A stretch of 64,000 nt of DNA from Solirubrobacter deserti. Lineage in GTDB: Bacteria > Actinomycetota > Thermoleophilia > Solirubrobacterales > Solirubrobacteraceae. Location of the stretch: positions 558,001 to 622,000 of the forward strand of contig NZ_QPKJ02000002.1 in the NCBI RefSeq assembly GCF_003344625.1, written 5' to 3'. Position 1 is the first letter of the stretch; each line of letters opens with the position of its first letter. The position numbers and the translations under genes were made by a program. Shown in pieces: positions 1-64,000 of the stretch. The notes beneath the pieces are model-generated. The model searched no databases. It was not told the origin of the DNA and worked only from the letters and a program-made list of their open reading frames with translations.

Positions 1-84
1 CCCACCGCCACGGCCACGGCCACACCGACCGCCACGGCGACCCCGACTCCGACCGCGACCGCCACGGCGACGGCGCCCGCCGCC
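1..84 (+). repeat. Low-complexity Pro/Thr/Ala codon repeat
   Basis: A degenerate tandem run of ACN, GCN and CCN codons encodes an alternating PT/AT linker. It is a coding low-complexity repeat, probably a cell-wall or periplasm-spanning spacer before the propeller, and its true length is hidden by the window edge. Confidence 0.75.
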
Positions 85-915
85 GTCGAGACGATCGAGG
101 TGGGGCAGGGGCCCGACGGCGTCGCCGTCTCGGGCGGGAAGGTCTTCGTGGCCAACCACGGGGACGGGACGCTGACAACCATCGACCCCGACACGAACGA
201 GACCAGCGAGCCGATCGAGGCCGGGACGCGGCCCGATCACGTCGTCGCCGGCAAGGGCGTCGTGTGGGTCGGGGCGGCCGGGGACGACACGGTCGCGCGC
301 TTCGAGAACGGGCAGCGCACCGCGAGCGTCGCGGTCGGGGACCGTCCCGAGGCGATCGCGCTCGGCAAGCAGCTGCTGTGGGTCGCGAACCGCAACGACG
401 GCACGGTGAACCGGATCGACCGGGCGAGCCCGGCCGTGGTCGGCTCGCCGATCGGGGTGGGCAACGAGCCGGCGGGCATCTTCGTGGGCCGGCGCTTCGT
501 GTGGGTGACGAACTCGGAGGACGACACCGTGAACCGCATCGACCCGGCGACCGCGCAGCTCGTCGGCGACCCCATCGCGACCGGCCAAGGCCCGCGCGGC
601 GTGATCGAGACGCCCAACGCGACCTGGATCGCGAACGCGGAAGACGGCACGGTCACGCGCCTGGACCGCCGCAGCGGCGAGGTCCTCGACACGATCACCG
701 TGGGCCAGGACCCGCGCCAGCTGACCCACGGGTTCGACTCCGTGTGGGTCACCAACACGGGCGACAACACGGTCACCCGGCTGGACGAGCAGACCGGAAA
801 AGTGATCGGCGCACCCATCGCCGTGGGCGAGAACCCGCTCGGCATCGCGGCCGGCGCCGGCGCCGTCTGGGTCGCCAACAACGACTCGCACACCGTCACC
901 CGCATCCGCCCGTAG
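1..915 (+). CDS. Beta-propeller (YVTN/NHL-type) repeat protein, C-terminal part
   Basis: The frame is open at the left edge, so the N-terminus is missing; a GTG at 100 is only an internal codon. The first 25 or so visible residues are a Pro/Thr/Ala-Thr linker, followed by about 270 residues holding seven repeats of roughly 40 residues with the core V-W-V-A/T-N-x-x-D-x-T-V-x-R-I/L-D. Seven repeats would close a seven-bladed propeller. In actinobacteria this linker-plus-propeller layout is common at the extracellular end of membrane Ser/Thr kinases or in free secreted proteins; which one applies here cannot be seen. It ends 12 bases before the next gene, which has its own promoter-like sequence, so it need not be co-transcribed with it. 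The repeat fold is clear; the function is unknown. Confidence 0.8.
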   Translation, partial: PTATATATPTATATPTPTATATATAPAAVETIEVGQGPDGVAVSGGKVFVANHGDGTLTTIDPDTNETSEPIEAGTRPDHVVAGKGVVWVGAAGDDTVARFENGQRTASVAVGDRPEAIALGKQLLWVANRNDGTVNRIDRASPAVVGSPIGVGNEPAGIFVGRRFVWVTNSEDDTVNRIDPATAQLVGDPIATGQGPRGVIETPNATWIANAEDGTVTRLDRRSGEVLDTITVGQDPRQLTHGFDSVWVTNTGDNTVTRLDEQTGKVIGAPIAVGENPLGIAAGAGAVWVANNDSHTVTRIRP

Positions 916-927
916 AGTTGGCCCGTT

Positions 928-1383
928 ATGGACACGACAGGCTTCTTCGACTATCCGACGGAGCCGACGGCTCCCGCGGAGCACGGGCTGCCGGGCTTCC
1001 TGAGCGATCGGGGAGACGAGGACTGGGCGATGGTGCTCGACCACACCGAGACGCGCCTGTTCGTCCCGGGCGAGATCGTCCTCAAGCAGGGGGAGCGGGA
1101 CCGTGCGCTGTACCTGCTCGTGATGGGCTGGGTCAAAGCGCCCAGCGGCGTGGTGCACCCGATCACGACGCTCGGCGAGGCGGCCTTCCTCGACGGCGCC
1201 CCGCGCGCCGTGTCCATAGAAGCGATGAGCGAGGGTGAGATGCTGCGGCTGAGCTTCGACGGCTTCGAGGCGCTCGCGGCGCGCAACCCCGCGCTCGGGC
1301 GGGACATCCTGCTCGACGTGGGCCGGATCCTGTCCGCGCGCCTGCACGCCCTCGGCGACCAGACGGCGGGGTGGACCGGATGA
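928..1383 (+). CDS. Cyclic nucleotide-binding (CRP-like) domain protein without DNA-binding domain
   Basis: A 151-residue protein that is essentially one cNMP-binding beta-roll. Residues about 40-145 fit the CRP effector fold, and the phosphate-binding cassette is visible as LGEAAFLDGAPRAVS, keeping the Gly-Glu and Arg that contact the cyclic phosphate in CRP/PKA-type domains. There is no helix-turn-helix after the roll, so it is not a transcription factor by itself; it more likely acts in trans on a partner. Its TGA overlaps the ATG of the next gene (ATGA), so the two are translationally coupled, and the oxidoreductase is the obvious partner. A TAGAGT hexamer nine bases before the ATG suggests a leaderless mRNA. 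Ligand identity (cAMP, cGMP or none) is not known. Confidence 0.8.
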   Translation: MDTTGFFDYPTEPTAPAEHGLPGFLSDRGDEDWAMVLDHTETRLFVPGEIVLKQGERDRALYLLVMGWVKAPSGVVHPITTLGEAAFLDGAPRAVSIEAMSEGEMLRLSFDGFEALAARNPALGRDILLDVGRILSARLHALGDQTAGWTG

Positions 1384-3971
1384 GCGCCCGCGCCATCACC
1401 TTCCCGAACTACACGCAGATCCCGAGCCGGATCCCCGTCCGCGTCTGGCACGCGATGCGGGCCGGATCGATCGTCGGCGCGCTGGCCATCGCCGCGCTGC
1501 TGCTGGTCGCGCCTGACGCGGGCCTGTTCGTGATGTGGAAGGTCGTCATCCCGCTGCTGCCGCTGCTGTTCCTGACCGTCCCCGGCCTGTGGCGCAACCT
1601 GTGCCCGCTCGCCGCCTCCAACCAGACGCCGCGCGCGCTCAAGCTGACCAAGGCGCTCACGGCCCCGAACTGGCTCAAGGAGTACGGCTACGTCATCGCG
1701 TTCGGCCTCTTCATCGCGTTCGTGGTGCTGCGCAAGCTCGGCCTCGACGACAGCGGCCCGTACAGCGCGCTGCTCCTGCTCGGCGCGATGGCGGCGGCCT
1801 TCACGGGCGGCATGTTCCTGAAGGGCAAGAGCGGCTGGTGCAGCACGATCTGCCCGCTGCTCCCGGTCCAGCGCATCTACGGCCAGACGCCGCTGATGCT
1901 GGTCGCCAACGCGCACTGCCAGCCGTGCGTCGGCTGCGTCAAGAACTGCTACGACTTCAACCCGCGCGCCGCCTACCTCGCCGACCTGCACGACAGCGAC
2001 AACTACTGGGCCGGCTACCGCAAGTACTTCGTGGGCGCGTTCCCGGGCCTCGTGCTCGGCTTCTTCGCCGTCCCCGTCGAGCAGATGGCGCTCACGACCG
2101 CCGTCAGCCTCGCGCTGTTCGCCACGCTGACCACCTTCTACAAGACGAGCGCGCACACGATCACGACGCTGTTCGGCGCGATCGCGTTCAGCATCTTCTA
2201 CTGGTACGCCGCCGAGATCGTCGGCCTGGAGCCGCTCACCTGGGCGCTGCGCGCCGCGGCCATCGCGCTCGCCGCCACGTGGTTCGTCCGCACGCTGCGC
2301 AAGGAGAAGCCGTTCCTGGAGAAGGCCGGCGCCGCCCCCGCGGCCGCCGCCGCGCCGTCGGCCGCGCCCGCCGGGCTCACCCGCGCCTCCGGCCTGCGGG
2401 CGATCGGCCCGCAGGTGACGTTCGTCCCCGACAACAAGCGCGTCGCGCCCAAGCCGGGCCAGTCCCTGCTCGAGATCGCCGAGGCCAACAACCTCCCGAT
2501 CGAGGCCGGCTGCCGCATGGGCATCTGCGGCGCGGACCCCGTCGCGATCAAGGACGGCATGAGCTGCACCTCGCCGATCGGCGACGACGAGAAGGCCACC
2601 CTCGAGCGCCTCGGGTACGCCGAGAACACGCGGATGGCGTGCTGCGTGCGCGTGACCGGCCCGGTGACCGTCCAGCTCACGCCGGACAAGGCGAGCGCGC
2701 CGCGCATCTCCCAGATCCAGGACTTCAGCTACGACAAGTCGATCGAGCGCGTCGTCGTGATCGGCAACGGCATCGCCGGCGTCACCGCCGCCGACCACCT
2801 GCGCCGGCGTCACCCCGCCACCAACATCGACCTGATCGCGGAGGAGCCGCACCACCTCTACAACCGCATGGGCATCAGCCGCCTCGTCTACGGGCGCTCG
2901 GCGATGCAAGGGCTCTACCTGAACCCGGACAAGTGGTACGACGAGCGCGCGATCACCACGTGGCTGAACACGCGCGCGCTGTGGATCGACCGCGCCAACC
3001 GGGAGGTCGCGCTCGGCACGGGGGAGAAGCTCCCGTACGACCGCCTGATCCTCGCGACCGGCTCCCGCAGCCTCGTCCCGAAGATCGACGGCTTCGGCGC
3101 CCCCGGGACCGGCGTCCTGCGCACGGCAGCGGACGCCATGGCGCTGCGCGCGTACGCGCAGCGGGTGAGCTCCACCCGCGGCGTGATCGCGGGCGGCGGC
3201 CTGCTGGGCCTGGAGGCGGCCTACGCGCTGCACAAGCTCGGCCTGAAGACCACCGTGCTCGAACGCGGCCCGGGCCTGCTCCGGCGCCAGCTCGACGACC
3301 GCGGCGGCGAGCTCCTGAAGGCCTACCTGGAAGGGCTCGGCCTCGAGATCGTGCTCAACGCGGAGGTCCAGTCGGTCGACGCGAACGGCCGCCTGCGCGC
3401 CCTCGACCTCAAGGATGGCCGGCGCCTGCCCGCGCACATCCTGCTCGTGGCGGCGGGCATCCAGCCCAACGTCGAGCTCGCGCGCGACGCGCGGCTCGCC
3501 ATCAACCGCGGCGTGCTCGTCGACGACCGCATGCGTACGGGCGACCCGGCCATCCTCGCCGCGGGCGACATCGCCGAGTTCGGCGGCCAGACGCCGGGCC
3601 TGTGGCCGACCGCGGTCGCCCAGGCCGAGATCGCGGCCGAGAACGCCGTCGGCGGCGACAAGCCGTACGTGCCGGCGCCGCCCGTGACGATGCTCAAGGT
3701 CGTCGGCGTGGAGCTCGCCAGCATCGGGCGCATCCACGAGCAGCCCGAGGACGAGGCGATCGTGCACGAGGCCCACGGCGGCTACCGCAAGCTCGTGATC
3801 TCCGGCGACCGCATCGTCGGCGCCATCCTGCTCGGCCCGGGCAACGACGTCGCCGCCGTGCGGACCGCGATCACCAAGGGCTACGACGTCTCCGGCCAGC
3901 TCGGCGCGCTGCGCCAGGGCCGCCTCGACGGGCTCGCCCAGGGCGCGCTCGTCCCCGCCGCGGTCGCGTAG
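1380..3971 (+). CDS. Membrane Fe-S / FAD-dependent oxidoreductase, three-module fusion
   Basis: About 863 residues; the ATG overlapping the upstream stop is preferred over a GTG nine bases earlier. Three modules are visible. (1) Residues 1-320: several hydrophobic membrane segments with polyferredoxin-like cysteines, NLCPLA, WCSTICP and the 4Fe-4S-type run CQPCVGCVKNC (C-x2-C-x2-C-x3-C). (2) After an Ala/Pro linker, residues about 340-440 resemble a 2Fe-2S ferredoxin but read CRMGICGADP, so the usual third Cys is absent, with extra cysteines in SCTSP and MACC. (3) Residues about 450-850: a two-dinucleotide flavoprotein of the NirB/rubredoxin-reductase type with FAD motif IGNGIAG, NAD motif AGGGLLGLEAA and an ATGSR segment. 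It probably moves electrons between NAD(P)H, FAD and membrane Fe-S centres, perhaps gated by the coupled cNMP-binding protein. The substrate is unknown. Confidence 0.8.
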   Translation: MSARAITFPNYTQIPSRIPVRVWHAMRAGSIVGALAIAALLLVAPDAGLFVMWKVVIPLLPLLFLTVPGLWRNLCPLAASNQTPRALKLTKALTAPNWLKEYGYVIAFGLFIAFVVLRKLGLDDSGPYSALLLLGAMAAAFTGGMFLKGKSGWCSTICPLLPVQRIYGQTPLMLVANAHCQPCVGCVKNCYDFNPRAAYLADLHDSDNYWAGYRKYFVGAFPGLVLGFFAVPVEQMALTTAVSLALFATLTTFYKTSAHTITTLFGAIAFSIFYWYAAEIVGLEPLTWALRAAAIALAATWFVRTLRKEKPFLEKAGAAPAAAAAPSAAPAGLTRASGLRAIGPQVTFVPDNKRVAPKPGQSLLEIAEANNLPIEAGCRMGICGADPVAIKDGMSCTSPIGDDEKATLERLGYAENTRMACCVRVTGPVTVQLTPDKASAPRISQIQDFSYDKSIERVVVIGNGIAGVTAADHLRRRHPATNIDLIAEEPHHLYNRMGISRLVYGRSAMQGLYLNPDKWYDERAITTWLNTRALWIDRANREVALGTGEKLPYDRLILATGSRSLVPKIDGFGAPGTGVLRTAADAMALRAYAQRVSSTRGVIAGGGLLGLEAAYALHKLGLKTTVLERGPGLLRRQLDDRGGELLKAYLEGLGLEIVLNAEVQSVDANGRLRALDLKDGRRLPAHILLVAAGIQPNVELARDARLAINRGVLVDDRMRTGDPAILAAGDIAEFGGQTPGLWPTAVAQAEIAAENAVGGDKPYVPAPPVTMLKVVGVELASIGRIHEQPEDEAIVHEAHGGYRKLVISGDRIVGAILLGPGNDVAAVRTAITKGYDVSGQLGALRQGRLDGLAQGALVPAAVA

Positions 3972-4007
3972 CGGAATAGCGGCTGCGTGCCCGGCGTCCT
4001 ACCGGGC

Positions 4008-5591
4008 ATGCAGCCGAAACTCCTCCTCCCGTTCGCGGCCGCCGCCTTCGTCCTCGCGGTTCCCGCGGCGGCCAATGCGGCGGTCACGAGCCAGATCAAC
4101 GGCACCACCGTCACGTTCACGGGCGACGGCGCCGACGACAACGTCACGCTCGGCGTCAACGACCAGGACCAGCTCACCCACAACCTCGGGGGCACCAACA
4201 CCGACTTCGACCTCGGCCCGGGCGTCGCGGCGCCGCTCCCCAGCGACGGCTCGATCAAGATCGTCCTGAACCTGGGGGCCGGCAACGACACGACGAACCT
4301 GTCGGCCGCCGACCTCGAGGACAGCACGATCAACGGCGAGGACGGCGACGACATCATCGTCGGCGGCAACAACCGCGACACGATCGACGGTGGCACCGGC
4401 AACGACCGCATCACGGGCTTCCGCAACCTCAACGCCGAGCCGGCCGAGCCGATCAGCGGCGGCGACGGCAACGACGTGATGATCTGGAACAACGGCGACG
4501 GCAACGACCTCAACGACGGCGGCAACGGCGTCGACGAGACGCTGATCACGGCGGGCACGGCCGCCGACAACATGAACGTCAACGCCGCCGGCGCCCGCAC
4601 GGTCTTCAATCGCGTCAACGCCGCGTTCACCGTCGACATGGGCACGGTCGAGAAGCTCAACATCACCTCGTTCAGCGGCAACGACGTGCTCGCGACGGGC
4701 GCGGGCGTGGCGATGAACATGGTCATCGACGCCGGCTCCGGCGACGACACGATCACCACCGGCGACGGCAACGACCTCGTCAACGGCAACGACGGCAACG
4801 ACACGCTCAACGGGTCAGGCGGCGGCGACCGCCTCGTCGGCGACCGCGGCGCGGACACGATGAACGGCGGCGAGGCCGACGACACGCTCGTGTGGAACAA
4901 CGGCGACGGCTCGGACGTGATGAACGGCGACGGCGGCTTCGACCGCATCGAGAACAACCTCGGCGGGGGCACCGACGTCTCCACCCTCAAGCCCGAGAAC
5001 GGCCGCATCCGCTACGACCGCACCAACGTCGGCCAGTTCAGCCTCAGCGTCGCGACGTCTGAGATCTTCGAGCTCAACTCGCTCGCCGGTGACGACGTGC
5101 TCACCACCTCGCCGGGCGTCGGCATCCCGGTGGTCGCCGACGGCGGCGCGGGCAACGACGCGTTCAACGTCCGCGACGGCGCGGCCGGCCACTTCTTCGG
5201 CGGCTCGGGCGCCGACACGGCCACGATCGACGCCAACGACACCACGGTGGACGTCGAGACCGTCGACGCGCCGCCCGCCGGGCAGCCGAACCCGCCCGCC
5301 GGCCCGGGCCACGGCACGATCGGCAAGACCGCCAAGTACAAGAAGGGCAAGGCCGCGATCAAGGTCAGCTGCCCCGCCGGCACGTCCGGCTGCCAGGGCT
5401 ACGTGACGCTGCTCTACAAGGGCCGCGAGATCGGCCGCCAGGCGTACACCGTCGGCGCCGGCCAGGCCAAGACCTACAACGTCAAGGTCTCCCGCTACAA
5501 GCCGAGCAAGCGCAAGCCGCTGACCGTCAAGTATCGCGTCTCCAGCCGCGCCGCCGCGGACAAGGAAGGCAAGCTCAAGCTGGTGCTTTGA
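4008..5591 (+). CDS. Secreted calcium-binding RTX-repeat protein
   Basis: The ATG at 4008 starts a clear signal peptide (MQPKLLLPFAAAAFVLAVPA, then an Ala-rich cleavage site); a GTG 21 bases earlier would put extra residues before it. The mature part, about 500 residues, is rich in Asp/Asn/Gly and holds scattered RTX nonapeptides (GGxGxDxUx) such as GGTGNDRIT, GDGNDLVNG, NDGNDTLNG, and D/N-rich NNGDG blocks, expected to form Ca2+-binding parallel beta-rolls after export. The last 90 residues are different: a Lys-rich beta-sandwich with one Cys pair (SCPAGTSGC), a tail I associate with secreted proteins of this lineage. No hydrolase or toxin domain is visible. It may be structural or adhesive. 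The next gene starts eight bases later but is functionally unrelated. Confidence 0.8.
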   Translation: MQPKLLLPFAAAAFVLAVPAAANAAVTSQINGTTVTFTGDGADDNVTLGVNDQDQLTHNLGGTNTDFDLGPGVAAPLPSDGSIKIVLNLGAGNDTTNLSAADLEDSTINGEDGDDIIVGGNNRDTIDGGTGNDRITGFRNLNAEPAEPISGGDGNDVMIWNNGDGNDLNDGGNGVDETLITAGTAADNMNVNAAGARTVFNRVNAAFTVDMGTVEKLNITSFSGNDVLATGAGVAMNMVIDAGSGDDTITTGDGNDLVNGNDGNDTLNGSGGGDRLVGDRGADTMNGGEADDTLVWNNGDGSDVMNGDGGFDRIENNLGGGTDVSTLKPENGRIRYDRTNVGQFSLSVATSEIFELNSLAGDDVLTTSPGVGIPVVADGGAGNDAFNVRDGAAGHFFGGSGADTATIDANDTTVDVETVDAPPAGQPNPPAGPGHGTIGKTAKYKKGKAAIKVSCPAGTSGCQGYVTLLYKGREIGRQAYTVGAGQAKTYNVKVSRYKPSKRKPLTVKYRVSSRAAADKEGKLKLVL

Positions 5592-5599
5592 TGTAGGGA

Positions 5600-6802
5600 A
5601 TGGACCGCCGCGGACTGGCCACACTCGCGTCTGGCCACGCCGCGGCGGACCTGTGCCAGGGGTCGATTCCCGCGCTGATCCCGTTCCTGGTCCATCAGCG
5701 CGGCTACTCCTTCGGCGCCGCGGGAGCGCTGCTGCTGGTGGTGACGATCGGCTCCTCGATCATCCAGCCGCTGTTCGGCGCCCTGTCGGACCGGCTGCAG
5801 CTCGCGTGGCTGATGCCGGCCGGCGTCGCGCTGGCGGCGGTCGGGATCGCGGGCGCCGGCGTGTTCGACAGCTTCGCGCTCACCTGCATCGTGGTCGGGC
5901 TCGGCGGCCTCGGCGTCGCCGCCTTCCACCCCGAGGGCGCGCGCTACGCCAACTACGCCTCGGGCGACCGGCGCGGCACGGGGATGAGCCTGTTCAGCGT
6001 CGGCGGGAACGCCGGCTTCGCGCTCGCCCCGGTGCTCATCACGCCCGCCGTGCTCGCCGTCGGTCTGAACGGCACCCTGATCGTCGCGATCCTCCCGGCC
6101 ATCGCCGCCGTCGTCCTGGCCATCGAGCTGCCGAAGCTCAAGCGCCGCAGCGCGGCCGCCGCGAGCGCGGTCGCGAAGGGCCAGAGCGACCGCTCCGGCG
6201 ACCGGTGGGGTGCGTTCAGCACGCTCGCCGGCGTCGTCTCCATCCGGTCGGGCATCTACTTCGGCCTGCAGTCGTTCGCGCCGCTGTGGCTGATCCACAC
6301 CTACGGCGCCAGCGAGGCGACCGGGAACGCCGCGCTGGCCGCGATGCTGTTCGCGGGCGCGCTCGGCACGCTCATCGGCGGCCAGCTCGTGGACCGGATC
6401 GGCCGCCGCAAGGTGCTCGTTGGGTCGATCGTCGCGCAGGTCCCGCTGCTGCTCGCGTTCATGCTCTCGCCCAGCGGCATCCTCGCCGGAATCGTCCTGG
6501 CCGGAATCGGCTTCGTGACCGTGATGTCGTTCAGCGTGAGCGTCGTGATGGGGCAGGAGTACCTGCCGAGCCGGCTCGGGATCGCGTCCGGCGTCACGCT
6601 CGGCTTCTCGATCGGCGTCGGCGGCGTGTTCGCGGCGCTGTTCGGCATCGTGGCGGACAGCGCGGGCCTCGAGACGGTGATGTGGATCGTGGCCGCGCTC
6701 CCGCTCGCCGGGCTGGCGCTCGCGCTCACCCTGCCCCTGACGGCGCAGGAGGAGCGGATCAGCCGCCCAACACGCGCTGCGACAGCCAGAACAGGCCGAT
6801 AG
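5600..6802 (+). CDS. MFS transporter, fosmidomycin-resistance (Fsr) type
   Basis: A 400-residue, 12-helix major facilitator. The N-terminus has the Fsr-family pattern: SGHAAADLCQGSIPALIPFL, then a long first loop and QPLFGALSDR, the MFS loop 2-3 motif. A second DRIGRRK motif sits at the start of the C-terminal half. Fsr proteins export fosmidomycin and related small molecules by proton antiport; the real substrate here is not known. The last 44 bases overlap the end of the convergent HupE-like gene, so both stop codons lie inside the other's coding sequence. The Arg/Thr-rich C-terminal tail after the last helix is encoded in this overlap. Confidence 0.85.
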   Translation: MDRRGLATLASGHAAADLCQGSIPALIPFLVHQRGYSFGAAGALLLVVTIGSSIIQPLFGALSDRLQLAWLMPAGVALAAVGIAGAGVFDSFALTCIVVGLGGLGVAAFHPEGARYANYASGDRRGTGMSLFSVGGNAGFALAPVLITPAVLAVGLNGTLIVAILPAIAAVVLAIELPKLKRRSAAAASAVAKGQSDRSGDRWGAFSTLAGVVSIRSGIYFGLQSFAPLWLIHTYGASEATGNAALAAMLFAGALGTLIGGQLVDRIGRRKVLVGSIVAQVPLLLAFMLSPSGILAGIVLAGIGFVTVMSFSVSVVMGQEYLPSRLGIASGVTLGFSIGVGGVFAALFGIVADSAGLETVMWIVAALPLAGLALALTLPLTAQEERISRPTRAATARTGR

Positions 6803-7742
6803 CCGCGGCGGCGGAGCCGGCCGTGGCGTTGGCGAGCTTGGACCACTCGTAGCGGCGCGTCCACAGCAGCAGCGGGAACACGACGCCGATGATCAGCGCC
6901 TGGCCGAGCTCGATGCCGATGTTGAACCCGATCAGCGCGCTCACGATCGGCGTGCCGCCGGGGAACGTCACCGCTCCCGCGAAGCCGAGCCCGTGCAGGA
7001 GGCCGAAGCCGAACACGATCCACAGCTGCTTGTCGCTCTGGTAGCCGAGCACCTGCGCGGCGGCGACATAGACGATCGAAGCGGCGATCAGCGGCTCGAC
7101 GATCTCGCCCGGGATCTCGACCACGCCCAGTAGCGCGAGCGCCAGCGTCACGCTGTGCGCCACGGTGAAGGCGGCGGAGAGCTTGAAGACGTCCTTGAAG
7201 CCGCGCGCGCCGAGCAGCAGGACGATCAGGAAGACGACGTGGTCCCAGCCGAGCACGATGTGCTCGACGCCCTTCTCGATGAAGTGGGCGAAGCCGGGCG
7301 GGTCGTCCGCGCGCAGCACCATGTTGTCCGGGTCGAACAGGAACGTGCCCTCCTGTCCGCCGAGCTCGAAGCGCGCCAGGTTCTCGTTGGGCACGGCGTA
7401 GCGGACCGAGAACGGCCCGGACTCCGAAGCGCACTGGTACTGGAGCACGAGCCGCAGGTAGGCCTCGCCGCTGCGTCGCTGCGGCGTCCAGCCCTTGAGC
7501 GCGCCCGCGCAGGCCTCACCGTCGCTGGACACCCGCACCCGCGGCAGCAGGTACGCGGAGATCGCGCGCTTGTCCCGCCCGTCGGCGAGCGTGTACAGCG
7601 CCTCCTCCTCGAGCCCGAGGACGTAGTCGACGGTCTGGCCGTCCTGGACGATCTCCTGGTAGCCCTGCGTCGTGAAGTGCGCCTGGGCGCCGGCGACGGG
7701 GACCAGCAGGATGAGGAGGACGAGCAGGAGGGCGCGCTTCAT
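6759..7742 (-). CDS. HupE/UreJ-type membrane protein (putative metal permease), intact copy
   Basis: 327 residues: signal peptide (MKRALLLVLLILLVPVAGAQA), an extracytoplasmic domain of about 150 residues, then six or so helices. The membrane half keeps all motifs expected of the HupE/UreJ_2 family: GWDHVVFL, FTVAHSVTL, VEPLIAASIVY and GLLHGLGFAG. The His/Asp positions in these helices are the likely metal site, by analogy with nickel permeases HupE and UreJ. It lies divergent to, and 121 bases from, a NikA-like binding protein, and a degenerate paralog sits on the other side of that importer. This context supports transition-metal, perhaps nickel, handling. A GTAACAGG motif about 39 bases upstream of the start is shared with the paralog's promoter. 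Confidence 0.8.
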   Translation of the reverse strand: MKRALLLVLLILLVPVAGAQAHFTTQGYQEIVQDGQTVDYVLGLEEEALYTLADGRDKRAISAYLLPRVRVSSDGEACAGALKGWTPQRRSGEAYLRLVLQYQCASESGPFSVRYAVPNENLARFELGGQEGTFLFDPDNMVLRADDPPGFAHFIEKGVEHIVLGWDHVVFLIVLLLGARGFKDVFKLSAAFTVAHSVTLALALLGVVEIPGEIVEPLIAASIVYVAAAQVLGYQSDKQLWIVFGFGLLHGLGFAGAVTFPGGTPIVSALIGFNIGIELGQALIIGVVFPLLLWTRRYEWSKLANATAGSAAAAIGLFWLSQRVLGG

Positions 7743-7778
7743 GACCCTGCGCAGTTGAGCACCCGCGCACGAAGACGC

Positions 7779-7788
7779 CTGTTACCGA
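7779..7788 (-). promoter_or_regulatory. GTAACAGG motif upstream of HupE-like gene 1
   Basis: On the minus strand the sequence CGGTAACAGGCG occurs about 39 bases before the start codon. The same core, CGTAACAGGGCG, lies about 37 bases before the start of the second HupE-like gene. Identical core and near-identical distance suggest a common regulator or promoter element. Neither site has the palindromic form I would expect for NikR or Nur. Confidence 0.4.
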
Positions 7789-7863
7789 ACTGATAAGGCG
7801 GAGTCCGCTTTCACACGATGCTCACGAATTCGGGTTTGATCGTGGCTGAGGTGGGGAACCGAC

Positions 7864-9432
7864 ATGCTCCGCCTTCACGCCGTGCTCATGACCGCCGCTG
7901 TCCTCGCCATCGCGGGCTGCGGCGCCCAGAACTCCTCCTCCGACTCCGGCTCGCCGCGGGCCGCCGCGGGTGGCGAGGGCGGCACGGTGCGCGTCGCCGT
8001 CGGCCAGCGCGCCGGCAACCTGGACCCGCACGACTACGCGGGCCTCTTCCAGGTCCAGGACCTGCTGTTCGAGGGCCTCGTCAAGTACGACCGGGGCGGC
8101 GAGATCGCGCCGAGCCTCGCCGAGTCCTGGGAAGTCAGCGAGGACGGTCTGACGTACACGTTCAAGCTGCGCGAGGGCGTGAAGTTCACCGACGGCACGC
8201 CCGTCGACGCCGAGGCGGTGGAGTGGAACTTCAAGCGCTGGGCGGGCAAGGAGGACACGGAGTGGCTCGGCCTCTCGCGCGTGTTCAAGGCGATGAAGGT
8301 CGTCGACCCGATGACGTTCGAGCTGACGCTCGAGCAGGCTTACCCGCCCGCGCTGCAGGAGCTCGCCTACATCCGCCCGGTGCGGCTGTTGAGCCCGCAG
8401 TCGGTCGACGCGGAGGGCCTGTACACCAAGCCGGTCGGGACCGGGGCGTGGGTGCTCGAGAAGTCCGACCGCAACGGCGCGTCCTTCAACCGCAACGAGG
8501 ACTACTGGGGCACCAAGCCCAAGCCCGCCCGCCTCGAGCTTGACGTCATCCCGGACGCGCAGACGCGCCTGAGCGCCCTGCGCGCCGGTGACGTCGACAT
8601 CATCGGTGGCGAGTTCACGGCGCCGCTGACGCCGCGCAACGCGCTCGCGCTCAAGAACGCCGCCAACGTCAAGCTGGTCAACGAGACCGGCACCGGCACG
8701 CTCGTGCTCGCGTTCAACGAGGCCAAGGCGCCGTTCAACGACCAGCGCCTGCGCACGGCGGTCAACAAGGTGATCGACCGCAAGGCGATCGCCAAGGCGC
8801 TGTACTTCGGCTTCGGTGAGCCCGCCGGCAACCTGTTCCCGGAGTCGGTCCCGTTCTCCGGCGCTCGCCAGGAGATCCCCGCGGTCGACAAGGCCGCCGC
8901 CGCGCAGCTGGTCAAGGCGGCCGGCTACGGCCCGGGCAAGCCGCTGAAGGTCACGCTGCTGAGCTCGGAGGACGCGATCCCGGGCGGCCGTGCGATGGCC
9001 GAGGTCATCCAGAGCGCGGTCAAGGAGATCGGCATCCAGGTCGAGGTCCGGCTCGTCGACCACGCCACGCGCCACAAGGAGATCGCCAAGCGCGCGTACG
9101 ACCTTGCCTTCTACGCGACCTACGCGGCGCCGTACGACCCGTACGGCAGCTTCGGCGCCGTGTTCGACAGCCGCACCGAGATCGGCGTCGACGGCAAGAT
9201 CTTCATGGACGCCAAGCACCTGGATCCGATGATCGACGACGCGCTCGCCGCCACCGGCGACGAGATCGAGCCGGCGTTCGAGCAGATCTACACCTGGCTG
9301 CGCGAGCGGGACGCGTTCGTGCCGCTCGTCTACACGCAGCGCATCTGGGCGCACAGCGACAAGGTGCAGGGCCTCGAGCTCCCCGCCACCGAGTACGAGC
9401 TGCCGCTGCACACGCTCTCCGTCCTCGAGTAG
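7864..9432 (+). CDS. nikA: ABC importer substrate-binding lipoprotein, NikA-like
   Basis: 522 residues with a lipoprotein signal (lipobox AIAGC), so it is anchored outside the membrane. It belongs to solute-binding family 5 (peptide/nickel). Compared from memory with E. coli NikA (524 residues), long blocks match: LVKY...G.I.P.LA.SW..SEDG.T.TF.LR..VKF, LQELA.-RP, VGTG.W.L...., NE.YWG.KP, V.NVIPD..TR, N.AKAP.N, SM/AMAE.IQ and APYDP. That is closer than I would expect for a plain dipeptide binder. Histidines I recall around the APYDP segment of NikA are tyrosines here, so the chelated ligand may differ. It heads a five-gene operon. A GAGGTGGGG ribosome-binding site precedes the ATG. Dipeptide transport is the main alternative. 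Confidence 0.75.
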   Translation: MLRLHAVLMTAAVLAIAGCGAQNSSSDSGSPRAAAGGEGGTVRVAVGQRAGNLDPHDYAGLFQVQDLLFEGLVKYDRGGEIAPSLAESWEVSEDGLTYTFKLREGVKFTDGTPVDAEAVEWNFKRWAGKEDTEWLGLSRVFKAMKVVDPMTFELTLEQAYPPALQELAYIRPVRLLSPQSVDAEGLYTKPVGTGAWVLEKSDRNGASFNRNEDYWGTKPKPARLELDVIPDAQTRLSALRAGDVDIIGGEFTAPLTPRNALALKNAANVKLVNETGTGTLVLAFNEAKAPFNDQRLRTAVNKVIDRKAIAKALYFGFGEPAGNLFPESVPFSGARQEIPAVDKAAAAQLVKAAGYGPGKPLKVTLLSSEDAIPGGRAMAEVIQSAVKEIGIQVEVRLVDHATRHKEIAKRAYDLAFYATYAAPYDPYGSFGAVFDSRTEIGVDGKIFMDAKHLDPMIDDALAATGDEIEPAFEQIYTWLRERDAFVPLVYTQRIWAHSDKVQGLELPATEYELPLHTLSVLE

Positions 9433-9436
9433 CGCG

Positions 9437-10384
9437 ATGGTCCGCTTCATCCTGCGCCGCGTCGCCACCGCGATCCTCGTGCTCGCGGTGGCGTCGGTCG
9501 CGGTCTTCACGCTCGTGACGCTCGCGCCGGGCGACCCGGCGCAGATCGTCGCCGAGCGCCGCTCGTTCGGCGCCGACCGCGAGATGGTCGAGCGCGTCCG
9601 GGCCGAGCTCGGGTTGGACCGCCCGCTGCCGGTCCGCTACCTGGACTGGCTCGGGGACGTCGTCCGCGGCGACCTCGGCACGTCACTGCGCACCAACGGC
9701 GAGATCTGGGCCGAGCTGCGCGAGCGCACGCCCACGACCGTCCTGCTCGTGGTGGGCGCGACGCTGTTCGCGCTGATCGCCGGCGTGGGCATCGGCATCC
9801 TCGGGGCGCTGTTCCCCAGCGGGCTCGGGGACCGCCTGTCGCGCTTGACGGCGCTGGCGGCCGTGAGCATCCCGAGCTTCTACCTCGGCGCGCTGCTCGT
9901 GCTGCTGTTCGCCGTCACGCTGCAGTGGCTGCCGTCCGAAGGGGTCAGCGGGCCGGCGTCCTGGCTGTTGCCGTGCCTCACGCTCGGCCTGGCGTCCGGC
10001 GCCGTGCTCTCACGGGTGGTCCGGGTCGGCCTGGCCGAGGCGCTCTCCTCGCGTTACGTGACCACCGCCCTGAGCCGCGGCCGCGGCCGCACGGGAATCG
10101 TGCTGCGTGACGCGCTGCCGAACGTCGCCGTCCCGACGCTCACCGCGCTCGCGACCCAGATCGGCGTGATCATCACCGGCGCGATCGTGATCGAGGCCGT
10201 GTTCTCGTGGCAGGGCGCCGCGATCTACTTCCTCGAGGCCGTCAAGTTCCGTGACTTCCCGGTGCTGCAGGCGTGGCTGCTGCTGTTCGCCGCGCTGTTC
10301 GTGACCATCAACACCGCCGTGGACATCGCCGCGCGGGCGATCGACCCGCGCATGCGGCGCGCGGTCGCGGAGGGCATGACGTGA
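9437..10384 (+). CDS. nikB: ABC importer permease, NikB/DppB-type
   Basis: 315 residues, matching the usual NikB length. It starts MVRFILRRV, a typical basic start before the first helix, has a periplasmic loop with APGDPA and RAELGLDRPLPVRY, and six membrane segments with the BPD_transp_1 coupling region ALSRGRGRTGIVLRDALPN in place of the EAA loop. It forms the membrane channel with the NikC-like protein. Four bases separate it from the binding protein, and its TGA overlaps the GTG of the next gene, so the operon is tightly coupled. Confidence 0.85.
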   Translation: MVRFILRRVATAILVLAVASVAVFTLVTLAPGDPAQIVAERRSFGADREMVERVRAELGLDRPLPVRYLDWLGDVVRGDLGTSLRTNGEIWAELRERTPTTVLLVVGATLFALIAGVGIGILGALFPSGLGDRLSRLTALAAVSIPSFYLGALLVLLFAVTLQWLPSEGVSGPASWLLPCLTLGLASGAVLSRVVRVGLAEALSSRYVTTALSRGRGRTGIVLRDALPNVAVPTLTALATQIGVIITGAIVIEAVFSWQGAAIYFLEAVKFRDFPVLQAWLLLFAALFVTINTAVDIAARAIDPRMRRAVAEGMT

Positions 10385-11211
10385 AGGGCGTCGCGATCGT
10401 CGTCGGGCTGTTCGCGCTGCTCGCCCTGCTCGGCCCGGAGCTCGCGCCGTACGCGCCGGACGACGACGACCTCGAGCACATCCTCGAGGGCCCGAGCGCC
10501 GCACACCTGCTCGGCACGGACGAGATCGGGCGCGACCAGCTCTCACGCATGCTGCACGCGGCGCGCACCTCGCTCAGCACGGTCGCGCTCGTGCTCGCCG
10601 GGGCGCTGTCGTTCGGCGTGCTCGTGGGCTCGATCGCGGCGCTACGGGGCGGGATCGTCGACGAGGTCCTGATGCGGATCACCGACGTTGCGCTCGCCGT
10701 TCCGAACCTCGTGATCGCGCTCGCGATCCTGGGCTTCATGGGCGCGGGCACGACGAACATGGTGTTCGCGCTGATGCTCGCCGCCTGGCCGGCCTACGCC
10801 CGCTTGAGCCGGACGCTGATCGTGCAGATCAAGCGCCGGCCGTACATCGAGGCGGTGCAGCTGATGGGCGCCCGCCGCACGTGGATCCTGCGCCGGCACC
10901 TCGTGCCCGCCGTGCTCGGGCCCGTGCTCGTCTACGCCACCGCCGACGCCGGCTTCATCGTCGTCTCGGTCGCCACGCTGTCGTTCCTCGGCCTCGGCGT
11001 CCAGCCGCCCACGCCGGAGTGGGGCCAGATGCTCGTCTCCAATCTGCAGTTCATGGAGACGCGGCCCGAGCTGGTGGTCTTCCCCGGCCTGGCGCTGACG
11101 CTGCTGGTCATCGGATTCAACTTCGCGGGGGAGCGGGTCGCGCTCGACCGCGTCCCGCGACCGCTGTCGAAACGGGCGCTCGCTCGCCGGCGCAAGGAGG
11201 CCCTGGCATGA
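10381..11211 (+). CDS. nikC: ABC importer permease, NikC/DppC-type
   Basis: 276 residues from a GTG that overlaps the upstream stop (GTGA); an in-frame start further upstream would lie inside the previous gene. The N-terminus is one helix followed by HLLGTDEIGRDQLSRML, the family hallmark of DppC/NikC second permeases. The coupling loop EAVQLMGARRTWILRRHLVP (EAA-like) is present before the last helices. It pairs with the NikB-like permease. Its stop overlaps the ATG of the first ATPase gene. Confidence 0.85.
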   Translation: MKGVAIVVGLFALLALLGPELAPYAPDDDDLEHILEGPSAAHLLGTDEIGRDQLSRMLHAARTSLSTVALVLAGALSFGVLVGSIAALRGGIVDEVLMRITDVALAVPNLVIALAILGFMGAGTTNMVFALMLAAWPAYARLSRTLIVQIKRRPYIEAVQLMGARRTWILRRHLVPAVLGPVLVYATADAGFIVVSVATLSFLGLGVQPPTPEWGQMLVSNLQFMETRPELVVFPGLALTLLVIGFNFAGERVALDRVPRPLSKRALARRRKEALA

Positions 11212-12125
11212 CGCTCGTCGCCGAGCACCTGACGGTCCGCCTGTATCCCGCGAAGGGCGTCGTGCACGCCGTCGACGACGTCTCCTGGAGGCTGCACGCG
11301 GGCAAGACGCTCGCGATCGTGGGGGAGAGCGGGTCGGGTAAGACCGTCGGCACGCTGGCACCGCTCGGGCTGCTCCCGCCCGGCGTGAGTGCCGACGTGG
11401 AAGGCTCGCTGACGCTCGACGGGGCCCCACCCGTGCTCGGGCGCGAGGTCGGCGTCGTCTTCCAGGACCCGCCGAGCGCGCTGAACCCGCTGCGCCGCGT
11501 CGGTTCGCAGGTCGCGGACGCCACGGGCCTGCGCCGCCGCGCCGCGCGCGAGCGCGCGATCGAGCTGCTCGAGCTGGTCGGCCTGCCCGATCCGGTGCGC
11601 GCCGCCGACGCCTACCCGCACGAGCTGAGCGGCGGCATGCTCCAGCGCGCGATGATCGCCGGCGCGCTGGCGGGCGAGCCGCGCGTGCTGATCGCCGACG
11701 AGCCGACGACCGCGCTGGACCCGTCGATGCAGGACCAGGTGCTCGACGTGCTGGCCGAGCTGCAGGCGCGGCTCGCCCTCGCGCTGCTGCTGATCACGCA
11801 CGACATCGGCGTCGTCAAGCGGATGGCCGACGACATCGCGGTGATGTACGCGGGCCGGATCGTCGAGTACGGGCCCGCGGCCAGGCTAGTGCACGCGCCC
11901 GAGCATCCCTACACGCAGGGGCTGCTGGCCGCGATCCCGGCGGCGGACGCCGCGCCGGGCACCCGCTTCGTCGGCCTGGAGGGCGCGCCGCCCGAGCTCA
12001 CGCAGCGCATCCGCGGCTGCGCGTTCGCCCCGCGCTGCCCGCTGGCGATCGGCGCCTGCCGCACCGACCGCCCGCAGCTGGTCGACGGCGTGTCCTGCCA
12101 CGTCCGGACGGGGGTCGCGGCGTGA
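11208..12125 (+). CDS. nikD: ABC importer ATPase 1, NikD/DppD-type
   Basis: 305 residues from an ATG overlapping the upstream TGA. Walker A is GESGSGKT, the signature is LSGGMLQRAMIA and Walker B is RVLIADEPTTALD, with the switch histidine in LLITHD. The C-terminal 60 residues form the oligopeptide/nickel extension (oligo_HPY) with the spaced cysteines CAFAPRCPLAIGAC, which in relatives holds an Fe-S cluster or structural metal. It is longer than E. coli NikD because of that extension, a feature of DppD-like proteins. Its TGA overlaps the GTG of the partner ATPase. Confidence 0.85.
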   Translation: MTLVAEHLTVRLYPAKGVVHAVDDVSWRLHAGKTLAIVGESGSGKTVGTLAPLGLLPPGVSADVEGSLTLDGAPPVLGREVGVVFQDPPSALNPLRRVGSQVADATGLRRRAARERAIELLELVGLPDPVRAADAYPHELSGGMLQRAMIAGALAGEPRVLIADEPTTALDPSMQDQVLDVLAELQARLALALLLITHDIGVVKRMADDIAVMYAGRIVEYGPAARLVHAPEHPYTQGLLAAIPAADAAPGTRFVGLEGAPPELTQRIRGCAFAPRCPLAIGACRTDRPQLVDGVSCHVRTGVAA

Positions 12126-12820
12126 ACGGTCGTTTGGTGGTGGACGACGTCCACGTGCGCTTCGGCGACGTGGTCGCGGTCGACGGCGTCTCGCTCGACC
12201 TCGCGCCCGGCGAGATCCTCGGGCTGGTGGGCGACTCGGGCTGCGGCAAGACGACGCTTGCGCGCGTGATCGTCGGGCTCGAGCAGCCGCAGGCCGGGCG
12301 CGTGTTCCTCGACGGTGAGGACCTCACGGCGCTGCGCGGCGCGCGCCGGCGCGAGGTCCGGCGGCGCGTCCAGCTCGTCTTCCAGGACCCGGAGTCCAGC
12401 CTGAGCCCGCGGCTCACGATCGGCCAGACGCTCGAGGAGCCGCTGCTGGTCGCGGGGATGCGGTCGCGGCGCGAGCGGGTCAAGCGCGTGACCGAACTGC
12501 TGGAGCTGGTGGGGCTGCCGGCGACGCTCGCCGGGCGGCGCCCGCGCGCGCTCTCGGGCGGCCAGCGCCAGCGCATCGGGATCGCCCGCGCGCTGGCCTC
12601 CAAGCCCGACGTGCTCGTGTGCGACGAGCCCGTCTCCTCGCTGGACGCGTCAGTGCGCGCGCAAGTGATGAACGTGCTGCTGGACCTGCGCGACGAGCTC
12701 GACGTTAGCGTGCTGTTGATCGCGCACGACCACGACCTGGTCAGGCAGGCATCCGACCGCGTGCTCGCGATGGCCGCCGGACGGCTTGGCTCGCCAGCGC
12801 AAGCGCTCCAGCGACGCTGA
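12122..12820 (+). CDS. nikE: ABC importer ATPase 2, NikE/DppF-type, short
   Basis: 232 residues from a GTG. Walker A is GDSGCGKTT, the signature LSGGQRQRIGIARAL and Walker B DVLVCDEPVSSLD, so the ATPase core is complete. It stops soon after the switch region and lacks the 60-90 residue C-terminal extension seen in DppF; NikE proteins are also short. The final 80 bases overlap the convergent second HupE-like gene, and the last residues (RLGSPAQALQRR) look like tail produced by that overlap. It completes a five-gene importer with every gene within four bases of the next. Confidence 0.8.
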   Translation: MNGRLVVDDVHVRFGDVVAVDGVSLDLAPGEILGLVGDSGCGKTTLARVIVGLEQPQAGRVFLDGEDLTALRGARRREVRRRVQLVFQDPESSLSPRLTIGQTLEEPLLVAGMRSRRERVKRVTELLELVGLPATLAGRRPRALSGGQRQRIGIARALASKPDVLVCDEPVSSLDASVRAQVMNVLLDLRDELDVSVLLIAHDHDLVRQASDRVLAMAAGRLGSPAQALQRR

Positions 12821-13649
12821 CGACCACGGCGGTACCGAGCACGACCCCGACGGCGAAGCCGGGCAGGGCGACCGTGTCCGGCACCGCGACGGCGAGCGCC
12901 AGCCCGTGCATCAACGCGAGGCCGAAGACGACCGCGAGCTGTCGGCTGCCGCCGATGCCCAGGACGGGCAGCGCCGCGACGCCGACGATCGACGCCACCG
13001 TCAGCCCCTCGAGCACCCGCTCGGACACGTTCACGACGTCGAAGACGCCGAGGAAGAGCCCGAGCACGCTCGCCCCGGTGAAGGCCGCGGCGAACTCGCC
13101 GAACTGGCGGCGGCTGCGCGCGCCGAGCAGCAGGATCGCGAGGAACAGGGCGTGCTCCCACCCGACCGCGATCGCCTCGAAGCCCTCCGCGAGCCAGCGC
13201 GGGAACTCGGGGGTCTTGGCCTCGAGCAGCGAGTGGTCCAGGTCGAAGCGGAAGGTGCCGCTCGTGCCGCCCAGGTCGTAGTCCACCCGGTCGGTGAGCA
13301 ACAGCTCGTTGATGACCGCGAACTCGCCGTATTGATGCGGACACTCGAAGCGCATGTACACGCGCGTGAACGGCGCGCCCTGGAAGCGCTCCGGCGTGGC
13401 GTGCGACATGCCGCCGGCGCACGTCTGGTTGTCCACGGACATGCGCAGGTTGTTGGACATGAAGTTCCCGATCGACTCGCGGTCGTCGCCGCCGGCGCGG
13501 CTGGCCAGCTCGTCGGCCGGAATGCCCAGCACCCACGAGATCCGGGGCCCGTCCTGGCGGATCTCGGACGTCCCCGGCCGGGTCACCTCCGCCGTGGCGG
13601 ACGCGGGCAGCAGGAGCGAGCACAGCAGGGCGAGCAGGACGAGTCTCAT
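12741..13649 (-). CDS. HupE/UreJ-type membrane protein, degenerate paralog
   Basis: 302 residues with signal peptide (MRLVLLALLCSLLLPASATA), an extracytoplasmic domain with two Cys, and about six helices. It aligns along its whole length with the HupE-like protein on the other side of the importer (shared I-x-Q-D-G, C-A-G, LGG--GTF-FD, LLLGAR, VxASIV). The metal-family motifs have decayed: GWDHVVFL is GWEHALFL, FTVAHSVTL is FTGASVLGL (His, Ser and Thr lost), and the last His is kept only in LALMHGLAL. It may be a partner, regulator or sensor rather than a permease. Its 3' end overlaps the NikE-like gene by 80 bases. Confidence 0.7.
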   Translation of the reverse strand: MRLVLLALLCSLLLPASATAEVTRPGTSEIRQDGPRISWVLGIPADELASRAGGDDRESIGNFMSNNLRMSVDNQTCAGGMSHATPERFQGAPFTRVYMRFECPHQYGEFAVINELLLTDRVDYDLGGTSGTFRFDLDHSLLEAKTPEFPRWLAEGFEAIAVGWEHALFLAILLLGARSRRQFGEFAAAFTGASVLGLFLGVFDVVNVSERVLEGLTVASIVGVAALPVLGIGGSRQLAVVFGLALMHGLALAVAVPDTVALPGFAVGVVLGTAVVVSVAGALALASQAVRRPSRARGRMPA

Positions 13650-13685
13650 GGCGAGGCCACTCTCACAGCGACTCGTGATCGCCCT

Positions 13686-13706
13686 GTTACGGAAACGTGA
13701 CGTAAC
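13686..13706. promoter_or_regulatory. Inverted repeat GTTACG-N9-CGTAAC between divergent genes
   Basis: A perfect 6-bp inverted repeat lies 37 bases from the HupE-like paralog start and about 70 bases from the phosphatase start. One arm overlaps the GTAACAGG element shared by the two HupE-like genes. A second short palindrome, CCGGTAACCGG, follows at 13710-13720. A repressor or activator site for one or both divergent genes is likely; the protein is unknown. Confidence 0.4.
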
Positions 13707-13776
13707 GGCCCGGTAACCGGCCCCAGGCCCTTCTCACGGAACACTCGCCGCGGTCACACCAAACCCAAGGAGGGTC

Positions 13777-15546
13777 ATGAACGCACCGGTTGCACACCGG
13801 GCGCTTTTGGGCGCCGCGCTCACGGCGGCGCTTTTCGCGGCGGGGATCAACGTCGCTCAGTCCCAGAACGAACCGACCCCGGCCTATCCGGCCGTGGAGA
13901 AGCACAAGCCGACGACGCTGGCGGACCGCATCGTCCTCACCCACGAGGCCGATCCGTCCAACTCGCAGTCGGTCACGTGGCGTACGGACACGACGGTCAA
14001 GACCGCTCAGGCGCAGATCGCGGTAGCGGAAGAGGGCCCCTACTTCGACTCGAAGGCCACGACGGTCCTGGCCACGCGCAACATCCAGCAGAAGTCCGAC
14101 CTGGGCTCCGAGGCCGTGTTCCACACGGTCCGCTTCACCGGCCTGACGCCGGAGACCAAGTACCTCTACCGCGTCGGCGATGGCACGAACTGGAGCGAGT
14201 GGCTCGAGTTCGAGACCGCGGCCGCCACGGCCAAGCCGTTCTCGTTCGTCTACTTCGGCGACGCGCAGAACGACGTGCAGGAGCACTGGTCGCGCGTGAT
14301 CCGCCAGGCGTTCGCGGACGCCCCGGAGGCCAAGCTCACCGTCCACGCCGGCGATCTGATCGACGTCGCCGACAACGACGCGCAGTGGGGCGAGTGGTTC
14401 AAGGCCGGCTCGTTCATCCACGGCATGCGCAACAACATCGCCACGCCGGGCAACCACGAGTACCGCAGCGGCGTGCTCGCCCCGGTCTGGCGCACCCAGT
14501 TCGCGTTCCCGGACAACGGCCCCAAGCAGGGCACGCAGGCCGTCATCGACGCGCTCAAGGACACCGCGTACTACACGGACTACCAGGGCGTCCGGTTCAT
14601 CTCGCTGAACTCGAACACCTCGGCCGTGGCCTCCGCGCTGCGCCCGGAGTTCCTCGAGGTCCAGCGCGCGTGGCTCGAGAGCGTCCTGCAGAACAACCCG
14701 AACAAGTGGACGGTCGCGACCTTCCACCACCCGATGTTCTCCACCGCCGAGGGTCGTAACAACCCGGCGCAGCGTGCGTCCTGGCTCCCGGTCTTCGAGC
14801 GCTACGGCGTCGACCTCGTGCTCCAGGGCCACGACCACTCCTACGGCCGCGGCAACGTGGTCGAGGGCACCACCGCCAACACCGGCAAGACGATCTACGT
14901 CGTCTCCGTGTCCGGCCCGAAGATGTACGAGGCCAACGACTCCAACTGGGTCAACAACGGCGCCGTCGCCCGCAAGATCCTGGAGCAGACGCAGCTCTAC
15001 CAGGTGATCAGCATCGACGGCGACAAGCTGTCCTACAAGTCCAAGACGGCCACCGGCCGCCTCTACGACGACTTCACGATCACCAAGCCCGCCCAGGGCC
15101 CGAAGGTGATCACGGAGAACCTCGAGAGCGAGAAGCCGGCAGGCGTGGGCGGCACCGTCCAGAACACGCTGGCGCTGTCGGTCGAGGGCACCCCGACGCT
15201 CGGCTCGTTCACCCCCGGCGTCGCCGAGGACTACGAGACGTCGTTCCCGGTCAAGGTCACCAGCACCGCCGCCGACGCCACGCTGTCGATCGTCGATCCG
15301 TCGACGAACGCTCCGGGCAAGCTCGTCAACGGCACGTTCTCGCTGGCGCAGCCGCTCCAGGCCGCGGTGAACAACCCGTTCGCCGCCATCAGCGGCAACC
15401 CGCTCGTCCTGCACACGTGGGCCGGCCCGGTCTCCAACGACCAGCTGTCCCTGAAGGTCAAGCAGACGATCGGCGAGACCGAGGCGCTGCGCACCGGCTC
15501 CTACGCGAAGCCGCTGACGCTGACGCTCTCCACCACCAACCCGTAA
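13777..15546 (+). CDS. Secreted purple-acid-phosphatase-like metallophosphoesterase
   Basis: 589 residues behind a strong AAGGAGG ribosome-binding site. A signal peptide (about 1-30) is followed by a fibronectin-like N-terminal domain and a calcineurin-type catalytic domain with the metal-ligand blocks YFGDAQND, HAGDLID, GNHE, TFHHPMF and LQGHDHSYGR in the right order. It should hydrolyse phosphate esters outside the cell. From residue about 456 (15142 onward) a 134-residue C-terminal module follows that is not part of the phosphatase fold; a clear homolog ends the GH78 rhamnosidase at 34029-37580 (shared GRLVNG/GKLVNG, LAQPL, LHTW-GPVSN, LRTGSY and TLTLSTT). No sortase or membrane anchor is visible after it. 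Confidence 0.85.
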   Translation: MNAPVAHRALLGAALTAALFAAGINVAQSQNEPTPAYPAVEKHKPTTLADRIVLTHEADPSNSQSVTWRTDTTVKTAQAQIAVAEEGPYFDSKATTVLATRNIQQKSDLGSEAVFHTVRFTGLTPETKYLYRVGDGTNWSEWLEFETAAATAKPFSFVYFGDAQNDVQEHWSRVIRQAFADAPEAKLTVHAGDLIDVADNDAQWGEWFKAGSFIHGMRNNIATPGNHEYRSGVLAPVWRTQFAFPDNGPKQGTQAVIDALKDTAYYTDYQGVRFISLNSNTSAVASALRPEFLEVQRAWLESVLQNNPNKWTVATFHHPMFSTAEGRNNPAQRASWLPVFERYGVDLVLQGHDHSYGRGNVVEGTTANTGKTIYVVSVSGPKMYEANDSNWVNNGAVARKILEQTQLYQVISIDGDKLSYKSKTATGRLYDDFTITKPAQGPKVITENLESEKPAGVGGTVQNTLALSVEGTPTLGSFTPGVAEDYETSFPVKVTSTAADATLSIVDPSTNAPGKLVNGTFSLAQPLQAAVNNPFAAISGNPLVLHTWAGPVSNDQLSLKVKQTIGETEALRTGSYAKPLTLTLSTTNP

Positions 15547-15560
15547 GCCGAGGGTGCTGC

Positions 15561-15594
15561 ACGGGCCCGCTCCGGTTCGCCGGAGCGGGCCCGT
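15561..15594. terminator. Perfect 15-bp hairpin with TTCG loop
   Basis: Arms 15561-15575 and 15580-15594 are exact inverted repeats around the tetraloop TTCG, an unusually stable loop. It lies between convergent gene ends (phosphatase plus, MetE minus), so it may serve both strands. No T-run follows on either side, so termination would rest on stem strength or Rho. Confidence 0.7.
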
Positions 15595-15600
15595 CGGCGT

Positions 15601-16476
15601 TCAAGCGGCGCTTCGCGACGACAGCCGGCGGCTGCGATCGCGCAGCGTGTGCGAGCAGTCCCACAGCGCCGTGGCCAGCTCGCGCTCGCGCCGGACGGTC
15701 ATCCGGCCGCTTCCGCAGCTCGGGCTCAGCAGGCTCCCGTTGCCGGTCGCGCCCGTCACGGCCAGCGCGGCGTCGAGCCGTGCCATCCCGTGCAGCGCGT
15801 GCTCGGCGCGGTGCGGCTGGACGGCGCCCCACATCAGCCGCGTGCCGCGGGCGAGCAGCGTGCGCGCCGCCGTGCCGTCCACCGGCGCGAGCGCGAGGTC
15901 GAAGGAGAGCACGTCCGGCTTGGCGCGCACGACCGCGTCCCACGGCACCGGTCCGCACAGGTGCAGCCCCCAGGCGGGCGCGCACGCCCGCAGCGGGTCC
16001 CACGCGGCGTCGACGCCGTCGGTCCCGAACAAGTGCAGCGCGGGCTCGTCGACCATCAGCAGCGCGTCCAGGCCCCGGTCGGCCAGCGCGCGGACCTGCG
16101 CGCCAGCGTTCGCCGCCAGCCAGCCCGCCAGCTCCCGGGCGAGCGGCAGCCGCTCGCCCAGCACGTGGGCGAGCGTCACCGGCCCGGTGACCTGCAGCTT
16201 GACGACGCCGTGCGCCGGCGGGCGCTCCTGGAGGCGCGCGAGCAGCGTGTCCCACGCGCGCGGCCGTTCGCGGTCGCGCGCCGGCGACCAGCCGCAGCGG
16301 CCCGCGTCGGCCCCGAGCCACTCGCTCACCATGTCGCCCTCGAGCCGCGGCAGCTGCGGGCAGAACGGGATCTCATAGGCCGCGAGCACATGCTCCACGG
16401 CGGCCTCCACGTCCGTGAACGGCAGGCTCCCGACGCCCGTGGTCGCCCACGGCGGAAGCCGTTCCATCTGCCTCAT
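15601..16476 (-). CDS. Core methionine synthase (MetE C-terminal-domain type)
   Basis: 291 residues, equal to only the catalytic C-terminal half of ordinary MetE (about 750). The start at 16476 is preferred because AAGGA sits seven bases upstream and a longer frame would run through the riboswitch. The zinc ligands are recognisable: HLC (H172, C174), an acidic residue in SFDLALA (D193, where MetE has Glu) and SPSC (C254); also GVGSLPF, TGPVTLA and VDEPAL. It should methylate homocysteine to methionine. It lacks the N-terminal folate-binding half, so the methyl donor is uncertain; related core MetE proteins have been reported to use methylcobalamin. A cobalamin riboswitch precedes it, tying expression to B12. 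The closest alternative is a MetE-like protein of unknown substrate. Confidence 0.8.
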   Translation of the reverse strand: MRQMERLPPWATTGVGSLPFTDVEAAVEHVLAAYEIPFCPQLPRLEGDMVSEWLGADAGRCGWSPARDRERPRAWDTLLARLQERPPAHGVVKLQVTGPVTLAHVLGERLPLARELAGWLAANAGAQVRALADRGLDALLMVDEPALHLFGTDGVDAAWDPLRACAPAWGLHLCGPVPWDAVVRAKPDVLSFDLALAPVDGTAARTLLARGTRLMWGAVQPHRAEHALHGMARLDAALAVTGATGNGSLLSPSCGSGRMTVRRERELATALWDCSHTLRDRSRRLSSRSAA

Positions 16477-16528
16477 CGATCGATCCTTGTGCCGAGCGGC
16501 CCATGCTCGCGAGGCCGCGGTTGTCGGT

Positions 16529-16543
16529 GCCCCGTGATGGGGC
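16529..16543 (-). promoter_or_regulatory. Riboswitch expression-platform hairpin
   Basis: Directly after the aptamer on the transcript is a 5-bp GC hairpin (GCCCC-N5-GGGGC). It lies between the P1 stem and the ribosome-binding site of the MetE-type gene. No U-run follows, so control of translation or Rho access is more likely than intrinsic termination. Confidence 0.4.
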
Positions 16544-16703
16544 GGAGTCGACAGGTCTTCGGGCTCGGACGCGATCGAGGCGGCCGCCTTCCCAGGCACG
16601 ATGCCCAGTGGCGAGTGGCCGCGTCGCACGTCCCCACCGCTGCGCGCCAGCTCCGGACTTGGACCGGATTCCCTGACCCGTTGCTTCGGGTGCGATCGAC
16701 TCC
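16544..16703 (-). promoter_or_regulatory. Cobalamin (B12) riboswitch
   Basis: Read on the minus strand, the 5' leader of the MetE-type gene carries the cobalamin-aptamer elements in order: GGGAAUCCGGU, then CCAAGUCCGGAGCUG with CGCGCAGCGGUG, then GCCACU, CUGGGAAGGC, and the B12-box form GAGCCCGAAGACCUGUCG. The closing P1 stem is visible as GGAGUCGA (complement of 16696-16703) pairing with UCGACUCC (complement of 16544-16551). These match the actinobacterial form of the Cbl class from memory. High cobalamin would be expected to lower expression of the downstream gene. The roughly 65 bases between aptamer and start hold a short hairpin and the ribosome-binding site. The divergent thioesterase promoter abuts the 5' end. 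Confidence 0.88.
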
Positions 16704-16746
16704 TCCGGGAAGGCTACCGGCCACCTCCGACGGTACTCTCGGTTGC

Positions 16747-17235
16747 ATGACGCAACGCTCGCGCACCCACGACTGGGCCGACCCGATGATCACCGCCCAG
16801 GCCGCGGCCGAGCTGCCGGGGCTCGAAGCCATCCGCAGGATCGCCGCGGGCGAGCTCCCGCCCCCGCCGATCGCGTCGCTGCTGGACTTCGAGATCACGC
16901 TCGTGGAAGAAGGTCGCGTGATCTTCGCGGTCACGCCGCGCGAGTGGATGTACAACCCGATCGGCTCCGTGCACGGCGGCGTGGCCGCCACGCTGCTGGA
17001 CTCCTCGCTCGGCTGCGCGATCCACACGGTGCTGCCCGCGGGCGCGCGCTACACGACGACCGACCTGCACGTGCGCTACGTGCGCGCGATGACGGCGGAG
17101 ACCGGCCGCGTGCTGGCCGACTCGCGCGTGGTCCACGCGGGTCGCAAGCTCGCCACCTCGGAAGGGCGCCTGTACGCCGAGAGCGACCCCGAGCGCCTGT
17201 TCGCGCACGCGACCACCTCCTGCCTGATCCTCTAA
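16747..17235 (+). CDS. PaaI-type hotdog-fold acyl-CoA thioesterase
   Basis: 162 residues. The hotdog helix motif NPIGSVHGGVAATLLDSSLG, with HGG and the catalytic Asp about six residues on, is typical of the PaaI/YbgC-like thioesterase family; the second half, TTDLHVRYVRAMT, is the matching strand. It should hydrolyse an acyl-CoA, substrate unknown. Frames that extend far upstream cross the riboswitch region of the opposite strand and are not credible. A TACTCT hexamer seven bases before the ATG suggests a leaderless mRNA. It ends 41 bases before the ECF sigma gene. Confidence 0.85.
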   Translation: MTQRSRTHDWADPMITAQAAAELPGLEAIRRIAAGELPPPPIASLLDFEITLVEEGRVIFAVTPREWMYNPIGSVHGGVAATLLDSSLGCAIHTVLPAGARYTTTDLHVRYVRAMTAETGRVLADSRVVHAGRKLATSEGRLYAESDPERLFAHATTSCLIL

Positions 17236-17276
17236 CCCCACGAACCGTTTCGGCGTCCGGTGGCAATGAGCGGGCA

Positions 17277-17828
17277 GTGTTGTCCACGCTCGAACTTCCG
17301 GACGCGACGATCATCGCCGCCTCCGTCTCGGACCCGCCGGCCTTCGCCGCCGTGTTCGACCGCCACTGGGCCGAGCTCCGCCGCTACTGCGTGAGCCGCG
17401 CCGCGGCGGTGGGGGAGGACCTCGCCGCCGAGACGTTCCGGCTCGCGTTCGACCGGCGCCGCCGCTACGACGCGCGCTACGCCGACGCCCGGCCGTGGCT
17501 GTACGGGATCGCCACGAACCTGCTGCGCCGGCACTTCCGCGACGCGGCCCGCCGCGGCGTGCCGCTCTTCACCCGCGCGTTCGGGTTCGAGGACGACGCG
17601 CTCGGCCGCGTCGAGGCGCAGGCGCTCGGCCCCGACCTCGCCGCCGCCCTGAAGACCGTCGCGGCCGCCGATCGCGACGCGCTCCTCCTGCACGCCTGGG
17701 CGGAGCTGACCTACACGGAGATCGCGCACGCCACCGGCATCCCGGTCGGCACGGTGCGCTCCCGCATCCACCGCGCGCGCACGCAGCTGCGCGCCCACCT
17801 CGAGGAGATCCACGATGAACGAGCTTGA
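17277..17828 (+). CDS. ECF-type RNA polymerase sigma factor
   Basis: 183 residues. Region 2 is FAAVFDRHWAELRRYCVSRA...EDLAAETFRLAFDRRRRYD with RPWLYGIATNLLRRHFRD; region 4 is ALLLHAWAELTYTEIAHATG followed by the recognition helix VGTVRSRIHRARTQLR. No ATG is available in frame; the GTG at 17277 gives a normal length. Its 3' end overlaps the next gene by 14 bases, a standard arrangement of an ECF sigma with its membrane partner. This is the group seen with CU044_5270-type partners in actinobacteria. The signal and regulon are unknown. Confidence 0.88.
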   Translation: MLSTLELPDATIIAASVSDPPAFAAVFDRHWAELRRYCVSRAAAVGEDLAAETFRLAFDRRRRYDARYADARPWLYGIATNLLRRHFRDAARRGVPLFTRAFGFEDDALGRVEAQALGPDLAAALKTVAAADRDALLLHAWAELTYTEIAHATGIPVGTVRSRIHRARTQLRAHLEEIHDERA

Positions 17829-18789
17829 GTGGCTGAACGAGCAGCGCCCCGAGGTGAAAGACGACGAGCCCGGTCGCGTGCGCGCCCGCCGGGAGCTGCG
17901 CGAGCACATCCGGCCGCGGCCGGACCGGCGCGCGGCGTGGCGGCCACGGCTGGCGTTCGCGTCCGTCGCCGCGCTCGTGGTGACCGGCGTGGCCATCGCC
18001 TGGCCCACCGGCGGGCCGGCGCCCGCGCCCGCACCGACCGTCCTCGCGCCCGAGGCGCCCGCGCCCGAGCTCGACGTCGCGCCGCTCGTCCTGCTGTCGG
18101 AGAGGATCGCGCAGGAGCCGGAGCCCCAGGGCGACGCGACGCTCGTCATCCGCAGCCAGCAGTACCCGGACGACAAGGCCATCCTCGGCCACGACCTCTA
18201 CCTCGACGACGGCCGCTACTACTACGGCGCCACCAGGGAGGAGCTCAAGGCCGCCGCGGTCAATAGCCGCTACCACGAGCCGCTCGTGAAGGCCGCGATC
18301 GCCGCGCCCGCCCTTCCGCCCGAGAAGGCGCGCCGCGCGATGGACGTCGCGGTGGGCGGCGGAAACGCGCCGAAGGTCAGCCGCTCGATCGAGGACAACC
18401 ACGTCTGGGTCGGCTCGATGGACGCCCTGCTGGCGGGTGCGGGCCGCAAGGACGTGCGGGCGGGCGTGATGACGCTGCTGCACACGATCGACACCGTCAA
18501 GGTGACCGAAGAGGGCGAGCTGCTCAAGCTCACCGCCACGGACTACCAGGGCGGCTACACCGAGAACCTCTTCGTCGACGCCGAGACCGGCGTCCCGCAG
18601 AAGTTCGAGGGCGGCGTGCCCGGCAAGACCCCGGACGTGGTGGTCGACTACGACGTCAAGCGCGTGACCGCCGCTAACTGGGCCGACGCGGCGGGAGAGG
18701 ACGCCGCCGGTCAAGCGCCGGCCGCGGATGCGGATCCGTCGCGGGAGCGGGCGGCTCCGGCTCCTCCGGCGAAGGCGCCGAAGCCCTAG
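17815..18789 (+). CDS. Membrane partner of ECF sigma (CU044_5270-like putative anti-sigma)
   Basis: 324 residues: a charged cytoplasmic N-terminus of about 40 residues with RVRARRELREHI, one membrane helix (LAFASVAALVVTGVAIAWP), a Pro/Ala linker, then a roughly 230-residue exported domain with a YYYG and KVTEEGELLKLT region. The N-terminus lacks a clear zinc anti-sigma HxxxCxxC motif. Overlap with the sigma gene argues that it controls sigma availability in response to an envelope cue. The last 116 bases overlap a small convergent membrane-protein gene; the Pro/Ala-rich C-terminal tail lies within that overlap. Confidence 0.75.
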   Translation: MNELEWLNEQRPEVKDDEPGRVRARRELREHIRPRPDRRAAWRPRLAFASVAALVVTGVAIAWPTGGPAPAPAPTVLAPEAPAPELDVAPLVLLSERIAQEPEPQGDATLVIRSQQYPDDKAILGHDLYLDDGRYYYGATREELKAAAVNSRYHEPLVKAAIAAPALPPEKARRAMDVAVGGGNAPKVSRSIEDNHVWVGSMDALLAGAGRKDVRAGVMTLLHTIDTVKVTEEGELLKLTATDYQGGYTENLFVDAETGVPQKFEGGVPGKTPDVVVDYDVKRVTAANWADAAGEDAAGQAPAADADPSRERAAPAPPAKAPKP

Positions 18790-18967
18790 CGCGCTCCTCG
18801 TCCTCGGAGCGTCCGACGAGGAAGAACACGAGCGAGACGCCGATCACGGACGCGATCCCGACCAGCGACAGCGCGATGCCCTGCCCGGCCGCGCTGTCGC
18901 TCCACAGGATCCAGACGACGATGCCGGCGACGATCATCGCGACCGTGGCTGCGATCCAGAGACGCAT
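18674..18967 (-). CDS. Small two-helix membrane protein, unknown function
   Basis: 97 residues from the ATG MRLWIAATVAM; longer frames run into the coding sequence of the divergent GH13 gene and are rejected. Two hydrophobic helices (about 3-22 and 30-52) end in FFLVGRSEDEERARA, followed by a Pro/Arg-rich cytoplasmic tail of 40 residues. The tail is encoded opposite the end of the ECF partner gene, so its composition is partly forced. The two helices with a short polar turn look real. No family recognised. Confidence 0.55.
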   Translation of the reverse strand: MRLWIAATVAMIVAGIVVWILWSDSAAGQGIALSLVGIASVIGVSLVFFLVGRSEDEERARASAPSPEEPEPPAPATDPHPRPALDRRRPLPPRRPS

Positions 18968-18988
18968 TCCTGCAGCATAATCGCGGGC

Positions 18989-20476
18989 ATGTCTGAGCCG
19001 GCGTGGTGGCAGCGGGGCGCCATCTACCAGATCTATCCACGTTCGTTCGCGGACTCGAACGGGGACGGGATCGGTGACCTGAAGGGCATCACCGGCAGGC
19101 TCGACCATCTCGCGAGCCTCCAGGTCGAGGGCATCTGGCTGAGCCCGATCTTCACCTCGCCGATGGCCGACTTCGGCTACGACGTGGCCGACTACTGCGA
19201 CGTCGACCCGGTCTTCGGCACGCTCGCCGACCTCGACGAGCTCGTCGCCGAGAGCCACGCGCGCGGCATCAAGGTCATCCTCGACTGGGTCCCGAACCAC
19301 AGCTCCGACCAGCACCCGTGGTTTCTCGAGAGCCGCTCGTCGAAGGACAACCCCAAGCGCGACTGGTACGTCTGGCGCGACGAGCCCAACGACTGGATGT
19401 CGGTGTTCACCGCCTGCGGCCCGGCGTGGACGTTGGACCCCACGACCGGCCAGTACTACCTGCACAGCTTCATGCCCCAGCAGCCCGACCTCAACTGGGA
19501 CAACCCCGAGGTCGAGGCCGCCATGCACGACGTGATCCGCTTCTGGATGGACCGGGGCGTCGACGGCCTGCGGCTGGACGCGATCGCCAAGATCGCCAAG
19601 GACCCGCTGCTGCGCGACCACGTCGGCGCGCACCGTCGCCACGACGAGGACTGGGAGTCGATCCACGAGCGCCTGCGCGGCATCCGGCGCGTCGTCGACG
19701 AATACGAGGACCGCATGATCGTGGGGGAGGTCGCGCTGGACGACCTGCACCGCGTCGTGGCCTACCTCGAGTACGGCGACCAGCTGCACATGGCGCACAA
19801 CTTCGTCTTCATCGACCAGGAGTGGGACGCGGACTCCTACTCCACGTCGATCGACGACTTCGAACGCCTGGCCGAGGATCACGCCTGGCCGGCCTGGTTT
19901 CTGGCCAACCACGACAACCCCCGGCCGCGCAGCCGCTTCGACCACGACGGGCTCGGCGCCGAGCGGGCGCGGGCGATCCTGGTCATGCTCTACGCGCTCA
20001 AGGGCACGCCGTTCATCTACCAGGGCGAAGAGCTCGGGCTGCCGGACGCGCCCATCCCGCCCGACCGCGTCGTCGACGTCGACGGCCGCGATCCCGAGCG
20101 CGCCCCGATCCCGTGGACGCCGGACGCGCCCGGCCACGGCTTCACCACCGCCGACCAGGCGTGGCTGCCGTTCGTCGACGAGGCCGCCGCGCTCAACGCG
20201 GCCACGCAGGACCAGGACCCGGCGTCCACGCTCAACCTGACCCGCGCGCTCGCCGCGCTCAGGCTGACCGGGGAGCAGAGGATGGTCGACCTCGGCCCGG
20301 GCATCGTCGCCTTCACCCGCGCCGACACCTACCTGGTCGCGATCAACTTCACCAGCCACGAGCTGGCGCTGGCCGCGACCGGGACGCTCGTGCTCTCGAG
20401 CGACCCGGCGCGCACCGAGGCGAGCGCCTCGCTCGCACCGAGCGAGGCGCTCATTCTGCGGCTAGGAGTTCGCTGA
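18989..20476 (+). CDS. GH13 alpha-glucosidase (oligo-1,6-glucosidase / trehalose-utilising type)
   Basis: 495 residues. The start MSEPAWWQRGAIYQIYPRSF is the classic GH13 beginning; QIYPRSF is the first conserved region. Catalytic residues are visible: nucleophile D197 in GLRLDA, acid/base E247 in IVGEV, and transition-state D309 in ANHDNP. Length and subfamily look like intracellular alpha-glucosidases that split short alpha-1,4 or alpha-1,6 glucosides. No signal peptide, so it should act on sugars brought in by the adjacent importer (minus strand, 150 bases away). A CATAAT hexamer seven bases before the ATG suggests a leaderless transcript; the small membrane-protein gene is divergent and 21 bases away. 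Confidence 0.88.
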   Translation: MSEPAWWQRGAIYQIYPRSFADSNGDGIGDLKGITGRLDHLASLQVEGIWLSPIFTSPMADFGYDVADYCDVDPVFGTLADLDELVAESHARGIKVILDWVPNHSSDQHPWFLESRSSKDNPKRDWYVWRDEPNDWMSVFTACGPAWTLDPTTGQYYLHSFMPQQPDLNWDNPEVEAAMHDVIRFWMDRGVDGLRLDAIAKIAKDPLLRDHVGAHRRHDEDWESIHERLRGIRRVVDEYEDRMIVGEVALDDLHRVVAYLEYGDQLHMAHNFVFIDQEWDADSYSTSIDDFERLAEDHAWPAWFLANHDNPRPRSRFDHDGLGAERARAILVMLYALKGTPFIYQGEELGLPDAPIPPDRVVDVDGRDPERAPIPWTPDAPGHGFTTADQAWLPFVDEAAALNAATQDQDPASTLNLTRALAALRLTGEQRMVDLGPGIVAFTRADTYLVAINFTSHELALAATGTLVLSSDPARTEASASLAPSEALILRLGVR

Positions 20477-20540
20477 CGAATGTGCGGTGCGCCTGATGTG
20501 GTACAGCCGCCCGTGCCTCGCGCCGCCCGCGACAAGTGAT

Positions 20541-20557
20541 GCGTGCCTCTGGCACGT
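20541..20557. terminator. Short hairpin between convergent GH13 and sugC-like genes
   Basis: The only structure I see in the 152-base gap is a CGTGCC-TCT-GGCACG hairpin (plus one flanking G-U pair). No T-run. It may mark both gene ends; support is weak. The rest of the gap is featureless. Confidence 0.3.
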
Positions 20558-20628
20558 GAACGTCGTGGGTGGCGCGAGGTGCCGCGGATGTGCCGCAGCA
20601 GGTGTGCCGGTATTCGTCAGTGGGCTCC

Positions 20629-21810
20629 TCATCGGCTTGACAGCGCCTCGCCGGTGTCGGCGTCGAAGAAGTGCAGCTTGGTGGCGTCGACCCAGACCTC
20701 GGTCTCCTCGCCGACCTTGACCCTGGACTCCGCGTCCAGGCGCGCGACGACGACCGCGCCCTGGTCGGAGAGCTCGGCCACGCCGCCCGCGTCCGCGAGC
20801 AGGTCGTCGACCTGCGCGGACTCCACGGTGCTGTCGCCGGCCGGGAAATGGACGTAGTACTCGGCGCCCATCGCCTCGACGAGGTCGAACTTCGTCTTGA
20901 ACGTCGTGCCGCGCTCGCGCTGGTCGACGCCGACGTGCCTGGCGTCCTCGAAGTCCTCGGGCCGGATGCCGGCGACCAGGTTCTTGCCGGCGTCCACGCG
21001 CCCGATCCGCTCGGCCACGTCCTGCGGCAGCTTGATGTCGACCATCGGCAGCTTGGCGACGCCGTTGTCGATCGTCGCGGGCAGGAAGTTCATGCCCGGT
21101 GAGCCGATGAAGCCGGCCACGAACAGGTTCTTCGGGTTGTTGTAGAGCTCCATCGGCGACGCGACCTGCTGGAGGACCCCGTGGAGCATGATCGCGACGC
21201 GGTCGCCCAGCGTCATGGCCTCGGTCTGGTCGTGGGTCACGTAGACCGTGGTGGTGTTCAGGCGGTGCTGGATGCGCGCCACCTCGGCCCGCATCTGCAC
21301 GCGCAGCTTGGCGTCCAGGTTCGACAGCGGCTCGTCCATCAGGAACGCCTTCGGGTTGCGCACGATCGCGCGCCCCATGGCCACGCGCTGGCGCTGGCCG
21401 CCGGACAGGTTCGCCGGCTTGCGGTCCAGGTGGTTCTGGAGGTCGAGGATGTCGGCCGCCTCGTTGACCTTGGAGTCGATCTCGCTCTGAGGGCGCTTGG
21501 CCAGCTTGAGCGCGAACGCGATGTTGTCGCGCACGGTCATGTGCGGGTACAGCGCGTAGCTCTGGAACACCATCGCGATGTCGCGGTCGCGCGGCGCCTT
21601 CTTGTTGACCACCTCGCCGCCGATCCGCAGCTCGCCGGAGGAGATGTCCTCCAGCCCCGCGATCATGTTCAGGGCGGTCGACTTCCCGCAGCCCGACGGG
21701 CCGACGAGGATCATGAACTCCCCGTCCGCGATCTCCAGGTTGAGGTCCTTCACGGCCGTGTAGCCGTCCGAGTAGGTCTTGGTGACGCGGTCGAGAACGA
21801 TGTCAGCCAT
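20629..21810 (-). CDS. sugC: Sugar ABC importer ATPase (SugC/MsmK/UgpC type)
   Basis: 393 residues from ATG MADIVLDRVTKTY; a longer frame would overlap the upstream permease. Walker A GPSGCGKST, Q-loop MVFQSYALYPHMTV, signature LSGGQRQRVAMGRAIV, Walker B AFLMDEPLSNLDAKLR and switch VYVTHDQTEAM are all intact. The C-terminal 130 residues form the MalK/UgpC-type regulatory beta-domain (GIRPEDF). It powers the importer encoded by the three upstream genes; such ATPases are sometimes shared by several sugar importers. It is last in the operon, five bases after the permease. Confidence 0.85.
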   Translation of the reverse strand: MADIVLDRVTKTYSDGYTAVKDLNLEIADGEFMILVGPSGCGKSTALNMIAGLEDISSGELRIGGEVVNKKAPRDRDIAMVFQSYALYPHMTVRDNIAFALKLAKRPQSEIDSKVNEAADILDLQNHLDRKPANLSGGQRQRVAMGRAIVRNPKAFLMDEPLSNLDAKLRVQMRAEVARIQHRLNTTTVYVTHDQTEAMTLGDRVAIMLHGVLQQVASPMELYNNPKNLFVAGFIGSPGMNFLPATIDNGVAKLPMVDIKLPQDVAERIGRVDAGKNLVAGIRPEDFEDARHVGVDQRERGTTFKTKFDLVEAMGAEYYVHFPAGDSTVESAQVDDLLADAGGVAELSDQGAVVVARLDAESRVKVGEETEVWVDATKLHFFDADTGEALSSR

Positions 21811-21815
21811 GTCGG

Positions 21816-22652
21816 TTACCCCTTGACCGCGCCGGACGTCAGGCCGGACACGATTCGCCGCTGGAAGATCAGGACCATGATCAGGATCGGGATGGTCACG
21901 ACCACCGCGCCGGCGGCGATCGCTCCCGAGGGATCGGTGAACTGCGAGGCGCCGCGGAAGAACGACAGCGCCACCGGAGCGGTGCGCGCCGCGTCGGTCG
22001 AGGTGAGCACGTTCGCGAACAGGAAGTCGTTCCAGGCCGCGATGAACGCGAGGATGCCGGCGGTGAACACGCCCGGCATGGCCAGCGGCAGGATCACGCG
22101 CCGGAAGGCCTGCATGCCGGTCGCGCCGTCCATCTGCGCCGCTTTCTCCAGATCCCACGGGATCTCTCTGAAGAACGCCGAGAGCGTGTAGATCGACAAC
22201 GGCAGCGCGAACGACAGGTACGGCAGGATCAGGCCGGGCCAGGTGTCATAGAGCCCGACCACGCGCCAGACGTTGAACAGGCCGCCGACCACGGAGATCG
22301 CCGGGAACATCGACACGGCCAGGGCGCCCGCGAGGATCAGCGTCTTGCCCGGGAAGTCCAGGCGCGTGATGGCGTAGGCCGCCATCGAGGCGAACGCGAG
22401 CGCCAGGACCGTCGTGATCAGCGCGATGCCGATCGAGTTGATGATCGCGCGGTTGAAGCCGAGGCCCTCCTCGAACACCGCGCTGTAGTTCTCGAGCGTC
22501 CATTCCTTCGGCCAGAAGGACTGATCGCCGATCGTCTCCGGCGTCTTGAGCGACAGCGACAGGATCCAGATCACGGGGATCAGCGCGTAGAACAGCACCA
22601 CGACGGTCCCGATCCCCCACAGGATCTTCTGGTTGCGGGTGTATTGCTCCAT
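21816..22652 (-). CDS. sugB: Sugar ABC importer permease 2 (SugB/MalG type)
   Basis: 278 residues, six helices. The coupling helix [20 protein letters not shown] (EAA motif, before PLAMPG) and the N-terminal [13 protein letters not shown] segment are typical of MalG-like permeases. It forms the channel with the upstream MalF-like protein. Six bases separate the two genes. Confidence 0.88.
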
Positions 22653-22658
22653 GGCCCG

Positions 22659-23579
22659 TTACCTCCTCTCCGGGCTCGCGCCCAGGAAGCGGAAGAAGAT
22701 GAACGCGATGATCATCACGCAGATGAAGATCAGGATCGAGACGGCCGATCCGAGGCCGAGGTTGAGCCGGTTGACCAGCTGCTCGTAGCCCAGCAGCGAC
22801 ACCGACTCGGTGTCGTTGGCGCCGCGCGTGATGATGAACAGCGAGTCGTAGATGCGGAACGCGTCGAGCGTGCGGAACAGCACCGCGACCATCAGCGCCG
22901 GTTTGATCAGCGGCAGCGTGATCTTCACGAAGCGCTGCCACGCGCTCGCCCCGTCCATCTTCGCGGCCTTGTAGAGGTCGTCCGGGATCAGCGCCAGGCC
23001 GCCCAGGAGCAGCAGGGCGATGAACGGCGTCGTCTTCCAGACCTCCGCCGTGATGATCACGACCATCGACCCCCAGTGCGTCGTGAGCGGCGGGGGCTCC
23101 AGGTTGAACAAGCTGGTCGCGAAGCCCGTGGCGGGGTCGAACGCGAGCCGCCACGCGAACGCGGCCACGACCGTGACGGCGCCGTAGGGCACCAGCACGG
23201 ACGCGCGGATCGCGGTCCGGGCGAAGATCGCCCGGTACATCGCCTGCGCGATCAGCATGCCGAGCACGAGCTCGAGCAGCACGGAGACGACCGTGATGAT
23301 CATCGTGTTGGTGAACGCGCCCCACCACGTGCTCGACGTGAGCACGGCGATGTAGTTCGAGAGGCCGACGAACTCGCCGGCGTCCGGGAAGCGCAGGTCC
23401 TCGCGGCGCAGCGAGAGCCAGAACGCGTACAGGATCGGGAACCCGGCGACGAGCGCCATCACCAGGACGGCGGGGGCGCACAGGATGTAGGCGAGCTTGC
23501 GCTCGGCCTTCGCACGGTCGGTCAGGCCCGTGTGCTGCGTGGGCGTGGTGGCCTGGGCGGTCTCAGCGGCGACGGCCAT
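22659..23579 (-). CDS. sugA: Sugar ABC importer permease 1 (SugA/MalF type)
   Basis: 306 residues, six helices, with a coupling motif YKAAKMDGASAWQRFVKITL before PLIKPA. A cytoplasmic N-terminus of about 25 residues precedes the first helix (AERKLAYILCAPAVLVMALV). Its ATG overlaps the stop of the binding-protein gene by one base (ATGA), so it is translationally coupled to it. Confidence 0.88.
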   Translation of the reverse strand: MAVAAETAQATTPTQHTGLTDRAKAERKLAYILCAPAVLVMALVAGFPILYAFWLSLRREDLRFPDAGEFVGLSNYIAVLTSSTWWGAFTNTMIITVVSVLLELVLGMLIAQAMYRAIFARTAIRASVLVPYGAVTVVAAFAWRLAFDPATGFATSLFNLEPPPLTTHWGSMVVIITAEVWKTTPFIALLLLGGLALIPDDLYKAAKMDGASAWQRFVKITLPLIKPALMVAVLFRTLDAFRIYDSLFIITRGANDTESVSLLGYEQLVNRLNLGLGSAVSILIFICVMIIAFIFFRFLGASPERR

Positions 23580-24838
23580 CAGTACATCCCTCCGTCCGCA
23601 AGCGTGTTCAACCGGTCACGCAGCGTGTTGATCGCCTGCTCGGGGTTGATCGCGGCCGGCGGGTGCAGGGAATCCTGGATCGCCAGCGTCACGTCGGAGT
23701 ACGAGGGCGTCGGGGGCCGCACGACCGAGTCCTTGAGCTGCTCGCGCAGCAGGTCGGCGAACGGGTAGACCTTGCGGACCTCGGGATCGTCGTAGACCGC
23801 GTTCATGACGGGCGGCAGGCCCTCGTTGATGGCCTCCTGTGCCTGCCACTTCTGCTGTGTCATGCAGAGCGCGGCCTCCATCGCCAGCTTGGGGTTGCGC
23901 CCGCTCTTCGGGACGCCGAGGTTCTGGCCGCCGATCGAGACGCGGCTCGGCTCGCCCTTGTTGACCGCGGGCCAGCGCGCGTACCCCATGTTCTTGAAGA
24001 CCTCGGCGGTCACCTCGGACGTCTCGGCGTCCGCACGGGCGGCCGCGTAGACGTACGGCCAGTTGAGCATGAAGGCGCCCTTGCCGGCCTCGAAGGCGAG
24101 GCGGGCCTGGTCCTCCTGCGCGGTCGACAGCGACGGATCGGCGCGGCCCGAGCGTGCGACGTCACGGATGATCGTCGCCGCCTTGACCGCGGCCTCGTCG
24201 AGCACCGGACGGCCCTCGGCGTCGACGATCTCCCCGCCGGCCGAGGAGACGAGGTTGTTGAACCAGACGACGTAGCCCTCGTACTTGTTGCCCTGCTCGA
24301 GGATGTTGCCCTGGCCGGCCGGCAGCTCCTTGGCCATCTGGATCATCTCGTCCCAGGTCTCGGGTGCCCTGGGGACGAGGTCCTTGCGGTACCAGAGCAG
24401 CTGCACGTTGGTGTTCAACGGGACGCCGTAGATCTTGTCCTCCCACGTCACCGACTCGGCGGGGCCCGGCAGGACGTCCTCCAGCGCGTCCTCCTTGTCG
24501 GCGCCCGTGAGCTCGGTCAGCCATCCCGCCTCGGCGAACTCGGGCGTGTAGATGGTGTCCATGTTGATGATGTCCATGTTCTTGTCGCCCGCGGCGAGGC
24601 GACGCACGAACAGCTCGCGGGTGGCGTCGGCGCTGTTGGCGACCGGCAGCTGCCTGATCCTGTAGCGCCCGCCTGACTGCTGGCTGCACTCGGCGGCCGC
24701 CTTGGTGTTCGTGCCGCCCGGGTCGATCGGGCCGACGAAGTTGAGGGTGACCGGCCCTCCGCTCGAGCCTCCGCACCCCGCGACGATGGCGGCAGCCGTA
24801 GCCGCAATGGCCACTGCTCCCGGTCCCGCACGCCTCAT
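23579..24838 (-). CDS. lpqY: Sugar-binding lipoprotein of ABC importer, LpqY-like (trehalose)
   Basis: 419 residues with a lipoprotein signal ending IVAGCGG. The mature protein is a family-1 sugar-binding protein. Segments resemble mycobacterial LpqY as I recall it: GGRYRIRQLPVANSA, RLAAGDKNMDI, FAEAGWLTEL, LPGPAESVTW, YGVPLNTNVQLLWYRKDLV. LpqY-SugABC imports trehalose. The operon order here (binder, two permeases, ATPase) is the same, and LacI, GH13 and debranching-type genes lie on either side, so trehalose or a short alpha-glucoside is the best guess for ligand. A ribosome-binding site GGGGAGAGGAG lies just upstream and a clear promoter about 100 bases upstream. Confidence 0.82.
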   Translation of the reverse strand: MRRAGPGAVAIAATAAAIVAGCGGSSGGPVTLNFVGPIDPGGTNTKAAAECSQQSGGRYRIRQLPVANSADATRELFVRRLAAGDKNMDIINMDTIYTPEFAEAGWLTELTGADKEDALEDVLPGPAESVTWEDKIYGVPLNTNVQLLWYRKDLVPRAPETWDEMIQMAKELPAGQGNILEQGNKYEGYVVWFNNLVSSAGGEIVDAEGRPVLDEAAVKAATIIRDVARSGRADPSLSTAQEDQARLAFEAGKGAFMLNWPYVYAAARADAETSEVTAEVFKNMGYARWPAVNKGEPSRVSIGGQNLGVPKSGRNPKLAMEAALCMTQQKWQAQEAINEGLPPVMNAVYDDPEVRKVYPFADLLREQLKDSVVRPPTPSYSDVTLAIQDSLHPPAAINPEQAINTLRDRLNTLADGGMY

Positions 24839-24932
24839 GTCTCTCCTCTCCCCCTACACGACGGAGGCGACCTCCGCCGTCAGATGCGACGAGGTTTCAG
24901 CAGCTGGTGCTGCCCCCTACTTCTTCGCCGGG

Positions 24933-24961
24933 GCTATACCCGGCTCCTGTGACGTTCGCAA
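24933..24961 (-). promoter_or_regulatory. Promoter of the lpqY-sugABC-like operon
   Basis: On the minus strand TTGCGA (24956-24961) is followed after exactly 17 bases by TATAGC (24933-24938), a good housekeeping-sigma spacing. The start site would fall about 88 bases before the start codon, leaving a leader of that length. An 8-bp inverted repeat lies 15 bases upstream of the -35 box. Confidence 0.6.
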
Positions 24962-24975
24962 CTTGACTGATGCCA

Positions 24976-24998
24976 TCGGGTGCTCCCCGTGCACCCGA
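24976..24998. promoter_or_regulatory. Inverted repeat TCGGGTGC-N7-GCACCCGA: operator or terminator
   Basis: A perfect 8-bp inverted repeat sits ten bases after the stop of the response-regulator gene and just upstream of the sugar-operon -35 box. It could be the regulator gene's terminator hairpin (no U-run) or an activator/LuxR-type site for the sugar operon. Sequence alone does not decide. Confidence 0.45.
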
Positions 24999-25007
24999 AT
25001 GGGCTAG

Positions 25008-25607
25008 TCATGTAATCAGTCCGTGAAACTGCGCGCGCCGGACGGCTTCGGTCCGGTTGTGGGCGTCGAGCTTGCGGTACGCGCTGCTCGCGTGCTGTTT
25101 GACCGTGTTCGGCGACAGCTTCAGGTCGAGCGCGATCTGGTCGTTGGTCTCGCCGCGGGCGATCATGTTCAGCACCTGCTCCTCGCGCGGCGTGAGCCGG
25201 GGGACGTCGCCGGAGAGCTCGGGCGGCGCGAGGCCGAGGCCGAGCCCGGCGAGCCGCACCGCGGCGACGATGTCCTCGATGCCCCAGGCTTTGGAGACGA
25301 AGCCGGAGGCGCGCACCGTCTGGAGCAGGCGCGCGGGCACCGACTGGCGTTCGGTCATCACGACGAGCCGGCTCGCGGGGGAGGCGTGCTGGAGCTCGCC
25401 GAAGTTCCCGCCGTCCGCGGCCAGCGAGCCATCCACGAGGATCACGTGCGGGGAGTAGCGGGCCGCGAGCGCGTTCGCCTGCGGGAGGTCGTTGGCCTGC
25501 AGGCAGCGCTCCACCCACGGCTGCTGGCTCAACACCGTGCGCAGGCCCCACGTGATCAGCTCGTGCGGGTCAACCGCAAGCAGTCGCACGCTCGTTCCCG
25601 ACGTCAC
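25008..25607 (-). CDS. LuxR/NarL-family response regulator
   Basis: 199 residues if started at the GTG at 25607, which has AGAGGAG eight bases upstream and gives the normal start TSGTSVRLLAVDPHEL; an upstream GTG at 25658 would put promoter sequence into the protein. The receiver domain has acidic D13, phospho-acceptor D59 in VILVD, Thr in VVMTER and Lys in FVSK. The C-terminal HTH is LTPREEQVLNMIARGETNDQ to SPNTVKQHASSAYRKL. No histidine kinase is adjacent, so the input is unknown. It reads toward the sugar operon and is divergent from the LacI gene, which suggests a role in carbohydrate control. Confidence 0.85.
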   Translation of the reverse strand: MTSGTSVRLLAVDPHELITWGLRTVLSQQPWVERCLQANDLPQANALAARYSPHVILVDGSLAADGGNFGELQHASPASRLVVMTERQSVPARLLQTVRASGFVSKAWGIEDIVAAVRLAGLGLGLAPPELSGDVPRLTPREEQVLNMIARGETNDQIALDLKLSPNTVKQHASSAYRKLDAHNRTEAVRRAQFHGLIT

Positions 25608-25633
25608 CCGGTTCGTCTCCTCTGCCTCGATGT

Positions 25634-25641
25634 AACCGGTT
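25634..25641. promoter_or_regulatory. AACCGGTT palindrome, candidate LacI-family operator
   Basis: A perfect 8-bp palindrome with the central CG typical of LacI-family operators lies between the divergent response-regulator and LacI genes, at the predicted start site of the former. Autoregulation by the adjacent LacI-type protein is plausible. Confidence 0.45.
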
Positions 25642-25648
25642 TCACGCG

Positions 25649-25677
25649 ACTCCACCACCGCGCACGGAAGTTGTCAA
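25649..25677 (-). promoter_or_regulatory. Promoter of the response-regulator gene
   Basis: On the minus strand a consensus -35 TTGACA (25672-25677) is followed after 17 bases by TGGAGT (25649-25654), a weak -10. Perfect -35 and a poor -10 suggest activator dependence. The predicted start site coincides with the AACCGGTT palindrome. Confidence 0.5.
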
Positions 25678-25689
25678 GCTCCTGTTTCC

Positions 25690-26709
25690 ATGGTTTCTCA
25701 CCGGGGCCGCGGCCCGACCATCCGGGATGTCGCTCGCCGTGCCGGCGTGAGCGCGGCCACGGTCTCGCGCGTGCTCAACGACAGCCCGCTCGTGGTCGAG
25801 CCCACACGTGCGCGCGTGCGCGCGGCCGTGGATGAGCTGGGCTACCGGATGAACGCGACGGCGCGCACCCTGTCGCTGGGCCGCGCGACCGCGGTGGGCG
25901 TCGTGGTGCCGTTCTTCACCACCCATTCCGTGATCGAGCGTCTGCGCGGCGTGGTGGCGCGGCTGTCGGGGTACGGGCAGCGCGGCTACGACCTGCTGCT
26001 GTTCGACGTCGAGGCGCCGGCGCAGCGCGCGGACGCGATGCGCGACCTCGCGGACCGCAACCGCGTCGCGGGCCTGCTGATCGTCTCGCTGCCGATCTTC
26101 GACGCCGAGATCGACGCGTTGCAGCGCGACGAGCTGCCCGCCGTCCTGCTCGACGTGCGTCATCCGCGGCTCCCGCGCGTCGTCGTGGACAACGTCCGCG
26201 GCGGCGAGCTGGCCGCGGAGCATCTGCTCGCGAAGGGGCACAGCCGCATCGGGTTCGTGGGAGATCATCCCACCAACGCCTACGGATTCACGTCCTCGGA
26301 GGATCGACGGCGCGGATTCGGGGCGGCGCTGGAACGCGCCGGAAACCGGCTCGACCCGGCGTTGCAGCGCTTCGGCCTGGCCGACCGTGAGGAGGCGGAG
26401 GTGCTGACCCGCTCGCTGCTCGGGCGGTCCTCGCCGCCGACCGCGATCTTCGCCGCCTCCGACCTGCAGGCGATCGGCGTGCTCAAGGGGTGCGAGGCGA
26501 TGGGCGCGCGGGTACCGGAGGACGTGGCGGTGATCGGCTTCGACGACGTGGACCTGGCGGAGATCGTGGGCCTGACCACGATCCGCCAGCCCTTGCGTGA
26601 GAGCGGCGAGCAGGCGGCGGACCTGCTGATCGCGGCGATCGAGGACGGCGTGGACGATCCGGTCGAGGAGGTCCAGCAGCTGACGGTCGTCGAGCGGCGG
26701 ACCACTTGA
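25690..26709 (+). CDS. LacI-family transcriptional repressor
   Basis: 339 residues. The N-terminal HTH is PTIRDVARRAGVSAATVSRV followed by the hinge-proximal VRAAVDELGYRMNATARTL, unmistakable LacI family. The effector domain is periplasmic-binding-protein-like and ends with the usual VIGFDDVDLAEIVGLTTIRQ segment. It probably senses a sugar and represses the surrounding alpha-glucan and trehalose genes. Its TGA overlaps the TTG start of the downstream hydrolase, so the two are co-translated. Confidence 0.9.
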   Translation: MVSHRGRGPTIRDVARRAGVSAATVSRVLNDSPLVVEPTRARVRAAVDELGYRMNATARTLSLGRATAVGVVVPFFTTHSVIERLRGVVARLSGYGQRGYDLLLFDVEAPAQRADAMRDLADRNRVAGLLIVSLPIFDAEIDALQRDELPAVLLDVRHPRLPRVVVDNVRGGELAAEHLLAKGHSRIGFVGDHPTNAYGFTSSEDRRRGFGAALERAGNRLDPALQRFGLADREEAEVLTRSLLGRSSPPTAIFAASDLQAIGVLKGCEAMGARVPEDVAVIGFDDVDLAEIVGLTTIRQPLRESGEQAADLLIAAIEDGVDDPVEEVQQLTVVERRTT

Positions 26710-27896
26710 GCCTGGACGCGCTGCTCTCGGACGAAGGGTGGCCGTACGCGTCCTCCGGCGCGGGGCGTTTCCACTGCCTGTTCGGGCGCGACTCGCTGAT
26801 CACGGCGCTGCAGGTCCTGCCGGCGCGGCCTGAGGTCGCGCGGGCCGTGCTGGACGCGCTGGCCGCGCGCCAGGGAACGCGGTTCGACCCGCTGACGCTG
26901 GAGGAGCCGGGGAAGATCGGGCACGAGTTCCGCGAAACGCCGCCGCCGTCGTTCGTGGCGGCCGGGTGGCCGCCGGGCGGCCCGTTCGCCTACTACGGCA
27001 CCGCCGACGCGACGTCCTGGTTCCTGGTGCTGTGCGGCGCGCTGGCAGAGTGCTCGGACGCCGCCCGGGCGGCCGCGGGCTGGCTGGCGGGCGCGCTGGC
27101 CGCGGGCGGCGGGCTCGTGCGACATGTGCCGGGCGAGTTCGGGCTCGGCCAGCAGGGGTGGCGCGACACGATCGACGCCGCGGCCGACGACAACGGCGGC
27201 GGCTTCCTGCGCGCGGACGGGACGAACCCGGCGCCGCCCCTGGCCGACATCGACACCCAGGCCGTGACGGTCGCCGCACTGCGCGCCGTGTTCCGGTTGA
27301 CGGGCGATCCGGCGTGGGCGCGTCGCCTGGAGGCGTTGCGCGAGCGCCTCTCGGCCCTGCCGGTGGAGACGATGGCGGTGGAGGCCGGCCCCGCCGCGAA
27401 GCCGGGCGGCGCGTCGCCGGTCTGCGACGCGGGCGGGCCGCCGCCCGCCGCCGGCGAGGTGGTCGTGCCCGGGGCGGGGTCCCACCTCGGATGGTTGTTG
27501 TGGGCGGGCGCGGCCATCGATCCCGGGCCGGTGGCCGAGCGCCTGTGCCAGCCGGACCTCTTCACGGACTTCGGGCTGCGGACGTTGTCTTCGGCCGACC
27601 CGAACTTCCGGCCCGACGCCTACCACCGCGGGTCCGTGTGGCCGTTCGACTCCTGGCTGGGCTGGGGCGGATTGCGCGCTGCCGGCTTTGCGGCCGAGGC
27701 CGAGCGGGTTCGAGTCGGCGTGCTGGCCGCGCTCGACCGGCTTGGGAGCCCGCACGAGCTGTACGCCGTCGATGGCGGCGTCGCCCCGATCGCGAGCTCG
27801 AACGCCGTCCAGGCCTGGACGGTCGGCGCGCGGATCGCCTTCGAGGCGGGCTGGGACGGCATCCTGTCGGATTCCCGCCGCGCGGACGCGGGATGA
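26706..27896 (+). CDS. Amylo-alpha-1,6-glucosidase / debranching-enzyme-like hydrolase
   Basis: 396 residues from a TTG that overlaps the LacI stop (TTGA). The (alpha/alpha)6 barrel features of bacterial glycogen-debranching-type enzymes are visible: FHCLFGRDSLITALQVL near the N-terminus, an acidic segment LADIDTQAVTVAAL in the middle and AYHRGSVWPFDSWLGWGGL near the C-terminus, where the family has YHNGSVWPHD. It is shorter than typical family members (about 650-700) because the N-terminal beta-domain is missing. No signal peptide. With the GH13 enzyme it should degrade imported or stored alpha-glucans to glucose. Exact linkage specificity cannot be read off. Confidence 0.78.
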   Translation: MSLDALLSDEGWPYASSGAGRFHCLFGRDSLITALQVLPARPEVARAVLDALAARQGTRFDPLTLEEPGKIGHEFRETPPPSFVAAGWPPGGPFAYYGTADATSWFLVLCGALAECSDAARAAAGWLAGALAAGGGLVRHVPGEFGLGQQGWRDTIDAAADDNGGGFLRADGTNPAPPLADIDTQAVTVAALRAVFRLTGDPAWARRLEALRERLSALPVETMAVEAGPAAKPGGASPVCDAGGPPPAAGEVVVPGAGSHLGWLLWAGAAIDPGPVAERLCQPDLFTDFGLRTLSSADPNFRPDAYHRGSVWPFDSWLGWGGLRAAGFAAEAERVRVGVLAALDRLGSPHELYAVDGGVAPIASSNAVQAWTVGARIAFEAGWDGILSDSRRADAG

Positions 27897-27936
27897 CCGC
27901 CCTGACCTGAGGGGCGGCGGCCGGGAAGCTCAGGGC

Positions 27937-28482
27937 ATGACCACGCTCACGAACCCGCGCCGCGCGGCCCTGCTCGCAGCGCTCCTGATGACCTTCGCCG
28001 TCCTCGCCCTCGGCCGCACGGCCACGCCGGCCGACGCCGCGACGCCCACATGCTCGAAGCCGGTGGGTCTGACGCTCGCGTCCGGCAGCAAGCTGTTCAT
28101 CCACGACGACGATTCGTCCTTCCTCTACAGCGGTGCGGACGAGGCGACCTTCAACCTGTCCGGCATCGCGGTCAAGCCGCTCGGCTGCGGGACGACGAGG
28201 ACCACGCACTTCGAGCGGTGCGTCGACGAGGTCCGGGTCGAGACCGACATCAAGGTCCAGCGGCCGGCCGTCGCCACGGCCGACCTGATCGTCGACGTCT
28301 ACAGCACGCTCTACGAGGGCGTCACGTGCGCCACCGAGGACAAGGACGGCACCATGCACGCCCGCTACTACGTGAGCCCGGGCGATGACTTCCACGGCTG
28401 GTTCACGACCTACAACGAGGACGAGTTGAGCGGCGACGTGGGGCGCACCGAGCTCCTCATGCGCTCCGACGTGCTGGCCTGA
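27937..28482 (+). CDS. Secreted protein of unknown function
   Basis: 181 residues. The ATG at 27937 gives a good signal peptide (RRAALLAALLMTFAVLALGR, cleavage after ADAA). The mature 140 residues have four or more Cys (TCSKPVG, LGCGTT, ERCVDE, VTCATED) that could form disulphides, and look beta-rich. No family recognised. It lies between the debranching-type gene (40 bases before) and uvrB (33 bases after) with no coupling. Ribosome-binding site is weak. Confidence 0.65.
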   Translation: MTTLTNPRRAALLAALLMTFAVLALGRTATPADAATPTCSKPVGLTLASGSKLFIHDDDSSFLYSGADEATFNLSGIAVKPLGCGTTRTTHFERCVDEVRVETDIKVQRPAVATADLIVDVYSTLYEGVTCATEDKDGTMHARYYVSPGDDFHGWFTTYNEDELSGDVGRTELLMRSDVLA

Positions 28483-28515
28483 GCTGTCCGCAATCCCATC
28501 TATCGTTAGTGGGCC

Positions 28516-30525
28516 ATGCCTCCCTTCAAGCTCGATGCCGTCTACTCACCGACTGCCGATCAGCCGAAGGCGATCGAAGCGCTCGCGCAGGGCATCGAGC
28601 GGGGGGACAGCGGCCTGACGCTGCTCGGTGCCACGGGCACCGGCAAGACGATGACGATGGCCGCGACGATCGAGGCCGTCCAGCGCCCCGCGCTCGTGAT
28701 CGCGCACAACAAGACGCTCGCGGCGCAGCTGTGCAACGAGTTCCGGACGTACTTCCCGACGAACTCGGTCGAGTACTTCGTCTCCTACTACGACTACTAC
28801 CAGCCCGAGGCGTACGTCCCGTCGAAGGACCTGTACATCGAGAAGGACTCGGCGATCAACCAGGAGATCGACCGGCTGCGCCACGCTGCCACGGCGTCGC
28901 TGTTCGCGCGCCGGGACGTGATCATCGTCGCGTCGGTCTCGTGCATCTTCGGCCTCGGCTCGCCGGAGACCTACAACGAGAACTGCCAGGTGATCGTCAA
29001 GGGCGGTGAGGTGCACCGCGACGAGCTGCTGCGCAAGCTCGTGCACCTGCAGTACAACCGCAACGACACGGCGCTGGGTCGCGGCACGTTCCGTGTCCGC
29101 GGGGACACGCTGGAGGTCTTCCCGGCCTACGAGGAGACCGCGTTCCGCGCGCTGCTGTTCGGCGACGAGGTCGAGCGGCTGCAGCACTTCGACCCGCTGA
29201 CGGGCGAGATCATCAAGGACGATCTCGAGCACGTCGCGATCTGGCCGGCCACGCACTACAACGTCAAGGAAGGGACGATGGAGCGGGCCGTGGCCGAGAT
29301 CGGGCACGAGCTCAACGAGCGCTGCAAGGAGCTCGAGGCCGAGGGCAAGCTCCTGGAGTCGCACCGCCTGCGCCAGCGCACGCAGTACGACATGGAGATG
29401 CTCAAGGAGGTCGGGTTCTGCTCGGGCATCGAGAACTACTCCCGCATCCTGGACGGCCGGATGCCGGGCTCACGGCCGTACTGCCTGATCGACTACTTCC
29501 CCTCCGACTTCGTCTGCTTCATCGACGAGTCCCACCAGACCGTGCCGCAGATCGGCGCGATGTACGAGGGCGACCGCTCGCGCAAGTCGACGCTCGTGGA
29601 CTACGGCTTCCGGCTGCCGAGCGCGATGGACAACCGTCCGCAGACCTTCGACGAGTGGCTCTCGATCACGCCGCAGATCGTGTATGTGAGCGCCACGCCC
29701 GGCCCGTACGAGCGTGAGCACTCGCAGACCGTGGTCGAGCAGATCGTCCGCCCGACCGGCATCGTGGACCCGGAGATCGACGTCCGCGAGACCAAGAACC
29801 AGATCGACGACCTGATGGGCGAGGTCCGGCTGCGCGTGGAGCGCAACGAGCGCGTGCTCGTCACCACGCTCACGAAGAAGATGTCCGAGGACCTCACGGA
29901 CTACCTGCTGGAGATGGGCTTTCGCGTGCGCTACCTGCACTCGGAGGTGGACACGCTGGAGCGGATCCAGATCATCCGCCAGCTGCGGCTCGGCGAGTAC
30001 GACGTGCTCGTCGGCGTCAACCTGCTGCGCGAGGGTCTCGATCTGCCCGAGGTGTCGCTGGTCGCGATCCTCGACGCCGACAAGGAGGGCTTCCTCCGCG
30101 GCGAGACGTCGCTCATCCAGACGATCGGCCGCGCCGCCCGCAACGTGGACGGCAAGGTGATCATGTACGCCGACAAGGAGACGGAGGCGATGCGCAAGGC
30201 GCTCGCCGAGACCGACCGTCGCCGCGAGATCCAGCGGGCGTACAACGAGGAGCACGGCATCACGCCGGAGACGATCGTCAAGGGCATCTCGGACATCACG
30301 GAATTCCTGACGTCGGGCGAGTCGAAGGTGCCGAAGAAGCGCCGCCGCAGCCGCGACAAGGCGTCGGAGATGACGGCGTCCGAGCTCGAGCAGATGATGC
30401 GCGAGCTCGAGGAGGAGATGCTCGCGGCCGCCGAGGAGCTGCGCTTCGAGTACGCGGCCAAGCTCCGCGACGAGATCCGCGACCTGCGCCGCGAGCTGGA
30501 CGCTGCGACTGCGTCGGCCGACTAG
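28516..30525 (+). CDS. uvrB: UvrABC excinuclease subunit B
   Basis: 669 residues, normal for UvrB. Walker A is [10 protein letters not shown]; the beta-hairpin used to clamp damaged DNA is [12 protein letters not shown]; helicase motifs include [35 protein letters not shown] and TIGRAARN. The C-terminal UVR motif that contacts UvrC is [20 protein letters not shown]. It loads onto damage with UvrA and prepares incision. A TATCGT hexamer nine bases before the ATG suggests a leaderless mRNA. Unlike uvrA, I see no CGAAC-N4-GTTCG LexA box upstream. A strong hairpin follows the gene. Confidence 0.97.
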
Positions 30526-30559
30526 GCCAAAGCTCGCCCTGCGAGCTCGCATCGCTGTT

Positions 30560-30586
30560 GGGTTCTGGCCCAGGGGGCCAGAACCC
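30560..30586. terminator. Perfect 11-bp hairpin after uvrB
   Basis: GGGTTCTGGCC (30560-30570) pairs exactly with 30576-30586 around a five-base loop; a CG palindrome of 18 bases follows at 30584-30601. No U-run. Probably the uvrB terminator, placed just before the next gene's start. Confidence 0.6.
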
Positions 30587-30610
30587 GCCGCGCGCGGCGG
30601 GTTCGGCTGG

Positions 30611-31909
30611 TTGTGGGCCGCCTACGCGGCCTCGATCTTCGGCACGTACCTCGCCTTCGACGCGTTCCCGCTGATCGCGATCCTCGTGCTCGACGCGGGC
30701 CCGGCCGCCGTGTCCGCGCTCGCCGCCGCCGGCCTGGCGGCGGGCGCGCTCGTGGCCATCCCGCTCGGCCCGTGGGTCGAGTTCCGCCGCAAGCGCCCGG
30801 TGATGATCGCGATGGACCTCGTCCGCGCGATCGCGCTGCTCAGCGTCCCGGTCGCCGTCTGGGCCGGGTGGCTCACCTTCGCGCACCTCGTCGTCGTCTC
30901 GGTGATCGTCGCCGCGTGCGGGATCGCGTTCCGCGCCGCGAGCGGCGCCTACCTCAAGTGGCTCGTCCCGCCCGGCGAGCTGCTGCGCGCCAACGCTCGC
31001 TTTGAGTCCACGCTCTGGACCGCGACCGTGCTCGGCCCGCCGCTGGGCGGCGCCGCGATCGGGGTCTTCGGCCCGGCGGTCACCGTGCTCGCCAACGCCG
31101 CGAGCTTCGCGCTGTCGGCGCTGGGCCTCGGCGCGATCCGCGGGGAAGAGCCCGCGCCGGCGGCGGCGGGCGAGGCCCGCGCGGCGACGGGCCGCGAGGT
31201 GCGCCCGCCGGCCGCGGCGGTCACGCCAGGCGCTGCCGCGCTGCCGGCCGCTGCGGCCACGCCCCGCGCCGCCACGTCCGCCCGCGTCGCCGACGTCTTC
31301 GCCGGCTGGCGCTTCATCCTGGCCAGCCCCGACCTGCGGCCGCTGTTCTTCAACACGCTGCTCGTCAACGGGCTGATCATGGCCACGGCGCCGCTGATGG
31401 CCGTGCTCATGCTCGGCGAGCTCGGGTTCTCGCCGCTGGAGTACGCGGTCGCGTTCGGCGTGCCGTGCGTCGGCGGGATCGTCGGCGCGCGGCTCGCGCG
31501 GCGCTGGTCGGGTGACCGGGCGCTGCTGGTGGCCGGCACGCTGCGCGGCTGCTTCGCGCTGCCGCTCGCGTTCGTCGTGCCCGGCGCGCCCGGCCTGCTG
31601 ATCGTCCTCGCGACGCAGTTCGCGCTCCTGGTCGCGATCGGCGTCTTCAGCCCGCTGCTCGCGACCCGGCGGCTGCAGCTCACGCCCGACGACCGGGTCG
31701 CGCGCACGCTGGCGGCGTGGACGGTGTCGGGCAGCCTCACGACCGCGCTCCTCACCGCCGCCTGGGGCGCGCTCGCCGCGGTCGTCGGCCTGCGCGAGGC
31801 GGTCGGCGCCGCCGGCGCGCTGCTGCTGCTCACCCCGTTGCTGCTCGTGCGACCGCGGCGCGCACCCACGCCGTCGCCGGTTCCAGCTCCGCCTCGTCCG
31901 ACCCGTTGA
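30611..31909 (+). CDS. MFS transporter, drug/small-molecule efflux type
   Basis: About 432 residues with 12 helices; the loop 2-3 region reads LGPWVEFRRKRPVMIAMD, an MFS-3-like form (macrolide/enterobactin exporter group). Helix 6 is followed by an unusually long Ala/Pro/Thr-rich cytoplasmic insert (about residues 178-222). The start is uncertain: no ATG or GTG is in frame, the TTG at 30611 lies directly after two palindromes and has no ribosome-binding site, and a start further upstream (CTG at 30539) cannot be excluded. The last 80 bases overlap the convergent AHSA1 gene. Confidence 0.75.
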   Translation: MWAAYAASIFGTYLAFDAFPLIAILVLDAGPAAVSALAAAGLAAGALVAIPLGPWVEFRRKRPVMIAMDLVRAIALLSVPVAVWAGWLTFAHLVVVSVIVAACGIAFRAASGAYLKWLVPPGELLRANARFESTLWTATVLGPPLGGAAIGVFGPAVTVLANAASFALSALGLGAIRGEEPAPAAAGEARAATGREVRPPAAAVTPGAAALPAAAATPRAATSARVADVFAGWRFILASPDLRPLFFNTLLVNGLIMATAPLMAVLMLGELGFSPLEYAVAFGVPCVGGIVGARLARRWSGDRALLVAGTLRGCFALPLAFVVPGAPGLLIVLATQFALLVAIGVFSPLLATRRLQLTPDDRVARTLAAWTVSGSLTTALLTAAWGALAAVVGLREAVGAAGALLLLTPLLLVRPRRAPTPSPVPAPPRPTR

Positions 31910-32525
31910 CCGCGACGACCAGCCGCGCGCCGTGGCCGGTGCCGTCACCGAGCTTGACGAGCACGTTCGGCACGTCGAGCGACCCCGCGCGCAGGCGATC
32001 CCACGCGACGGCGGCCGGAACGACCAGCTGGCGCTCGATCCGCACGCTCCAGCCCGCGTCGCCGCGGATCACGACCGGGTCCTCGAGCCCGAAGGCGCGG
32101 ACGAGCTCCTCATGACGCGCCTCGAAACGCTCCGGCTCCGGCAGCGGCGCCCCCGCCAGCACGAGGCCCAGCACCTGCAGGCAGTGCTCCCACCCGCTGG
32201 CGAAGCTGGCCGCGCCCGCGCGGTCGTCGAACGAATGCGTGAGCACGAACACCGTGCCGGCGCCGTCCTCGCGCAGCGAGAACTCGAGCTGGTCGCCGCC
32301 CCAGGTGAACACGAGCCGGCGCGGGGGCTCCATCGTCAACACTTGCCCCGTGCTGTCACCGAAGTCGGCCACGTCGCCCGCGAACCGGACGGGGGCGGGA
32401 AACCACGCGGCCAGGCCCTCCGGCGACGTCACCGCCCGCCACACGGCTTCGATCGGATGGTCGTAGCGGCGCTCGACCCGCACCGCGGGCCGGGCGCCGT
32501 CTCGCAGGAACACGGGATCGCTCAT
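31830..32525 (-). CDS. SRPBCC/AHSA1-family protein
   Basis: 231 residues. The N-terminal 140 residues are an AHSA1-type START-fold domain (HPIEAVWRAVTSPEGLAAWF, LVFTWGG, TVFVLTHSF, GWEHCLQVL). The second part, from about residue 155, reads SVRIERQLVVPAAVAWDRL and looks like the beginning of a second, truncated SRPBCC-like unit. Its start overlaps the stop of the ArsR gene (ATGA). ArsR-AHSA1 pairs are common in actinobacteria; the hydrophobic-cavity protein's ligand is usually unknown. The 3' end overlaps the MFS gene by 80 bases. Confidence 0.8.
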   Translation of the reverse strand: MSDPVFLRDGARPAVRVERRYDHPIEAVWRAVTSPEGLAAWFPAPVRFAGDVADFGDSTGQVLTMEPPRRLVFTWGGDQLEFSLREDGAGTVFVLTHSFDDRAGAASFASGWEHCLQVLGLVLAGAPLPEPERFEARHEELVRAFGLEDPVVIRGDAGWSVRIERQLVVPAAVAWDRLRAGSLDVPNVLVKLGDGTGHGARLVVAVNGSDEAELEPATAWVRAAVARAATG

Positions 32526-32836
32526 CGGGAAGCCTCCTCGTCATCCAAGTACCGGCCGAGCCGGTCGAGCCGGTCCTCCCACATCCAGCGGTAGGGCTCC
32601 AGCCACTGCGCCACCTCCACGAACGGCTCGGGACGCAGCTCGTACCAGCGCCGCTGCGCGTCCGGCCGCACGCTCACGAACCCGGCGTCCTTGAGCACCC
32701 GCAGGTGCTTGGACGTGATCGGCTGGCTCAACCCGAGCGCGTCGGACAGCTCGCTCACCGAGCTCGGGCCGCTCCGCAGCCGCTCGAGGATCTCGCGCCG
32801 GGCGGGCAGGGACAGCACCTCGAAGGTCGTCAACAT
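32522..32836 (-). CDS. ArsR-family transcriptional regulator
   Basis: 104 residues: winged helix with SSVSELSDALGLSQPITSKH-LRVLKDAGFV and the wing DAQRRWYELR. No cysteine metal site of classic ArsR is present, so it senses something other than a soft metal; such non-metal ArsR proteins usually pair with AHSA1 genes as here. The -10-like TATACT (32846-32851 on the minus strand) ends nine bases before the ATG, indicating a leaderless transcript, and the AT-rich repeat there is a likely autoregulatory operator. Confidence 0.9.
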   Translation of the reverse strand: MLTTFEVLSLPARREILERLRSGPSSVSELSDALGLSQPITSKHLRVLKDAGFVSVRPDAQRRWYELRPEPFVEVAQWLEPYRWMWEDRLDRLGRYLDDEEASR

Positions 32837-32860
32837 ACCTTTGAAAGTATATACCTTCTA
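32837..32860. promoter_or_regulatory. Divergent promoter/operator: AAGGTAT repeats around GTATATAC
   Basis: A conspicuously AT-rich island in otherwise GC-rich DNA. On the minus strand AAGGTAT occurs twice, 16 bases apart, and the palindrome GTATATAC (32847-32854) lies between. It holds the ArsR -10 (TATACT) and a possible -10 for the plus-strand methyltransferase (TATATA). A likely ArsR binding site controlling both directions. Confidence 0.55.
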
Positions 32861-32867
32861 CGTGCAT

Positions 32868-33644
32868 ATGAACGAGGTCTGCGACGCTTCGCCACCGATG
32901 TACCGGCTCACCTTCCGCGGCGACGAGGACCTGCTGGACGCCGTCCTGCCGCTGCTCCCCGGCGGCGTGCGCGAGGACGAGGACGCGCTCGTGGCCTACT
33001 CCGGCGCGCCGTTCTCCGACGCCGTGCTCGCGCTCACCGGCGGCGCCGTGGACGAGGTTCCGGCCGATTGGAAGCAGCGCAAGATGAGCGCGGGCGTCGT
33101 GATCGGCGGCGTGGTCGGCATCCGCTCGCCGTTCGACCGCGAGTCCGGCGCGCCGATCGAGGTCGTGGTGGAGCGGCGCGGGAGCGCCTTCGGCTCCGGC
33201 TCGCACCCGACGACCCAGATGTGCGTGGCGCTGCTGCTCGAGCTCGAGCCGGGCGGGAGCGTCGCCGACCTCGGCTGCGGCGTCGGCACGCTCGCGATCG
33301 TGGCCGCGAAACTGGGCTGGGCGCCGGTCGTCGGCGTCGACCGGGTGCCGGTGGCGATCGAGGTCGCGCGTGAGAACGTCGAACGCAACGGGGTGGACGT
33401 CGACGTCGCCGTGTCCGACCTGGCCGTCGACGACATCCCGCTCGCGAACGTGCTGCTGGTGAACGCGCCGCCGCCCGTGCACGAGCGCGTGGCCGCCGCC
33501 GTCGACGACCGCGTCCGCCACGTGATCGTGTCCGGCATCGTGGCCGAGGAGATGGAGGACGTCGTCCGGCGCTACACGGGCTTCAAGATCGCCAAGGCGC
33601 TGGGAACGGAGGACGAGTGGATCGCGCTGCGGCTGAGCTGCTGA
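32868..33644 (+). CDS. PrmA-like class I SAM-dependent methyltransferase
   Basis: 258 residues from ATG 32868 (an ATG at 32898 is also possible). The segment AFGSGSHPTTQMCVALLLEL, motif I VADLGCGVGTLAIVAAKLG and motif II VVGVDRVPVAIEVARENVER follow the ribosomal protein L11 methyltransferase pattern (AFGTGxHPTT). The catalytic-loop segment reads VNAPPPVHERV rather than the usual N-I-x-x-x-x-L, and the N-terminal L11-recognition domain is shorter than in E. coli PrmA (293 residues). It may therefore methylate a different protein. The next gene starts within its 3' end. Confidence 0.75.
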   Translation: MNEVCDASPPMYRLTFRGDEDLLDAVLPLLPGGVREDEDALVAYSGAPFSDAVLALTGGAVDEVPADWKQRKMSAGVVIGGVVGIRSPFDRESGAPIEVVVERRGSAFGSGSHPTTQMCVALLLELEPGGSVADLGCGVGTLAIVAAKLGWAPVVGVDRVPVAIEVARENVERNGVDVDVAVSDLAVDDIPLANVLLVNAPPPVHERVAAAVDDRVRHVIVSGIVAEEMEDVVRRYTGFKIAKALGTEDEWIALRLSC

Positions 33645-34042
33645 GCGCGGACCGCGCCGTGAGCGAGGGCGCCGCGCTCGGTCAGCTGGCGTGCGCGCTG
33701 CCGGACGGCGGGCTGCTGATCACGGCCTCGCGGCTGGTCGAGTTCGGCGCGCGGGCGGCGATCCTGCTCGCCCCGGGCCTGTTCCGCCTGGACCTGACGC
33801 CGCAGGAGGAGACGCTCGGCCTCTATCCGCGGATCCTCGGCCCGTGGGAAGTCGACTGGCGCGCAGCGGAGGAGTCGTGGGACGGCTACCGCGACGCTTC
33901 CGGCCCGGCGCCGATCGAGCTGCACGGGACGTTCGGCGATCAGTACACCGCGTGGATCCACGTGCTCTCGTTCACGGAGCGGGACGCCTTGGCCACGCAC
34001 TTCGTGGCCAAGGCGGAGATCCGCGTCGTTACGGAGCGGTAG
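33617..34042 (+). CDS. Hypothetical protein, coupled to PrmA-like gene
   Basis: 141 residues from a GTG preceded by GGAGG four bases away, overlapping the methyltransferase gene by 28 bases. It is a soluble, mixed alpha/beta protein with an aromatic-rich centre (LYPRILGPWEVDWRAAEESW, then DGYRDA) and no Cys. No family recognised; conservation of the coupling in relatives would support a joint function. The 3' end overlaps the convergent rhamnosidase by 14 bases. Confidence 0.6.
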   Translation: MDRAAAELLSADRAVSEGAALGQLACALPDGGLLITASRLVEFGARAAILLAPGLFRLDLTPQEETLGLYPRILGPWEVDWRAAEESWDGYRDASGPAPIELHGTFGDQYTAWIHVLSFTERDALATHFVAKAEIRVVTER

Positions 34043-37000
34043 TGCTCAGCGTGAACGTGAGCGTCTTGCTGTAGCTGCCGGTGCGCAGGGGCTCGTCGGC
34101 GCCGACGTCCTGCGCGAACGTGAGCGTCTTGGCGCCGTTGCTGACCGGTCCGGTCCACGTGTGCAGCGGCGTGGGGGAGCTCGACCCGCCGACCGCCTTG
34201 CCGTCGATGCGCAGCGGCTGGGCGAGCGCGAACGAGCCGTTCACGAGCCGGCCCGTGGCCGTCGCGCTCGGGTCGTGCACGCTGAGCGCGGCCTCGCCGG
34301 CGGTGGACGTCACGGTCGCGCGCGCCTCGCCGTCGTACGTGCGCGGGACGCCGGGAACGAGCGCGCCCAGCGTCACGGGGCCGACGCTCAGCGCGAGTGT
34401 CGGGGGAACCGTCCCCGCCACGTCGCCGTTCACGCTCGTGGCGTTGCTCACCGCCGCCAGGAAGCGGTAGCTGCCCGAGCCGACCTCGTAGGTGGCGACG
34501 CCGTTCGCGGTGCCCTTGTGCACGACGCCGGGCTGCTCGGCCGCGGGCTTGCCGTTCTCGAACACGACCTGCCCGTCCGCGAGCGGCAGGCGCAGCTCGG
34601 CGCGCGTGTTCACCGGGACGTCGACGTCGATCGTCAGCCGGCCCGCGGCGTCCTTGGACCAGGCGGTCCGCGCGGGGCCGTACGCCGTCTTGACGGAGGA
34701 CGACGCGCTCCCCAGGTCGCCCGTGGACGGCGCGACCAGCAGCTTCTTGTAGCCCGGCTCGAGCGGGGCGAGGCCACCGACCTCGTCGTAGAGCCAGTCG
34801 CCGATCGACCCCAGCCCGAAGTGGTTGAACGAGTTCATCCCGAGGTCCTGCAGCGTGCCGTCCGGCTTGATCCCGTCCCAGCGCTCCCAGATCGTCGTGC
34901 CGCCGCGGCTGAGCATGTAGCCCCAGCTCGGGTAGGTGTCCTGCACGAGGAGCTCGTGCGCCAGATCGGCGCGGCCGCCGTCCTCGAGCACGTTGAGCAG
35001 GAACGGCGTGCCGAGGAAGCCGGTGCTCAGGTGGTTGCCGCGGTGCGCGACGTCGTCCGCCAGGCGGTCGAAGGCGCGCTGCTCGAGGTCATCCGGGACG
35101 AGCCCGAACTTCAGCGCCAGCACGTAGCTGGTCTGGCTGCCGGTGCCGACGGTGCCGTCCGCGCGCACCCAGCGGTTGGCGAAGGCGGACTTGATCTGGG
35201 CGTGCAGGCTCGCGTAGGAGGCGGCGTCGGCGTCCTCGCCGAGGATCGTCGCGGCCTGGCGGACCAGGTCGGTCGAGTAGGCGAAGAACGCGGTGGCGAT
35301 GAAGTCCTGCGCCGTGTTGTCGACGGCGAGCCAGTCGCCGTAGCCGCTGTTGGGCCGGATGAGGTTGGTCGAGTTGGCCCGCAGGTAGGCGATCCAGCGC
35401 TCCATCGCGTCGTAGTTCTCGCGCAGGACGCGGACATCGCCGTAGCGCTTGTAGAGCGCGAAGGGGACGACGGTGCCCGCGTCACCCCAACCGGCGACGC
35501 CCTCGCCGCAGCACGTCTTCGGCGCCACGTCGGGGAACGCGCCGTTGGCGGACTGGCTGTCGCGCAGGGTCTGCATCCACTGGCCGAGGTAGTGGCTCGC
35601 GTCGCCGTTGAACGTGCCGGTCGTGGCGAAGGCCTGGATGTCACCGGTCCAGCCCAGGCGCTCGTCGCGCTGGGAGGCGTCGGTGGGCACGGCCAGGAAG
35701 TTCGACCACTGGCCCCAGCGAATCGCGCTCTGGATCTGGTTGACGAGCGCGTTGGAGGAGGTGAAGGTGCCGAACTCGGGCAGGTCGGAGGTCACCACGC
35801 GGCCTTCCAGGCTGTCGACCGTGCCGCCCGTGACCTCCACGTAGCGGAAGCCGTGGTAGGTGAAGCGCGGCTCGTGAGTCTCCTGGCCGCCACCGCGCAG
35901 GGTGAACGTGTCCGTCTGCAGCGCGGAGCGCAGGTTGGCGGTGTGGACGGTGCCGTCGTCGTTGAGGATCTCGCCGAAGCGCAGCTTGAGCTGCGTGCCG
36001 GCGGCGCCGGTGGCCTTGACGCGCGCCCACCCGGCGAAGTTCTGGCCGAGGTCATAGACGGTGACGCCGGGCTTGGGCGTGGTGACCGTCTTGGGGACGA
36101 GCGTCTCGATGACGCGGATCGGCGGTGAGCGGTCCGGCTCGATCGTCATCGTCTCGTTGCGCAGGACGGCGTTGCGCCAGCCGCCGTCGAAGCCGGGCTG
36201 GTTCCAGTTCGCACGCTCGAGGCGTGCGTCGAACGTCTCGCCGTCGTAGATCGAGGAGGCGCGCAGGCCGCCCGTGCCGGTCTGCCAGCTGTCGTCGGTG
36301 ACGACGCGGGTGGTGGTGCCGTCGGCGTAGGTGATCTTCAGCTGGGCGATCAACGCAGGGTTGGTGCCCCACTTGCGCCCGCCCTGGAGGCGGCCGGCGT
36401 ACCAGCCCTCACCGAGGACGGCGCCGATCGCATTCTCACCCGGCTTGACGAGGCCGGTGACGTCGTAGGTCTGCGCGGGGACGCGCTTGGTGTACTCGGT
36501 CCAGCCCGGGGCGAGCACGCGGTCGCCGACCTTCTGGCCGTTGATGGACAGCTCATAGAGGCCGAGGGCGGAGACGTACAGGCGGGCCTGCGCGACGGTC
36601 TTGTCGGCGGTGAAGTCCTTGCGCAGGTACGGGCTCGGCTGGGAGGGGAGGGAGACGTTGCTGCCCCACGGTCCGGAGCCGTACGTGGCGAGCTCGCGCG
36701 CGGCCTGCCAGGCGGAGTCGTCGAAGCCGGGCTGCTCCCAGCCCGCAGGGGCGTTCGCGTTCGACTTCCAGCTGAGCGCCATCGTCTGGCCGCCGGCCTG
36801 CAGGCGGCCGATGAAGGCGCCCGGGGTGGCCGCTCCGCTGCCGTTGAGGCGGTTCTTGGCCTGAACGGCGATCGTGTTCGCGCCGGCCTTGAGCGGGACG
36901 TCCACGAGCTGCGCCTTCTGCCACGCGTTCTCGTCGGCGTCGCGGATGCTCTTGGTGTCGATCACGAGCGTGCCGTTGACGTAGACGGCGGCCTCGTCGT

Positions 37001-37580
37001 CGACGGTGAACAGGAAGCGGCCGCTGCTCGGCGCGGTGGCCAGGTCGACGGTGGCGCGCAGGTAGCGCGTCATCGCCGGCATGTTCTGCGTGCCGTCCTC
37101 GTGCCAGATCCAGCGGGCGCCGCTCAGGTTCAGGTCATCGCTCGGCGCGGCGATCCACTTCGCCGCGGACCAGTCCGCGTTGGTCAGCAGGGCGGTCTCG
37201 AGCGTCGCGGGCGCGCTGTAGTCGCTCGGGCGGCCCGCCTCGTCCCAGACGCGGACCTTCCAGCGGTACTGCGTGCCCGATTCCAGCGCGGGTCCGGCGT
37301 AGGGGACGTTCGCCGACGCGGGGGAGCGGACCTCGCCGCTGTCCCAGACGGTTTGGTCGCCCTGGGTGACGATCACCTGGTAGGCCGACTGGGAGCGGTT
37401 GCGGCCGTCACCGTTGAGCGTCCAGCCGAAGGCGGGGCGGGCGCTGGCGAGGCCGAGCGGGTCGGTGAGCCGGTCGGCGGTCAGCGCGCCGGGGGTGAGC
37501 GGAGCGGCCTGGGCGACGGCAGGTGGGACCGCGACGCAGGCAGCGGCGATCGCCGCGGCCGCGAGGACACGTTGCAGCAA
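34029..37580 (-). CDS. Secreted alpha-L-rhamnosidase (GH78) with extra C-terminal module
   Basis: 1183 residues from a TTG at 37580 that has AGGAGGA ten bases upstream; an upstream ATG at 37646 would lie on the predicted -35 box. Signal peptide LQRVLAAAAIAAACVAVPPA, then N-terminal beta-sandwich domains (TYDVTGLVKPGENAIGAVLG, SIYDGETFDAR, GQNFAGWARV), and the (alpha/alpha)6 catalytic barrel with QRDERLGWTGDIQAF and GWGDAG, the GH78 acidic residues. Typical GH78 enzymes are 900-1000 residues; the surplus is a C-terminal module of about 131 residues (34032-34425) homologous to the end of the secreted phosphatase at 13777-15546. It should release rhamnose from polymers outside the cell. A hexapeptide anchor or LPXTG is not seen. 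Confidence 0.9.
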   Translation of the reverse strand: MLQRVLAAAAIAAACVAVPPAVAQAAPLTPGALTADRLTDPLGLASARPAFGWTLNGDGRNRSQSAYQVIVTQGDQTVWDSGEVRSPASANVPYAGPALESGTQYRWKVRVWDEAGRPSDYSAPATLETALLTNADWSAAKWIAAPSDDLNLSGARWIWHEDGTQNMPAMTRYLRATVDLATAPSSGRFLFTVDDEAAVYVNGTLVIDTKSIRDADENAWQKAQLVDVPLKAGANTIAVQAKNRLNGSGAATPGAFIGRLQAGGQTMALSWKSNANAPAGWEQPGFDDSAWQAARELATYGSGPWGSNVSLPSQPSPYLRKDFTADKTVAQARLYVSALGLYELSINGQKVGDRVLAPGWTEYTKRVPAQTYDVTGLVKPGENAIGAVLGEGWYAGRLQGGRKWGTNPALIAQLKITYADGTTTRVVTDDSWQTGTGGLRASSIYDGETFDARLERANWNQPGFDGGWRNAVLRNETMTIEPDRSPPIRVIETLVPKTVTTPKPGVTVYDLGQNFAGWARVKATGAAGTQLKLRFGEILNDDGTVHTANLRSALQTDTFTLRGGGQETHEPRFTYHGFRYVEVTGGTVDSLEGRVVTSDLPEFGTFTSSNALVNQIQSAIRWGQWSNFLAVPTDASQRDERLGWTGDIQAFATTGTFNGDASHYLGQWMQTLRDSQSANGAFPDVAPKTCCGEGVAGWGDAGTVVPFALYKRYGDVRVLRENYDAMERWIAYLRANSTNLIRPNSGYGDWLAVDNTAQDFIATAFFAYSTDLVRQAATILGEDADAASYASLHAQIKSAFANRWVRADGTVGTGSQTSYVLALKFGLVPDDLEQRAFDRLADDVAHRGNHLSTGFLGTPFLLNVLEDGGRADLAHELLVQDTYPSWGYMLSRGGTTIWERWDGIKPDGTLQDLGMNSFNHFGLGSIGDWLYDEVGGLAPLEPGYKKLLVAPSTGDLGSASSSVKTAYGPARTAWSKDAAGRLTIDVDVPVNTRAELRLPLADGQVVFENGKPAAEQPGVVHKGTANGVATYEVGSGSYRFLAAVSNATSVNGDVAGTVPPTLALSVGPVTLGALVPGVPRTYDGEARATVTSTAGEAALSVHDPSATATGRLVNGSFALAQPLRIDGKAVGGSSSPTPLHTWTGPVSNGAKTLTFAQDVGADEPLRTGSYSKTLTFTLSTTAP

Positions 37581-37616
37581 CTTCGTTCTCTCCTCCTGGT
37601 TGACTGCTTGGGCGGA

Positions 37617-37646
37617 ACGGTACAAAACGATCACGACCGAACGCAA
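37617..37646 (-). promoter_or_regulatory. Promoter of the GH78 gene
   Basis: On the minus strand TTGCGT (37641-37646) and TACCGT (37617-37622) are spaced by 18 bases, about 37 bases before the TTG start. This supports the TTG rather than the upstream ATG as the real start. Confidence 0.5.
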
Positions 37647-37671
37647 CCGCTCTCGCTTCTATGGTCCGTGT

Positions 37672-38442
37672 GTGGACGTAGAAGCGCTGCTGGACTGGTA
37701 CGAGTGGGTGCGCCGGCCGTTGCCCTGGCGCGAGACGCGCGACCCGTACGCGCTGCTCGTGAGCGAGGTGATGCTCCAGCAGACGCAGGCGCTGCGGGTG
37801 GTGCCGTACTACGAGCGGTGGCTGTCCGCGTTTCCGACCGCGGCTTCGTTGGCCGCCGCTCCGACGCGGGACGTGCTCGCGCTGTGGTCGGGCCTCGGCT
37901 ACAACCGCCGGGCGCTGGCGCTGCAGCGCGCTGCCGTGTTCGTCTCCGAGCACGGCTGGCCCTCGGACCTCACCGAGCTGCCCGGCGTGGGGAAGTACAC
38001 GGCGGCTGCCGTCTCCTCGTTCGCCTGGGACCGGGACATGGCCGCCGTGGACACGAACGTGCGCCGCGTGATCACCCGGCGTGAAGGGCTCGACGTCGAC
38101 GTGGACGCGCGCGCCGACGCGCTGCTGCCGCGCGGGCGGGCGGCCGTGTTCAACCAGGCGATGATGGAGCTCGGGGCGACCGTCTGCCGCCCTCGGGTAC
38201 CCGACTGCGCGCGGTGCCCGGTCGAGCGTGGCTGCCTCCGGCTGGTGGTCGCGCCGGCCCGTCGCGTCAAGAAGGAGAAGTTCGAGGACACCGACCGCTG
38301 GGCGCGCGGGCGCGTCGTCGCCTCGCTCCTGGCCGGCGAGCCCTTCCCGCTGGACGGCGAGCGGTTGGAACGGGCCCTGGCGGGTCTCGAACGCGACGGC
38401 CTGATCGTCCGGGACTCGTCCGGTCGTCCACAACTGCCGTAG
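37672..38442 (+). CDS. mutY: A/G-specific adenine DNA glycosylase
   Basis: 256 residues from a GTG with TATGGT six bases upstream (leaderless pattern). PLPWRETRDPYALLVSEVML contains catalytic E32; the helix-hairpin-helix is LPGVGKYTAAAV and catalytic D127 is in AAVDTNVRRV. The 4Fe-4S cluster ligands are C172, C179, C182 and C188 (C-x6-C-x2-C-x5-C). It removes adenine opposite 8-oxoguanine. The C-terminal Nudix-like domain of E. coli MutY (350 residues), used for 8-oxoG recognition, is missing; only a short winged segment follows the cluster. Actinobacterial MutY proteins are often shorter than E. coli's but usually keep more of this region. Confidence 0.92.
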   Translation: MDVEALLDWYEWVRRPLPWRETRDPYALLVSEVMLQQTQALRVVPYYERWLSAFPTAASLAAAPTRDVLALWSGLGYNRRALALQRAAVFVSEHGWPSDLTELPGVGKYTAAAVSSFAWDRDMAAVDTNVRRVITRREGLDVDVDARADALLPRGRAAVFNQAMMELGATVCRPRVPDCARCPVERGCLRLVVAPARRVKKEKFEDTDRWARGRVVASLLAGEPFPLDGERLERALAGLERDGLIVRDSSGRPQLP

Positions 38443-38473
38443 GCCGCGGGTGTGCCTCCTATCCTGAGCGGTC

Positions 38474-39088
38474 GTGGATCGCGACCGGATCCTGCGCCGT
38501 GACTTCCCGACGGGTCGTCGCGGCTACGACCCAGCCGCCGTGGACGAGCACCTGCGCCGGGTGGCGGACGCCTTCGAGGCCAACGCGCCGCTTCCCGCGC
38601 CCTCGCTGGCCGCCTCCACCTCCGAGCAGGTCCGCGAGATCCTCGAGGCCGCCGAGCGCAGCGTCGCCCAGGTGCGCTCCGACGCCGCGCGCGAGGCTTC
38701 CGACCACGTCGCTCAGGTCCAGCAGGCCACGTCCGGCATGCTGGCCCAGCTCGACGCCCTCGAGTCCGAGCTCGGCCGCCTGCTCGAAGCGCTCCGCGCC
38801 TCCGGCGAACGCCTCACCGAGGGCCTCCAGCAGCTGCAGGCGGACGTCGCCGGCGCCGCGCCGCCGCCCGCCGAGGCGCCCGCTCCGCCCGCGGACTCCT
38901 CTTCCCCCGCCGACGCGGCCCCCGTCTCCGCGCTCCCCGCCGACGACGCCGGTGCGCGGCTGATCGCGCTCAACATGGCGCTCAGCGGCTCCTCGCGCGA
39001 AGAGACGGCCGCGTACCTGGCCGAGCACTTCGAGCTCACCGACGCCGAAGGCCTGCTCGACGACGTCTACGCGCGGGCCCAGAAATGA
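38474..39088 (+). CDS. DivIVA-domain coiled-coil protein
   Basis: 204 residues from GTG with TATCCT eight bases upstream. The N-terminus RRDFPTGRRGYDPAAVDEHL is the DivIVA/Wag31 membrane-binding signature, followed by a coiled coil (about 50-125: SVAQVRSDAAREASDHVAQV and onward), a Pro/Ala/Ser linker and a C-terminal helical segment (LNMALSGSSREETAAYLAEH) not found in Wag31. It is too divergent to be the main polar scaffold; a role in cell-envelope placement is inference. Its TGA overlaps the ATG of the carboxypeptidase. Confidence 0.8.
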   Translation: MDRDRILRRDFPTGRRGYDPAAVDEHLRRVADAFEANAPLPAPSLAASTSEQVREILEAAERSVAQVRSDAAREASDHVAQVQQATSGMLAQLDALESELGRLLEALRASGERLTEGLQQLQADVAGAAPPPAEAPAPPADSSSPADAAPVSALPADDAGARLIALNMALSGSSREETAAYLAEHFELTDAEGLLDDVYARAQK

Positions 39089-40617
39089 ACGAACTCGCCG
39101 AGTTGCACCGCCGCGCGCGGGAGATCGCGGACCTGAACGGGATCGGCGGTCTGCTGCTGTGGGACCAGAACACGATGATGCCGCCGGGCGGGGCGAGTGC
39201 GCGCGCCGATCAGTTCGAGGCGCTCGAGCGCATCCAGCACTCGCGGCTGACCGACCCGCAGCTCGGCCGCATCCTCGAGGAGCTCGCGCCCTGGGCCGCG
39301 TCCGAGGACCCCGACTCCGACGACGTCCGCCTGATCGCCACCCTCAAGCGCGACCACGAGAAGGCGGTCCGCGTGCCGACGGACCTCGCCGCCGAGATGT
39401 CCTCGGCCGCCGCGCACGCGCAGCAGGCCTGGCTGGAGGCCCGCGAGCGCAGCGACTTCGCCCGCTTCGCGCCCGCGCTCGAGCGCATCCTCGAGCTCCA
39501 ACAGCGCTACATCGCCTGTTTCGACGACACGGGCGAGTACGCGCACCCGTACGACATCCTGCTCGACGACTACGAGCCGGGCCTCACGACGGCCGAGATC
39601 CGCGACATCTTCGGCGTCCTGCAGCAGGAGCTCGTCCCGCTCGTCTCCGCGGCCGCCGCGGCGGGGGAGGACGGGCGCCTGTTCCCGGGCCAGTTCCCGG
39701 TCGAGCGCCAGAAGCCGTTCGCGGAGGAGCTGCTGCACGCCCTCGGGTACAACGCCGAGCACTGGCGGCTGGACCCGTCCGTGCACCCGTTCGCGCGCTC
39801 GATGGCGCACACGGACGTCCGGCTCACCACGCGCTGGGAGCCCGACGACCTCTCGATGGCGTTCTACTCCTGCCTGCACGAGTTCGGGCACGGGCTCTAC
39901 GAGGCGCAGATGTCGCCGTCCCACTACCGGACGACGCTCGCCGACGCTGCCGGGCTCGGCACCCACGAGTCCCAGAGTCGGCTGTGGGAGAACCTGGTCG
40001 GTCGCGGCAAGCCGTTCTGCGACTGGGTCCTGCCGGTGATGCAGCGCCACTTCGGCCATCCGTTCGACGCGTGGAACGCGGGCGAGCTCTACCGCGCCGT
40101 CAACCAGGTGCGGCTCTCGCTGATCCGCATCGAGGCGGACGAGACGACCTACAACCTCCACATCGCGCTGCGCTTCGAGCTCGAGCTGGCGATGGTCGAG
40201 GGGCGGCTCTCCGTCGCCGACCTCCCGGACGCGTGGGACGAGGCGACGCATCGGCTCCTGGGCCTTGAGACGCCGTCGATCCACGAGGGCGTTCTGCAGG
40301 ACATCCACTGGGGCGCGGGCATGATCGGCTACTTCCCGACGTACACGATCGGCAACTTGATGGCGGCCCAGCTGTGGCAGGGCCTGCGCGCGGAGCTGCC
40401 GGACGTCGATGATGCGATCGCCGCCGGCGACTTCGGGCCGCTGCGCGAGTGGCTGCGCGACAACATCCACCGGCACGGCCGCAAGTTCGACTCGCGCGAG
40501 CTGCTGCGGCGGGCAACCGGGGAGGACCTGCAGGTGGAGCCGTTCCTCGTCTACCTCGAGGACAAGCTGCTCGACGCCGGGTTGCTGACCGCTCCGGTGC
40601 GCGTTCCCCGCTCCTAG
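39085..40617 (+). CDS. M32 family zinc carboxypeptidase (carboxypeptidase Taq)
   Basis: 510 residues, standard for M32. The zinc site is HEFGH (H265-H269) with the downstream [20 protein letters not shown], the M32 HES/GTxxxQ-type motif, supplying the third ligand; [10 protein letters not shown] and [15 protein letters not shown] are also family segments. A cytoplasmic metallocarboxypeptidase of broad C-terminal specificity. Coupled by ATGA overlap to the DivIVA-type gene, an odd pairing with no obvious functional link. The stop codon lies one base before the SOS box of uvrA. Confidence 0.93.
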
Positions 40618-40631
40618 CGAACGTCTGTTCG
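40618..40631. promoter_or_regulatory. LexA/SOS box of uvrA
   Basis: CGAAC-GTCT-GTTCG is a perfect copy of the actinobacterial/Bacillus-type LexA operator (CGAAC-N4-GTTCG). It starts one base after the upstream stop codon, adjoins the presumed -35 region, and is followed by TAGACT (40655-40660) as -10 and the uvrA ATG at 40673. uvrA should therefore be damage-inducible. Confidence 0.85.
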
Positions 40632-40672
40632 AAAAGTCCGTCCGCCCGGGGCCTAGACTGAGAGGCGGTCTT

Positions 40673-43561
<2,889 letters not shown>

Positions 43562-43572
43562 ACCCGCACGCC

Positions 43573-43613
43573 ATCGGTCACTTGACCCCCTCTGCGGGGG
43601 TCAAGTGACCGAT
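43573..43613. terminator. Perfect 18-bp hairpin after uvrA
   Basis: Arms 43573-43590 and 43596-43613 are exact inverted repeats around a five-base loop (TCTGC). It sits between convergent uvrA and the MFS pump gene and can act for both. No T-run. The longest perfect stem I found in the window. Confidence 0.75.
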
Positions 43614-43649
43614 CGCGAGGCGGCGGCGGGGCGCCCGCCGTCTGGCGCG

Positions 43650-45080
43650 CTACACGGTCACCGCGACCGCCGGCTCTTCCACGGCCGCCTCGGCCGCAAC
43701 GGCCGGGCGGCGGCGCAGCACGACGACCGCCATCACCAGCGCGGCGGCCGCCAGGGCCGCAGCGAGCTCGAACGCGGCGCTGTAGCCCGCGACGAGCGAG
43801 GCCGGGTCCTCGCCACCGCCGGATTCGCGCGCCGCGACGCTGGCGAGGATCGCGATGCCGAACGCGCCGCCGACCTGCTGGGTCGTGTTGATCAGCCCGG
43901 AGGCGAGGCCCGAGTCCTGCGGTGCGACGCCGGCCATCGCGAGCGTCATCAGGGCCGGGATGACCAGGCCCGCGCCGACGCCCATCAGCAGCAGGGCCGG
44001 CAACACGTCGACCCAGTACTGCCCGTCGACGCCCGCCTGGCCGAGCAGGAACAGGCCGACGGCCATCAGCGCCAGCGCCGGGAGCAGCACGAGCCGCGCA
44101 CCGAAGCGCATGATCAGTCGTGCGGAGAAGCCGAGCGAGAGCACGCCGATCGCCAGCGAGATGGGAAGGAAGGAGACGCCCGTCGTGAACGCGTCGTAGC
44201 CGAGCACGCGCTGCAGGTACAGGACGGCGAGGAAGGACATGCCGAGCATGCCGGCCACCGCGACCATCTGGACGACGTTCGCGCCGACCACGTCGCGGGA
44301 CTTCAGGAGGCCGAGGCGCAGCAGCGGGCGCTCCGCCGTGGCCTGGCGAGCGACGAACAGGGCCAGCAGCGCGAAGGCGACGCCGCCGAGCAGCCACGAC
44401 TCCGCGTCGACGATCGTGTAAACGGCGAGCATCAGCGCCGCCGTCACCAGCACGGCGCCCGGGACGTCAGCGCCGGCGCGCAGCCCGAGCCCGGGCTCCC
44501 GCGCGAGCAGCGGCCGCGCCAGCACGAACGCGACCACGCCGATCGGCACGTTGACGAAGAAGATCCAGTGCCAGCTCAGCAACTGGGTCAGGACGCCGCC
44601 GAGCAGCAGGCCCAAGGAAGCGCCCGCGGAGCCGACGAACGAGAACACGGCGATCGCCTTGGCCTGCTCCCGCGGCGTCGGGAACATGGTCACGATCATG
44701 CCGAGGATCACGGCGGACGCCAGCGCGCCGCCCACGCCCTGCAGGAACCGGGCCGCGATCAACTGCCAGGCCTCGGCCGCGAACCCGCACAGCAGCGAGG
44801 CGAACGTGAACAGCGCGAGCCCGGCCAGGAACACCTGGCGCCGGCCGATGAGATCGCCCACCCGGCCGGCCAGCAGGAGCAGCCCGCCGAACGCGATCAG
44901 GTACGCGTTGATCACCCACGCCAGCCCGTCGGAGGACAGCGCGAGGTCCGTCTGGATCGACGGCAGCGCCACGTTCACGATCGTCGAGTCGAGGATGATC
45001 ATCAGAAACCCGACGCATAAGACGACAAGCGCGAACCAGCGGTTCTCAGGGGTCAACACGGCACGAGTTCGGTCTTTCAT
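43650..45080 (-). CDS. DHA2-family (EmrB/QacA, 14-helix) MFS drug efflux pump
   Basis: 476 residues with 14 predicted helices. Motif A is GRVGDLIGRRQVFLAGL; the N-terminal motif LDSTIVNVALPSI (motif D1 of the 14-helix group) is clear, and RFLQGVGGALASAVILGMI is motif B/C. It should export hydrophobic cations or antibiotics by proton antiport. The gene lies 42 bases after a MarR-type regulator on the same strand with its own operator-like repeats and a TACGGT hexamer seven bases before the ATG. Confidence 0.9.
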   Translation of the reverse strand: MKDRTRAVLTPENRWFALVVLCVGFLMIILDSTIVNVALPSIQTDLALSSDGLAWVINAYLIAFGGLLLLAGRVGDLIGRRQVFLAGLALFTFASLLCGFAAEAWQLIAARFLQGVGGALASAVILGMIVTMFPTPREQAKAIAVFSFVGSAGASLGLLLGGVLTQLLSWHWIFFVNVPIGVVAFVLARPLLAREPGLGLRAGADVPGAVLVTAALMLAVYTIVDAESWLLGGVAFALLALFVARQATAERPLLRLGLLKSRDVVGANVVQMVAVAGMLGMSFLAVLYLQRVLGYDAFTTGVSFLPISLAIGVLSLGFSARLIMRFGARLVLLPALALMAVGLFLLGQAGVDGQYWVDVLPALLLMGVGAGLVIPALMTLAMAGVAPQDSGLASGLINTTQQVGGAFGIAILASVAARESGGGEDPASLVAGYSAAFELAAALAAAALVMAVVVLRRRPAVAAEAAVEEPAVAVTV

Positions 45081-45095
45081 AGACCGAACCGTACC

Positions 45096-45120
45096 AGATG
45101 ATCTAGAAGTAGACGATCTA
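45096..45120. promoter_or_regulatory. Direct repeat AGAYGATCTA x2: candidate MarR operator
   Basis: AGATGATCTA (45096-45105) and AGACGATCTA (45111-45120) are 15 bases apart start to start, with TCTA-GAAG-TAGA dyad symmetry between them, in an AT-rich patch immediately upstream of the pump gene's -10. It is well placed for repression by the adjacent MarR protein. Confidence 0.6.
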
Positions 45121-45122
45121 AA

Positions 45123-45599
45123 TCAGGATGACCTGGGTCTCCGCACGGTCGCGGAGCACTCGGCCGGCTCGGCGAGCCGGCCGTTCATCAGGGTCTGCAG
45201 CGCGCCCACGAGCGCCTCCCGCTGATCCTCGGGCAGCGACCCGAGCACGTCGGCGTAGAGCGCGCTGACGATCTGCTCGCCGCGCTCGACGACCTCCTCA
45301 CCGGCCGGCGTGACGGCGATGATGCGTGCGCGCCGGTCCGTGGGGGAGGACCGGCGCTCGGCGAGCCCATCCTTCTCCAGCGCGTCCATCGTCACGACCA
45401 TCGTGGTCTTGTCGAGCGCGCAGAGATCGGCGAGCTCCTTCTGGGTGTACTCGCCCTTGCGCGCGTTGCCGAGGACGCAGTAGGCGCGCGGGGTGGCGTT
45501 GATCTGCTCCAGCGCCGCGGTCATCTCCGTCTGGAGCGCATGCGCGGCCCGGGAGAGCAGGAAGATCAGGTCAACGGGCGGGGCGGAGACGGCGGCCAC
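45123..45599 (-). CDS. MarR-family transcriptional regulator
   Basis: 158 residues from a GTG at 45599 with TATCGT seven bases upstream; the frame continues to an ATG at 45665 but that would abut another gene's stop and leave no promoter. Helix 1 is VDLIFLLSRAAHALQTEM; the winged helix is YTQKELADLCALDKTTMVVT with MDALEKDGLAERRSSPTDRR as recognition helix and wing. MarR proteins of this layout repress neighbouring efflux pumps and are released by phenolic or lipophilic drugs. Confidence 0.87.
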   Translation of the reverse strand: MAAVSAPPVDLIFLLSRAAHALQTEMTAALEQINATPRAYCVLGNARKGEYTQKELADLCALDKTTMVVTMDALEKDGLAERRSSPTDRRARIIAVTPAGEEVVERGEQIVSALYADVLGSLPEDQREALVGALQTLMNGRLAEPAECSATVRRPRSS

Positions 45600-45665
45600 G
45601 TGCCCAACGATACCAAGAACGGTCCGCGACGAGATCATCTCGCCGCGGACCGATCCGCCGTTCAA

Positions 45666-46610
45666 CTATCCGCCGAAGCGCGGTCTCAGCGCCTGGACGT
45701 TCGCGATGTACTGCCTCGTGTCGTCAAAGACGCCGCGTGATTGCAGCGCCCCCAATCCCTGGTAGTAGGCGGCGATCGCAGCGTTCTCGTCGCCACCGGT
45801 CTGGTTGAGCAGCTGCTTGAGGTAGAGCACGCCGGCGGTCACGTTGTCGTGCGCCGACTCGGGGTTGAGCTGGCGCTGCGCGAGGTTCTGTTGCACGTAG
45901 TCCCACGTGCCCGGCATGACCTGCATCACGCCGCGCGCGTTGGCCGAGGAGACCATCGCGTTGTTGAAGCCGCTCTCCTGCCACGCGATGGCGGTGGCGA
46001 GCGAGGGGGAGACGCCGTGCTGGGCGGCGACGTTCTGGACGTCCGCGGCGCCGACGCGCGTCGCGGTGGGCTCGGGGGCGGCGGCCGGAACGACGGTCGC
46101 CTCCGGCTCGGGCGCGGCGGCGCGCGCGGGGGCGGGAGCACCCGTCGGCAGCTTGATCACCGTGCCGGCGAGCAGGACCCCGTTCGGGTCGAGCCCGTTC
46201 ATGGCCGCGATGTCGCTCACGGCCACGCGCGAGGACGCGGCGAGCCCGGACAGCGTGTCGCCCGCGCGCACCGTGTAGCCACCCATCGGCGCGGGCGCAG
46301 CCGGAGCGGCGGCCGGGGCGGACGATGAGGGAGCGCTCTCGGTGGCGGCGGGCGTCGAGGACACCAGCCCCGCGTTCTGGAGGGCGGCGTAGCCCTCCGA
46401 CGTCGACGGCACCTGGATCGTCGAGCCGAGCACGACCTGCGAGTTCTCGGACAGCCCGTTGAAGGCGGCGACGGTGCGGGTCGTCAAGTTGTTGGCCGCC
46501 GCGATCGACCACAGCGTCTCGCCGGGCTGCACGACATGCGGCACGGCGGCGGTGGAAGGAGCGGCGAAGAGAAGCGCGAACACTACGGCGTACAGCGGGG
46601 TGAGCCGCAA
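45666..46610 (-). CDS. Secreted LysM-LysM-transglycosylase (SLT) protein
   Basis: 314 residues from a TTG at 46610 that has GGAGG eight bases upstream; a GTG at 46643 would put extra polar residues before the signal peptide (RLTPLYAVVFALLFAAPS). Two LysM domains follow (HVVQPGETLWSIAAANNLTT and YTVRAGDTLSGLAASSRVAV), joined by Ala/Pro/Ser linkers, then a lytic-transglycosylase domain with catalytic Glu in AIAWQESGFNNAMVS and the GVMQVMPGTW motif. It binds and cleaves peptidoglycan, probably in wall remodelling. I looked for a c-di-AMP riboswitch upstream, as found before some actinobacterial wall hydrolases, and did not see one. Confidence 0.88.
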   Translation of the reverse strand: MRLTPLYAVVFALLFAAPSTAAVPHVVQPGETLWSIAAANNLTTRTVAAFNGLSENSQVVLGSTIQVPSTSEGYAALQNAGLVSSTPAATESAPSSSAPAAAPAAPAPMGGYTVRAGDTLSGLAASSRVAVSDIAAMNGLDPNGVLLAGTVIKLPTGAPAPARAAAPEPEATVVPAAAPEPTATRVGAADVQNVAAQHGVSPSLATAIAWQESGFNNAMVSSANARGVMQVMPGTWDYVQQNLAQRQLNPESAHDNVTAGVLYLKQLLNQTGGDENAAIAAYYQGLGALQSRGVFDDTRQYIANVQALRPRFGG

Positions 46611-46716
46611 GACAAAGGCCTCCTGCGTTGGGTGTGACCCCACGAGGCTTGCCCGTCGGCTCTCATATTGGAAGCGCTGCGCGCGGCTTTACGTCCCCCT
46701 GCATAACATCGCCCAC

Positions 46717-47289
46717 GTGGACGACCTCAAGCTGTGGGCGCAGAAGTGGCGCTGGTACCAACGCAACTCCCTCCCCTGGAACCGCGCGCGCATCCACTAC
46801 GAGTTCGCGAAGCGGCGCTCGTTCGCGCGCTGGCCGATCCACGGCGAGATCCTCGAGCTCTTCGACGAGAACCGCCTCACGCTCGGCGAGCACGTCCTGC
46901 TGGAGCCGAACGTGTGGCTCACGGGCTCGGGCCGCATCCACATCGGCGACGGCAGCATCCTCAACCTCGGCGTCCAGGTCGCGGCGGTGGACCGGGTCAC
47001 GATCGGCGCGCACTGCATGTTCGCCAACGGCTGCTTCGTCACGGACGGCAACCACCGCTTCGACGACCCCGACCAGCCGATCACCTGGCAGGGCTTCACG
47101 TCCAAGGGCCCGACGACCATCGGCGACAACGTCTGGTGCGGCGCCAACGTCGTCATCACGTCCGGTGTGACCGTCGGCGAGCGCTGCGTGATCGGCGCCA
47201 ACAGCGTCGTCACGACCGACATCCCGCCGTTCAGCATCGCGGCCGGCGCACCCGCCCGCGTGCTGCGCGAAATCACTTACCGTGCTTGA
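46717..47289 (+). CDS. Hexapeptide-repeat (left-handed beta-helix) acyltransferase
   Basis: 190 residues from GTG with TAACAT seven bases upstream. Hexapeptide rungs (LTLGEHVLLEPNVWLTGSGR, IHIGDG, VTIGAHCMFANGCF, TTIGDNVWCGANVVITSGV) and the terminal PPFSIAAGAPARVLRE identify a trimeric LbH acetyltransferase of the maltose/galactoside or serine O-acetyltransferase-like group; the catalytic His is in DGNHRF. Likely O-acetylates a sugar, perhaps for wall or capsule. Upstream in-frame extension overlaps the divergent LysM gene and is rejected. Convergent overlap of 17 bases with the DUF47 gene. Confidence 0.82.
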   Translation: MDDLKLWAQKWRWYQRNSLPWNRARIHYEFAKRRSFARWPIHGEILELFDENRLTLGEHVLLEPNVWLTGSGRIHIGDGSILNLGVQVAAVDRVTIGAHCMFANGCFVTDGNHRFDDPDQPITWQGFTSKGPTTIGDNVWCGANVVITSGVTVGERCVIGANSVVTTDIPPFSIAAGAPARVLREITYRA

Positions 47290-47869
47290 TGATGATGCCC
47301 TCGAGCGTGTTGGCCGTGCGCTCGGTGGCGTCGATCGCCTCTTCCAGGCGCTCGAAGAGGTCCTTCCAGCGGATCACGAGCATCGGATCGATCCCGTGGT
47401 CGAACAGGGCGGCGACCGCCTCGCGGTAGATCCGGTCGCCCTCGTCCTCGAGCCGGTTGACCTCGAGCCGCTGCGGGTGGATGTCCTGCAGCTTGCGCAG
47501 CCGCGGCATCGCCTCGGCGATCTGCCGGGCCGCGTCGCGCAGGACGCGGGCCATCTGCTCGGCGGCCTCCATCGGCGCCTCGATCTTGTACAGCCCGAGG
47601 AAGTCCGCGACCTCCTCGGTGAAGTCGACGATGTCGTCGAGCGCCGAGGCGAGCGTGATCACGTCCTGGCGGTCGAAGGCCATCTTGCCGCCCTCGTTGA
47701 GCCAGCTGAAGATGTCGTGCGTGATGCGGTCGCCCTCGTGCTCGCAGTCGACCATCTCGCGCGTCGTCGCGGCGGCGTCCGGCCACTGCTCGAGAATGGT
47801 CACGAGCAGGTCAGCGGCGCGCACCGCATTGCGCGCCGCCTCCTCGAGTAGATCGAACAGCCGCCTCAT
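47273..47869 (-). CDS. DUF47 / PhoU-like protein
   Basis: 198 residues, all helical. ADLLVTIL, EHEGDRITHDI, LASALDDIVDFTEEVADFLG and NRLEDEGDRIYREAVAALF show the two three-helix halves and the E/D-x-x-x-D metal clusters of the PhoU/DUF47 fold. DUF47 proteins normally sit beside a Pit phosphate transporter and modulate it. No pit gene is in this window; here the gene is last in the pan operon, 30 bases after panB, an unusual place. Confidence 0.85.
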   Translation of the reverse strand: MRRLFDLLEEAARNAVRAADLLVTILEQWPDAAATTREMVDCEHEGDRITHDIFSWLNEGGKMAFDRQDVITLASALDDIVDFTEEVADFLGLYKIEAPMEAAEQMARVLRDAARQIAEAMPRLRKLQDIHPQRLEVNRLEDEGDRIYREAVAALFDHGIDPMLVIRWKDLFERLEEAIDATERTANTLEGIIIKHGK

Positions 47870-47899
47870 CCCGCGGCCACTATATGTGAACGCGGAGCG

Positions 47900-48793
47900 T
47901 CACCCGACGTGGGTGCGCGGCACGGCGGGCAACTCGGCCCGGAAGCGCTCGAGCTCCTCGGGCGCGATGTTGTAGGTGTGCTCGGGCGCCGGGAACGTGC
48001 GTGAGCGCACTTCGTCGGCGTAGGCGTCCACGCCGCGGCGCATCTCGTCCTTGACCGCTGCGAACCGCTTGGCGAACTTCGGCTGGAAATCGTCGTGGAT
48101 CGTGAGCAGATCGTGTAGGACGAGTACCTGCCCGTCCGTGCTCGCGCCCGCCCCGATGCCGATGATCGGGATCTCCATGTAGGGCATGATCGCGTCGGTC
48201 ACGTCGGCCGGGATGGCCTCGAAGACGATGCTGAAGGCGCCCGCCTCCTGCAGCGCCAGCGCGTCTTCGAGCACGGCGCGGGCGCGGGCGGCGGTGCGGC
48301 CCTGCGCGCGGTACCCGCCGAGCATCGTGGCCGTCTGGGGGGTGAGCCCGACGTGCCCCATCACGGGTACGCCGGCGCGCACGATCGCGCGCGCCCGCTC
48401 GGCCATCGCGCCGCCGCCCTCGAGCTTGACGGCGTCGCAGCCCGCCTCCTTGACGAAGCGGTGCGCGGTCTCGATCGCCTGCGCGTCGCTGGCCTCGTAG
48501 GAGCCGAACGGCAGGTCACCGACCAGCAGCGGCGTCTTGAGCCCGCGCCGCACGGCGCGGGTGAGCATCAGCAGTTCCTCCACCGTCACCGGCACCGTGT
48601 CGGGGTAGCCGAGCACGTTGTTGGCGGCGCTGTCGCCGACGAGGACGACGTCGACGCCCGCCTCCTCGACCACGAGCGCGCTCGGGTGGTCGTAGGCGGT
48701 GATCATCACGATCGGCTCGCCCAGCGCACGCATCTCGTGCAGCTTGGTGAGCGTGATCCGCTTGCGGTTCGGGTCCTTGGGCGGGGTGGACAT
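47900..48793 (-). CDS. panB: 3-methyl-2-oxobutanoate hydroxymethyltransferase
   Basis: 297 residues; PanB is normally about 265-280. VMITAYDHPSALVVEEAGVD and LVGDSAANNVLGYPDTVPVT are the metal and substrate regions, VKLEGG, MGHVGLTPQ and IIGIGAG are further fingerprints. Makes ketopantoate from 2-oxoisovalerate and methylene-tetrahydrofolate, first step of pantothenate synthesis. Thirty-three bases after panC in the same operon. Confidence 0.96.
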   Translation of the reverse strand: MSTPPKDPNRKRITLTKLHEMRALGEPIVMITAYDHPSALVVEEAGVDVVLVGDSAANNVLGYPDTVPVTVEELLMLTRAVRRGLKTPLLVGDLPFGSYEASDAQAIETAHRFVKEAGCDAVKLEGGGAMAERARAIVRAGVPVMGHVGLTPQTATMLGGYRAQGRTAARARAVLEDALALQEAGAFSIVFEAIPADVTDAIMPYMEIPIIGIGAGASTDGQVLVLHDLLTIHDDFQPKFAKRFAAVKDEMRRGVDAYADEVRSRTFPAPEHTYNIAPEELERFRAELPAVPRTHVG

Positions 48794-48826
48794 GGTGCCT
48801 CCTGGGATTGGTTGACGCCTGAGGGC

Positions 48827-49681
48827 TCAGGTCGCCACCGGGGCCGGAACGGGTTCCAGCACGAGGTTGTCTATGAGTCTGACGGGTCCGACGCGCGCTG
48901 CGACCGCGACCAGCGCGGGCGCGGCGATCGTGGACAGTGGAGAGAAGGTCAGCGGGTCGACGACCGCGAGGTACTCGGGGTCCTCGATCTGGGCGAGCGC
49001 GGCGGCGCGGATCCGCTCGACGTCACGCTCGCCGGCGGCGACCGCGTCCCGCGCGGCGAACAACGCGCGGCTGAGCGAGAGCGCCTGCTCGCGGTCTTCC
49101 GAGCTCAGCCGGACGTTGCGGGAGCTGAGCGCGAGGCCGTCCGGCTCGCGCACCGTCGGCAGGACCTCGATCTTGGACGAGAGGTCGAGATCGCGCACCA
49201 TGCGCTTGACGACCGCGACCTGCTGGGCGTCCTTCTGGCCGAAGTAGGCGGCGTCGGGCGCGACGATGTTCAGCAGCTTGCAGACGACGGTGCAGACGCC
49301 CGCGAAGTGCCCGGGGCCGCGCTCGGCGCCCTCGAGGATCTCCGACAGCCCGGCGACGCTGACGGTCGTCGCGAACCCCTCGGGGTACATCTCGCTCGCG
49401 GGCGGGGCGAACAGCACGTCGACGCCCAGCTCGGACGCCTCGACCGCGTCGTTGGCCTCGCTGCGCGGATAGTTCTGCAGGTCCTTCGGATCGTTGAACT
49501 GCGTCGGGTTGACGAACAGGCTGACCACGACCGCGTCCTGCTCGTCCTTGGCCGCCCGCATCAGCGAGTGGTGGCCGGCGTGGAAGGCGCCCATCGTCGG
49601 GACCAGCCCGACGGACCGGTTCTCGGCGCGGCAGTTCCCCAGCCAGGCGCGCATCTCGGCGATGGTGCGGATCGTTCTCAT
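48827..49681 (-). CDS. panC: Pantothenate synthetase
   Basis: 284 residues, standard. The nucleotidyl-transferase motif HAGHHSL follows LVPTMGAF; FVNPTQF, GVCTVVCKLLNIV, FGQKDAQQ and the KMSKS-like loop LALSSRNVRLS are all present. It condenses pantoate and beta-alanine with ATP. Its ATG overlaps the stop of the upstream DUF2520 gene, so these two are translationally coupled. panD is not in the window. Confidence 0.96.
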   Translation of the reverse strand: MRTIRTIAEMRAWLGNCRAENRSVGLVPTMGAFHAGHHSLMRAAKDEQDAVVVSLFVNPTQFNDPKDLQNYPRSEANDAVEASELGVDVLFAPPASEMYPEGFATTVSVAGLSEILEGAERGPGHFAGVCTVVCKLLNIVAPDAAYFGQKDAQQVAVVKRMVRDLDLSSKIEVLPTVREPDGLALSSRNVRLSSEDREQALSLSRALFAARDAVAAGERDVERIRAAALAQIEDPEYLAVVDPLTFSPLSTIAAPALVAVAARVGPVRLIDNLVLEPVPAPVAT

Positions 49682-50403
49682 GCCCAGCTTCTTCTACCCG
49701 CCACGGCGCGGGTGACTTCGGCCAACTCGGTCCAGACCGGCAGCAGCTCAGGCGTCCGCTCGGCGATCGTGGCGCGATGGCGCTCGACCGTGAGCTCGTC
49801 TCCGCGTGCGATCGCGCCCGTGAGCGCCTGCTCTGGACCGATCTCCGCCCACTGGCGCGCGGTCGCCAGGACGAGCGGGGCGAGCTGGCGGCGCGAGATG
49901 CCCGCGGTGGCGGCGAGCCGCTCGGCGCAGGCCTCGAGCGCGACCAGGAAGTTCGCGGCGATCGCGCCCGCGGCGTGGTAGGCGACGCGGTCCTCGGCGG
50001 GCACGCGGGTGACCTCCAGCCCGAGCCGGTCCGCGAGGGCGAAGGCCACCTCCAGCGCGCGGTCCGACGTCCCGTCCACGGCCCCACCCGCGCCGCGCAG
50101 GATGCTCGGGTCGCTGCCGGGCGGCGTGGACATCATCGGGTGCAGGCTGAAGCCCTCGCGGGCGCCGAACACCTCCAGTCCGGTGGCGCCGGACACGTGG
50201 CCGAGCAGCGGGCCTTCCGGCATCGCGGCCGCCACGGCGGCGATCGCGGTGTCGGGGACGGCGAGCAGGAGCACGTCCACGTCGGCCGGAACCGGCTCGT
50301 CGCGCCGGAGCGCGCGCGCCTCGAGCGCCTGCGCGAGGACCGTTCCCATCCGGCCGGCGCCGACCACGGCCACGGACATTCTTGTCGCGGAGTTTGCGGG
50401 CAT
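49678..50403 (-). CDS. Rossmann-fold/DUF2520 protein, candidate ketopantoate reductase
   Basis: 241 residues (or 233 if started at the ATG at 50379 just before VAVVGAGRMG). NAD(P)-binding motif GAGRMG at the N-terminus, a dehydrogenase-like centre (LLLAVPDTAI, HVSGATGLEV, HPMMSTP) and a helical DUF2520 domain (YHAAGAIAANFLVALEACAE). It heads the DUF2520-panC-panB-DUF47 operon and is translationally coupled to panC. No panE is seen here, and the missing step between PanB and PanC is reduction of ketopantoate, so this is a strong candidate for it by position and fold. The link is inference. Confidence 0.78.
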   Translation of the reverse strand: MPANSATRMSVAVVGAGRMGTVLAQALEARALRRDEPVPADVDVLLLAVPDTAIAAVAAAMPEGPLLGHVSGATGLEVFGAREGFSLHPMMSTPPGSDPSILRGAGGAVDGTSDRALEVAFALADRLGLEVTRVPAEDRVAYHAAGAIAANFLVALEACAERLAATAGISRRQLAPLVLATARQWAEIGPEQALTGAIARGDELTVERHRATIAERTPELLPVWTELAEVTRAVAGRRSWA

Positions 50404-50442
50404 TCAGGCCGATTCTGCCGTGCCCGGCGGTACCGTGACGCC

Positions 50443-51135
50443 ATGTCCAGCGCTTCGGAGCGGCGCGAGGAGCTCAAAGCCGTCTTCCACCAGTCCCAGG
50501 GCTGCGTGAAGTGCCCGCAGCTCGCGGCGGGCCGGACGACCGTGGTCTTCGGCTCCGGCCACGCCGACGCGGACCTGATGTTCGTCGGCGAGGCCCCGGG
50601 CGCCAACGAGGACAAGCAGGGCGTCCCGTTCGTGGGCCAGGCCGGCCGCCTGCTCGACACCCTGCTCGGCGAGATCGGGATGACGCGCGGCGACGTCTTC
50701 GTGGTCAACGTCTTGAAGTGCCGCCCGCCCGGGAATCGCGACCCGCTCCCGCAGGAGATCGACAACTGCCAGGACTACCTGTTCCGGCAGCTGGAGCTGA
50801 TCGAGCCGAAGGTCGTGTGCACCCTCGGGAACTTCGCGACCAAGCTGCTGCGCGCCGACCCGACCGGGATCACGCGGCTGCACGGGCGCGCCGAGGAGCG
50901 GCTGATCGGCCCCCGCCGCGTCCGGCTGTACCCGATCTACCACCCGGCGGCGGCGCTCTACACGCCGTCGATGCTGGAGATCCTGCGCACGGACTTCCAC
51001 CGGCTGCCGGCGCTGCTGGCGCTGCCCGCGCCCGAGCAGCCCGAGCCGGAGCCCGTGGTCGTGGAGGAGCCCGAGCCCGAGCCGGTGATTCCGGAGCCCG
51101 AGCTCATCTACGAGCAGCAGCTCGGCCTCTTTTAG
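50443..51135 (+). CDS. Family-4 uracil-DNA glycosylase with beta-clamp-binding tail
   Basis: 230 residues from ATG with TACCGT six bases upstream. Family-4 hallmarks: 4Fe-4S cysteines CVKCP (C21, C24) with later C in [10 protein letters not shown] and VVCTLGN, uracil-pocket [20 protein letters not shown], and the IYHPAAALY loop. It removes uracil from DNA. After residue about 190 comes an acidic/Pro-rich, probably disordered linker ([20 protein letters not shown]) and the protein ends QQLGLF, which fits the sliding-clamp motif Q-L-x-L-F. That suggests tethering to the replisome. Convergent, with a 4-base overlap, to the MCP gene. Confidence 0.93.
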
Positions 51136-52949
51136 GTTGCGACGGTGAAGCGGCCGACGAGGCCGTTGAGGTGCTCGGCGGTCTGCGCGAGCTCCTGTGC
51201 CGACGCGGCGATCTCCTGCGCGGACGCGGACGTCTCCTGCGTGGACGCCGACACCTGCTCGGCGGACGCCGACGACTGCTCGGCCACCGCGGCGACCTCG
51301 GCCACGTCGTGCTCGGCCCGGCCCGCCTCGGCCGAGATCTGCTGCACGGCGGCGGCGATCTCGCCGACGCGCGCGCTGACCTCGCCGACAGAGCCGCCGA
51401 TCGCCTCGAACGCCGCGCGGGTCCGCTCGACGGTGGCGACGCCGTGCTGCGTGCGCTGGGCGCCGTCGCCGACGGCGTTGACGGCCAGCACCGTCTCGGC
51501 CTGGATCTCGCTCACGAGCTCCGCGATCTGCCCCGCGGCGGCCTGGGACTCCTCGGCCAGCTTGCGCACCTCCTCGGCCACGACCGCGAAGCCGCGGCCC
51601 TGCTCGCCGGCGCGCGCCGCTTCGATCGCCGCGTTGAGCGCGAGCAGGTTCGTCTGCTCCGCCAGCCCGGTGATGGTGGTCACGATCCCGCCGATGCGCT
51701 CGGACCGCTGTGAGAGCTCGTGGATGGCGCGGCCGGCCAGCTCGGAGGCCTCGGCGACCTGGCGGATCGCGTCGGAGGCGTCCCCGGCGGCAGCGACGCC
51801 GTCGGCGGCGAGCCGGCGGGCCTCCTCGGCCGCGCTGGCGGTGTCCTGCGCCGTCTGGGCGCTGGTGGACGCGGCGCGCGAGGCCTCCTGCACGGCTTCG
51901 CGGGTGGACTCGACCATGCGCACCTGGCGCTCGGCGCCCTGGGCGACGTCGGTCAGGGCGGAAGCGATCTCACCCACGGCGCGCCCCGCCTCGTCCGAGG
52001 ACGTCGCGACGTGCTGGGAGGCGGAGGAGACGGTGCCGGCGCTCGTCGCGAGCTCGCCGACGAGGGTCGCGAGCTGGGCGCGCATCTCGTTGTAGTCGGC
52101 GATCGAGTGAGCGGTGGTGGCGCGGATCTCGTCCACGGCGCGCGCGACACGGGCGATCTCGTCGCCGCCGCTGTGCTCGAGCGGCAAGGTGGTGGGCGAG
52201 AGCGTCCGCGTCAGGTCGCCGGCGGCGATGGCGGCCAGGCCGCCGGACAGGTCGGCGGTGTCGTGCTCACGCAGGGACCCGAGCCGGTCGAGGATCGCGC
52301 GCACACCGCGCGTGACGCCGCGGATGATGAGCGTGGCGCTCGCGGCGGCGATCAGCAGCGCGAACAGCGCGACGAGGATGACGGTCCGCTTGCCGCCGCT
52401 CGCGGCTTCGGCGGCGCCGACGGACGCCGCTTCGCTGAACGCCTCGGAGTTGGTTTCGACGGCCTGGTTGAGCTCGGTGAAGGTGTCAAAGGCAGGAAGA
52501 CTCGTGCTGCGCCGGTTCGCGCGCGCCGCGTCGAGGTCGCCCGCGCGCACGAGCTCGAGCGTGCGGGTGATCGACCCCTGCAGCTGCGTGGCGGCTGCGG
52601 CGCTGTCACGCAGGCGGCGCGGCATCTCCAGCACGGCGAGCCGCTGCGCCTCGGCCAGTGATTCGGCGAACGCGTCGCCGTCGTCCGTGGTCCACGCCGC
52701 CTTCAGGCGGTCGTCGAGCGTGCTCGGCGCGCCGTACAGCAGCGCGGAGGCCTCGACGTCGAGCGCCTCGCGGGCGGCGATCTCCATCGACATGATCTGC
52801 TCGTCCAGGACCGCGCCGCGCTTGGCGTCCGCGGTGCGGTCGGCGAGCGCGCCCATCCTCGTCACCGCGACGGCGGTCACGGCGAGCAACAGCAGCAGGG
52901 TGACGCCGAAGGCAGCGGCGAGCTTGGATCCAAGGGACAGACGCGACAT
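51132..52949 (-). CDS. Methyl-accepting chemotaxis protein
   Basis: 605 residues: helix 1 (about 9-31), a periplasmic helical sensor of 160 residues (four-helix-bundle type), helix 2 (about 192-214), HAMP, and a long coiled-coil signalling domain with the tip [40 protein letters not shown] and VRKLAEESQ. No CheR-tethering pentapeptide (xWxxF) at the C-terminus, which ends RFTVAT. No che genes are in the window, so its array partners lie elsewhere. Ligand unknown. Confidence 0.95.
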
Positions 52950-52986
52950 GAGTTGACCGGGAGATCGGCACCGGTCAACGATTGCT

Positions 52987-53598
52987 TTAGGCGGCTTCGC
53001 TGTTCTTCGCGGCCGCGTGCTCGTCGGCGGTGATGGCGTAGCGCTCGTGATCGCGCCACTGGCCGCCGATCAGCAGGTAGCGCGGGGAGAAGCCCTCGAG
53101 GCGGAAGCCGGCGCCGCGGGCGAGCGCGATCGACGGCTGGTTGCCGGGCTGGATGTTCGCCTCGACGCGGTGCAGGCCGAGCGGGCCGAACGCGTGGGCG
53201 AGGATCTGCTCGAGCGCCTCGCGCATCAGACCCTGCCCGGCGTGGCGCTCGTGCGCGTAGTAGCCGAGGTAGGCGGACTGGAACGCGCCGCGGACGATCT
53301 GGCTGATCGTGAACACGCCGGCGATCGCGCCCGTGTCGCTGCGGCACGCGAGCAGGCACAGGAAGTCCTCGCGGCGCGAGCGGCTGTAGAGCTCCTCGAA
53401 CTGGTCGGCGCGCTCGGGCGGGTACGTCCACGGCCGGTGCAGCCGGTGGCTCTCACGCGCCAGGGCGAGGAACTCGGCGCGGTCCTCGCGCGCCAGCACC
53501 CGCAGGTAGACGCGCGCGCCGGCGGGCGACTCGGCCACGGCGATCTCGGCGGGGCGGACGACGTCTCCCGGACGGCGACGGAGCACTGGCCTCTTCAT
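52987..53598 (-). CDS. GNAT-family N-acetyltransferase (RimJ/RimL-like)
   Basis: 203 residues from [15 protein letters not shown]. After a 30-residue preface comes a RimJ/RimL-like GNAT domain: [40 protein letters not shown] (the acetyl-CoA pyrophosphate loop, here with HAGQGLM), [19 protein letters not shown] and [12 protein letters not shown]. This group acetylates ribosomal-protein or other protein N-termini, or small amines. Longer frames upstream are shadow of the divergent gene and rejected. Confidence 0.88.
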
Positions 53599-53640
53599 GC
53601 GGCTGCTTATCAAAGCGCACGCATCAATACTGTGCGACCG

Positions 53641-53949
53641 ATGAAGCGCGTGGTGGTGATCGTGGTGACCGGACTGGCGGCGTGGACGGGGTGCGCGGCG
53701 AGCTCGTACAAGTTCTCGTGCACGAACCGCGTGTGCGAGGTGGAGACGTCCGGTCCGGCCGAGCTCGACTTCGAGGAGGAGTACGGCGAGACGGTGGAGG
53801 TCGTCGAAACGCGCGACGGGCGTGTGACGCTGCAGGCCGGCACGGCGCGCGCGACGCTCCGGACCGGGCAGAACGGCGCGCTCGGGGCGCTGAAGGTGGA
53901 CGTCTCCAGCGTCAAGGGCGAGCGGGCCTACTTCACCCTGCGTCCTTGA
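53641..53949 (+). CDS. Small exported protein or lipoprotein, unknown
   Basis: 102 residues: MKRVVVIVVTGLAAWTGCAA gives a short signal with a Cys at a lipobox-like place, though Trp at -3 is poor for lipobox use. The mature part has a second Cys pair (SCTNRVC), then a beta-rich acidic domain (LDFEEEYGETVEVVE, VTLQAGTARATL). TACTGT lies seven bases before the ATG. Its TGA overlaps the TTG of the glycosyltransferase gene, so the two are translationally coupled. Family not recognised. Confidence 0.6.
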   Translation: MKRVVVIVVTGLAAWTGCAASSYKFSCTNRVCEVETSGPAELDFEEEYGETVEVVETRDGRVTLQAGTARATLRTGQNGALGALKVDVSSVKGERAYFTLRP

Positions 53950-54917
53950 CGGCGCCCGCGATCGACGCGCGCGCGGCGGCCCGGCCGGAGCTCGGCGGGG
54001 TCGAGCGGTGGGCGCGTGAGCTGTCCGCCCGGCTGCCGTACACCGTGCACCGCCCGCCGGAGGCGCTCTCACACCGGGCCGGGCACGCGTGGGAGCAGGC
54101 CGTGCTGCCGCTGCTGAGCGCACGCGCGCCCGCCCTGCTGTGCCCGGCGAACCTGGCGCCGCTGGCGGCTCGCAACGTCGTGGTCGTCATCCACGACGCC
54201 GCGCCGCTGCGGCGCCCGGACTGGTATTCGAACCTGTACGCGAGCTTCCAGCGGCGCGTGTTGCCGCTGATTGCGCGCCGCGCACGGGCGGTCATCACCG
54301 TGAGCGAGTTCTCGCGCCGGGAGCTGCGGGAGCTGCTGGGTGTGGACGCGCACGTCGTCTACGGCGGCGTGGATCCGCGTTTCGCGCCGGGGGAGAAGGC
54401 CGAGCGGCCGTACGTGCTGTGCGTCGCCTCCCACACGGCGCGCAAGAACCTGCGGGCGTTGGTGCCGGCGGCCGAGGCGCTGGCGCGCGAGGGCGTGGAG
54501 CTGCGCGTGGCGGGCGGGCACCGGCCGCAGTTCGCCGCCGAGAGCGGGCTGGGCGCCTTGAAGCTGCTCGGGCACGTCGACGACGCCGCGCTCCCGGCGC
54601 TGTACGCGGGCGCGGTGGCGTTCGTGCTGCCGTCGGTCTACGAGGGCTTCGGGCTGCCGGTGCTGGAGGCGATGGCGAGCGGGACGCCGGTGGTCGCCTC
54701 CGGCGTGACCGCGCTGCCGGAGACGTGCGGCGGCGCGGCGCGGCTGGTCGAGCCGGACGGCGAGGCGATCCGTGAGGCGCTGCTGGCCCTGCTGGGCGAT
54801 GCGCGCGAGCAGGAGCGGCTCCGCGCGGCAGGGCTGGAACGCGCGCGCGAGTTCCGCTGGGAGCGCACCGCGGGCGAGGTCGACGCGGTGGTCCGCTCCG
54901 TGGCGCGGGCGCGCTAA
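53946..54917 (+). CDS. Glycosyltransferase family 4
   Basis: 323 residues from a TTG overlapping the previous stop (TTGA). A GT-B enzyme: N-terminal half with ELGGVERWARELSARLP and VVIHDAAPLRRPDWYS, ITVSEFSRRELRELLG at the domain boundary, and the nucleotide-sugar-binding half with PYVLCVASHTARKNLRAL and the E-x7-E motif PSVYEGFGLPVLEAMASGTP. Likely adds a sugar to a cell-surface polymer; donor and acceptor unknown. Its end overlaps the HD-GYP-like gene on the other strand by 4 bases. Confidence 0.87.
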   Translation: MTAPAIDARAAARPELGGVERWARELSARLPYTVHRPPEALSHRAGHAWEQAVLPLLSARAPALLCPANLAPLAARNVVVVIHDAAPLRRPDWYSNLYASFQRRVLPLIARRARAVITVSEFSRRELRELLGVDAHVVYGGVDPRFAPGEKAERPYVLCVASHTARKNLRALVPAAEALAREGVELRVAGGHRPQFAAESGLGALKLLGHVDDAALPALYAGAVAFVLPSVYEGFGLPVLEAMASGTPVVASGVTALPETCGGAARLVEPDGEAIREALLALLGDAREQERLRAAGLERAREFRWERTAGEVDAVVRSVARAR

Positions 54918-56119
54918 CCCGCCGCGATGGCGCGGCGCAGGGGCGCCGGGACACGCAGGGCGTGCAGGCGCGGAACCGGCGCAGGCTCGCGCTCGGAGAC
55001 GGGCTCTTCGGCGACGACCGCGAAGCACGCCTGGACGACGCGCGGGTCGAAGCGGGTGCCGGCGGCGTTCTCGAGCTCGACCAGCGCGTCGGCGTGCGAG
55101 AGCTCGGGGCCGCCCTTGGCGGTCAGCGCGGACCAGGTGTCGGCGACCGCGACGATGCGCGAGGCGATCGGGGTCACCGAGCCGCGCAGGCCCGCGGGGC
55201 CGCCCCCGCCGTTCCACCACTCACCGACGTGTCCGGCCTCCCAGGAGGCGCGAGACGGGTCGCGGAGGGTCTGGCGCGCGTAGGCGATCGGGTCGCCGGC
55301 GTCGGCGCGACGGGCGAAGGCCAGCTCGGTCACGCGGAGCAGGTGGCGGCGCTCGGCGCGATCCAGCCCCAGGTGGAGGGCGAGCGCGTAGGCGTAGCGA
55401 CGCGTCGCGGCCAGCGGGTCCAGCGCCGCGACCGGACGCGTGCGTGCGGCCAGGAACAGCGCGGTCTGCGGGACCACCGCCACCAGCGCGAACAGCGCCA
55501 GCGACAGCACGCCGACCAGCGGGTACAGCAGCACGGTGATGCCCGCGAGCGTGAGCATCACGATCGTGGCGGGCGCCGTGTCGGCGATGATCTGCGGGCC
55601 GGCGGTCCAGCGGTGGCCCAGGTACAGCGGCGCGTAGAGCGCCGGGCCGACCGAGATCTGCGTGACCATCATGACCATGCCGGCCGCCAGCAGCCACGGG
55701 AGCGCCTCGAGGCCCAGGGTGGACGCCGAGACGCCGGCCGCCGACAGCAGCGCGGCGCCCGCAAGCGCTTCCCAGCCGAAAGCGGCGACGTTCGCCAGGT
55801 TGCCCTGGCGGACGATCCGCTCCCGGCGTATCAATCCGCCGATCGCGAGGGGCAGCACCGCCACCAGGAAGGCGGGGAACGGCCCCATCAGGACCAGGGT
55901 GATCAGCACGAGCTCGAGCGCCGCGTCGAACGAGAGGCCGTTCGGCATGGTGATCTCCGTGACGTCTGCGATCACCGCCAGCGCCAGCAGGACGAACAGC
56001 AGACCAGGCTGGTCCCACGAGGACGGCGGAGCGAGCCACACGAAGGCGGGCACAAGGGCAACCGCCGCCGCGCCGTGTACAGCGAGCGCAACCCGTGGGC
56101 GTGTGATCCGGTTCGACAC
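54914..56119 (-). CDS. Multi-pass membrane protein with degenerate HD-GYP domain
   Basis: About 401 residues if started at the GTG at 56119 (TATACG about 12 bases upstream); in-frame codons extend to 56272, so the start is unsure. The N-terminal 240 residues have seven or eight helices. The C-terminal 160 residues align with the end of HD-GYP phosphodiesterases (GHVGEWWNGGGGPAGLRGSV for the HHE-x-x-DGxGYPxGL stretch, then RIVAVADTWSALTAKGGPEL and GTRFDPRVVQACF), but the HD dyad, the HHE histidine pair and the GYP Tyr are missing. It should not hydrolyse cyclic di-GMP; a sensory or binding role is possible. Confidence 0.75.
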   Translation of the reverse strand: MSNRITRPRVALAVHGAAAVALVPAFVWLAPPSSWDQPGLLFVLLALAVIADVTEITMPNGLSFDAALELVLITLVLMGPFPAFLVAVLPLAIGGLIRRERIVRQGNLANVAAFGWEALAGAALLSAAGVSASTLGLEALPWLLAAGMVMMVTQISVGPALYAPLYLGHRWTAGPQIIADTAPATIVMLTLAGITVLLYPLVGVLSLALFALVAVVPQTALFLAARTRPVAALDPLAATRRYAYALALHLGLDRAERRHLLRVTELAFARRADAGDPIAYARQTLRDPSRASWEAGHVGEWWNGGGGPAGLRGSVTPIASRIVAVADTWSALTAKGGPELSHADALVELENAAGTRFDPRVVQACFAVVAEEPVSEREPAPVPRLHALRVPAPLRRAIAAG

Positions 56120-56297
56120 GAGTGCGCGCAAGCGTATACGCCGCAGGGGCGGTATGGCCGTGCGGATTGGTAGGTGATTCAGCGCGCAGGTAAGCGCGGC
56201 GACAAAGGCGCTTAGCACTTGACGTGGCCCATGACCCCTCCCCCCGTGTTCGGTTCCCCCGAAAAGCGCCAACGCGCCATAAGTCGGAAGTTACTCA

Positions 56298-57497
56298 TCA
56301 GACGCGTGTCGCCGGATTCGTGAGCGGTATGCGTCCAGACAAAATCAACGCACCCGCTGCGGGCGCGATTCCGGCCAGAGCACACGTGGCTGCGAGCCAG
56401 AGGCCCGCCACCGGTCCGGACGCGTCGCTGAGCGCCCCCGCGGCGGCCGCTCCGAGCGCCAGTCCGCTGTTGTTGGCCGTCACCAGCCAGCCGAACGTCC
56501 GCGTGCCTGAACCGCGCGGGGCGAGGCGGCCGACGAGCAGATACAACGACGCGAACAGGGCTCCAAGAGCGATTCCCGGCACGACCAATACTGCACCGAG
56601 CAGCACGAGTTGTGTCGCGAACAATGTTGAGACCGCCAACCCGACGGCCATCAGTCCCTGCGAGACGACGACCCGGCGCCGGATCGTCCCGAGCACGACC
56701 TTCCCCGCCAGCAGGCTGCCGGCGACCGTGCCGACCGCCATCGCGGCCTCCAACGCGCCGGCCGCGGCCGGATGCCCGCGCTCGGTCGCCGCCGCCGGGA
56801 GCGCGATGTCCAGTGCGCCGAGCGCCGCCGCCGTCGGTAGGAAGGCGACGAACACGAGCCACAGCGAAGCCGGGATCGGCGGCGAAGGGCCCGTACGCGC
56901 GGCCGGCGCGCGCGCCAGCGAAGTCCGCCCGGCCACGAACGCACCCGCGACCAGCGCTCCCGCGCACACGCCCAACGCCAGACCGGGCGAGCCGACCAGC
57001 ACGAACACCGAGACGAGCAGCGGCGAGACGATCAGCGCCGCCTCCTCGCCGGCCGCGTCCAGCGCGTGCACGCGCTGCTGGAGCTCGCCTTCGTCGGCCA
57101 GCCCGCTCCAGACCGAGCGTGCGAACGGGCCCAGCGGCGGAGCGAACAACCCTGCGAGGCCCGCGAGCGCCACGAACGCCCACGACGGCCCGTCCAGCGC
57201 CCCGGCCACCACGACCAGGGCGACCGAAGCCGAGCAGGCCGCCGCGAGCGCGGCGAGCGCTCCCGGGCCGTGGCGGTCCACGATCCGGCCGCGCACGGGC
57301 GCGAACGCCGTCGTGATCGCGAACGTCGCGACCAACGCGCCGGTGATCGCGATCGACCCGGTCTCGGCCGTCGCGAAGAGCACGAAGCCGAGCCCGAGTG
57401 CGTTGAAGGCGAAACGGCCGCACAGCGAAGCGAGCAGCAGATCACGGATCGGCCGCTTTGCTAGGACAGCGCCGTAGCCCCCGCTGGTGTCCCGCAC
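56298..57497 (-). CDS. MFS transporter
   Basis: 399 residues, 12 helices; loop 2-3 reads FAPVRGRIVDRHGPGALAAL, the A-motif, and the second half begins SLWLVFVAFLPTAAALGALD. No specific subfamily recognised; it resembles the small actinobacterial MFS-1 exporters. It begins 18 bases after the end of the upstream GH-type gene on the same strand, so the two may be one operon. Substrate unknown. Confidence 0.83.
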   Translation of the reverse strand: MRDTSGGYGAVLAKRPIRDLLLASLCGRFAFNALGLGFVLFATAETGSIAITGALVATFAITTAFAPVRGRIVDRHGPGALAALAAACSASVALVVVAGALDGPSWAFVALAGLAGLFAPPLGPFARSVWSGLADEGELQQRVHALDAAGEEAALIVSPLLVSVFVLVGSPGLALGVCAGALVAGAFVAGRTSLARAPAARTGPSPPIPASLWLVFVAFLPTAAALGALDIALPAAATERGHPAAAGALEAAMAVGTVAGSLLAGKVVLGTIRRRVVVSQGLMAVGLAVSTLFATQLVLLGAVLVVPGIALGALFASLYLLVGRLAPRGSGTRTFGWLVTANNSGLALGAAAAGALSDASGPVAGLWLAATCALAGIAPAAGALILSGRIPLTNPATRV

Positions 57498-57515
57498 GCC
57501 GGGATAAGCGTACGC

Positions 57516-58631
57516 CTAAGTCCGGCAGCGCCGCGCGTCGCCCAGCGGCTTCGCGCACCCCTGGAGCCGGCGGGCGACCCGCCGGAAAACCGCCAGCGCC
57601 GGCGCGTCCACGAGCGTACCCGCACGCAGTCGGCGCAATCCGCTGTAGTCGAATCCGCTCGAGGTGATCCCCTCGGTCGAGAGCCACGTGTACCAATAGA
57701 CGCGGTCGAGCCTGTAGCGCCGCCGCGCCTGCGCGATCAGCTCCAGGCCCAGCTCGAGCCGCTTGGCCTGCCCGGAGTCGGTCGTCGAGAAGTCGCCCTC
57801 CTGCTTGGTCTTGCCGACGCCGGCGGGCCACGAGAGCTCCGTCAGCCAGATCGGGCGCGTCGCGCCCTTGTTGCGCTCCATCACGCGCCGGATGATCTTC
57901 ACGATCCGGATCACGTTCTTGGGCTTGCCGGTGTACGGATGCAGCGCGACGACGTCGAAGCTCGCGCGCGCGCCCGCGTCGTAGAGCGCCTGCAGCGCCT
58001 TCCAGCTCTCGTTCGGCAGGCCCGCCAGGACGGTGGTCGAACCGGGGTCGGCGGCGTTCAGCGTCCGGTGCGCGACCTTGAGCAGCGCGGCGTAGGACGG
58101 CGCCCAAGGCGCGACGTTCCAGTACCGCATCAGGTTCGGCTCGTTCCAGATCTGCCATGCGCGAATCGGCTGCTTGACGACCTCAGGGTGCTCGGCCCAT
58201 AACGAGCCGTTGGGCCCATAGCGCGTGACGAGTGCGGTCAACAGACGGGCGAAGTCGGCCGCGTCACGCGGGGGAGAGGCCGGATCGCCGGGGTTTAGGG
58301 CGGCCCAGGCCGGCGTGCCGTGGACGACCGGCAGCACGCCGAGGCCGCGCTTGGCCGCCGCCAGCACGAGCTGGTCCTTGACGGAGAAGTCGAACGCCTC
58401 GGGTCCGGTCGGCTGGATGGAATGCCAGTAGAACGCGGTCCGTACCGCCTCCACGCCGCTTGAAGCCATCCGGTCCCATTCGCCCGCCGCGTGCGCGTAC
58501 CCCGGGTCGTTGAGCGGCCCGTCCACCGTCACGCCGAGCCACCCGCGCGGCACGAGGCGGTCGGCGGCGCTCGCGCTGGCGGGCGTGAGCAGGAGGACCA
58601 AGAACAGGACGAATGTGGCGGTTGCGCGCAT
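57516..58631 (-). CDS. Secreted clan GH-A glycoside hydrolase
   Basis: 371 residues from ATG 58631 with signal peptide MRATATFVLFLVLLLTPASA. A (beta/alpha)8 barrel with acid/base Glu in RAWQIWNEPNLM (WNEP, clan GH-A) and nucleophile Glu in PIWLTELSWP. WLGVTVDGPLND, AVRTAFYWHSIQP and VLPVVHGTPAWA are strands typical of GH39/GH5-like xylosidases or endo-glycanases; the exact family is uncertain. It probably trims a surface or environmental polysaccharide. Divergent, 24 bases, from the glycosyltransferase gene. Confidence 0.8.
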   Translation of the reverse strand: MRATATFVLFLVLLLTPASASAADRLVPRGWLGVTVDGPLNDPGYAHAAGEWDRMASSGVEAVRTAFYWHSIQPTGPEAFDFSVKDQLVLAAAKRGLGVLPVVHGTPAWAALNPGDPASPPRDAADFARLLTALVTRYGPNGSLWAEHPEVVKQPIRAWQIWNEPNLMRYWNVAPWAPSYAALLKVAHRTLNAADPGSTTVLAGLPNESWKALQALYDAGARASFDVVALHPYTGKPKNVIRIVKIIRRVMERNKGATRPIWLTELSWPAGVGKTKQEGDFSTTDSGQAKRLELGLELIAQARRRYRLDRVYWYTWLSTEGITSSGFDYSGLRRLRAGTLVDAPALAVFRRVARRLQGCAKPLGDARRCRT

Positions 58632-58655
58632 GCGGGTACGTAGGATGGCGCGTTC

Positions 58656-59831
58656 ATGCCGCGCGTCGCTCTGATTCACGACTTCCTTCTGGACCTGCGA
58701 GGCGCGGAGCGCGTCTTCGCGGCCATCTGCGACGCCTGGCCGGACGCGGACGTCTTCACCGCCGTCTACGACGAGAAGGGCACCGAAGGGCGCTTCGCCG
58801 CGCGCCACCCCCACGCGTCCTTCCTGCAGAAGCTGCACCCGACGTCGAACACCTTTCGCCCGCTGCTCCCGCTCTACCCGCACGCGGTCGAGTCGCTGGA
58901 CCTGCGCGGCTACGACATCGTCGTCTCCAGCTCGAGCGCGTGGGCGCACGGCGTGCTGGTCGACCCCGGCGCCGTGCACGTCTGCTACTGCCACAACCCG
59001 TTCCGCTACGCGTGGTCCGAGCGCGAGGCGACGCTCGCCGCCCGCAGCCCGCTGACCCGTCCCGCGCTGCGGCTGCTGCTCTCGCGCTGGCGCCAGTGGG
59101 ACTGGATCGCGGCCCAGCGCGTCGACGCCTACGTCGCCAACTCGACGATCACCCAGAAGCGCATACGGCGCTACTTCGGCCGCGAGTCGACGGTCCTGCA
59201 CCCGCCGGTGGAGCTCAGCCGCTTCTCACCCGGCCCGGTCGGGGACCACTACCTCGTGCTGGCGGAGCTGATGGCGCACAAGCGCATCGATGTCGCCATC
59301 CGCGCCTTCAACGCGCTCGGCCGGCCGCTCGTGGTCGTGGGGGACGGGCCGGAGTACCGCCGCCTGAAGCGGCTCGCCGGCCCGACCGTCCGGCTGACGG
59401 GCCGGCTGTCGGACAGCGAGGTCGCCGATCTGCTGCGCACGGCGCAGGCGCTGGTGGTCACGGCGGAGGAGGAGTTCGGGATCGCGGCGGTCGAGTCGCT
59501 GGCGAGCGGCCGGCCCGTGATCGCGCTACGTGCGGGCGGTGTTCTCGAAACGGTCACAGAAGGGGTGACCGGAACCTTCTACGACGATGGGGACGACCCG
59601 AAGGCGCTCGCGGAGGCCGTCTCGAGCTTCGATGTGGCGCGGACGCACTCGTCCACTTGTGTGACATCGGCACACAGGTTTGGAGTCGAGCGATTCCAGG
59701 AACGACTCCGGACGATCGTCACAGAAACGGCCGCAAAGGGCGGCACAGCGCGAGAAATAGAGCGTCCGCTCGGCGGGCTCTTGCCTACGAGAGTCTCACG
59801 GCGGGGCGCAGAATCCATGAGGAGCCGTTAA
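58656..59831 (+). CDS. Glycosyltransferase family 4 (WbaZ-like)
   Basis: 391 residues from ATG with TAGGAT nine bases upstream. RVALIHDFLLDLRGAERVFA, CYCHNPFRYAWSEREATLAA (family signature of the WbaZ/mannosyltransferase-like group) and the E-x7-E block EEEFGIAAVESLASGRP are clear. It likely transfers mannose or a related sugar to a lipid-linked oligosaccharide. The C-terminal 60 residues (from HSSTCVTS) lie in less GC-rich DNA than the rest. A 303-base gap follows. Confidence 0.88.
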   Translation: MPRVALIHDFLLDLRGAERVFAAICDAWPDADVFTAVYDEKGTEGRFAARHPHASFLQKLHPTSNTFRPLLPLYPHAVESLDLRGYDIVVSSSSAWAHGVLVDPGAVHVCYCHNPFRYAWSEREATLAARSPLTRPALRLLLSRWRQWDWIAAQRVDAYVANSTITQKRIRRYFGRESTVLHPPVELSRFSPGPVGDHYLVLAELMAHKRIDVAIRAFNALGRPLVVVGDGPEYRRLKRLAGPTVRLTGRLSDSEVADLLRTAQALVVTAEEEFGIAAVESLASGRPVIALRAGGVLETVTEGVTGTFYDDGDDPKALAEAVSSFDVARTHSSTCVTSAHRFGVERFQERLRTIVTETAAKGGTAREIERPLGGLLPTRVSRRGAESMRSR

Positions 59832-60134
59832 ATCTCTCCCCTCGTGGGCACAATCAGCGTAACCCTGTGGCATTCTTTGGGTTGTCTGTTGTGCGCGGGC
59901 GTCCAGCCTGCGCCCTGATCTCGCCGCAACGGTCACAAGCTTAGCGGGAGATCGGGACCTCTCCGGAGGGACGGCCGTGAATGTCTGCGGCGTTCCACCT
60001 CGAAGAGACTCCAGCTTGCCGGGTCCGGTCGTGTGTCGTGGGGCCCGAACAAGGTGGTTGCGGAAACAAGTAACTTAGCCTATAATTCCTACTGCCCCGG
60101 TAGGACTTGAACTGACTCTTGGAAGGACCCCCAA
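59832..60134 (+). other. Leader/promoter region upstream of the sigma-factor gene
   Basis: A 303-base gap with lower GC than its surroundings. It holds the sigma promoter at its right end and, at 59977-60078, a possible 33-codon frame with GGAGGG eight bases before a GTG; that peptide is Arg-rich and matches nothing I know. Short imperfect dyads (GCGCGGGCGT-CCAGCCTGCGC near 59892) are present. I see no known riboswitch. Confidence 0.5.
60058..60086 (+). promoter_or_regulatory. Strong housekeeping promoter of the sigma gene
   Basis: TTGCGG (60058-60063), exactly 17 bases, then the full consensus TATAAT (60081-60086). It is the best promoter in the window. The start site near 60093 would leave a leader of about 42 bases before the CTG start codon. 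Confidence 0.8.
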
Positions 60135-61010
60135 CTGAGCACCATCACCGACACCCCACGCCGCCGCGACACCGAGCACGAGGTCGACCCGACCCTGGAC
60201 TCGCTGCAGCTGCTCCTGCGTGAGGCTGGCCGGTACCCGCTGCTCAAGCCGAGTGAGGAGATCGAACTCGCCAAGCGGATCGAGCGCGGAGACCTGGCAG
60301 CCAAGGAACGCATGATCAACTCCAACCTCCGCCTGGTGGTCGCGAACGCGCGCCGCTATCAGGGCCAGGGCCTCGCCCTCGGTGACCTGATCCAGGAAGG
60401 GATGCTGGGGCTGATCCGCGCCGTCGAGAAGTTCGACTGGCGCAAGGGCTTCCGGTTCTCGACGTACGCGACCCTCTGGATCCGTCAGGCGATCCAGCGC
60501 GGCCTCGAGAACACCAGCCGGACCATCCGCCTCCCCGTCCACGTGGCGCAGCGCTCCCGTAAGGTCGGTCGCATCGAGCGTGAGCTCACCACTCGCCTCG
60601 GTCACGAGCCGTCCGACGAGGAGATCGCGTCCGCCGCGGACCTGCCGCTGGAGGACGTCATCGAGATCCGCAAGGCCGACCGCGCGGTGGTCAGCCTCGA
60701 CAAGCCGGTTGGCGACGACGGCGACACCGCCTTCGGCGACCTGCTGGCGATCGAGACCCCGGCCGTGGACGAAGAGGTCCACGAGGCGCTGAAGTCCGAG
60801 ACGCTCCTGAACGCCATCGCCGAGCTCCCCGAGCCCGAGCGTGACGTCATCGAGATGCGCTTCGGTGCCGGCGACCGTGAGCCGCAGACGCTGTCGCAGG
60901 CCGGCCGCAAGCTCGGCGTGTCGACGGAGCGGGCCCGCCAGATCGAGGAGCGCGCCCTCAAGCGCCTCTCGCAGCGGCCGGAGCTCGTCGCCCTGCGCGA
61001 AGCCGCCTAG
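60135..61010 (+). CDS. Primary-like (group 1/2) sigma-70 factor, CTG start
   Basis: 291 residues if started at CTG 60135: GGAAGGA lies seven bases upstream, an in-frame stop is at 60108, and no ATG, GTG or TTG occurs in frame until 60312, which would cut off region 1.2. Region 1.2 DSLQLLLREAGRYPLLKPSE, region 2 with RLVVANARRYQGQGLALGDL, IQEGMLGLIRAVEKFD and FRFSTYATLWIRQAIQRGL, region 3 LPVHVAQRSRKVGRIERELT, region 4 LSQAGRKLGVSTERARQIEE. No region 1.1, so likely a group 2 (SigB/HrdD-like) alternative sigma recognising housekeeping-type promoters. Confidence 0.9.
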   Translation: MSTITDTPRRRDTEHEVDPTLDSLQLLLREAGRYPLLKPSEEIELAKRIERGDLAAKERMINSNLRLVVANARRYQGQGLALGDLIQEGMLGLIRAVEKFDWRKGFRFSTYATLWIRQAIQRGLENTSRTIRLPVHVAQRSRKVGRIERELTTRLGHEPSDEEIASAADLPLEDVIEIRKADRAVVSLDKPVGDDGDTAFGDLLAIETPAVDEEVHEALKSETLLNAIAELPEPERDVIEMRFGAGDREPQTLSQAGRKLGVSTERARQIEERALKRLSQRPELVALREAA

Positions 61011-61814
61011 TCACGAGTTGCGTCGTACCTTCAAGGCCGCCGCGAGCTGTTGTCGCTCGCGGCGGCCTTTGTACGTTCTGAGGGCGAACGTGAGGATCTG
61101 AGCGGCGGCGTCGCGCCGCGCCGCGCGGCGCCCGAGCGTGCGCTCGATCACGTCGTGCCGGTTCTGCGCAAGCTGCAGGAACGGTTCGTGCTCGATGCTG
61201 TGACCGCCTGTATGGGTGACCGCCAGGTCGGTGTGGAGGTAGGTGCGCAGGCCGCGGTTACGGGCTTGGAGGCACAGGTCCATGTCCTCCGCGAACAGGT
61301 GGATGCGTTCGTCGAAGCGGATCAGGTGCGTGGGGGCGGCGACACACGCCGCGATCACCCAGCCGACCGTGCGCGGCGTCGCGGACCGGTACGGCTCGGC
61401 GCGCACCGGGGCGAACGGCAGCAGGGCGGGGATGAAGGCGCCGACCGTGCCCGGGAGCGGGTGGGCGCTGCGCTGCACGCTGCCGTCCTCGTTGAGCAGG
61501 CGGGGCGCGTGCAGGCCGGGCTGGGTGGCTCGTCGCGCGAGCTCGGGGAGGACGCCGTGCTGGTCGATCGCATCCGGGTTCAGGAGCACGGTCGTGGGGT
61601 GCGTCACGTGGGTGAGCGCGAGGTTGTTGGCGGCGCCGAAGCCGGGGTTGTCGCGGCGCTCGATGACGTGCGCGCCATGGTCGCGGGCCAGCTGCGCGCC
61701 GCCGTCGTCGGGGCCGACGTCGACGACGATCAGCTGAGGCGGGTTGATCGTCGGCAGCAGCCGCTCCAGGTGGGGCCGGGAGCGGTGCAGGACGATGACG
61801 GCGGCCCAGGTCAC
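61011..61814 (-). CDS. Glycosyltransferase family 2
   Basis: 267 residues from a GTG that overlaps the stop of the upstream gene (GTGA). Fold GT-A: AAVIVLHRSRPHLERLLPTI, VVDVGPDDGG, NPGFGAANNLALT and LLNPDA (the metal-binding DXD-like site), ending with FAEDMDLCLQARNRG; these are rhamnosyltransferase/WcaA-like segments. Likely adds rhamnose or another deoxysugar to a surface glycan. The sigma gene's terminator hairpin lies inside its 3' end. Confidence 0.87.
   Translation of the reverse strand: MTWAAVIVLHRSRPHLERLLPTINPPQLIVVDVGPDDGGAQLARDHGAHVIERRDNPGFGAANNLALTHVTHPTTVLLNPDAIDQHGVLPELARRATQPGLHAPRLLNEDGSVQRSAHPLPGTVGAFIPALLPFAPVRAEPYRSATPRTVGWVIAACVAAPTHLIRFDERIHLFAEDMDLCLQARNRGLRTYLHTDLAVTHTGGHSIEHEPFLQLAQNRHDVIERTLGRRAARRDAAAQILTFALRTYKGRRERQQLAAALKVRRNS
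61033..61069. terminator. 14-bp hairpin after the sigma-factor gene
   Basis: Arms 61033-61046 and 61056-61069 are exact inverted repeats around a nine-base loop, starting 23 bases after the sigma stop and followed by a short T-rich stretch (TTTGT). It is encoded within the 3' coding end of the convergent glycosyltransferase gene. Confidence 0.7.
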
Positions 61815-62755
61815 CCGAGGACGGCGCCGAGGCGGGCGACGCTGTCGCGGACGTCGACGGCGCGCTGTCTCGGGTCGCCGGGGTCCTCGAGCGCTTCGCG
61901 GATCTTGGTGACCGCTTCGTCGACGTCGCCGGGGGTGTAGAGGCCGCGGTCGAGGATCTCGAGCGGGCCCGCGGCGGCGGGCGCGACGACCGGCCGGCCG
62001 GACGCCAGCGCCTCTACGAGCACGAGGCCGTAGGGCTCCCGGTCGGCGCAGTGGAGCAGCACGTGGTGCTCCTGCAAGGCGCGGTGCATGTCGGTGCGGC
62101 CCGCGAAGGTGACGTTCGGCGGAGGGTCGAGCTCCGGCATGGGGTCGCCGGGGAGCGGCTCGCCGGCGAACGTGAAGCGTGCGTCGGGCATCCGGCGGGC
62201 GATCGCGACGGCCAGATCCGGGCGCTTCCACGGCACGAGTGCGCCCGCGATCAGGACCTTGGGCGGGCCGTCGGGCAGTGGCGTGGGGACGAACACGTCG
62301 AGGTCGACGCCGGGGTGCAGGATCGTGGCCTCGAGCGCAAGGTCGTCCGCGACCGCCTGGGAGGCGGCGACGACGACGTCCGAGCGCTTCGTGGTGGCGC
62401 GGACGGCGCCGCGCAGCGCGGGGGAGTCGAAGAGGTCGTGGTGCACGGCGATCCGGCGCGTGTTGGGCACGGCCGCGACCGCCATCACGGCCTTGGCGCC
62501 CCAGGCGACGAGCGTGGACGGCTTGAGCTTCGTCAGCTCGTAGGTGAGGCCGAGCGTGCCGGTCGCGCTCTTGGCCAGCCCGCGGTCCTGGAGCGGCACG
62601 TGGTCGATCCCCGCGGCGTGCAGCTCGTCCGCGAGCGGCCCGGGCGGGCACGCGACCCGCAGCGGCCGCTCGAGCCGCGTCACGCAGTCCAGCAGCACGC
62701 GTTCGGCGCCGCCGAGGACGCCGGCGTAGGAGGCGAAGAGCACAGGCTCGGTCAT
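61811..62755 (-). CDS. Glycosyltransferase family 4
   Basis: 314 residues: LFASYAGVLGGAERVLLDCV at the start, IAVHHDLFDSPALRG, VVAASQAVADDLALEATILH at the domain boundary, VLIAGALVPWKRPDLAVAIA and the C-terminal EPYGLVLVEALASGRPVVAP (E-x7-E). No signal or membrane segment. Coupled to the downstream GT2 gene by overlap. Part of the surface-glycan set at this end of the window; it is divergent, 24 bases, from the flippase gene. Confidence 0.87.
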   Translation of the reverse strand: MTEPVLFASYAGVLGGAERVLLDCVTRLERPLRVACPPGPLADELHAAGIDHVPLQDRGLAKSATGTLGLTYELTKLKPSTLVAWGAKAVMAVAAVPNTRRIAVHHDLFDSPALRGAVRATTKRSDVVVAASQAVADDLALEATILHPGVDLDVFVPTPLPDGPPKVLIAGALVPWKRPDLAVAIARRMPDARFTFAGEPLPGDPMPELDPPPNVTFAGRTDMHRALQEHHVLLHCADREPYGLVLVEALASGRPVVAPAAAGPLEILDRGLYTPGDVDEAVTKIREALEDPGDPRQRAVDVRDSVARLGAVLG

Positions 62756-62779
62756 CGGGCGCCACTAGCATCGCGCGTC

Positions 62780-64000
62780 ATGGCGTCGCGCCGCGTTCCG
62801 GACCCGCCCGGCCTGCGTGCGCGCACGGCGCGTGGCGGCGTGGTCAACGCCGCGTTCCTGTCCGGGGCGGAGCTGTTGGTGCTCCTGCAAGGGCTGCTGG
62901 CGACGGCGCTGCTGGGGCCGGACGCGATCGGCCTGTACGGGATCGTGACCACGACGGCCATGACGATCGTCGCGCTGCGGCGGGTGGGGATCGACGAGGC
63001 GTTCGTGCAGACCGCCGTCGACGACGAGGAAGCCGAGTTCCAGCGCGCGTTGACGGTCGAGCTGGCGCTGGGGCTGGTGAGCGCGCTGGCGGTGGCGGCG
63101 CTCGCGCCGGTGCTTGCGGCGGCCTACGACGACTCCCGGCTGCTGGGGTTGACGCTGGCGGTGACGTACCTGCCGGTGGCGTTCACGCTGCAGGCGCCGC
63201 AGTGGGTGTTCTTCAAGCGCATGGAGTACGTGCGGTTGCGCGTGCTGCAGGCGATCGTGCCGCTCGTGACGGTCGCCGTGGCGGTGCCGCTGCTGCTCGC
63301 CGGTGTCGGCGTGTGGGCGCTCGTGATCGGGCCGTTCGTCGGCAATCTGGCGGCGGTCCTGGCCGCGTGGCGGAGCTCGCCGTACGCGCTACGGCTGCGC
63401 CCGGACCGGGCGGCGGCGCGGCGGTACCTGCGGTTCTCGTGGCCCGTGTTCGTGACGTCGCTGGTCGCTCTGCTCGTGGCGCAGGGCCAGATCGCGGTGT
63501 TCGGGCTCGACGACGGGCTCGTCGGGGCCGGCTACATCACGCTTGCGGCGACCCTGACGCGGTACGCCGACCGCGCCGACCAGATCCTCGCGACCACGAT
63601 CTACCCCGCGATCGTCCGCGTGCGCGAGCGGGCCGAGGTGCTCGAGGAGCTGTTCGAGAAGGCGAACCGGCTGACGCTGATGTGGGCGTTCCCGTTCGGG
63701 GCCGGGCTCGCGCTGTTCGGCGCGGACCTCGTGGTGTTCGTGCTCGGCGACGACTGGCGCGGCGCGATCGTGCTGCTCGGCGGGCTCGCGGTCGCGGTCG
63801 CGCTGCAGCAGATCGGCTACTCGTGGTTCGCGTTCTACCGCGCGCGGGGTGAGTCGTGGCCGCAGGCCGTCGAGTCCGGCGTGTTCGGCGCGTCCTTCGC
63901 GGCGCTGGCCGTTCCGGGCGCGCTGCTCTGGGGCTCGTGGGGGTTCGTGTGCGGGCGCATCGGTTGCACGCTGTGCGTCCTGGGCGCGCGGGCGGTCTAT
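62780..64000 (+). CDS. Polysaccharide flippase (MOP/Wzx family), 3'-truncated by window
   Basis: The frame is open for 407 codons to the window edge without a stop, so the gene continues. ATG 62780 has TAGCAT eight bases upstream. The protein is a multi-helix membrane protein: GGVVNAAFLSGAELLVLLQG at helix 1, LGPDAIGLYGIVTTTAM, VGIDEAFVQ, then QAPQWVFFKRMEY and RYLRFSWPVFVTSLVALLVA, the pattern of Polysacc_synt_3-type lipid-oligosaccharide flippases. It would move a lipid-linked repeat unit, built by the neighbouring glycosyltransferases, across the membrane. At least 10 helices are visible. Confidence 0.85.
   Translation, partial: MASRRVPDPPGLRARTARGGVVNAAFLSGAELLVLLQGLLATALLGPDAIGLYGIVTTTAMTIVALRRVGIDEAFVQTAVDDEEAEFQRALTVELALGLVSALAVAALAPVLAAAYDDSRLLGLTLAVTYLPVAFTLQAPQWVFFKRMEYVRLRVLQAIVPLVTVAVAVPLLLAGVGVWALVIGPFVGNLAAVLAAWRSSPYALRLRPDRAAARRYLRFSWPVFVTSLVALLVAQGQIAVFGLDDGLVGAGYITLAATLTRYADRADQILATTIYPAIVRVRERAEVLEELFEKANRLTLMWAFPFGAGLALFGADLVVFVLGDDWRGAIVLLGGLAVAVALQQIGYSWFAFYRARGESWPQAVESGVFGASFAALAVPGALLWGSWGFVCGRIGCTLCVLGARAVY

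Follow-up and report, generated by a model that had tools for sequence, protein, structure and literature searches.

A metE-type cobalamin riboswitch heads the gene for a half-size MetE-like protein in Solirubrobacter deserti and its relatives

Results

A cobalamin riboswitch precedes a core MetE-like gene

The window, a stretch of 64,000 nucleotides from the 7.55-Mb genome of Solirubrobacter deserti, contains a gene for a core MetE-like protein that is headed by a cobalamin riboswitch and lies divergent from a thioesterase gene (Table 1). The original prediction had placed a cobalamin aptamer on the minus strand from its sequence motifs. The covariance search bore this out, with a match to the full RF00174 model that scored 85.1 bits against a gathering threshold of 31.5 bits and was the sole Rfam match over gathering in the 64-kb window. 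The aptamer ends 56 nt from the ATG of the core gene.

Table 1. Features of the riboswitch-core locus (window coordinates)
Feature	Position	Strand	Remarks
Core MetE-like protein, 291 aa	15601..16476	-	Zinc ligands H172, C174, D193, C254; homocysteine residues S17, D143
Deletion junction, 15 bp versus 2,192 bp in L069 (1639-3830, nearly all metE)	16459..16473	-	In frame
Start codon inherited from metE	16474..16476	-	Aligns with the L069 metE ATG (1636-1638)
Shine-Dalgarno AAGGA, 7 nt 5' of the ATG	16484..16488	-	Sequence reading
Expression-platform hairpin GCGGCC-loop(UCGCGA..)-GGCCGC, likely P13/L13	16496..16518	-	Predicted stem, 20-leader consensus
Cobalamin riboswitch aptamer (RF00174), complete	16533..16715	-	85.1 bits, E 1.5e-19, model 1-189
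Aptamer loop GGCGCGCAGCGG with CGCG, likely L5 of a kissing loop	16643..16646	-	CGCG in 20/20 Solirubrobacterales leaders
4HBT thioesterase, divergent	16747..17235	+	PF03061 E 1.3e-12; synteny with L069

The protein, which is 100% identical to one of S. deserti CPCC 204708, had also been predicted to possess the MetE zinc ligands and to lack the folate-binding half, and profile and fold comparison confirmed both. It has the fold known from MesD and the catalytic half of MetE, a barrel with the H-x-C, E or D, and C zinc set together with the homocysteine residues. In fold and catalytic residues it thus agrees with the C-terminal half of full-length MetE, and in relatives the two share an operon; unlike full-length MetE, it has no N-terminal folate-binding half (PF08267), a domain that in G000 gives just one weak match (E 1.4e-4), in a different gene. 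The four zinc ligands and both homocysteine residues were kept in at least 152 of 153 homologues, and the active site was intact in 21 of 21 loci, including all seven solo loci, where the core gene stands without metE. The 291-residue open reading frame has no match in Pfam, none of 50 family members matched PF01717 (Meth_synt_2) at E 0.01, and the core family is outside the coverage of Pfam and NCBIfam.

Among known core synthases, MesB is described as the core MetE of Dehalococcoides and other Wood-Ljungdahl organisms, with Asp in place of Glu665 (PMC7857596; PMC7005905). The S. deserti protein is like MesB in being a half-size MetE with HCDC zinc ligands and Asp for Glu665, and its profile is similar to that of MesB-like half-size proteins (hhalign, 99.96%; 27% identity). 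The aspartate ligand D193 noted in the original prediction is present; the replacement of Glu by Asp was rejected as a special feature, since MesB shares it and 38 of 40 half-size relatives have the HCDC zinc set, including the Asp equivalent to D193. Unlike MesB, the protein is shorter, has its own segment at residues 45-75, is linked to metE and to a B12 riboswitch, and occurs in genomes that have MetH and lack CoFeSP (23/23). The conserved segment that follows residue 45 reads GDM..EWLG.DP.RCGW..RDRERP and is unlike the corresponding segment of MesB-like proteins, and residue C61 is Cys in just 9 of 40 MesB-like half-size relatives. The protein differs from MesD (which occurs with MesX; PDB 3RPD) in giving no profile sequence match to 3RPD, and from the archaeal MesA and MesC (of methanogens and Wood-Ljungdahl archaea, respectively) in that its family is found in Solirubrobacter and relatives of the same class.

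Leader architecture

A platform hairpin just 5' of the ribosome site was common to all 20 leaders compared, a set made up of 18 core-bearing units and the metE units of G011 and G151, with the divergent f5 leaders (L047 and L048) excluded. Three of the six pairs of its stem showed two-sided changes (in 2, 4, and 4 of the 20 sequences), and its loop contained CGCG in 19 leaders and UGCG in one. Judging from their sequences, the L5 aptamer loop would pair with the L13 hairpin loop; since both are nearly invariant, covariation is no test of this contact. In the genus g9, the ribosome site was paired in four of six predicted leader folds (L044, L074, L078, and L045; not L043 or L046), through CUUCUG/CAGAAG in the first three and GUGCUUCU/AGGAGCAC in L045. 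Such pairing was absent from the single-sequence fold of the S. deserti leader, so its OFF direction rests on homology to metE switches. Neither an intrinsic terminator nor a sigma-70 promoter was found in 16300-16900, and the chance expectation for so short a stretch is also none. The aptamer lies only 31 bp (16716-16746) from the thioesterase start, and the riboswitch promoter must therefore overlap the thioesterase gene; no sigma-70-type match was seen there.

The core gene has taken over the leader and start codon of metE

The window and a syntenic Solirubrobacter locus (L069) have in common the leader, the core gene, and the flanking genes on both sides, namely, the thioesterase and a sigma-factor-like gene on one side and a phosphatase on the other. 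Their 84% similarity ends at window position 16474 (L069 position 1638) and restarts at 16458 (L069 position 3831), at the third codon of the core gene. Because the alignment spans the metE ATG and skips 2,192 bp, the core gene reads from the leader, ribosome site, and start codon of metE. The riboswitch is of the same class and in the same position as the metE cobalamin riboswitch of Mycobacterium tuberculosis and Mycobacterium smegmatis, and synteny and leader alignment identify it as the metE element itself; here, however, it drives a core protein free of the folate domain and not MetE.

On a core tree of 21 of the 23 genomes of the family (G349 and G011 left out), the solo S. deserti is sister to Solirubrobacter taibaiensis, which has the operon (support 96/93). 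Its nesting among metE-bearing species indicates that the direction here is loss, not gain. The solo or operon label required at least four changes on this tree, and three-point estimates from NG86 values put dN/dS at ~0.31 along the branch to S. deserti and at ~0.23 along that to S. taibaiensis. An assembly artefact is an unlikely cause of the missing metE, the solo layout being present in G000, G349, and five g9 genomes; G000 and G349 are two assemblies of the same species, possibly of one strain. In two further genomes, metE is frame-broken and the core gene is intact (G352, where its only MetE is in three frames, and G082, in two frames), for which sequencing error is a possible cause.

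Distribution of the core gene and its riboswitch

Within the order, 20 of the 232 genomes searched held strong relatives (E <= 1e-40). To these, 220 genomes sampled from the class added G043 and G131 as well as G011, where the match is a piece at a contig end (E 3e-37), giving a core-family set of 23 genomes from 22 species. Weaker, mostly half-size relatives occurred in 82 of 296 phylum-sampled genomes, the window's own counted, and no relative was encoded on viral contigs. In 14 of the 23 genomes, metE lies directly 5' of the core gene. Such metE-core units have a cobalamin riboswitch 5' of metE in 13 cases, the exception being G346, which is without one on that strand. In 11 of the 14, the metE stop and the core start share an in-frame ATGA or GTGA, with a later start also possible in L075 and L079. 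Overall, the riboswitch heads the core-bearing unit in 21 of 23 genomes (all except G199 and G346). Of the nine genomes without a metE-core unit, eight have the riboswitch directly 5' of the core gene and G199 has none. The eight comprise seven MetE-less genomes and G011, in which the switch-core and switch-metE units are separate. Genomes were scored as MetE-less where the MetE N-domain gave weak matches at most, which was the case for 8 of 23 (7 species: G000, G349, G157, G171, G177, G199, G344 [75% complete], and G345).

Among the seven distinct switch-headed solo loci, the core protein starts at the leader ATG in four, and a short open reading frame comes first in three. In these three (G157, G171, and G011), the switch opens a frame of 20 to 54 codons that ends in ATGA at the core start, much like metE in most metE-core units. 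The short frames begin MARTAV.., MARPAA.., and MARIAA.., compared with MARTAVLG in MetE, and may be stubs of a deleted metE. They resemble metE in the first codons alone, and 17 of 18 local alignments of whole stubs with metE fell within the range of 30 shuffles (the exception scored 64 against a shuffle maximum of 60), so that the case for a metE remnant draws on MARTAV in G157 and on the layout. A short open reading frame with termination-reinitiation at AUGA has been described for the M. tuberculosis ppe2 riboswitch (PMC11260477). The three loci are similar to ppe2 in having a riboswitch-controlled short frame that closes with ATGA where the real gene begins, a likeness of layout; unlike in ppe2, the short frame here may be what is left of metE.

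B12 and methionine genes in the same genomes

The original prediction had pointed to metH as informative, and in S. deserti the gene was found elsewhere in the genome, at C378:622029-625484. MetH was present in all 23 genomes, with contig-end pieces in G345, G290, and G306 and 36% identity in G043 and G131, and MetF was present in 22, being absent from G346 (82% complete). CoFeSP (PF03599) was found in none of the 23; 16 had weak matches, all within MetH, and 7 had no match. Of 16 comparator genomes that encode half-size relatives, 13 had a strong CoFeSP match, the exceptions being G598, G396, and G582. A Wood-Ljungdahl donor, as used in the MesB mode, was accordingly rejected for these genomes. 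MesX (PF08908) was found in 0 of 23 genomes and also in 0 of 14 control genomes, which makes this search uninformative on its absence.

Genes for class I (B12-free) RNR are neighbors of at least 5 of the 14 metE-core units (those of G043, G131, G273, G352, and G290), the five that the neighbor scan covered. In G131 the class I RNR is under its own cobalamin riboswitch. By locus, class I RNR adjoins metE-core at L048:13915-15169, L047, L068, L072, and L076, with the L048 RNR behind a cobalamin riboswitch of its own. From its gene content, this neighborhood appears to be a group of B12-free isoenzymes.

In the S. deserti genome, two other cobalamin riboswitches sit among B12 genes (CobS, CobU, CobN, CobD, CbiX, and CbiQ by Pfam), indicating that the organism probably makes its own B12. 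Three more core-MetE-like genes were present (L054:6446-7447, L054:8476-9591, and L008:1408-2580), of which one comes closest to PRK09121, with a score under its cut-off, and another passes that of PRK06520; no cobalamin riboswitch was found in the loci scanned. Elsewhere in the family, two back-to-back divergent cobalamin riboswitches at L043:7230-7671 serve a periplasmic-binding-protein gene and the core gene. At L137:8518-12723, a 216-residue protein matching the B12-binding part of MetH is encoded near a second MetF homologue, an arrangement present in at least two Solirubrobacter species (L137 and L138). This protein was rejected as a donor, as no link to the core gene was seen.

Discussion

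On balance, we lean towards the view that the gene encodes a MesB-related core methionine synthase that needs no B12, is repressed by B12 in the manner of metE, and is able to outlive metE. The riboswitch is that of metE, metE has been deleted, CoFeSP is absent, and B12-free RNR genes are neighbors; taken together, these findings make an OFF switch on a B12-independent backup the simplest reading. They also remove most of the paradox raised in the original prediction, in which B12 would repress an enzyme that uses it, a difficulty that assumes a methyl-corrinoid donor for core MetE proteins. Of the three ways out offered there, another donor has become the simplest reading, an ON switch is unsupported, and salvage is still a rival.

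The half-size enzyme would be a stand-alone homocysteine methyltransferase, probably serving as a backup to MetH for times of B12 scarcity. In the presence of B12, the aptamer would bind it and L5 would dock on the P13 hairpin beside the ribosome site, so that translation of the core gene would be off and methionine would come from MetH. When B12 is scarce, the ribosome site would open and the core enzyme would be made. The ancestral unit would have been riboswitch-metE-core, usually with a 4-nt overlap of metE and core; deletion of metE in S. deserti would then have given the core gene its start codon and switch. We infer that the switch direction is OFF, by homology to metE switches, and that homocysteine is the acceptor. 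Independence from B12 is, as the simplest reading, presumed for the enzyme, whose methyl donor would be neither methyl-B12 nor a folate held by a second domain. That MetH is accompanied by a partner under B12 repression is the established logic of metE, and the partner here is the core protein.

Several observations count against this view. The characterized core synthases MesA and MesB are described as using methylcobalamin as the donor in vitro (PMC7857596), and it is MesB-like proteins to which this one is most closely related. S. deserti probably makes B12 and has MetH, so the loss of metE need not be compensated. Furthermore, the PRK09121-nearest or PRK06520-type gene might be the real B12-free synthase.

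The main rival, which we regard as unlikely, is corrinoid salvage, a MesB-like methyl transfer from free or protein-bound methylcobalamin to homocysteine. At low B12, the enzyme would strip imported or leftover methyl-B12 for adenosylation of the cob(I)alamin and gain methionine in doing so, with bulk methionine supplied by an adjacent metE. MesB itself is reported to use methylcobalamin in vitro (PMC7005905), and most MesB-like relatives (HCDC in 38/40) come from genomes with CoFeSP (13 of the 16 tested). In G177, the core gene diverges from a periplasmic-binding-protein gene that has a riboswitch of its own, G157 has a riboswitch-headed FhuF-like gene ~4 kb off, and salvage would account for the loss of metE without replacement. 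Against it, CoFeSP occurs in 0 of 23 core-family genomes, the segment after residue 45 departs from MesB-like proteins in a way that suggests another donor, and the B12-free RNR neighbors favor a B12-free role.

Somewhat less probable still is that the protein is no methionine synthase itself and acts in the metE transcript as an accessory of MetE, or as a zinc-thiol methyltransferase with another acceptor or product. Its gene mostly comes second in a metE operon, with a start that overlaps metE (11/14), and the genomes concerned have MetE and MetH in any case. However, it persists in seven MetE-less species, in six of them under the switch, which would be unexpected for a pure accessory, and the homocysteine-site residues are kept. 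An ON switch, by which a methyl-B12-using enzyme would be produced under plentiful B12, would resolve the conflict between a B12 riboswitch and an enzyme that depends on methylcobalamin, and an activating corrinoid riboswitch has been reported (PMC10653944), but such a switch is very improbable here given that the leader is the same as that of the syntenic metE, that the platform is conserved in 20 leaders and the ribosome site paired in four of six g9 leaders, that the M. tuberculosis metE switch is described as translational OFF (PMC11260477), and that endogenous B12 is reported to attenuate M. smegmatis metE strongly (PMC8088520).

Core synthases have been linked, on the one hand, with anaerobes and corrinoid donors and, on the other, with MesX and oxygen (PMC7857596), and among open-licence PMC papers no report linking core MetE with a riboswitch was found. 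More tentatively than the reading favored above, the family could be a fifth kind of core methionine synthase, one that is independent of B12, without the folate domain and without MesX, that uses another donor in aerobic Actinobacteria, and that displaces MetE, metE having been repeatedly removed from its own riboswitch with the enzyme left in place. With a core synthase that B12 represses, in genomes that have MetH but lack CoFeSP, the question of the donor can be put to a direct test. The deletions of metE, for their part, are natural experiments that ask whether MetE can give way to an enzyme of half its size. For annotation, reading the lack of metE as strict B12 dependence may mislead for these soil bacteria. 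By taking over a riboswitch and start codon in frame, the core gene offers a clear example of how a regulon exchanges its enzyme.

At the L042 locus of G199, the core gene is the last of seven co-directional genes in a cluster without a riboswitch. The segment RCGWSP..RDRERP is altered there to RRTWTPERAAREP, and this core protein has possibly changed its function. A SAM-IV riboswitch lies at L042:3213-3335, 5' of a class V aminotransferase gene.
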